Shown piece after piece: positions 1 to 64,000 of a stretch of 64,000 bases of DNA (the first letter of the stretch is position 1; every line of letters begins with the position of its first letter). This DNA comes from Chrysoperla carnea (Eukaryota > Arthropoda > Insecta > Neuroptera > Chrysopidae). Both the position numbers and the translations under genes were made by a program. The stretch covers positions 79,450,520-79,514,519 of the forward strand of contig NC_058339.1 of assembly GCF_905475395.1 (NCBI RefSeq), read 5' to 3'. The notes beneath the pieces were generated by a model. The model had not been told where the DNA came from. It saw only the letters and a program-made list of their open reading frames with translations, and ran no database searches.

Positions 1-957
1 AATGTTAGGTTTATATATGACGAAATTAATCAACTTTTTTTTTTTTAATTTATAAAAGTTTTCATAGATAAAAATTTATAAACAATTAGCAAGATTTAAA
101 AATGAAATTCATTTAAAACGAAGGATTAAATAAATTAATATCACTTATAATTATGATAATATATGAAACTTGTTGAAATTTTTTTTCTAGAAATTGGCTG
201 TGTAAGCACCGGGTCATAATTGAATTGTATGAAGACAAATCCTGTTGGTAATATAAAAAGTAGCAAGTTTTGCTTACCATAAAAAGAGTTAGGGTAGAGA
301 ACGTTGCTAAAGAAAGCTGTGCTACAATTTAAGCAACAACATGTTGCGCATCACTTGTTGCTTAGTGAATATGCTTAAGTCTGAAATACGCGACGGGCAG
401 AATTTTCTATGAATCAGGTTTTCCTTGGTTCACCTCTGACCTCTTAAGCCTTAAGAAATTGATAGAGAGGACAAATAAGGGATTCCCACTTATTAATAAA
501 TATTTTAAGAATCAAAGCTTTCCCCGATCACCTCTGATCTGCTACAATGTACAAAATCTAGAGAGTGAAAATGATGGAGAGTTTTCCATTTTATAAAAAA
601 TGTTTCCTGCTGCTATGATAATATAACGTGTAAATTATATTTCATATAGAATTTTATTCCCATTCCCACTTTACAGAAGACAGTGAATATTCTATTCAAC
701 AAAAATAAAAAACATTAATATTTATTATTACTATTGATATGACGAAATTTCCCCCGTCAAGCCGCACGGCGCGGCGAACTGATGATGATTATGAAAACGA
801 ATTTTAATTCGCAAAAAAATATATAATCGTGATGTTATATATAAAAACTGTCAAATATAAATACGGTGTAACTTTGAATATGAATAATAATAATGGATGC
901 ATGTAATAACATCTCTGTGAATCTGTAATATTGTAACATTTTAGTGTTTTGCTGGGC
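1..957. other. Upstream flank of PFKFB, no gene seen
   Basis: No coding region is recognisable here. The only compositional anomaly is a short GC-rich patch at about 751-781 in otherwise AT-rich DNA, listed separately as a possible core-promoter region of the distal first exon. Confidence 0.5.
751..781 (+). promoter_or_regulatory. GC-rich patch, possible promoter of PFKFB exon 1a
   Basis: About 30 bases are rich in CG dinucleotides (GCCGCACGGCGCGGCG) inside DNA that is roughly three quarters A/T, about 175 bases before the first ATG of exon 1a. The position suggests the transcription start area of the distal isoform. This is inference from composition and place only; no TATA box or initiator was identified. 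Confidence 0.2.
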
Positions 958-23509
<22,552 letters not shown>

Positions 23510-26500
23510 ATATTAAAAACGAGTAACGTAAATTTTTGAATTTCATAAAATGTAATTACTCTTGCAGCTTATTATTTTTGAAAAAAAAAACCAAAGAAAA
23601 TCATTCATGGACGCGAGAGAATTGAAGAAAGAAATGTGTTTTTTGTTTCTTGTTAAAAAGTATACTTTCAAATTATATTTTTCATACTTCGACTGACTTT
23701 TACAAGTTTTTATATAAAATATTTCGAGATCGGACCCTATACCCCTAGTCATATATCAATTTTATATTGGAATTTTTATTTTGTAATATGGAATAAATTT
23801 TGAAAGTGTTTTTTAGACTCAAAATTTATCATTTGATAAAAGAAAATGTATACTTAGTTAGAATCTAACGAATTGAAAAACCATTAAGTTTAATGACGAA
23901 ATTTTTTTTTTTATTATTCATTTCCTATGGAACTAGAAAGCAATTTTGAGAATTTTTGAAGAGGTTTGTCTTTAATAATATGTTAACATATTAAAAAAAA
24001 AAGTTTTATTTTTTACATTTAGGTCTTGAAATAGATTACTGAACTGAATAAGGGTAGTTTTCAAAGTCGTGTTGTTTCAAAAAGAATTCAAGCTCATAAT
24101 TTCTGTTATACGACAGGTAAAATTCCGTTCATTAAAATTTGAAAATATGCGAGAAATGATGACAAGATCTGAAATCAAAATTAAAAACGATTGATAAACC
24201 TTGCAAAACAACTTTTGATTTTTAGTGTCTGTGGCTAATTGCAGGTTATGACGTCACAAAGTGTTATTTTCCTTACTTTCTATTTGTACATTTCATCATT
24301 CATATTTTCTTAGTTATTGATGTTATCCAAAAATTGATTTCGCACAACGTTTTGGATCGATGACGAACGTCTTTCGAAGCAACAAGAAATATAGCTTTAA
24401 ATGTGATTAAAGGCTATTGGTTAAAGTAAAAAATTTACTCGTTTGTTAATTGAAAGCAAAGTCTTGAATCTTGTTTCATCTGCTTAAGAACTATCTGCTA
24501 ATATATTTTTAATAAATACTTACGGTTTTGTTTAAGAAAGAGTAGAAACAGAGAAATTGAATTCTCAGCAAGGACAATTCTCAACAAGTCACTAATTTTT
24601 TTTTAATATGCAGGATGAATCATAAAAGAACATTTTTGTAATTAAATCTAGGCTAGATTTTAATTTTTTATCGAGGTATATTTTCATAAAACGAATTTCA
24701 AGTCATGTTAGTTTTTGTCGACGAAATCAGCAAATTAGACTTAATAATTTTACGCACTTTTTTATCTATCGTGCAAATTTTCTCTCCTATCATGAAGACG
24801 AATTGCAGCAATTTCATCTTTTGGTCGTTATCATAGTTCTTTGTAGTTCGTTTTGATAGTTTTATGAGTTTAATTTGAAATTTTTATTGAAATTCCGTTA
24901 AGTTCCACGTGTTGAACGAATTTTGCCCTAACACGATTTTATCCTCGTTTACAAAATCATTTTCAGGACCTAAGTTATATTATTTTATTTTCTAGGGCTG
25001 TGATGCATATAAATTTTACTATAATTAAAAAATATATCATTTTAAGCCCCTCCAAAACATTTTAATTATCTGTATGTAAATTTTCTTTTCTTAATTAATG
25101 ATATATAATTCCAATTATATAGCTAAATTAATTATTATTATTTAATTAAAATGAAGTACTATTGTTTTGTCTTAAAATATTATTATTATAATGTATATAT
25201 ATATATATTATTAATTCATATAAATTAAATATTATATTAATTATATAAACTATTGAATAAATATTTTTTTAAATTTAAGCTGATCTATTATAATTTTTGT
25301 CTTAATGAACCATTTTCTTCAAATTCGCAAAAATTTTTCATTTGGTAAGCGCTAATGATATAGGTATGTAAAGGCAAAGAATATTCCATAACAACCTAGT
25401 ATTTAGGTTGGAATTTATAAAGCCTCAAACCACACTCTCGCGAAGTAACACGAAATCGGGTAAGACACAATATTGTGGTTTTGATGTGGTTCTCGCCTAG
25501 CCTTGTTCAAACTTCGCTAAAAAACGTTTTTTTGTACCAGTCAAAGACAAAAAGAGAAGATAATTATTGTCCCAGCAATATGCATAGAGAGAGTGTGATG
25601 AGTGCTTCACTTCGGATAACTTAAGCGAATTTACTCCACGAGAGTGTAGATCAAGGGTAAAGTGAATTTATTATATTTTTATTTCATATCGTTTCAAATG
25701 AAAAGTATCTAGAAGTTTGAGTTTTTTAAGTAAAACTTCTTTAGGCACACTTGACTTGGGTAGTAAACTGGATAATGTATTATCAGAATGTTATGAAAAT
25801 GTGTGATCAAGCTTGTTAAGAAAAGTGTAATCAAGTTGAGACGGAAATTTAAGTTAGTGAAGATAGAAGGAGATTGAGTTACGTTGCAACAACTTAACAA
25901 TCTCCGATACCGGAGACCAGCATTCGAAACCAGCTCATGTATATTACAAATTTTTGTTTTTGTTTTTATTACTCAATAATCTTATAAATGGTAATGTAAT
26001 TCAAAGCAATAACATCATAGGCGTACCCCGCTTTTATACCATGAGAGTGGAGGGGATCAACACAGAAATTTTTGGACCAGGCTTCGGCATATCACTTGTT
26101 TGATTTGTAAATTTCATAAATTCATCAGTATTTTTCATTAAAATGAATCTAGTCAATTAAATCTATGGTAAGTTGGCCTCCCCCTCGTTACGCTCATGAT
26201 TAGCATCTCATCAAAATGCACTAAGACCAAGTAATCACTTGAAATACATTAACGAATTTTTATAATTCTTATATGTAATTTTTGTAATGTTTCGAATCTT
26301 GGGAGCGCCTTACTTACCTCATAAATGATTACTCAAACAACGTCTGTGAATCTTATTTATAGAAGTGAAGGTTTAATGCCGCTACAAACAGAAAGGGATT
26401 TTAACACCGTTTTTGAGATATTTTGAACATTACATTAACTAAGTAGTCTTGAGTAATAATGGCATTTTGTCATAGTTTGTACAGTACTGCTAATCAGGCA

Positions 26501-29500
26501 AACAACTAATCAGGACTCAATTCATATTTTATATTTATCCTATTTCATCTGTAACCATTTTCTTCATTCTTTAATTCCAGGTTTTTTTTTGTAATTTCTA
26601 ACACTCAACAGTCTGATCAAATATTTGTATGTGGCAATGCTATCTTTTCGAGGGCTTTTAGAAATAGATGACGTATTTTCGAAGATCGATGATTAGTGTT
26701 TTGGCCTTCAAATAATTGTAGATGAAAATCGACTTTCTAGATTTTATTACAATCATGCATACAAACACGTGTACCTAATAGAAGTATAATGGAAAAAACA
26801 AAACACAACATTATTACCATTAATCAAAATGTTTATTTTTTTCATTTTTTGTTAATTTTTTTTTTTGTCATTTTTATTTGATTTATTGATACATTTCACA
26901 AATCGGCTTATTTTGTTTACGAATACTTTTTGCATCAGTCAGATGTATCCACAGTAAAAAAATACTAATTATTGAGACTTGATTAGGTTGGGTTATGTTA
27001 TGAGACATTTATTTCAATAATTTAAAATCAATATTACAAATAATTTTATCATTTTTTAATTCTTTGAACACATCTGACACAAGAAAAAAATTTTACTTCT
27101 TTTTTTTTTTACATTTATTTATTATTATAATTATGATGTACAACATAAAAATACGAGAAGGATTTGTTTTATGCTTACGCCCGCATTAAAAGAATTTTTT
27201 TTTAGTTGGCATAACAGCAATAATTAATATTTAATGTAGAACTGTGGGGGTAGTGGAAGATATTGAATGCTATACATTAATTTATTAATTATATTTAAAA
27301 TCAGTCAAATTTATAATAATTTTGGGAGAAGGGGAGGGGTTGTATGATTAAAGAAACATTTTTTATGGTCCTTGTCTATTGTTAAGGTCTATGCCCACAA
27401 TGATACAATTCGATCGAACCAAACTTCAGCAACTACGCGGATAAAGGAGGTATTTAATCATATATTTTCACATTATCTCACTCTAACTGTGGAAAAATTG
27501 GTTGTTTGTCATGTAATCGTTTGCGTTCTAATGGTTTCCACTGCCAGGAATTGTCCAGAATGTGTACCACATTAGGCCGTCATATATCCTATTGACTGCT
27601 TAATCCACAAGTACCATAAGAAATCGAGTATCTTTGACAAGTGAGGAAATTTTCTATTTAAAGTCCTTCGCAAGAGTTAATTCTAGAACATTTATTAATT
27701 ATTTCGCCATATTTTAATCCTTAAGTAATAAGAATGTGAATTCGCGTCTGTTTTGATAATACAAATTGAGCAGCTCTTAATTCATCCTGTAATTCTACTA
27801 GCAGTTTTAATGAGAGTACATCGTTTATACTGAAATTTTCATAATATTCGAGGTAGAACCAGAATACTATTCCGAGATGCTACAGTCCTTGAATCATTAA
27901 ACAGGTTAAAAAATGTCCCTTCGTAAAAGAAAAATTGACGAAGTACGAGACTCTGTTGAGCTGTTATATTAATTATTTTCGGAAAATACACCTTGTTTTT
28001 TAGTGTACTTAACGCCAGGAATGGTATTTTGCACATAACAATAGTTTCATTTGCTATAGACTTAAGATTTTTTCATTTCTTAAAACATTTTGTAATTTCA
28101 CACGTTATGTGTTTTGGAAATTCTGACGAATTAATGAATTATGTATTATGGACTATGCTTCGATTAATTCTCCGAATGGATTAGATTTAGTATCGTAAAC
28201 ATGACCTCTTCCAAAAGCTTAACTGCTCTATGTGAAGGACCCTTAATTTCTTCTTCATATAAATAATCAAATACGAAAAAAATTAGTATAAACATAATTT
28301 GCCTCCTGCAAAAACACCAAGGTTGAATATTTACAATATTCAATAAATTCATTTGAGATTTAAAGATGGGGTTAACAATTTATCCACGAATATCTTGGAT
28401 AATAACTTGAAATATTATGCTAAGGAAGCGTAAAATTGCGGAAAATAGGATTGGTAAATTATTTAAAATTAACATGATTATATTGTGCGAAAATCGTAAG
28501 AATAATCCAAATATTGTAAGAGAAGTCATGTATAATACTAAAGCGTAATCAGGTCAAGCGAAAGTAAAAAATGAGATGTTATTCATTTATTTTTTCAACT
28601 CAACTTTCTTGGACGTCAAATTTTATGTCATCATAAATAATTTAACCAATCGAAGTATTTTATTTTAACCCCATTTTAAGACAGAGACGTATACAATTCG
28701 ATACGGAACATACATATTTCCTGACACAGCCCATATGAACTTATACAATTTAACACCAGATGGTATTTTAAAAGAAGTATTTTTCAATAAATTAAGTTAG
28801 TTATCTCCCAATTTTCCAATAAGAAATATGTACGGCCGTATTAAAAGTAAAAAAAAGATATTGAGGGAATAATACGTTTAATAAATGGAATATAAAGGTT
28901 CTCTGATTGCTGTAACACCGTAGAAAGAGCCGATTTAAAATAGGCATGCGGTTACATTTAAATTTTATAATTACAGGTAAAAGCGCAACTATACCTAAAT
29001 TTTTTTTTGTTTTTAGTAATACAATCAAATAGTACACAGCACTCATACTACATGAAATTGCACTGTTCTTTTCGCAAGAGACATTTCAGGAACCAGAAAC
29101 CTCGAAAGTTACATAAGTTTTGTTTATTTATTTATAAATAAAATTGTTTAAAAAAATTGCTGACTTTCTTTAAAACAACAAAAATGTAATTAATAATAAA
29201 AAAAAAATTGTGTTCGAATTTTTTTGAAAATAGTGTGGCGATTTTAAGAAAGTTTACCTAATCTAAATTTAAAAAAAGTGTGGCATTAAATTATTTATTG
29301 GGCTTTTTCATTCTTTCATTAAAAAAAATGTACGTACAAAAACCAAAATACATCTATCTTACTCTCTCCTCGTTTATAATAAATACCCTGTACCTAAAAA
29401 AATGTATTTCGCCATTATATGAAAAATTTTGCTACTTAATCTTAAATAGGGTGAATTGTCAGTAACAGAAAAAATAAATTTGTAGATAATGATCCGAAAT

Positions 29501-30928
29501 TTTTAGTATGTTATAGTTAACGAAACATATTATAAAATAATTAATTAATTAAAAATTCACTAAATAACATATCCTGTTATGAAGATGGTTATGTTATTTA
29601 GTGTATTTTTAAGTAATAACTACTCCCTTAATTGATCGGTAAGGTAACCAAATTTTTTTTGATATTATAATATGTTTCGAACTATAACATACTTAAAATT
29701 CTGATCATTATCTACTAATTTATTTTTTTCTATTACTGGGCGAATTACCCTCTTTAAAATATCAGAGAAAATCAATTAAGGGATAGGAACCGTGTTACCA
29801 AGTCAATCATTTATTAGAGAGTTGATTAATAATTGAGTGCTCAAGAAAAACGGTAGTATATATTTTCATCAATCAAATTATGGTGTCTTACAATTGCTAG
29901 CGTCTTTAAATATATTCGAATTATTATTTCATTTGAGTAAAAAGGCGTCGTAACATTTATTCTTATCATTTCACACGGCTCCTGTAATTTAAAATATATT
30001 CGCAAAAATTTTATCTTTGAATAATTCTACGAATATATATTTGAATTATTTTATCCAAATTGATAAAAGAGATCATTTTATACAGATAATTTTCTAAATT
30101 GAAACCCGCTCAAGGCTCAGCTCCATTAAGTGGTGGAACAAAAACTATAAATTCGTATAATTAGTCAAAGAGTAATTCTCTCCTAAATTTAGAATCACCC
30201 TAGTAAACAAACAAAAATTTCACTTTCACAAAACAGCCCATTTGTCAAAAAAACACTAAAGGTGGCCACAAACGGTGTTTCTTCTCAACAAATTCAATCA
30301 AAATGGGTAAAAACAATGAATTAAGGAGTCCACAGACGTCGTACTTTCTTTCATTACTTCATTCTACCATTGTTTTTCATAAATTGACGTTTATATAACA
30401 CTGATCTGAATGGTGCAAATTTTTGAACGACGAATATATTTTACCCATTTGATATTTAAATTGTTGAACAAGGTGGACCTCCCATATAAAAATTAATGCC
30501 AATAATTTTTTTTTATAAATTATAAGATAATTTTTTTATTTAAACAAAAAAAAAAATCACTTCAAATTTTTTCAAATTAAAAAAAAAAAGAAAATTATAA
30601 AAAAATATCCTACTAAATAGTCATATTCCTAAACTTAAATGCTACAAAAATGTCCATGTAATGATTTTATGGTTTTTTAAGTTTGTTTTTTTTTTTAAGT
30701 TTTTTGTTTTTATAATTATGAGAATGACGATGATCGAAAAAATAATAATTAATATAATGAATAAATCGAAGTTTTTTTTGTAAGGTAGTTATTTGTAGTA
30801 GTGTGTTGTTTTTTTTGACTCGACCACAAGAATAATAAACCTGTCTATACACAATATAATGTTTGGGAAGGATAATGTGGGGCGAACAAGGAATAAGATC
30901 CATTTTGTTTATAGTAATTTGACACATA
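23510..30928. other. Intergenic region between PFKFB and UBE2E
   Basis: About 7.4 kb with no gene recognised on either strand. The only clear structure is the fold-back element at 29448-29753. Small simple repeats include a TA run near 25,194-25,209. Frames in it are short and without recognisable protein signatures. Confidence 0.55.
29448..29753. mobile_element. Long-terminal-inverted-repeat MITE-like element
   Basis: The left arm from AGGGTGAATTGTCAGTAACA through TAGATAATGATC and AGTATGTTATAGTT to GAAACATATTATA is mirrored by the right arm ending GGCGAATTACCCTCT. Arms are about 100 bp. The loop contains a second hairpin, ACTAAATAACATA against TATGTTATTTAGT. Flanks read CTTAAAT and CTTTAAAAT, possibly a degraded target duplication. 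No ORF. Confidence 0.75.
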
Positions 30929-32856
<1,928 letters not shown>

Positions 32857-33028
32857 TTAGTTGCTAGAATTTAAACCCCTTCAACTTAGTCGAATTGTTT
32901 ACGATTGTTTATATAAAGGTAGAAAGTCAATTTGAATTTCAATAAATTATAGTGAATATTACTTCTATGATGTAAATACAGTGTGAATTTCTTTTTAATT
33001 AAAAAATAACACTCCCTTGCAAGAGTCG

Positions 33029-33037
33029 GCCATTTTG
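33029..33037 (-). promoter_or_regulatory. YY1/Pho-like motif upstream of UBE2E
   Basis: CAAAATGGC followed by CGAC, about 180 bases upstream of the ATG in a locally less AT-rich patch. Such motifs are common near starts of housekeeping genes in animals. Assignment is weak because the motif is short. Confidence 0.2.
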
Positions 33038-34853
33038 TTCCTTTATACTCAAAATATTTTTGTATTAGATTTACAAACAATATACAAGAGTATCAGATAA
33101 AATTCTATATGAACTACTAATCAATTATCACTTTCTAAGAAATTTCTAATAAAATCCATGTAAAATTCAGTCATTGATTTATGCTTTAGTTCAAGTATCA
33201 TTTGTACAAAAGTAAAAATTCAATAATAAACTTACATTTCTTTAATTATTTATATCACATACAAATTTATAATTGTTAATTACCATTAAAATATTAAAAT
33301 TTAATAATTATTTTATATGTAAACCAAAATTAAATAACTAAAATACAATACAATACACACTCCCTTCCCGAAGCTTACTGCTCATGGCGGTGTGTGAAAA
33401 TTGAAGCGGTCAATGGACCTCTGACATCTATACAATAAATAAATTGAAATACACCTAATTTTGTAGATATTTTATAAAAATATTAATCTTTGTTAAATAT
33501 AAATCAAGTACAAATCAAAAAAATTTATTAGAAAAATCGAATTTGAATGAATCAGCTCATTAAAAAACCCAACTTCAACACAAAGGCCTGTAAAATTTAA
33601 ATTTACCGCTAAATAGAATATCGACTACGGTAAAAAAAACTTTACTAATTTATGATGAATTAATATAAACAAGAAATTTTGATTGAATTATGATGTTTTA
33701 ACTGTTTTAACCACGAAATTCATCTATTTTAATTAATAATTTATATTAATTTTTTAATATTTTTGTATATACAACATAAGTGAAAGTAGCTGCAGAAATT
33801 CGCAAATGACTGACATATAACCCCTTAAAAAAGTTATATGACAACACAATGCAGTACCAACTTAAAAAAAAGACCAATATTTTTTTCTTTACACCCGCGT
33901 AATAATCATAGAGATAATACCACTCTATGGTAATAATACATTATTATTTCAAAGTGCACTATTTAAGGTAAACTAAACATTTCGTAAGTTAGTTATTTTT
34001 AAGGGAAAATTTTTAAAATAGTATATGGTCCAAAGAGTCCATTTTATGAATTGCACACGAGAGCGTAGCAGGGTTTCATATACTATTTTTTATTTGTTTT
34101 TATGAATGTGAGACAAATTCTCTCGTTGTGCACGATTTTTTTTTTTTTTTTTTTTTGCATAACCAGTTCCCTTGCCTCATATGCCACACGGAAAACAGCT
34201 TATCCGCATTAGAAAAAAACTTAAGTATTAAATTTTATTTGGAAGTCAAATCAAGTTAATCCATCATTAACATCCAATATAGGTCGAACAGATACCTGTA
34301 TTTATTTTCTCCTCAAAATTTCTGTTTTATTTTCGATTGTACGTTTTGAACTTACCTTTTATCCCATTATTTTCTGAGATCTATTTAACAAAAATATATT
34401 GAGTGATTCGTTTAGGCTGATTTTATTAAAAGGGAAATAATTACGGAACAGGAATTGTAGGAATTTTTTGCATCATTAATTTCTAAAGATGAAATGTTTT
34501 GCTTCAGAATAAATGAAATTTATTTAGATCTATTATTACTTAAATGTAGTATGAAGTAGTTGTATAACTAAAACCCCTTTATTATGCATGTAATGTGAAG
34601 TAAATAAAGTTGCCTGTAAATAAAAAACAAGTGTACACTTTCAAATACTGTTCTTTATTTGTAATGAATTTGAATAAATTACATTATTTAAAATTTAGAT
34701 AATTTTTCCAATGATTTAATAATAAGTCATTTTTGGTTTAGAACTACGAAATTTTTCATTAAATATGAAAAAAATTTATTAAATTAATAAATTAATAAAT
34801 AATAAATGTAATATGATTTAATTAAATTGTAACAATACTTAAGTACTTTAGTA

Positions 34854-34859
34854 TTTATT
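34854..34859 (-). other. Polyadenylation hexamer of Hand
   Basis: AATAAA on the minus strand, 40 bp after the Hand stop codon. AATAAA-like words are frequent in this AT-rich region, so the exact cleavage site is uncertain. Confidence 0.35.
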
Positions 34860-34898
34860 ATAAATGAATATACATTTTTCAATACAAATAGTGTATAT

Positions 34899-34988
34899 TC
34901 ATAAATTTTGCTCTTGTTTAAATTCTAAAGCCCATACATGCTCTGGCCATCCGGTTCGTCCTTTACTAGTTTTGTTGACTTCGTCTTT
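34899..34988 (-). CDS. Hand: Hand exon 5: conserved C-terminal tail
   Basis: Acceptor TTAGTTTCAG, 29 codons and TGA. The peptide [15 protein letters not shown] is the diagnostic Hand C-terminal motif shared with vertebrate HAND1/2. Confidence 0.93.
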   Translation of the reverse strand, partial: KDEVNKTSKGRTGWPEHVWALEFKQEQNL

Positions 34989-37900
34989 CTGAAACTAAAA
35001 AAAAAAAAACAAATTTTAAAATCTTAATTTAAATAAATACAAATAAAATGGGACTTTATTCACATGAATTCTTAAACACAAGCGGGTAATTTAAGAATTC
35101 CGAAATTAATATAAATATAAGGATCTTACACAAAACCAATATAAAAAAATTCTGTCAGTTACTCTCATTCTTGTTAAACAGATAATTTATAAGATTTCAG
35201 ACAAAATTTATCATTGAAATAACTTAAAAAACGACCTTTTCGAGTTATTCGAACAAATTGATTGATACACGTTATTTTAAATTAATTCGTTTATAAAAAT
35301 GAATATACATAGTATATAGTTTTATATGCAATGTACATTACAATAATATAATATATTTTGCATACATCCGGTGAGTCATTTTAATCGATTTATCCAATTT
35401 TCTAAAAATGCATCAGCTACTAAGAACTTGTACATTCCTCGGGGTCATTTAATAGTCAACTTAGGTTCGAGCACAGATGGCTTTTTTTATTGAATGAGTT
35501 TTCCAAAAACTATCTGATCTTCGAAAAAATGTTACAAACAAAAAATGACATTTTCTATGAGGATAACTTTTTATTTCTTTTATCAAAGTTTCCTTCGGGT
35601 AAGTTTAGATTATCACTTACCGAAGTTATGATTTATTTACAGTTTTTTTTAAATTGGTTTTGAGCAAAGCATCTACTTTATGGTTCAATACTTAGACAAG
35701 TTTCCATTTTTTGTTTGGTCCACTTTTATTACTTTTTTACAAACAAGACTTCTTCTTTTTACAAACTTGCTGCATTTGTTTTTGCAATTCAAGTAGTCGC
35801 CGATCCCGATCTCGTCTCTTTTGTTCCATATTATATTTTAATATAACCAATTGTAATATGATACCACAAACAATTAACATCGTTGGTGGATCCATTTCGA
35901 ATTTTTGGATCAAATTGTTTATTATAAAAGGAATTAAAATATCGTTACGGGTCTTGATAACTTTGAAACCAATGAGACTAAGATTAAATCATTGCTTTGT
36001 GTGCATATTGATACAGAAAATTTTGGGGGTTTGTTACAAACCGTTTATAATAAAACGTTTTTGTGATATCAAAACATATTTTTGGAAAAATTTATAACGG
36101 GAACTTGAATAAAATGGAATGTCAATTTTGAATATTATGTAATCAATTTTTTTGTCTGCATTTAGAATCATGGTTAGCTTGAATGACAAACTATTTCTAT
36201 GGAAATTTCACATAATTGTACTTGTCTAATTCTACTATGCTTGCACTCTGATTCTACCAAGCTTGTACTTATATAAAAAGGAAAGGTCAATAAAAAATCG
36301 ATCTCGGTATTTTCTAGGATGGTTAAGACTCGAAATTCTCGAAAACTAGTTTAGGTAGGTATTTCAAAATTAATGAATATTTTCTAACATATTACTTCAA
36401 ATCGATCAGGGAAATAAAGTCGTAGTATTTTGGACAATATCTCAGAAATTAAGCAATCCAATTTTTGTAAATTTTGGGTTAAAATTACCTTAAGTAGTGA
36501 GTTTTATCGAAATTGGAAACAAAATTTGTCTCAATTTTTTGGAATTTTCTTAACTCCTTTAAAAAAAAAAACAGAAAAAATTACGAACAACATTGTTTCA
36601 GGATAAAACTCGATTTATGGGGTAATTTTAATAAAAAAATCGAGTTTAGTTGACGGTTGGTCGAGCATGTTTCATTATTGTTTTCGGGTCCTGTATGAAA
36701 ATCTATAGTTAGAAGATATGTTATATGTTGCAAAAATAGAGAAAGCAAAAATTTTGAAATTCTTGATAACTCTCTTTTTAAGTGCAATTATAAAATTTAT
36801 GAGTCAGTGGAACGTTTTTTATTTGTAATTAAAAATCATTGCTTAATCATAGCGCATAATTGCATAAATCATAGCGATAGCAGGCAGTTGTTTCAATGTT
36901 TGGGTGGTTAAAATTAATAAAATCAAATCCACCGCCTACGCTACACAACACATCAAGTCACAACAAAATTACACCGAACTGGCCGGCAAACTCAGCATTC
37001 ACGAACTCACTCAAAGTTAGCCGAACGGCGGCGATAATTCACGAACGCAGAGTTTCGTTTGGGCCGAAAGTTCGGCAGATTTTCTGCCGAAACCGAAACT
37101 GACACCTTCGGTCGGACACTAGTTATAATTATAAGCTTTATAAGTAACTTTGAGATTTTAAACGAGTAAATTTAGCTATGGGATCCAACTATTTCTTTAA
37201 GCAGTGAGTCAAAGAATAATATTTACAAATACAAAAAATGTTTCAAAAAAACAACTTTTGAACAAGCACATGCTGGGTATTTAAACAATTAACTCAGTTA
37301 GTTGCCACCTTTACCTTTTCTGTTTTGTTTTCAATTAGTTAGAAAATTTTGTAGATAATGTATAGTCGCTAATTTTTAAGGCATTAAATACTTAGGTATA
37401 CAAAACTGATTAATTTATTTTTAATATCATAATCTATTGATCTTATATTTTTATTAGACTAAAATAACACATTCTATGGATAATAAGTTAACACTTAAAA
37501 ACCACCCCATTTATAGTAATGATATACATAAATATACCCTTGATACTAAATAAAAATAAAAACCAGATGGGATGAAATTAAATTATAACGATCATAGTCA
37601 GATATGTCAGTAGCCTAAATGATTATTATTTTTATTTATATTATCTAACTCACCACATCTTTTAGTCACTTATAATCAAATTATAAATCAGATAATATCG
37701 CTAACTCCGCATTAATGTCTGAGATGCACAAAGCCTTCACAATTAAATTAAAATATTTGATTTAGGATTTAATTTACTAGATTTATGGTAATTATTACAA
37801 ATATGAGATGTGCTAAAATTTATTTATTTAATTTTGGATTATTTGTCGTAAATAAAGCCATGGGGTTTTCTGAAACGTAGAACTCTTTTTTTTTGAATAT

Positions 37901-40900
37901 AGACTATTGATTATGTTTTAAGGACCGGGCAATAAGGAACTAAGACGTTCACGGGTTTTTACAGCAGGAATCGTTCAATAAGTTATTAAGGAAAAAAAAT
38001 GCGAAGCGCTATTAAATTAGACGGTGGAAATTAAAGTTAGGGGTGAAAAAGGCAATCCCTTTTTTTTATACCATGCATATACGTAATATGCAAGGTATAC
38101 TAAGTTTAGTTCCAAGTTTGTAACGCTTAAAAATATTGATGCCACGCACAAAATTTTGCTATAGGTGTTCATAGAATCACCTAATTAGTCCGTTTCCGGT
38201 TGTCCGTCCGTCCGTCCGTCTGTGGATACGATAACTCAAAAACGAAAAAAGATATCGAGCTGAAATTTTTACAGTGTATTCAGGACGTAAAAAGTGAGGT
38301 CGAGTTCGTAAATGAGCATCATAGGTCAATTGGGTCTTGGGTACGTGGATCCATCTTGTAAACCGTTAGAGATAGAACAAAAATTTAAATGTAAAAAATG
38401 TTCCTTATATCAAAAAATAAACAACATTTGCTTGAAACATTTTTTCGTAAACATCACTGTTTACCCGTGAGGGTGCCAATTAGGCGGAAATTTTATAGTA
38501 TGTACCATACTTGAATATCAGTTATGTGTCACATGTATGTATGTGTTATGTGATAAAGAAATCAACACTGACTATGCATGGTATTTCAATTAATTCAGTC
38601 AATTGTTTGTTTGTAAACAAAGCAAAATTTCGTTAAATTTTATATAAAAAGATAGCAATAAATTAAAACCTCTCGACTCTGCTCAAACTGAATACTTAAT
38701 AAATTTTTTAATTTTTTGTTTTTAATGACAAAAATAATTATTCTCCTGATTGGCTGCCTATTTTAATTAATAGCTAACTATCCGTGCATCGGATCAAAAA
38801 ATGAAAGAGGACTTTTCGTCTTAGAATTTTCTATCTGATGCAACAAAAACGTGCGGTACTTATGGGACACCCGGTATTTTCGATAGTAGCACTAAATTCG
38901 GTTGTTCACAAAAGAAGAATACACTCTTCATCAATCAAACAAGTAAATATATACTCGAATCGGTATTCGGTATGTATATAAAAAAAGTTATTTTCGTCAA
39001 TTAACGATTTAAATAAATGTAAACATTATCGTATATATAATATAGGTATTTAAATGTTTATATAAATAAAATTTTCAAAAAACAGACCTCACAATTTTAC
39101 GATCGTCAATAATAATATATTTCAATTGTGATCATTAATCTTTTCATATGTAGGTATATATTTATTGTATATTAATTACCATAATATATTCTTCATTTTA
39201 ACTTTTTGAAAATGTTTTATTATTTTTATTATTAATAAATAAAAATGAATTTTACTTTGATATTATCTTTTATTTATATAGTTCATATTTATATTAATAC
39301 TAGCTGCACCCTTCACGCTTCGCTGTGGCACATTTGAGCTGTGTAAAAATTTGAGCTGAATCGATGCAGAACTTTTTGAGTTTTTGAAGCGTACACAAAC
39401 AAACATAACATTTTTATATATATAGATTTGAAATTTTATGATTTTCAATAAATATGAATTCGAATATTAATATCCCGTTCAAATTTGCAACTAATTTTAA
39501 ATGTAAGACACGTTGTTGAAAATACGCATATTTTTCCTAATTTCAAAACTTATTAAAAAAATTTAATAAAAAATATTTTTAAAGGCAAGCTTTTATTTTA
39601 CACAACTGAGTATAAAATATCATACCCATGCATAGGACATCATCAGTTATATACATTTATTATACTACCGATAACCATACTATACATATGTACTTAGAAA
39701 AAGCAACAAGCGTGTTTTTTAGTTTTTTAAACGATATTCTTATGTTATTTTACGATAAATCCACGTTGCAAAACATTTAAAACTTAATATTTCATTGGGA
39801 AAATTAAAAATGTTGTATTTATTTAAATTTTCGTGTCAGGGAAAAATTACAGCAATGAGTTTGAGAAAAAAGATGCGCTGTTGATGACTCGGTTAAATAG
39901 TCTGATATGTTGAAAGCCCTTTCCACATTAATGAAAATGACAGGGGGGAAGTTCAGAGAGAATAATGCAGAGCTCTAAGATTCGTAGAAATAAACTTACC
40001 TCTTGATTATTCGACTTAGATTTTCGATTGATTTCTCGTACCGATTCCGGTGTACAGATTGTAATATCACCAGTAATTTCTTTATAACATCCAGACGATA
40101 ATGTAGTATTATTATTCCGTGAATTATGCCGATGTCCACCACCTAAATTCTCAATTTCAGCACAAAATCCATTACTTGGTTTATCACCATCCAACACCGC
40201 TTTTAAATATGAAATGTATGATGTTGCCAAACGTAATGTTTTTATCTACAAAAAATGTAAATAAAACAGCCAATCTATATAAAATATTAATTGAATAAAA
40301 TACGACTTTAAATTATTAATAATTTTGTACTTTTATAAAAAGGGCTTAAATTTTTTTCAGGGCCGAATATAATATTTAAAAATTTTTGATTTCACCCTCA
40401 ACGTGTCTTGAATAAATGAATGATTCCCGAATAAGTGGTAGAATTAAGTATGGGGTCTCACCGTGTAAGGATTTGAGACATTTTTATTATTTTAAAAGGG
40501 TCATTCGTGCGTTAACTATTAATGGAGTTAATATTATTATTTTTCCAAAAATCAATATCTAGAGAACCGTTTATTTTATCTCAGTGCATACGCCAGTCAT
40601 ATTCTATATTAAAATCGCAAAATGCGATGTAAAGCTGCTGTGCTACCTGCGTAAAAAACTTTTTTTTGCAATTCAATGCAAATATTTTCATTTTTCCAAA
40701 TTTTTTTTATAAGGCTCACTAGTTGAAGCTACGTACAAATCTTTATTTCTCTATCTTTTATATTTTTGGAGAAAATGCACTCCAAACTTTTGACTGAATT
40801 TGCTCCCTCGCGAGAAAACAATGATGTTGACGAAAAATTGTTTCAAACAAAAGTTGTTTATTTTTTTATAAGTTACATTTTTTACCTTTAAACTTTTGTT

Positions 40901-43900
40901 CCATTTCTAGCGTGTTAACATAAGCAAAACTCAAAATTTTAACATTTCTAAAAACCATGTAAATTTTTCAAGCATCATATCTCAAAAACTATTACAGTAG
41001 CAACTAATGTCAGAACTCACAGTTTTTGAATAGAACTTAAAAAAACTTAAAAAAGTCCGGAAATTTTGGAGTTTTTCACGCAGTACGCAGATAACACAAC
41101 CTTTTTTTGCTTGCAAAACGTAGTTTCACAAACCCTTAAGGCGTCAAAATAACAAAAAAAAAAAAAAAATCAACTTTACATCGCGTTTTGCGATTTTAGT
41201 ATTTTTTTTTTGTAAATTTTACTGCCGTATTTTTCATTTCCCTCTAGATAAAACATCTCTAGATAAACGTGACGAAACATATCCTGAAACCTGAACAAAT
41301 AACAGTGGTTCTAAAGTACAGTACAATCTCACTAATCCGGCACTATTAAAAACCAGACGATTCCGAATTATTTGAATGTTCGTATTACTGGATTTTCGGT
41401 AATTTTTTCAAAAATTCGATTGCCGGAAGGTGCCGGGATTATTGGACGAGTCGGCCTATTATATATATTATTTATTAGTATCGGATTAGTGAGATTGTAC
41501 TGTATGTTTTGATAGATAATAAAATTTGAAATAACTAATCAGCTTATGTCTGCATAAAATAGAAATAAAGAAGATAAAGTGTAATTATTCGGCCCTGATA
41601 AAAATAAATATTTATATGTATATTTAATAATAATAAAAATGACTTATAAATAAAAAAACAAACCTTAGAAAGTTTGGTATCAGCTGGGACACTAGGTATA
41701 CAATCACGTAGATCAGCATATGCATTGTTGATCTGCATATGAAATATTGAGAGACAATCACACATTGTTTTTTGATTTTTGATTTTTTTTAATTTGATTA
41801 CGAATGAGAAGCTTAACTTTTAGAAATAAAATAAATATGTATAAAATATTTCAATAGAAACAAACCTTTGAAAGTTTCGTATCAGCTGGAACACTCGGTA
41901 TACAATCACGTAAATCTGCGTATGCGTTATTTATACTTTGTGTACGACGTCGTTCTTTTTTATTTGCTGTATTTCGTTTTTTTACAACCCGTACAAATGG
42001 TTCGGCGTTGCCATTTGTTGGAGGGCATTGTAGCGATTTCGGTCCATTTTGTTGTTCGGTTGTGGAAAGCGTGTTTGCTGATGGTTGTCCAGTGGAGAGA
42101 ATTACATTGGGATTGTTAAAAGTGTTGAGAAGTGGATTACAATTGTTTTCTGGAAATAAACCGAATAATTGTCGATATAGATGTCTACAGATTTCTATTT
42201 TCTAGGATATTAATGCATAATTCCGAGAATCGAAAAAATTTTAGTGGAATTTTTAATGAATTCTCTAATTTTCGGAAAACGTTAAGATAAACGGTAAGAC
42301 TAAAAGAATCGAAGAGTGATTTTAAAAGATAGATGCGGTGAATAAAAGATAGATGTAGGTATCCGGCGGATTACAAAGCAGCCTCGATATTCAATTTGTC
42401 AATATCGATATACAATTTTTAAATAAATAAAATAACTCATTCATAGTAGAAATAAATTTCCAATGGTGTTATATTCAGTGTTCAGAGTGCATTTATTAAC
42501 ACAATAATTTTCGCCCACAATATCGAATTACAAAATAAATAATTTGTTTTAGTATATCATTAGTTTATTTATTAATTCATTTATTTTATTTATTTTTTTT
42601 TTAAAATTATTTTTTTTTAATTTTTATCGCTGTTAGTATTTAAATTTTATTTCGATAAATAATTAATAATACAATAAATAATTAAAAATAATAAACTAAT
42701 TTTATTATTGGCATAAAAATAATTACCATGTTTTTTCTAAAATTTTACGAATTTATTAACTATTCAATACCTTGGAAATTGAAAAGAAAATTTAAAGAAA
42801 ATCATTTGAAATTTAGACTCAAAATAGGAGTTTGTAACACATTCTTTTTATCGTTACACGTTGTTTTTGAATTTATCCAAATTTTTAACCCTTCTTAAAC
42901 GTTCATAAGCTTCGCTTTTGCACATGTCCGTAAAATTTTGTATGGAAATCATTTGGTAGAGATTTTTACAAAAATACCTTTAAGTTAATTGCCGACTTTT
43001 TTGAAAACAATTTATAGTAATGTTGTATTGAGAGTATTGTACAGAAGTGAAAAATTTTGTAAGAAAATTGGAAAACTAGATAAAAAACTAAGAAATCTGG
43101 ACAAAATTGAAAATAGAACAAGTGAAAAGAAACAATTGACTGAGTTAGTTGTTGAAATACCATGTATACACAGTGTTGATTACGGAATCGTTTGTTTTTT
43201 CAGGCCATGTAAGTAAAGAGAGATAGCCTGCCATACATACATGCCACACATACATGACTGATTCCAATATAATACATGCTATACAATGTTCGAACTTGCG
43301 CCCCCATGGGTAAATAGTGATGTTTCGAAAAAATGTTTTAAACAAAAGTTGTTTATTTTTTTTATAAAAAACACTTCTTACATTTAAACTTTTGTTCTAT
43401 CTCTAACGGTTTACAAGATGGGTCCCACGGACCCAAGACCCAAGACCCAATTGACCTATTTTGCTCATTTACGAACTTGACCTCACTTTTTACGACCTGA
43501 ACACGCTGTAAAAATTTCAACTTTCAAAATTTTGAAATTTTAATATCTTTTTTCGTTTTTGAGTTATCGTGACAGACAGACGGACGGACGGACAACCGTA
43601 AATGGACTAATTAGGTGATTTTATGAACACCTATTCACACCGTGTGTGAGTTTCATTGGAGGCGTTTCCATGGTAACGATACACTACTTTAATTATACTG
43701 TCTAACAAATTTAAATAAATAATTATGATAATTTTACATTTGAAAAATAATGTTTATGCAATTTGATTTCTTATTTTCACAATTTTTTTGCATTAAGTTT
43801 AATTAATTACTGTTTTTCTATAATTTAAAGGTGACATTCACTATAACATTTACATGTAAAGAATTGCAAATTAGTCATAACAGCCTCGTTTAACGCCAAA

Positions 43901-46553
43901 ATTTTTCACTGGAAGAACTGGCATCGATTTTATTGTCCCTACTATAACTACGCACACAACGAATACCGAAATTTTGTTCATAGCATCAATATTTTCAATA
44001 TTTTTAAGCGTTACAAACGTTGGGACTAAACTTAGTATACCTTGATATATTTCATATCTACATGGTATAAAAATAAACACACTTACCATGATGATTCTTC
44101 AAATGATTCGTGTAATGTGTATTATTACAATTATCATCCAAATGTGCTGTTCCATAATTTGTGGATGTAATATTATTTGAATAGATTTGTGGATGATAAT
44201 TATTTGTAGATGTTGGTGATATACAAAATGGATTTGTTGAATTATTATTATTGTTATTATTACATAATCGTTGTGTAGATTTATTTAACGATAAATCATC
44301 TGATGAAATATCTGTATTACAACAATCTGGTGAATGCATTCCACTATCTGTCCAATATTTTTCTTCATCATTTGGCGAACAGATTACCATCGCACCTGAG
44401 AGGAAAAATATAACTCAAATGTAGATAATGCAAATATTATAGGCGAGATAGGTATTGAAAAGGAAACTAATTGAAATTTGGAAATTTGAATACAAAACAA
44501 ATCATGTTTTGACGGGTATCAAAAATTATTACCTTTATTATTATATAAGAAACGCTGGGAAAAATTGCAATTAAAAATATCAATGTAGAAATATCAATAT
44601 TTGGAAAGTACCGAAACTATCACATTAATAAAGAGTGATATAGAAATATAATTCTAAGAGTAAGGCAAGTTAAAGTTTTTGGATCCGATACTATTAGGTT
44701 ATGTTAGGTTATATTGGCTGTCCACGAAGGACACATTTAGGCTAGACCTTTCCGCTGATAATTTTATTTATCAGCTCCTCAATTTCAGAGGCTGAGTGCA
44801 CCTCCTTCATACATATACCATGCACTACACTAGCCCATCGCAACTATTAATTAAATTGATTTTGTTGCGACGGCGGGAATCGAACCCGCTACCCTAAGCA
44901 TACCGCGGACGGAATTGGTTATGCCTTAAGCAACTGAGCTAATAGGGCGACCGTCCGCTACTATTAACAAAATGGAAATTTTAATAATGAGAATTGCCCA
45001 TAAAAAAAAGAAAAAAAACAGCAATAAAAAAAGTAAAAATAAATAAAAATAAAAAAAATTAAATTAAATTAAATTAAAAAACATGAAAAGTCGTATTAAG
45101 ATATTTACAAAACTTATCGTCAGACTATTTTTTCCCAATTTTAGCAAAATGTACGAGATTAAATTTATAAAAGTAGAAGTTATTACTCTTAATCTATAGA
45201 AGCTGGACCAAAATTATCGAAAAGGCGTTAATATTTGTTATTCAAAATATATGTTCAAATTCCAATTTTTCCAATCCCTATATATTATAAATGTGAAAGT
45301 AAGGCTTGTTTTTTTGTTTGCGTGTTTGTTATGCTTTCACACAAAAACTACCAAATGGATTTAAATGAAACTCTTGAATAATATAGCTCATATGTCAGAA
45401 TAATACATGAATTATAATTTAAAAAGATATAAAAAAAATTAAATTTAATCTGACATTTTACTGCCCCATCTATGATCACCATTTTAAACCATAAATTAAA
45501 TATTTCTGTAAAAATAATAAATGTAAAACAATTCATGGCCGTCTTTTCTGATAGACTCAATGAATTATGACTATTTTACATCTAAAAAAAATTGAAAACT
45601 GTACACCTTACTATTATTTCGAGTGTTATGGAAGGGAGATAAATGAGAGAAAGGGAGGTGACTGCTATAATGCAGTGGTCTTTACCAATCATTTCTTTTA
45701 AGACCAGTGCTGCGGGCGGGTATCAAACTAGTCAACTACAAAATTTCAAAAAATTTCAAACAAAATCTAAGTGGTCAAATAAATAAATAATTTAATTAGA
45801 GCACGCGTGTCAAAGTTACATTTTTTTTCTAAACTTTCACAAATATTTCATCAACTCTTTTTTTTTTATGAATCTTTATATAGGAAGCCTACCTATAAAC
45901 TACTGTACGTAAAGTTAAAATGTAAACAAAACATCCTTCTGTTTAGTAATCTTCCCTCCATGAAAGAACAGTAATCCACAATATTATTTATTTTTGAAAT
46001 ATTTTAAGAAGTAAACATTCTACAAAATTCAGTAGATAATTTTAATGTTACATTTTATTAACATAAACAGGACGTAAAAACGTAATAAATATATTTTTGA
46101 TAGATTTCAGGTGTATATTTTTATTTGTATTTTAATCAAAATATTATAAAACTGTATAAAGCAATGATGGATTTAGGCCTACACCCGTGAGGCCTGGGTC
46201 TAGGGCGGCAGAATTTGAAGGGCGGCAAAATTTCGTGGATAAATTTTTATAAACCGTTTAGAAAATCGATATGCATTTTTCACAAAAGACGTAGGTATAA
46301 AAGGGTGATTAATTGATACCTAAATATATTTTTGGTATCATTTTTAAATGTTTATTTTGAGTAAATTTTATCTGAGTACCTACTTACCATTAGTATATAA
46401 ATCCATTTTATAATTATTATGCGTACAGTGTGATTGAATCACTTCCATACTATTATCATGAATAATAGGAGGTGATTCTTCTTCAGCCGATAAAACATCG
46501 GTACCATTTCCAATATATTCCTCTGATGACCAACTTCTTCCGTAACTATGCAT
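34899..46553 (-). CDS. Hand: bHLH transcription factor Hand
   Basis: Class II bHLH factor of the Hand family, in flies needed in heart, visceral muscle and hematopoietic cells; binds E-boxes as a heterodimer with Da/E proteins. Exons (minus strand): 46553-46388, 44395-44087, 42149-41866, 40245-40000, 34988-34899, with phases 1, 1, 0, 0, total 364 aa. The basic region [14 protein letters not shown] is at about 217-230, helix 1 plus loop [10 protein letters not shown]...TKLSK at 231-253, helix 2 [18 protein letters not shown] from 254. The last exon encodes the family signature [16 protein letters not shown]. The N-terminal 216 residues are long, Ser/Asn rich, with a run of seven Asn near residue 110. 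The start ATG at 46553 is the first in-frame one. Exons 3-5 are certain; exons 1-2 rest on phase and strand. An additional 69-nt exon-like copy lies at 41664-41732. Confidence 0.92.
36400..36640 (+). repeat. Degenerate satellite-related sequence
   Basis: GGGTTAAAATTACCTTAAGT followed by GAGTTTTATCGAAATTGGAA and, further on, ACTCGATTTATGGGGTAA and AAATCGAGTTTA repeat the arm motifs of the 306-bp satellite. A local inverted pair (ATAAAACTCGATTTAT and AAAAAATCGAGTTT) is present too. Confidence 0.5.
36940..37120. repeat. GC-richer block, possible transposon remnant
   Basis: A 180-bp island with many CG dinucleotides inside AT-rich intron. The segment GCCGAAAGTTCGGCAGATTT and GCCGAAACCGAAACTG is a nested hairpin of the sort found at the ends of some hAT-like elements. 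No ORF of note was recognised. Confidence 0.35.
38066..38612 (+). repeat. Dispersed repeat family 1, complete-looking copy
   Basis: Best full-length representative (about 547 bp): terminal TTTATACCATGCATAT, TTTAGTTCCAAGTTTGTAAC, CACCTAATTAGTCCG, the CCGTCCGTCCGTCTG tract, GATATCGAGCTGAAATTTTT, AAAGTGAGGTCGAGTTCG, GGTCAATTGGGTCTTGGG, CTTGTAAACCGTTAGAGAT, ACATCACTGTTTACCCGTGA and terminal ATGCATGGTATTTCAA...CAGTCAATTG. No ORF. Confidence 0.9.
39299..39426 (+). repeat. ACTAGC-type dispersed repeat, short copy
   Basis: ACTAGCTGCACCCTTCACGC followed by TCGCTGTGG and a 3' end with CAAACAAACATAACATTT and a TATATAGATTT tail, like the longer copies at 10 and 45 kb. Confidence 0.6.
40000..40245 (-). 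CDS. Hand: Hand exon 4: helix 2 and downstream region
   Basis: 82 codons, phase 0 on both sides, acceptor TTTTTTGTAG, donor GTAAGT. Helix 2 [20 protein letters not shown] is followed by a linker containing [10 protein letters not shown] and [15 protein letters not shown]. Without splicing, the frame would run on to a stop at 39928. Confidence 0.93.
40611..41206. mobile_element. Possible element with ~25-bp terminal inverted repeats
   Basis: AAAATCGCAAAATGCGATGTAAAG at the left and CTTTACATCGCGTTTTGCGA at the right are inverted repeats about 600 bp apart. The interior carries a family 1 fragment (about 40,795-40,920: AAAGTTGTTTATTTTTTTAT, TTAAACTTTTGTTCC). Whether the pair marks a mobile element or a local inverted duplication is open. 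Confidence 0.4.
41319..41502. mobile_element. pogo/Tigger-like MITE
   Basis: 184 bp with terminal inverted repeats CAGTACAATCTCACTAATCC at the left and its near-perfect complement (ending GGATTAGTGAGATTGTACTG) at the right, each flanked by TA (41317-41318 and 41503-41504). CAG ends, TA target sites and a TAATCCGG-type subterminal motif fit the pogo/Tigger group of Tc1-mariner. No coding capacity. Confidence 0.88.
41664..41732 (-). CDS. Hand: Hand duplicate exon: helix 1 plus loop (candidate cassette exon)
   Basis: A 69-nt stretch encodes the same 23 residues ([10 protein letters not shown] to TKLSK) as the end of exon 3, with 10 nucleotide differences, every one silent. It is preceded by a plausible acceptor (TTGTCTCTCA...CATATGCAG) and followed by the same donor as exon 3 (AAG/GTTTGT). 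It begins and ends in phase 0, so inclusion between exons 3 and 4 keeps the frame and doubles helix 1 plus loop. The frame is also open upstream to ATG codons at 41765 and 41738, so transcription starting here would give helix-loop-helix without the basic region. Flanking intron sequence is not conserved with exon 3. Use in transcripts is inference. Confidence 0.7.
41866..42149 (-). CDS. Hand: Hand exon 3: basic region, helix 1 and loop
   Basis: Acceptor TTTATTTCCAG at 42150, donor GTTTGT at 41865. Phase 1 in, phase 0 out (94 codons plus two bases). Ends with [22 protein letters not shown] and helix 1. The upstream part is Asn/Pro rich. Confidence 0.93.
43132..44073 (-). repeat. Dispersed repeat family 1 split by a MITE
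   Basis: Runs from the CAATTGACTGAGTTAGTTG block at 43,136 to the CACCTATT break at 43633, then resumes after the MITE at 43964 through ACCGAAATTTTGTTCATAGC to the terminal TACATGGTATAAAA. The two parts rejoin exactly at the family's TTTTGG-TATAGG segment. Confidence 0.88.
43634..43963 (-). mobile_element. TA-flanked MITE carrying an RFX X-box, copy 1
   Basis: 330 bp, ends TTCACACCGTGTGTGAG and (other end) CGCACACAACGAA, flanked by TA at 43632-43633 and 43964-43965. It is related throughout to the copy at 54564-54960 in opposite orientation. Weak terminal inverted repeats and TA targets suggest a Tc1/mariner-type MITE. It contains GTTTCCATGGTAAC at 43664-43677. It inserted into a family 1 repeat, so it is the younger of the two. 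Confidence 0.85.
44087..44395 (-). CDS. Hand: Hand exon 2: Asn-rich N-terminal region
   Basis: Acceptor TTTTTCCTCTCAG, donor GTAAGT, 103 codons in phase 1/1. Contains the acidic/serine segment [17 protein letters not shown], which looks like a transactivation or phosphorylation region, then seven Asn and many Asn/Thr/His residues. Included because strand, phase on both sides and strong splice sites agree; no homology was recognised. Confidence 0.78.
44697..44958 (-). mobile_element. tRNA-derived SINE with TTAGG-like tail
   Basis: Read on the minus strand, the head has an A box (TAGCTCAGTTGCTTAAGGC) and a B box (GGTTCGATTCC), the internal RNA polymerase III promoter of a tRNA. The body (GCTGAAATTGAGGAGCTG region, TCCTTCGTGGACAGCCAATA) follows, then a tail TAACCTAACATAACC. 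Both sides carry TACTATTA (44689-44696 and 44959-44966), an 8-bp target-site duplication. The acceptor-stem halves do not pair, so it is not a functional tRNA gene. Confidence 0.9.
45272..45735 (-). repeat. ACTAGC-type dispersed repeat, inverted long copy
   Basis: Reverse-strand counterpart of 10064-10513: TTATAAATGTGAAAGTAAGG at the left end, TATAGCTCATATGTCAGA, CGAGTGTTATGGAAGG, GGTCTTTACCAATCATTTC and CTAGTCAACTA at the right end. Confidence 0.72.
46388..46553 (-). CDS. Hand: Hand exon 1: N-terminus
   Basis: ATG at 46553, 55 codons plus one base to a GTAAGT donor. The peptide starts [13 protein letters not shown] and is acidic near ADE-type residues ([10 protein letters not shown]). The same frame is open a further 19 codons upstream but only from a TTG, so the ATG is preferred. 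Phase 1 matches exon 2. Confidence 0.72.
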
Positions 46554-47000
46554 TTTTTCTGTTATTTTCCGAGTTTTTCGTTTCCAAGTTTTCGAAAGAC
46601 ACGCTCTCAAATTATTTTAATTTTACATAGATGTATGCATTCTGTAATTAAAAGAAATTAAAATTATTAAAAATTAAAATTAAAATTATTAATCTGGTAA
46701 GAATAAATCTGTCGAAGAAACTGAATACCGAATTATTTTGTCGTAAAACTCACCAAATTAAGTGAAAATTAGTGAATAAATGTTAATAAAAGCATGTGTT
46801 ACAAATTTTGCCTAAGAAAAATATAATGATTTATAATAATTGGTATACATTCATGTTTACAAGTTTTTACAGAAAAACGGCTACTTCAATTTTTACGGCT
46901 TCTTTAATTTTGAAAGGAACAAAATTTTCTTTAAGAAAAGAATAAAATATAATATAAAAACTGTGAAAAATCTATTAAATTTTTATTAAACAAATGATTT

Positions 47001-47547
47001 AGCTAATTATTATTGAAATACCTTGTTTAGAAAGTATTGGATATCAGTGCTTGCATTATTTTTTATAAATAGAAAAGTTTAAAAAGCCAACACAATTATG
47101 GCAGCCTTTTGATGGCATTTGTTTTGTTTTCGAAAATTACTTATTTGTTTGTCGAAAATCTTTCACAAAATTACTAGTTGACTCTAGATACAAGTTTTCA
47201 ACTCCCTGTCTTTCAAAGTTTTGGAGAAAATGTACCACTTGTATCACTTTACTTACCTAATTTACTCCCTCACGGAAAAACCTTGATATTTACGAAAAAA
47301 TGTTTCAAACAAAATTTTTTTATAAAAATTATTTTTTAAATTTAAACTTTTGTTCTATCTCTAACAGTTTACAAGATGGGTCTTACGGACGCAAGCCCCA
47401 ATTGAGTTAAGTAGCTCATTTACGAACTCATCAGGTGTTTTTAAGAAAACCTATATCAAAATTTTGCTCGTATCATCAATATTTCATAGCGTTTTAAACT
47501 TGAGGCTAAAATTAGTATACCTTGATATATATGCAGGGTATAAAAAA
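47001..47547 (-). repeat. Family 1, variant subfamily copy
   Basis: Same skeleton as family 1 (CTCACGGAAAAACC, TTCTATCTCTAACAG, TACAAGATGGGTC) but with its own left segment (TTGAAATACCTTGTTTAGAA) that recurs at 58.1 kb, so there are at least two subfamilies. The CCGTCC tract is lost. Confidence 0.75.
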
Positions 47548-48064
47548 CGTTAAATTCTTTGTCTTTTTAAGAATAGAAAATTTTTTTAAGAATACTGCTA
47601 TATAATTTGAAGTTAGGGTTGTTACCAACTTTTTAAAATGTTGTTTTCCAAGAAGCGACTTTCATAAATTGTTTTTCAAGAAGTGACTTCCATTAAATTT
47701 TGCAAATTAATCGGTGATTTATTCTAAGACACTTGGCTAACACTTTTGGAAAATTTTACTACAAAAATTTTAAAATAAATTGGGAAACTATTACGTTCCT
47801 TAAAAATAATTCTGAGAAATAAATTGTGTATAAGATACATTATTATAAATAAATAAATTGTTTTTTTACCCAAACTATCATAAAATTGTGAACAATTTTT
47901 ATTAATTTTGTGACAAATTTGTTCAACACATGTTTTGTTACAATTTATATTACAAATTCTCTTCTAATACGAAACAAAAAAAGAACGGAAAATAAATAAA
48001 CAAATTTAATAATGACTAATTATTTTAACCTCCGTGTATAAACATTTCTGAATATGAATTAATT

Positions 48065-48596
48065 TTTATTCCATGTATATGAAAGTACGCTTAAAAATAT
48101 TGATGCTATTAATAAAATTTTGGAATAGGTGTTCATAAAATCACCTAATTAGTCCATTTCCGGTTATCTGTCTGCCGTCTGTCTGTCCGTCTGTCATCAC
48201 GATTACTCAAAAACGAAAAGAGATATCAAGCTGAAATTTTTATAGCTTGCTAAAGACGTAAAAAGTGAGGTCGAGTTCGTAAATGAGCAACATAGGTCAA
48301 TTGGGTTTTGGGTACGTCGGACCCATCTTGTAAGCCGTTAGAGATAGAACAAAAGTTTAAATGTAAATGTTAAATTAAATGTTCCTTATAAAAAAATAAA
48401 CAACTTTTGTTTGAAACATTTTTTCGTAAACATCACTGTTTACCCGTGAGAGCGCATATTATGCGCAAATTGTAGTATTATATGGGTATATCAAGTATAT
48501 GTGTGTGGCATGTATGTATGTGTAATGTGACAGAGTAATCAACACTATCTATGCATGATATTTCAACAATATACTCAGTCAATTGTTTGTTTTCAC
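48065..48596 (+). repeat. Dispersed repeat family 1, complete-looking copy
   Basis: All blocks are present from CCATGTATATGAAAGTACGC to ATGATATTTCAACAAT...CAGTCAATTG. The pyrimidine tract has drifted to CTGTCTGCCGTCTGTCTGT. Confidence 0.88.
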
Positions 48597-49438
48597 ATTG
48601 TTTTAACACAAGATTTGACCAAAATTTAAAATAGCTGTATCTCTGGGAAAAATAATCGAATTCGGAACAACTATAGCTTGTTTGAAAACTTGTACTTTCT
48701 TGTTTGGGAACCTATTACTCAAAAAATTACCTTAAATTTAAAATATTATTTTATAACAAACTCTTTAAGACCACTCAAAAGCTTGTTTATTTTTCTTGAA
48801 AAAACTCGTTTAAAAAAATTTACGAGCTTTTTGGCCCAATATATTTGCTTTAAATCTAATCTGACACTACTGGATTTAAAATCCTGTATCATCTAAAATA
48901 ATCATCGCACTTAAATTTTTCTGAAATCATTCGAAAACAGAATTCAAAAAACAGATTTTTCCTATATTTTAGGCATTTTTTCACCTAGCTCCCATTTTGT
49001 AAATAAGGTGTTATCTAAAGAATTTTCATGCTTATTAGAAAACTTGTACTTTTTAGTTTTGGAATCTATTGCTCAAAAATTTGTATCACCCTTTGCCGCT
49101 TTGTACGGAGGGTTGATATATAACATGGAGGGTCGACCGATTTCTTTATTCATTCGCTTATAAACGCCATATAAGACCAACTTAAATGTTATTTTCAACT
49201 TCAGGAGACCAAGCTTATAGCTCAATAAATATTTCAAAAGATATATTTTCTAGAAATTTTTTTATTTTATTTTTTGTCTACTTCAAAACAGATGAACTTA
49301 ATAAATATGGTGGAAGCGTTTCCACCATTAAAAATTTGGTATAAATTTGAATGAAATATCAAAAAGAAAGGCTTATAAGGCTAATTTTCAGCAAAGAAAA
49401 TGATCTCATTTCTAAGAAAATTTCATACCAATGTAATA

Positions 49439-49967
49439 CTGTGTCCAAAAAATAAGATGACATAAGAATTTAAACTGCGCGAGTTTGTTGTGCATTATGA
49501 ATTACTTCCGCCCGGCCAAACAGACAACAAAGAATATGCGTAACGCTATCTACCTAAAAAGGCCGGAATTGTGGAAAGACAATTCGTGGTATTTACACCA
49601 CGATAATGCATCATCTCATACTGCACTCATAATTCGTGATCATTTCGACAAAAATTCAACCCATATTGTTCCGCAACTACCGTATTCACCTGATCTGGTG
49701 GCGTGCTACTTCTGGCTGTCCAGGAAGCTCAAAAGACCGCTCCGGCGACATCGTTTTGATACGAAAGAGGAGATTAAAGTCACAGCGAAGACGGAACTGA
49801 AGGCAATCCCGAAAAATTACTGCAACCAGTGTTTCGAAGATTGGAAAATCCGTTGGCATAAGTGCATTGCATCGGGAGGGGATTACTTTGAAGGAGATGA
49901 AATTGATTTAGAAGAATAAATAAAGAATTTAAAATAAATACAATGTCACCTTATTTTTTGGGCACAG
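49439..49967 (+). pseudogene. Internally deleted mariner element with broken transposase
   Basis: Terminal inverted repeats CTGTGTCCAAAAAATAAGAT and (right end, complement) CTGTGCCCAAAAAATAAGGT, flanked by TA at 49437-49438 and 49968-49969. The interior keeps only the C-terminal half of a mariner transposase: a VHYELLPPGQT segment in one frame, then after a frameshift near 49,530 a 3' frame to a TAA at 49917-49919 with HHDNASSH (second catalytic Asp) and YSPDLVACYFWL. In active mariners the latter has CD(F/Y); here the third Asp is Tyr. Most of the N-terminal half is deleted, so it cannot encode active transposase, though its ends could still be recognised in trans. Confidence 0.9.
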
Positions 49968-51269
49968 TAGATATAAGTAAGGATTTACCCTTAAAATTCA
50001 TATGGATAAACCCAAACAGGAATATTGACATATTCTGAAACTGGAAAAGGTAATTTTTCTCTTGGGAAATTATCTCCAGGAGCTGTATAAATACGAATAT
50101 GGCCCCATAAGTGTGAAATTCTTAGAACAAACTATTTCAATAATTTTCTTCTGAAATCGAGAGTAGATTTTTTCTGATGCCGTCGATAAATTTCAGAGAA
50201 TAAGCTTTCTTTTAATCATCATGATAGTACTCTTTTTCAACATTTAAACCCATTTTCACGACTGCCATACAAAATACATGGTATAAAACGCTTAGCTTTT
50301 CTGGCGCCGGACGTTAAAAATTATTATATTTTTAAAGCGAGCGCAAAGAAAACCATTCTTTTTAATATTTTCTCATTAAATAAGTTTGAATATTCTATTG
50401 TTCGCAACCTTTCTACATTATACATTCGAAATTCCTACAATGAAAAAAAATAAAAGCCGAATAATTTTATGGGACTGATCATATTGTCATCAAACATGTC
50501 TAGAAGTCATCCCGAGTTTTCTCGATTAGCTCTTACTCAAAACACGCAAATTAAAATCGATGCCATAGATAAATAAATGTAAATGTATTAAACTTATAAC
50601 ATAATTTGTTTGGACAGGTTTTATTTGTAGTTAATAGTTCCAAGTATTAACTACAAAGGGTTTTTTTTATTTCCAGGAGAGATTAAAGGATTTAGTTTTC
50701 TTTTCTAATGTTTTCCAAAATATTTGAAAAGTTGATAAAACCATCATTGGTAAGAAAATAAAACTGTAAAAAAAAAACTCCAAAATAAAATAAAAAATTT
50801 ACCTTTTTTTTCCAAAACTTTTAATAAATCGTAAGCACAATTGAAAGTATGTTTCCAAAAATTTCACAATATTTCACTTAAACTCACGCACTCAAAACTA
50901 ACTCTTGACTGGTTGTGTAAAATTTTCACTTTGAAATAAATATTTGGTAAAATAAAGGTTTGTTTAAGGATTCACAAAATCCACGAAAATTATTATTTTC
51001 GAGAGAATAGAGAATATGTTTTCTGTAAGAAAATTACTGAAGCACGAGCAATGATAACTCAATTATCTAAAAGTTATAATTCACACTGTATAGATACAGT
51101 ATTTACTGTTAAATTATGTGCTGTAAAACCCACCCCTTTTTAACATGTGTAAGTGTTTTGTGAACTTATGGAATATGATGCTATTTCAGGATACTGTATA
51201 TAGAAAAACGAGAACCATGTAAAATTGGATTTTTCAAGCGGATGGAATTAGATAGTAGGTAGATATTTA

Positions 51270-51360
51270 TATACAGTGCAACCACCATAACTCGAATCTC
51301 AAGGGAATTGCAAAAAATTTCGAGCTATTGAGTTTTTGACTTAATAAGTAGTTTGAGATA
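51270..51360. mobile_element. Possible Tigger-like single end
   Basis: TACAGTGCAACCACCATAAC followed by TCGAATCTCAAGGG resembles the terminal consensus of Tigger elements (CAGT plus a pyrimidine/purine-balanced stretch and TCGAA). No matching second end was found nearby. Confidence 0.3.
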
Positions 51361-52865
51361 CAGAGAAGATTTAATTGCTAAAATTTCGGCTTAGAAGTCA
51401 CGAAAGTCAACCCATTTAACTATATCTACACGATAACTTATATAAAAAAACAGAAATCATTCTTCACAGCCTTTATAAACTCGGTTAATTTCAGTATATA
51501 TAAGATATTTAAACAATATAAAATTATTAATGGTATAAATTATGCATATTACGTTCAGTGTTTATGGATTCAATATATTACGAATAGGTAATAGTGTATA
51601 GGCTCATACTTAACCGATTCTATGTTTAAAATGCAGTACAATTTTTTGGTCATGACAACGAATTTATGTTTGATTGAAACTTGGAAATAAGTTTATTAGA
51701 TTCATCATCAGAAAATTTATTATAAACATTAATTTAGAATTTCGATCTGTAAGATCTAATTTTATTTAAATATGCACATAGTTCAGTCGAACGGCTAACC
51801 ATTTAGGTTTTCCAGAAAGTTATAATACTATTATGTAGTAATATTTTAAAGAATTGGAAAATAGTTTAATTTGAAAGATCTTTACCTTCTAAAAATCTCG
51901 TTTAGAAGTTATATTCTAAAATTCGAAACTATAGAATATTCATTGACATTGAAGGGGTCGAATATGAAATTTTTAAATTAGAAAATTTTGGTGGCAAGAT
52001 TAAAGATTCTACAAAACTATTAAGGGAAATTGATGACACAGATTTTTTGACACTTTCAGGTCAAACTGGAAATTGTTTGACAATCAACATAAATAAACTT
52101 TTTCCATTCATTAACAGGATAAACTTTATTTACTTTAAGAAAGATTTTTACTAGAAATATTTATAAATAGGACTTGAATTGATAGTTGGTATTGTGAAAA
52201 TTCCAGTATATTTGTGTGCTTTTTCAAGTTACAACCGTTGGAGTTACCCAGTAAGCTTAACAGTGGCGGATTTTGGAAATTTTAGTGAGATACAAAATTT
52301 TTTTAAGAAATTTCTCTGGAAGAGAAGATTTTTGTTATCTGGTATCATTTTAGTGGGGCATGTTTAAGTAAACAAATTGTACTTTCATTAATTAAAGAAT
52401 ACACTTGCTATGTTTTATACAACAAAAATATTTATATTTGGGTGTAACCTTTGAATTTAGTACCGCCTAAATAAAACGCGCGCATATTTAAATATCAACC
52501 AATGAGAAATGATGTTAAATGAACATTATCATCTTCATCAGAGTTTAGTTTATCAAATTTATCACATAATAACTAACATAAAGTCAATTTTATTTATTAT
52601 TATAAGTTAATATACTTCTACCATAGCATACACAAATTGAATTTCCATTTACAAGAAAATCAGTGGAAGGAAAGGATTTCGCAAAAAAAACCGACAAAAT
52701 TTACAGTAATTTACGAATATTTGAGATATGGCAGGGAAGGGGGTCAAAGTTTGAGCATTGGCAATAATATAAACCTGTGGTTGCTTATAGTTGACATACC
52801 ATTTTGAGGAGAAAATTACAATCATGGGGCTACACAAAAATAAAAATTTTCATCCGTCAATTTAA

Positions 52866-53264
52866 GGTGTTTCGATACCAAAATCAAAGTGTTATAAATT
52901 TCAAGTCGATTCTATATGCGGTTTACGATAAATTAATTAACAAAAACAGCCTTTTTTTATTACATGGTGGTAGATGAAGAAGGCATAATAAATGTTAAAA
53001 ATTAATGGTCAATAAGTGCTTTAAAAAAGTTTTACCATTTACATACAAAACTTTTATCGATATTCCTCAAGTTTTAAGCTTTAAAAACATATCAATATTA
53101 AGAACCGTGCATAAAAATGAAAAACTTTTTTTGGTAAAAACACTGACTTTGATAGTTAATTTCTCCTAAACCGTGCAGAGAATCGATATGAATTTTTCAC
53201 AAAATACGTATAAAAGGATAATTAATTGATAAATAAAATTGCAAATCTTTAGTATCGGAATACC
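52866..53264. mobile_element. TTAA-flanked MITE-like element
   Basis: Flanked by TTAA on both sides (52862-52865 and 53265-53268). Ends GGTGTTTCGATACC and, complemented at the right, GGTATTCCGATACT. TTAA targets are typical of piggyBac-type transposition, so a piggyBac-derived MITE is the simplest reading. No ORF. A palindromic extension of its right end continues to about 53,400. Confidence 0.65.
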
Positions 53265-53699
53265 TTAAAGAGTTGAAATGAAAATGATAACAAACATTTA
53301 AATTTTTTTATCAATTAATCATCCTTGTATAGGTCTTTCGTGAAAAATTCATATCGGTTCTCACTGGTTTATGAGAAATGTGAAACAGCTTTTTAATTGT
53401 ATTTATTTTTTTTAAATTATTATTTATAATTTTTTTGGTTTGAATAATAAATTATTACATTTTAATTATGGAAGAACAGAGAAATAATAATTTAAAAATC
53501 TTTAAAAGCTTGATTTAAGACTCGTATATGTAAGACCTATATATGTCTAAGCCAGACCATGACCATGTAAAGTCACTTGTCTACGCCGATAAACTAAAGA
53601 CAATTGGCAAGTAATTGGCGAAATACGGCCACAATTGCTTCGAGTGTGTAAAAATTGGACATCCAGATTGGCATGATTATTCCACATGACCGAAATCAT

Positions 53700-53915
53700 A
53701 TAGGTAGTTTAAGGTAATTTAATGGAAAGTGTTCTTAGCTATGTTTTAAGTGCGAGTTTAGGGATCCGCATCCGAAAAAACTAAAAAATTAATGATGATC
53801 TTCAAAATCGGCTCAGTTTGGAAAAGGCTTTACAGAAAAAGGTAATTTAAGGGAAAGTGTTCTTAGATATGTTTCAAGTGGGATTTTAGGGTTCCGCACC
53901 GGGAAAAAAAATTCA
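53700..53915 (+). repeat. Dispersed repeat family 3, copy
   Basis: TAGTGTTCTTAG-type blocks (AAGTGTTCTTAGATATGTTT, CAAGTGGGATTTTAGGGTTC) with an internal duplication. It is homologous, inverted, to the copy at 57.6-58.0 kb. Confidence 0.65.
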
Positions 53916-54563
53916 TTTGTTGCTTCCGGGGCTAAAAATATGCTATCATCGTATTGTAGATATTGAAACTGAGATTTTTCTGTAAAAGGAAAGTCACTAT
54001 AATGTTATTATAGTTTTTATTCACAGATAATAAAAATAAATAAAAAGAATCAACTCCATCTCCCCCCGTCGATTTAGTTGGCACCTACTATATAAATGTA
54101 TAATTTGTGTAATTGCTTTTTCATTCAGTTTTTATTTCACACCATACACAGATAATAAATATATAAAAATAATAATGTATCTGTAAATTAAATAAATGAA
54201 TTATCTTTATATTATAAACCATAGTAAATTTATTAAATTATTATAAAGGTTTTGAAAAAAACATTGTTTTGCTATTATGGTTTTTGATCTAATCGAAAAT
54301 TTCTATTATTAAATTTTCGTTATCTATAAAGAATGTTAACTGAAGTGGGACAAATTATATAAAGAACATGCAAAAATTAGAAAAACGTGTTATATAATAT
54401 AATGGCCAGAAAATGTCTTGTTTAGAGAGATAGTAGAATGTTAAATTTCTTGAATAAACTGTTTCCGTTCACATGGAAAGTTTAAAACCTCCTGAAAATA
54501 TCTATTTCTGGAATAGAGAATCCGGAAAATCAAAGTTCTTAAAGAGTTATTAACTTCCCACTA

Positions 54564-54960
54564 TTCGTTGTATGCGTAGTCATGGTAGTGACAAAAAAAT
54601 TGATGCCAGCGCTTCCAGTGAAAAATTTTGACGTTAAAGGAGGCTGTAATGACTTATTTGCAATTCTTTACATGTTAATGTTATAGAAATGTCAAATTAA
54701 AATTACTGAAAAACACTAATTAATTAAACTTAATGCATTAAAAGTTGTGAAAATAGGAAATCAAATTGCATAAATATTATTTTTCAAATATAAATTATCA
54801 TCAATTATTTATTTAAATTTGTGGGACAATAATATTAAATTTTCAATATAAGTCATAAATGCAATCCATAGAATTATATATGCATCCATACAATTCTATA
54901 ATTAAAATAGTGTATCGTTACCATGGAAACGCCTCCAATAAAACTCACGCACGGTTTGAA
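54564..54960 (+). mobile_element. TA-flanked MITE carrying an RFX X-box, copy 2
   Basis: 397 bp, ends TTCGTTGTATGCGTAG and ACGCACGGTTTGAA, flanked by TA at 54562-54563 and 54961-54962. It aligns with copy 1 at 43.6-43.96 kb but is 67 bp longer in the middle. The X-box GTTACCATGGAAAC lies at 54917-54930. Confidence 0.85.
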
Positions 54961-55389
54961 TAGGAAGTTATTGTACGATTCATATCTTTACGATTCATGG
55001 TTATTGCAAGGCATTAACACTAATTTGGAGAATAATTATGTATGTGTGTGTGTGTGTGTATGTACGTTTGTCCGTAGATATTTTTTTCGTCGTCGACATC
55101 GTTCGACATCGTTTTTTAAAATTTTTTATAACTTTTTATTATGCTGGGTTTAAGTTACTCGTGAAAAGAAAAGTGACTTAATTATATACTTTTGTAATTT
55201 TTCCTAGAATTCTATAATCGACGTTCTTAAAACTTTTCAAATTTTCATCAAAACTCCGTTAAATTTTAATTCTTGCAGAATTAACATTTTGTTTCATGAA
55301 GAATGGTGGAAGTGTCGGGAATTCATATTTGATTAATAGAAAATTTCATGAAATATGGTAAAGAAGCTTTTGTTGAAAAAATAACGGCG

Positions 55390-55755
55390 GAGAATTGATA
55401 TTTTATTTATTAATTAACCATGTTTTTATACGTCTTTTGTGAAAAATTCATATCGATGGTTAAAGAGAAATTAACTATCAAAGTCAGTGTTTTTACCAAA
55501 AAAGTATTTCATTTTTATGAACAGTTCTTAATATTGATATGATTTCAAAGCTTACATCTTGAGGAATATTGATAAAAGTTTTTCATATAAATGTTAAAAC
55601 ATTTTTAAAAGCCCTAATTGTCTAAAAGAACCAACATTTATTAAGACTTCTTCATATACCAACATGTTAAAAAAGCTGTTTTTAATAATTTATTATCGTA
55701 AACGCGCGTACAAAGAATCGACTTGAAATTTATACAGAAGACGTATTAAATACTC
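55390..55755 (-). repeat. Inverted relative of the TTAA-flanked element
   Basis: Shares ATTTCAAGTCGATTCT, CTTTTATCAATATTCCTCAA, TTAAGAACTGTTCATAAAAA and ACACTGACTTTGATAGTTAA with 52.87-53.24 kb, in the opposite orientation. It lacks the outer terminal repeat, so it is truncated. Confidence 0.75.
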
Positions 55756-57637
55756 ATTGTATACAAATTATTTTTTCAAATTATGTTTTCTTCTTGAATA
55801 TTAATTAAAAACAGAACTAAGTACTAGTTTTTAAAGAATTATTCCCTAAACACTTATATTGATTATGTATGTACAAAAATAAATACTAAAATAATTGTTT
55901 TGTAGTTCAAAAATAAAAAGTCTAAAATACTTATTGATATGGGTCAGTCTTAAAAGAGAATTATAACTATATTACTTACGTAATATAAAAAAAAAAAAAC
56001 TTAAAAATCTTTATTTAATATAATTGTGCGATGGTGCGTCTGTTTGTAACCGTGCATCTTCTGAACTACTTGACCGATTGAAGTCAAATTGACATAATAC
56101 ATTTATTTTTTCGAAACGGAGGTCCGTACTTACATGAGAACTTCCAGGGCCTCCTTGATTTATCCCTCTTATTGACCCATCTTTATAAGAAATGCAAACA
56201 TGACGAATCTACATTGTAGACATTATTATAATATATCTTACCAGCAATTTAATTTCACTGACAAAAAGTACTAGTTTCAAGAAAATATGTTCTTAACATG
56301 GTAACAAGTTAATATATTTTCTTGGTTCAAGAAAATATTTAGGTATTATACTTTCATTTCAGCCCAGAAAAATAATGGTTTTTCTGCTTAAAAAATCCAG
56401 GCAAAATTATGTGCGCAAAAAAAAAAATTATTCACTATCAAAGGTTGCGAATATAGGTTTTTTCAAATATCTCGTCAACTATTAAGTTTATGACAGTTTT
56501 AGCTATTACATAATTTATTTGTGAATTAATTTTACATAAAAAAGGATCTGTACAAAATTTCCGCAGAAGCAACAGTTTTCTAAATATTTAATAGAGAAGT
56601 CGCTTACACAAAAATACAGTATTGTGTATTATTGTATTTTATAAAATAAATGAACTGTGTATATTTATAATAAGAAGCTTTTATGCTCAGAAGAGTTGTT
56701 TGATTCACACATTTATGTTTTCTGTGGCGTTTATAAAAAAATAATTAATATTTCTATTGCAATGGCAAATATCGTGCTTCATTTGTAATGAAACTTTTAT
56801 TTTTCTCAGCCAAATATCTTGACTATTGCTTCTATTGAACCTTTTTTATGTAAAATTAACTAGCGAACAAATTTTATTATAGCTAAAACTGCCATGGACT
56901 TTTGATTGCCCATTTCTTGTATCCAAATAAAAATAATCCCAGCAAGAAAACTTCACTTGGATTTTTTAAGCAGATCAGCTGTTTTTTGTTTTATTTTTCT
57001 AAGCTATTTTTAAACAGTCAAATAATTATTTTCTTGAATTAAGCATTGAGATCATTGACTCAACCGAAGTCAGATCGAAAGCTTTAGAGTTTAAGGAAAA
57101 AGAGTCAAAGGAGAGTTAAAAACACAAGGTGCAATATCGTCTGGTCTCAGCGGACGAGCAACGTCTAGTAAAGAAATAAAGAAATAAAAACCAAAATGTA
57201 ATTCGATATGTACAAAGTTTTAAAAGTGTAAATATGTATAAAATTCTATGACACAATGAAGGGTCACTGTGTGATTTTTTTGTTTCTTGTTTTTGAAGTT
57301 AAAATGTTATTGATATGTATTAAAACATAATATATTCAACCCCCTATTGGGTTAGACACATATATTTTAATTTTACATAATATTGTCATTTCATTGACTG
57401 ATTTGTCTAATAATTGTTTGAGCATTCAATGTGAATGCAAGGCAAAACGTCCTCTTTGACATATTTCGACGATGTATGCATCTGCAGCCTCTCCTTGCTT
57501 ATATAAAAATTGAAAATTACAAAATTTAGAAAACTCCCGTCATGAAACAGCAAATCTTTAATTATAATTTTTTTTAAATATTTTTGAGAAACATCCCGAT
57601 TAACCGATTAAAATTATTTCACATTCATTTTTCTTTA

Positions 57638-57997
57638 TCATAAACCATGTATGTTGAATAGATGTGCGTATTTGTACCCTCCACGAAATTTGCGGGTACG
57701 GAATCCAAAACTCGCACTTGAAACATATCTAAGAACACTCTTTAGTAAAGAGCCTTTTTCCTTAGAGCCTTTTCCAAACTGAACCGATTTTAAGGATCTT
57801 CGCCTATTTTTTAGTTGTTCCGGGTACAGAACCCTAAACTGTACTTGAAACATTGCTTTAAATTACCTTTCAAACGAAACAAAAAAATCAAAAAAAGGTT
57901 AATCAGTTTAGGCAGTAAGATGCCGCAGACAGACAGACAGGCACACACACATTACGGTCAAACTTATAACACCCCTTTTTTGTTCGGGGGTTAAAAA
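57638..57997 (-). repeat. Dispersed repeat family 3, longer copy
   Basis: Ends with CAGACAGACAGACAGGCACA and TTCGGGGGTTAAAAATGG, a tail seen in dispersed insect repeats. Blocks CTGTACTTGAAACATTGC and GGGTACAGAACCCTAAAC recur inverted at 53.7-53.9 kb. The 71-codon frame here is part of the repeat. Confidence 0.7.
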
Positions 57998-58114
57998 TGG
58001 CAACTGTAATAAAGAACTCGTACCTAATCTTACATGAACAAATATCCATCAAACATATTAAAAAAAACTATCCCGTTTAAAAAAATTTCAAATTATAAAA
58101 AAAAAATTGAAGAA

Positions 58115-58698
58115 ACAAATGACTGAGTTAACTGTTTAAATACCCTGTTTAGAAAGTGTTGAATGTCAATGTTTGGATTATTTTAAATAAATTAGAAGAG
58201 TTTAAAAAGCCATTACAATTATAGAATCGTTTTAGACGCAATTTATTTGGTTTTCGTAATTTTCCTAAGTATTTTGTAGAATTTTTTTTCTTTCGTTTTC
58301 GAGGTATCTTTTGCAAAGATCACAAGTTGAAGCTACTTGCAAATTTTCAACTGAGTATTTTTTATAGTTTGTGAGCAAATGGCACCAAAGTTTGTCCAAA
58401 TTTGCGCCCTCACGGATAAACAGTGACGTTAAAAAAAATGTTTCAAACAAAAGTTTTCTGATTTTTTAAGAAATATTTTTACTTTTACGCCCTGAGCAAG
58501 CTATTTAAATTCAGCTTGATATCTCTTTTCTTGTTTGAGTAATCGTGATGTCAAAGGGACCGACAATCGAAAATGAGCTAATTAGGTGATTTTATGAACC
58601 CCTACACCAAAAATTTCGTTCGTATTATCAAAATTTATAAGCTTGAGACTAAAATTAGTATAGCTTGATATATATTTCATGTACACAGGGTATAAAAA
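58115..58698 (-). repeat. Family 1, variant subfamily copy
   Basis: Same variant left segment as the 47 kb copy (AAATACCCTGTTTAGAAAG) and the AAGTTGAAGCTACTTGCAAA block, then the usual GCGCCCTCACGGATAAACAG. It ends with the terminal CACAGGGTATAAAAA. Confidence 0.78.
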
Positions 58699-59155
58699 GG
58701 GAGAATACCTTTGACTTTTAAAAATTAAAGAGATTTATTATTCAAGTATGTAGATACAACAGGATTAGCAGGTCAGTTATGTTACAAGTTACAAGTGTTT
58801 TGCGATCATTGGCGCCGGCACTAAACATTAAAGATATATCCTACTTATATACATTTTACATATCATATTTGTATAATAGTAGTCCCGTAAATTAAATAGA
58901 AGCTATAATGTTTTAAAATAGAAACAAAACTTAGTAGATACATGAATTTATAATTTATTACCCCGATTTCATTTTTATACACATTAATTTGTTTTTGAAA
59001 TATTATGATGATAAAAAAAAAGTAATTTTGAAATTTTATACTTATTAGGGTCTATCGTTTTATTATAAACCGTAGGCACTTACGATAAGAAAAATGCTTT
59101 TAAAAAAAAGCTTACTATTAGAATACGTTTAATTTATTATTAAGAAATAAAAACA

Positions 59156-59597
59156 AGCATTTGATTGAGTTAGTTGTTGAAATACCATGTATAGACAGAG
59201 TTGATTACGCATTCGTTTATTTGTTTTTGTCATGTAAATAAAGAAAGACTGCCACAAACAAAGTAATAAGAGAATCTTTCTTCTCACTTCCTTGGGGGAT
59301 ATAGTATATGCTATATAAACAAACACATACATAATATATGTAACATATAAACTTAAAATATATATTATACTATATAAGGTTTCTAACCTAATTTGCGCAC
59401 TCACGGATAAACAGTGATGTTTACGAAAAAATGTATCTATTAAACAAAAGTTTATTTTTTTATAAATTTTTATCGTCCTAACCCAAAAACTAAAAAATAT
59501 ATCAGTTCTAGCGTGCTCAGGACTTAAAAAGTGAGTTTGAGTTCGTAAATGAGCAACATAGGTCAATTGGGTCCATCTTTTAAACCGTTACAGATAA
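59156..59597. repeat. Two family 1 pieces in head-to-head orientation
   Basis: 59156-59466 is a reverse-strand piece (TTGATTGAGTTAGTTGTTGA ... AAAATGTATCTATT), followed directly by a forward piece at 59473-59597 (TCAGTTCTAGCGTGCTCAGG ... TTTTAAACCGTTACAGAT). A rearranged or inverted copy. Confidence 0.75.
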
Positions 59598-60342
59598 ATA
59601 ATGTTTACTGAAAATTACAATTAATATTGATTAAAAAATCCAAGAAAAAATCGTAAAACCGTAATTTTATTAATTTCCATAAGAACTCATGTTGATTTAC
59701 GATAACTTATTTTTTGAAAAACGGGCATAATTTTCATTAATTTAAAAAAAAAATTAATTGCAAACTTCTTAACATTTTTAAGAACAATTTCTCTCGAATT
59801 TTTAGTTAATGGGGTTTTTTTCTTTAGAGCCTCAACTATCTTATGGATATAATATAGAATATATTAAAAAATTTATAGGACTCAACAAATGTATTAAAAA
59901 CCATCAATGGATTCAACAATAATAAATGCTATCAGAATATTTACAGGATATATACACATATAAATCCCACAGGATCTTATGCTATTAACGATATATGAGA
60001 CACTTTACATGAGGAATTAGATAACGAATATAGATTAACTCAAAGAAATTAAAGTGTTTCAATTGATTTTTTTTTTTTTTTTGAGGTTTTTGTTCGCTTT
60101 TATTTTTTGATGTCATGTTAATTTGATTGAACAAATTATACTACAAGATACCGTCACACGTTTTAAAAATAAATTATATTATCCAGGGCTGGATTTAAAA
60201 ACTGAAACAGTTTGAAATATTTTAAGAAATAATAGCTAAGATAAAAAATTACATATTCGCGAGTAAATGAAAGAACGAAACCTGAACACCTCGCTTGCCC
60301 TTAAAATTTTATATACTCTGTATTTATTGGAATTCATTATAT

Positions 60343-60445
60343 TTTTATACCATGTATATATGAAATATACATAGTATATTAAGTTTAGTCCCAAGTTTGT
60401 AACGCTTAAAAATATTGATGCAACGAAAAAAATTTTGGAATAGGT
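60343..60445 (+). repeat. Family 1 5'-terminal block abutting the satellite
   Basis: The terminal TTTATACCATGTATATAT through AATTTTGGAATAGGT block is complete, then at 60446 the sequence switches to satellite. Elsewhere this family continues with GTTCATAAAATCACC. Confidence 0.85.
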
Positions 60446-63400
60446 AAATCGACCGGAAATCGATCCGAAATATCGTTTTTTTCGAAAATTACTCGGCCAA
60501 ATAATTTTTTAAGACTTTTTCGAATTTTTCTGAGGGGTACCCCTTGAAAAAATTGCAAAAAATCGATACAAATTTATCGTCTCCAATTTCGATAAAACTC
60601 TGTATATAAGGTAATTTTGACCCAAAAAATACAAAAATCGGTTTCATTTAACGATTGGGAGAATAATTCTCGAGATAATACCAGAAATCGATCCGAAATA
60701 TCGTTTTTTTTCGAAAATTTCTTGGCCAATCACCAAATAAACTCGATTTTTGAATTTCTTGGGTCAAAATTACCTTATAAACTGAGTTTCATCAAATTCC
60801 GAAACAAATAATTTTTTACGATTTTTTCGAATTTTTCTAAGGGGTACCCCTTGAAAAAATTGCATAAAATCGATACAAATTTATCGTATCCAATTTCGAT
60901 AAAACTCTGTATATAAGGTAATTTTGACCCAACAAATACAAAAATCGGTTTCATTTAACGATTGGGCGAATAATTCTCGAGATAATACCAGAAATCGATC
61001 CGAAATATTGTTTTTTTCGAAAATTACTCGGCCAATCGCCAAATAAACTCGATTTTTGAATTTTTTGGGTCAAAATTACCTTATAAACTGAGTTTCATCA
61101 AATTCCGAAACAAATAATTTTTTATGATTTTTTCGACTTTTTCTAAGGGGTACTCCTTGAAAAAATTGCTAAAAATCGATACAAATTTATCGTCTCCAAT
61201 TTCGATAAAACTCTGTATATAAGGTAATTTTGACCCAAAAAATACAAAAATCGGTTTCATTTAACGATTGGGAGAATAATTCTCGAGATAATACCAGAAA
61301 TCGATCCGAAATATCGTTTTTTTCGAAAATTTCTTGGCCAATCACCAAATAAACTCGATTTTTGAATTTCTTGGGTCAAAATTACCTTATAAACTGAGTT
61401 TCATCAAATTCCGAAACAAATAATTTTTTACGATTTTTTCGAATTTTTCTAAGGGGTACCCCTTGAAAAAATTGCAAAAAATCGATACAAATTTATCGTC
61501 TCCAATTTCGATAAAACTCTGTATATAAGGTAATTTTGACCCAAAAAATACAAAAATCGGTTTCATTTAACGATTGGGCGAATAATTCTCGAGATAATAC
61601 CGGAAATCGATCCGAAATATCGTTTTTTTCGAAAATTTCTTGGCCAATCGCCAAATAAACTCGATTTTTTAATTTCTTGGGTCAAAGTTACCTTATAAAC
61701 TGAGTTTCATCAAATTCCGAAACAAATAATTTTTTATGATTTTTTCGACTTTTTCTAAGGGGTACTCCTTGAAAAAATTGCTAAAAATCGATACAAATTT
61801 ATCGTCTCCAATTTCGATAAAACTCTGTATATAAGGTAATTTTGACCCAAAAAATACAAAAATCGGTTTCATTTAACGATTGGGCGAATAATTCTCGAGA
61901 TAATACCGGAAATCGATCCGAAATATCGTTTTTTTCGAAAATTTCTCGGCCAATCGCCAAATAAACTCGATTTTTTAATTTCTTGGGTTAAAATTACCTT
62001 ATAAACTGAGTTTCATCAAATTCCGAAACAAATAATTTTTTACGATTTTTTCGACTTTTTCTAAGGGGTACCCCTTGAAAAAATTGCATAAAATCGATAC
62101 AAATTTATCGTATCCAATTTCGATAAAACTCTGTATATAAGGTAATTTTGACCCAAAAAATACAAAAATCGGTTTCATTTAACGATTGGGCGAATAATTC
62201 TCGAGATAATACCGGAAATCGATCCGAAATATCGTTTTTTTCGAAAATTTCTTGGCCAATCGCCAAATAAACTCGATTTTTTAATTTCTTGGGTCAAAAT
62301 TACCTTATAAACTGAGTTTCATCAAATTCCGAAACAAATAATTTTTTACGATTTTTTCGACTTTTTCTAAGGGGTACCCCTTGAAAAAATTGCAAAAAAT
62401 CGATACAAATTTATCGTCTCCAATTTCGATAAAACTCTGTATATAAGGTAATTTTGACCCAAAAAATACAAAAATCGGTTTCATTTAACGATTGGGAGAA
62501 TAATTCTCGAGATAATACCAGAAATCGATCCGAAATATCGTTTTTTTCGAAAATTTCTTGGCCAATCACCAAATAAACTCGATTTTTGAATTTCTTGGGT
62601 CAAAATTACCTTATAAACTGAGTTTCATCAAATTCCGAAACAAATAATTTTTTACGATTTTTTCGAATTTTTCTAAGGGGTACCCCTTGAAAAAATTGCA
62701 TAAAATCGATACAAATTTATCGTATCCAATTTCGATAAAACTCTGTATATAAGGTAATTTTGACCCAACAAATACAAAAATCGGTTTCATTTAACGATTG
62801 GGCGAATAATTCTCGAGATAATACCAGAAATCGATCCGAAATATTGTTTTTTTCGAAAATTACTCGGCCAATCGCCAAATAAACTCGATTTTTGAATTTT
62901 TTGGGTCAAAATTACCTTATAAACTGAGTTTCATCAAATTCCGAAACAAATAATTTTTTATGATTTTTTCGACTTTTTCTAAGGGGTACTCCTTGAAAAA
63001 ATTGCTAAAAATCGATACAAATTTATCGTCTCCAATTTCGATAAAACTCTGTATATAAGGTAATTTTGACCCAAAAAATACAAAAATCGGTTTCATTTAA
63101 CGATTGGGAGAATAATTCTCGAGATAATACCAGAAATCGATCCGAAATATCGTTTTTTTCGAAAATTTCTTGGCCAATCACCAAATAAACTCGATTTTTG
63201 AATTTCTTGGGTCAAAATTACCTTATAAACTGAGTTTCATCAAATTCCGAAACAAATAATTTTTTACGATTTTTTCGAATTTTTCTAAGGGGTACCCCTT
63301 GAAAAAATTGCAAAAAATCGATACAAATTTATCGTCTCCAATTTCGATAAAACTCTGTATATAAGGTAATTTTGACCCAAAAAATACAAAAATCGGTTTC

Positions 63401-64000
63401 ATTTAACGATTGGGCGAATAATTCTCGAGATAATACCGGAAATCGATCCGAAATATCGTTTTTTTCGAAAATTTCTTGGCCAATCGCCAAATAAACTCGA
63501 TTTTTTAATTTCTTGGGTCAAAGTTACCTTATAAACTGAGTTTCATCAAATTCCGAAACAAATAATTTTTTATGATTTTTTCGACTTTTTCTAAGGGGTA
63601 CTCCTTGAAAAAATTGCTAAAAATCGATACAAATTTATCGTCTCCAATTTCGATAAAACTCTGTATATAAGGTAATTTTGACCCAAAAAATACAAAAATC
63701 GGTTTCATTTAACGATTGGGCGAATAATTCTCGAGATAATACCGGAAATCGATCCGAAATATCGTTTTTTTCGAAAATTTCTCGGCCAATCGCCAAATAA
63801 ACTCGATTTTTTAATTTCTTGGGTTAAAATTACCTTATAAACTGAGTTTCATCAAATTCCGAAACAAATAATTTTTTACGATTTTTTCGACTTTTTCTAA
63901 GGGGTACCCCTTGAAAAAATTGCATAAAATCGATACAAATTTATCGTATCCAATTTCGATAAAACTCTGTATATAAGGTAATTTTGACCCAAAAAATACA
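60446..64000. repeat. 306-bp palindromic satellite array, six-monomer higher-order repeat
   Basis: Anchor TGTATATAAGGTAATTTTGA recurs at 60601, 60908, 61214, 61520, 61826, 62132, 62438, 62744, 63050, 63356, 63662 and 63968, i.e. every 306 bp (307 once). Monomers differ at diagnostic sites (e.g. GCAAAA/GCATAA/GCTAAA, CCAAAAAAT/CCAACAAAT, GGGAGAAT/GGGCGAAT), and the pattern of copies 1-6 is repeated by copies 7-12, giving a 1,836-bp higher-order unit. Each monomer is itself an imperfect palindrome with axes at GGGGTACCCC and at GATC, 153 bp apart. The first monomer is truncated (internal deletion around 60,505). The array runs past the window end. No ORF of significance. Satellites of this kind often sit in pericentromeric heterochromatin; location here is inference. 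Confidence 0.96.

Follow-up and report, generated by a model that had tools for sequence, protein, structure and literature searches.

The locus and its neighbourhood

The window is a stretch of 64,000 nucleotides of the Chrysoperla carnea genome (C3:79450520-79514519 of 559,487,470 bases), and a Hand gene with five coding exons lies on its minus strand (Table 1). The joined coding sequence of exons 1 to 5, from an assumed start codon, is open to the stop and encodes 364 residues; the donor of exon 1 is AATG/GTAAGT, where the slash marks the exon border. The gene encodes a bHLH protein of the group A type, with a full Pfam HLH match (5.2e-21) on the peptide of exons 3 and 4 and with Twist1 as its best relative in the PDB (7.9e-14). 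Exon 5 encodes the C-terminal motif KGRTGWPxHVWALE, which we take to be typical of Hand.

A search of the whole genome with the peptide of exons 3 and 4 gave 16 matches. Three of them are at this locus (exon 4, exon 3, and an extra copy of part of exon 3), and the 13 elsewhere have lower similarity; two of these 13 were read, and both resemble other bHLH genes. A second Hand exon 3 or exon 4 was not among these matches. As far as these two exons show, a second Hand gene is rejected as the source of the extra copy.

Two other bHLH genes, at C2:58868094 and C1:121869539 and presumably Paraxis-like and Ptf1a-like, carry an acceptor-like site, and apparently an intron, at the S codon that directly precedes helix 1. 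Both sites are within about one base of the position at which the extra Hand exon starts. The site at C2:58868094 looks to be in phase 2 and one base off, and the site at C1:121869539 is ambiguous. These sites may reflect an old intron position in bHLH genes.

The remainder of the window contains parts of other genes and several repeats. Exons of a 6-phosphofructo-2-kinase/fructose-2,6-bisphosphatase are found on the plus strand; the first of them matches Pfam 6PF2K (8.2e-36), and the others are presumed to belong to the same gene by likeness. Downstream of Hand is the first part of a ubiquitin-conjugating enzyme (Pfam UQ_con, 2.5e-18), which we take to be UBE2E-like. There is also an open frame of 152 codons whose product presumably resembles a mariner-type transposase in its catalytic half.

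The intron between the extra exon and exon 4 contains a 188-bp element that has TA at both termini and 34-nt inverted ends of 91% complementarity. It has at least 62 matches in the genome, itself and its own ends included (40 of the 78 first-look candidates were scored), indicating that it is a MITE-like repeat. Most of the same intron, including this element, is enclosed by 20-nt inverted ends with CAGGGCCGAATA, which are 1216 nt apart and 95% complementary. The enclosed region is possibly a nested insertion derived from a DNA transposon, and without it the intron would have only about 160-180 nt. At the scale of the genome, six units of TTAGG in a row were found 133 times in the forward and 190 times in the reverse orientation (overlaps within arrays counted), and the reversed control gave 0. 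Among the matches listed, all are on C1, at 17.7-132.1 Mb of 140 Mb, suggesting that short telomere-type arrays are present inside this chromosome.

Table 1. Features of the Hand locus and of the rest of the window (positions within the window; a slash marks the exon border).
Feature	Position	Strand	Evidence or remark
Hand exon 1, coding part (MHSYGR...YTNG)	46388..46553	-	open frame; start codon assumed; phase-1 end
Hand exon 2	44087..44395	-	acceptor, donor, frame; phase-1 end
Hand exon 3: basic region, helix 1, loop	41866..42149	-	Pfam HLH PF00010 1.8e-12; frame
First copy of the 69-nt helix 1-loop unit (last 69 nt of exon 3)	41866..41934	-	
Candidate alternative donor inside exon 3	42104..42105	-	CCCAAT/GTAATT; phase 0
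Intron, exon 3 to extra exon (133 nt)	41733..41865	-	G+C 21%
Candidate start ATG in frame with the extra exon	41763..41765	-	possible form without basic region
Extra 69-nt exon, second helix 1-loop copy	41664..41732	-	phase 0/0; own acceptor; donor AAG/GTTTGTTT
Intron, extra exon to exon 4 (1418 nt)	40246..41663	-	G+C 28%; contains inverted-repeat elements
188-bp element	41317..41504		34-nt inverted ends
Region enclosed by 20-nt inverted ends	40350..41605		contains the 188-bp element
Hand exon 4: helix 2 and downstream	40000..40245	-	genome search match; frame
Hand exon 5: C-terminal motif	34899..34988	-	frame to stop
6-phosphofructo-2-kinase/fructose-2,6-bisphosphatase exons	19163..21655	+	Pfam 6PF2K (first exon)
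Ubiquitin-conjugating enzyme, first part	32494..32856	-	Pfam UQ_con
152-codon open frame	49461..49919	+	

A duplicated helix 1-loop unit

The part of exon 3 that encodes helix 1 and the loop is present a second time in the following intron. The two copies encode an identical 23-residue peptide. Ten of the 69 bases are different, all of them silently: nine are in third codon positions, and the remaining one is in a first position (TTA/CTA). Translation and comparison thus bear out the preliminary description, made from the DNA letters, which had given the same positions, 23 identical residues, and ten silent differences. It had also ascribed to the extra copy an acceptor of its own, a donor like that of exon 3, and phase 0 at both ends, and this holds as well. 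The acceptor is ...TTTCATATGCAG, directly before the first exon base, and the donor is the same as that of exon 3 for 8 intron bases.

The recognizable duplicated unit is the exon together with its donor. A 96-base DNA query around the extra copy, searched against the whole genome at E up to 1, matched itself and the end of exon 3 (E = 1.3e-18). The match to exon 3 begins at base 41732, the first after the acceptor, and it ends 8 nt beyond the donor. An ungapped repeat finder reports a pair of 108 nt at 77% (41625-41732 and 41827-41934), which reaches 39 nt into AT-rich intron sequence on the donor side. Local alignments of the flanks were not above those of shuffled sequences (p 0.12, 0.09, 0.80, and 0.96 in four comparisons with 300 shuffles each), and a duplicated unit extending far into the introns is therefore unsupported. 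The G+C content is 39% in the extra exon and 38% in the exon 3 copy (see Table 1 for the introns on either side of the extra exon). With a homologous neighbour, both splice sites, and a compatible phase, the extra copy has the properties of a tandem duplicated exon.

Constraint on the protein sequence

The pattern of differences suggests that both copies have been under selection for their protein sequence. Comparison of the copies by NG86 gives a dN of 0 and a dS of 1.43, the latter being very rough and near saturation with only 23 codons. The preliminary description had argued for strong constraint from the expectation that about three quarters of random changes would alter an amino acid. 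The constraint is upheld, but this statistic overstates it, since the changes that fall in exon 3 would be silent irrespective of the extra copy. A naive calculation (three quarters to the tenth power) puts the probability that all ten differences are silent at 1e-7 to 1e-6; it was dropped in favour of a three-class calculation and a simulation.

In the three-class model a difference is either a silent change in one of the two copies or a replacing change in the extra copy, and 20-25% of random changes are taken to be silent. If the exon 3 copy alone were constrained, ten of ten silent differences would be found with a probability of 2e-5 to 1e-4. The simulation allows multiple hits, and about 36 attempted mutations per copy lead to 10 silent differences when both copies are constrained. 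At matching silent divergence, unconstrained copies had a mean of 15 amino acid changes, with a minimum of 7 in 4000 runs, and a stop was present in 61% of the runs. Protein-level selection on both copies is thus found in a pairwise comparison within one genome, and a long-constrained copy that had arrived recently would give the same picture. The extra piece is real and constrained and can be regarded with good confidence as a coding exon, and it appears to have been coding for a long time.

Splice sites and reading frames

The extra exon can be read in frame between exons 3 and 4. Joining exon 3, the extra exon, and exon 4 leaves the frame open to the normal stop and gives 387 instead of 364 residues, an addition of 23. 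The tandem product with two helix 1 units that was proposed in the preliminary description is therefore sound with regard to its frame, but it is one of three in-frame uses of the exon that were found, and it is a predicted product only. Joining exon 2 to the extra exon and exon 4 breaks the frame and leads to an early stop, and transcripts that skip exon 3 and keep the extra exon are rejected for this reason. An internal exon 3 donor at 41936 joined to the extra exon was also rejected, since it is in phase 1.

The other two in-frame uses would bypass the basic region. Splicing from the candidate donor at 42105 to the extra exon would cut out 80 residues including the basic region, leaving 307 residues open to the stop. 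This donor is the only one of the 12 GTs inside exon 3 that scores above zero; its score is matched or beaten by 14 of the 532 decoy GTs in Hand introns. The candidate ATG at 41765 would start a product of 145 residues, also open to the stop. It has an A-rich context, and its frame is open for 29 codons upstream, which is expected by chance in about 15% of cases.

The splice sites were scored with simple matrices based on the insect consensus. The acceptor of the extra exon scores 2.16 (exon 3, 2.75; exon 4, 1.74; exon 2, 3.61; exon 5, 4.17), and 15 of the 409 decoy AGs in Hand introns reach this score. The donors of the extra exon and of exon 3 both score 3.45, a value reached by 13 of the 532 decoy GTs, and the other three Hand donors score 7.19, 7.19, and 8.18. 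Judged by these scores, the splice sites of the extra exon do not stand out. Weak splice sites are common at regulated introns. The weak donor common to both copies fits regulated splicing, although it is no proof of it. The predicted RNA fold of the region does not exceed those of shuffled sequences in stability (z 0.30), and no structure that might guide a splicing choice was found in it.

The two copies do not form a mutually exclusive pair whose members can stand in for each other. Since exon 3 carries the first copy together with the basic region, and since the joining of exon 2 to the extra exon breaks the frame, no swap is possible between the usual neighbours. Only with the alternative donor at 42105 could the copies be exchanged.

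Predicted proteins

In all three in-frame products the extra copy adjoins helix 2. The predicted form with the additional 69 nt (the +69 form) has the order basic region, helix 1, loop, helix 1, loop, helix 2. Pfam finds two HLH stretches in this protein, and the best one consists of the second helix 1 and helix 2 (profile positions 15-53 of 53); the basic region directly precedes the first helix 1. The extra exon and exon 4 by themselves encode a complete HLH without a basic region, also at profile positions 15-53, an option that lies outside the reading given in the preliminary description. The same profile positions are covered by the HLH of the 42105-donor form. This form and the one starting at ATG 41765 have an HLH without a basic region, whereas the +69 form keeps the basic region.

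The extra exon starts close to the border between the basic region and the HLH, as the alignments of Id2 and Id3 to Hand start two residues upstream of its first residue. Just before the exon border is RRRTQS, whose T and S presumably correspond to T107 and S109 of Hand1. Phosphorylation of T107 and S109 has been described for vertebrate Hand1 (PMC3084786). In the +69 form RRRTQS precedes the first helix 1 only, and the second helix 1 would thus lack phosphorylation control. The first helix 1 could still pair with helix 2, and the second unit would then bulge out as an extended loop; in that case DNA binding may persist.

Discussion

The extra copy at the Hand locus may be an old tandem duplicated coding exon that is included between exons 3 and 4 in some transcripts. 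Use as a cassette at this place is the likeliest mode and seems somewhat probable. The second helix 1 and loop would form a complete HLH with the adjacent helix 2, able to dimerize and separated from the basic region. The +69 form could then sequester E-protein or Hand partners, or it could bind DNA differently, and in either case Hand would have an internally encoded modulator resembling Id. Such an Id-like effect falls short of being probable, and the explanation as a whole, from the old duplicated exon through cassette inclusion to the Id-like modulator, has about an even chance of being correct.

Other explanations differ in how the extra copy is used or in how it arose. It could replace the exon 3 copy by means of the donor at 42105, producing an HLH of ordinary length without a basic region and hence a true Id-like isoform. 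This would explain why the copy starts near the border of the basic region and why its constraint equals that of a working helix 1, and the donor is the best GT of exon 3, is in phase 0, and gives an open product with most of the HLH profile. However, decoy GTs with scores as high are present in the introns, and phase 0 is expected by chance at one site in three, so this use is considered unlikely. A start of transcription near or in exon 3 or intron 3 would turn the extra exon into the 3' portion of a different first coding exon, translated from ATG 41765. The upstream open codons, the A-rich context, and the open product are consistent with such a start; yet an open stretch of this kind can arise by chance, and the acceptor would be needless, which makes this explanation distinctly improbable.

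The copy might also be unused at present, as a recent import or a relic of a long-constrained Hand sequence (from introgression or a lost paralogue). Its silent differences would then have accumulated elsewhere, and a dN of 0 would be explained without present use. But the homology coincides with working splice borders, and the genome-wide peptide search gave no further Hand exon 3 or exon 4 that could be the source; this origin has little probability, slightly less than the replacement of the exon 3 copy and slightly more than the alternative first exon. An assembly artefact, either an allelic or a chimeric duplication, is very improbable. The extra copy is known from one assembly, but an artefact is hard to reconcile with differences at 10 of 69 exonic bases that are all silent, with the lack of significant flank similarity past 8 nt, and with a chromosome-scale scaffold.

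The cassette exon proposed here has parallels in several known systems. The exons for E12 and E47 are homologous to each other. In E2A/TCF3 these mutually exclusive exons code for the bHLH region, and the isoforms differ there (PMC5852603). By analogy this appears to be the closest known case, as one bHLH gene has alternative exons for the bHLH region. In contrast to E12/E47, where the exons for the bHLH region are swapped, Hand duplicates only helix 1 and the loop, with the same residues in both copies, and has its first copy in one exon with the basic region. Tandem duplicated exon pairs usually differ in protein sequence, which tunes function, while both Hand copies encode the same 23 residues. 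Otherwise the Hand copies resemble tandem duplicated exons in general: they are homologous, lie next to each other, have been retained under selection, and could be used in alternative splicing; tandem duplicated exon substitutions have been described in human (PMC9741552). The HLH formed by the extra exon and exon 4 is similar to Id in having no basic region, and Id2 and Id3 align to it (E 4e-4 and 8e-4). However, Id is a separate gene, whereas the Hand HLH would be a splice form, and in the +69 form the basic region is still present upstream.

A non-exhaustive literature search found no report of a duplicated helix 1 exon or of Hand exons in lacewings or other insects. This agrees with the earlier statement that no described Hand gene is known to have a second helix 1 exon, and it weakly suggests that such a duplication has been undescribed so far. 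A 51-residue query had no relatives among viral and prokaryote contigs, as expected for those collections.

The choice of partners by bHLH proteins is usually seen as balanced by separate genes (Id/emc) or by phosphorylation. It is conceivable, though we would not call it likely, that an insect Hand gene is also the source of its antagonist, with splicing as a switch between a DNA-binding bHLH and a dimerizing HLH that is uncoupled from the basic region. The extra exon may have been frozen at the protein level for tens of millions of years. Two exons that encode one peptide and are jointly constrained provide a clean case for asking what role a duplicated helix 1 has in a bHLH dimer. If the proposal is true, an HLH form of Hand made by splicing would place an activator and a modulator in one gene.
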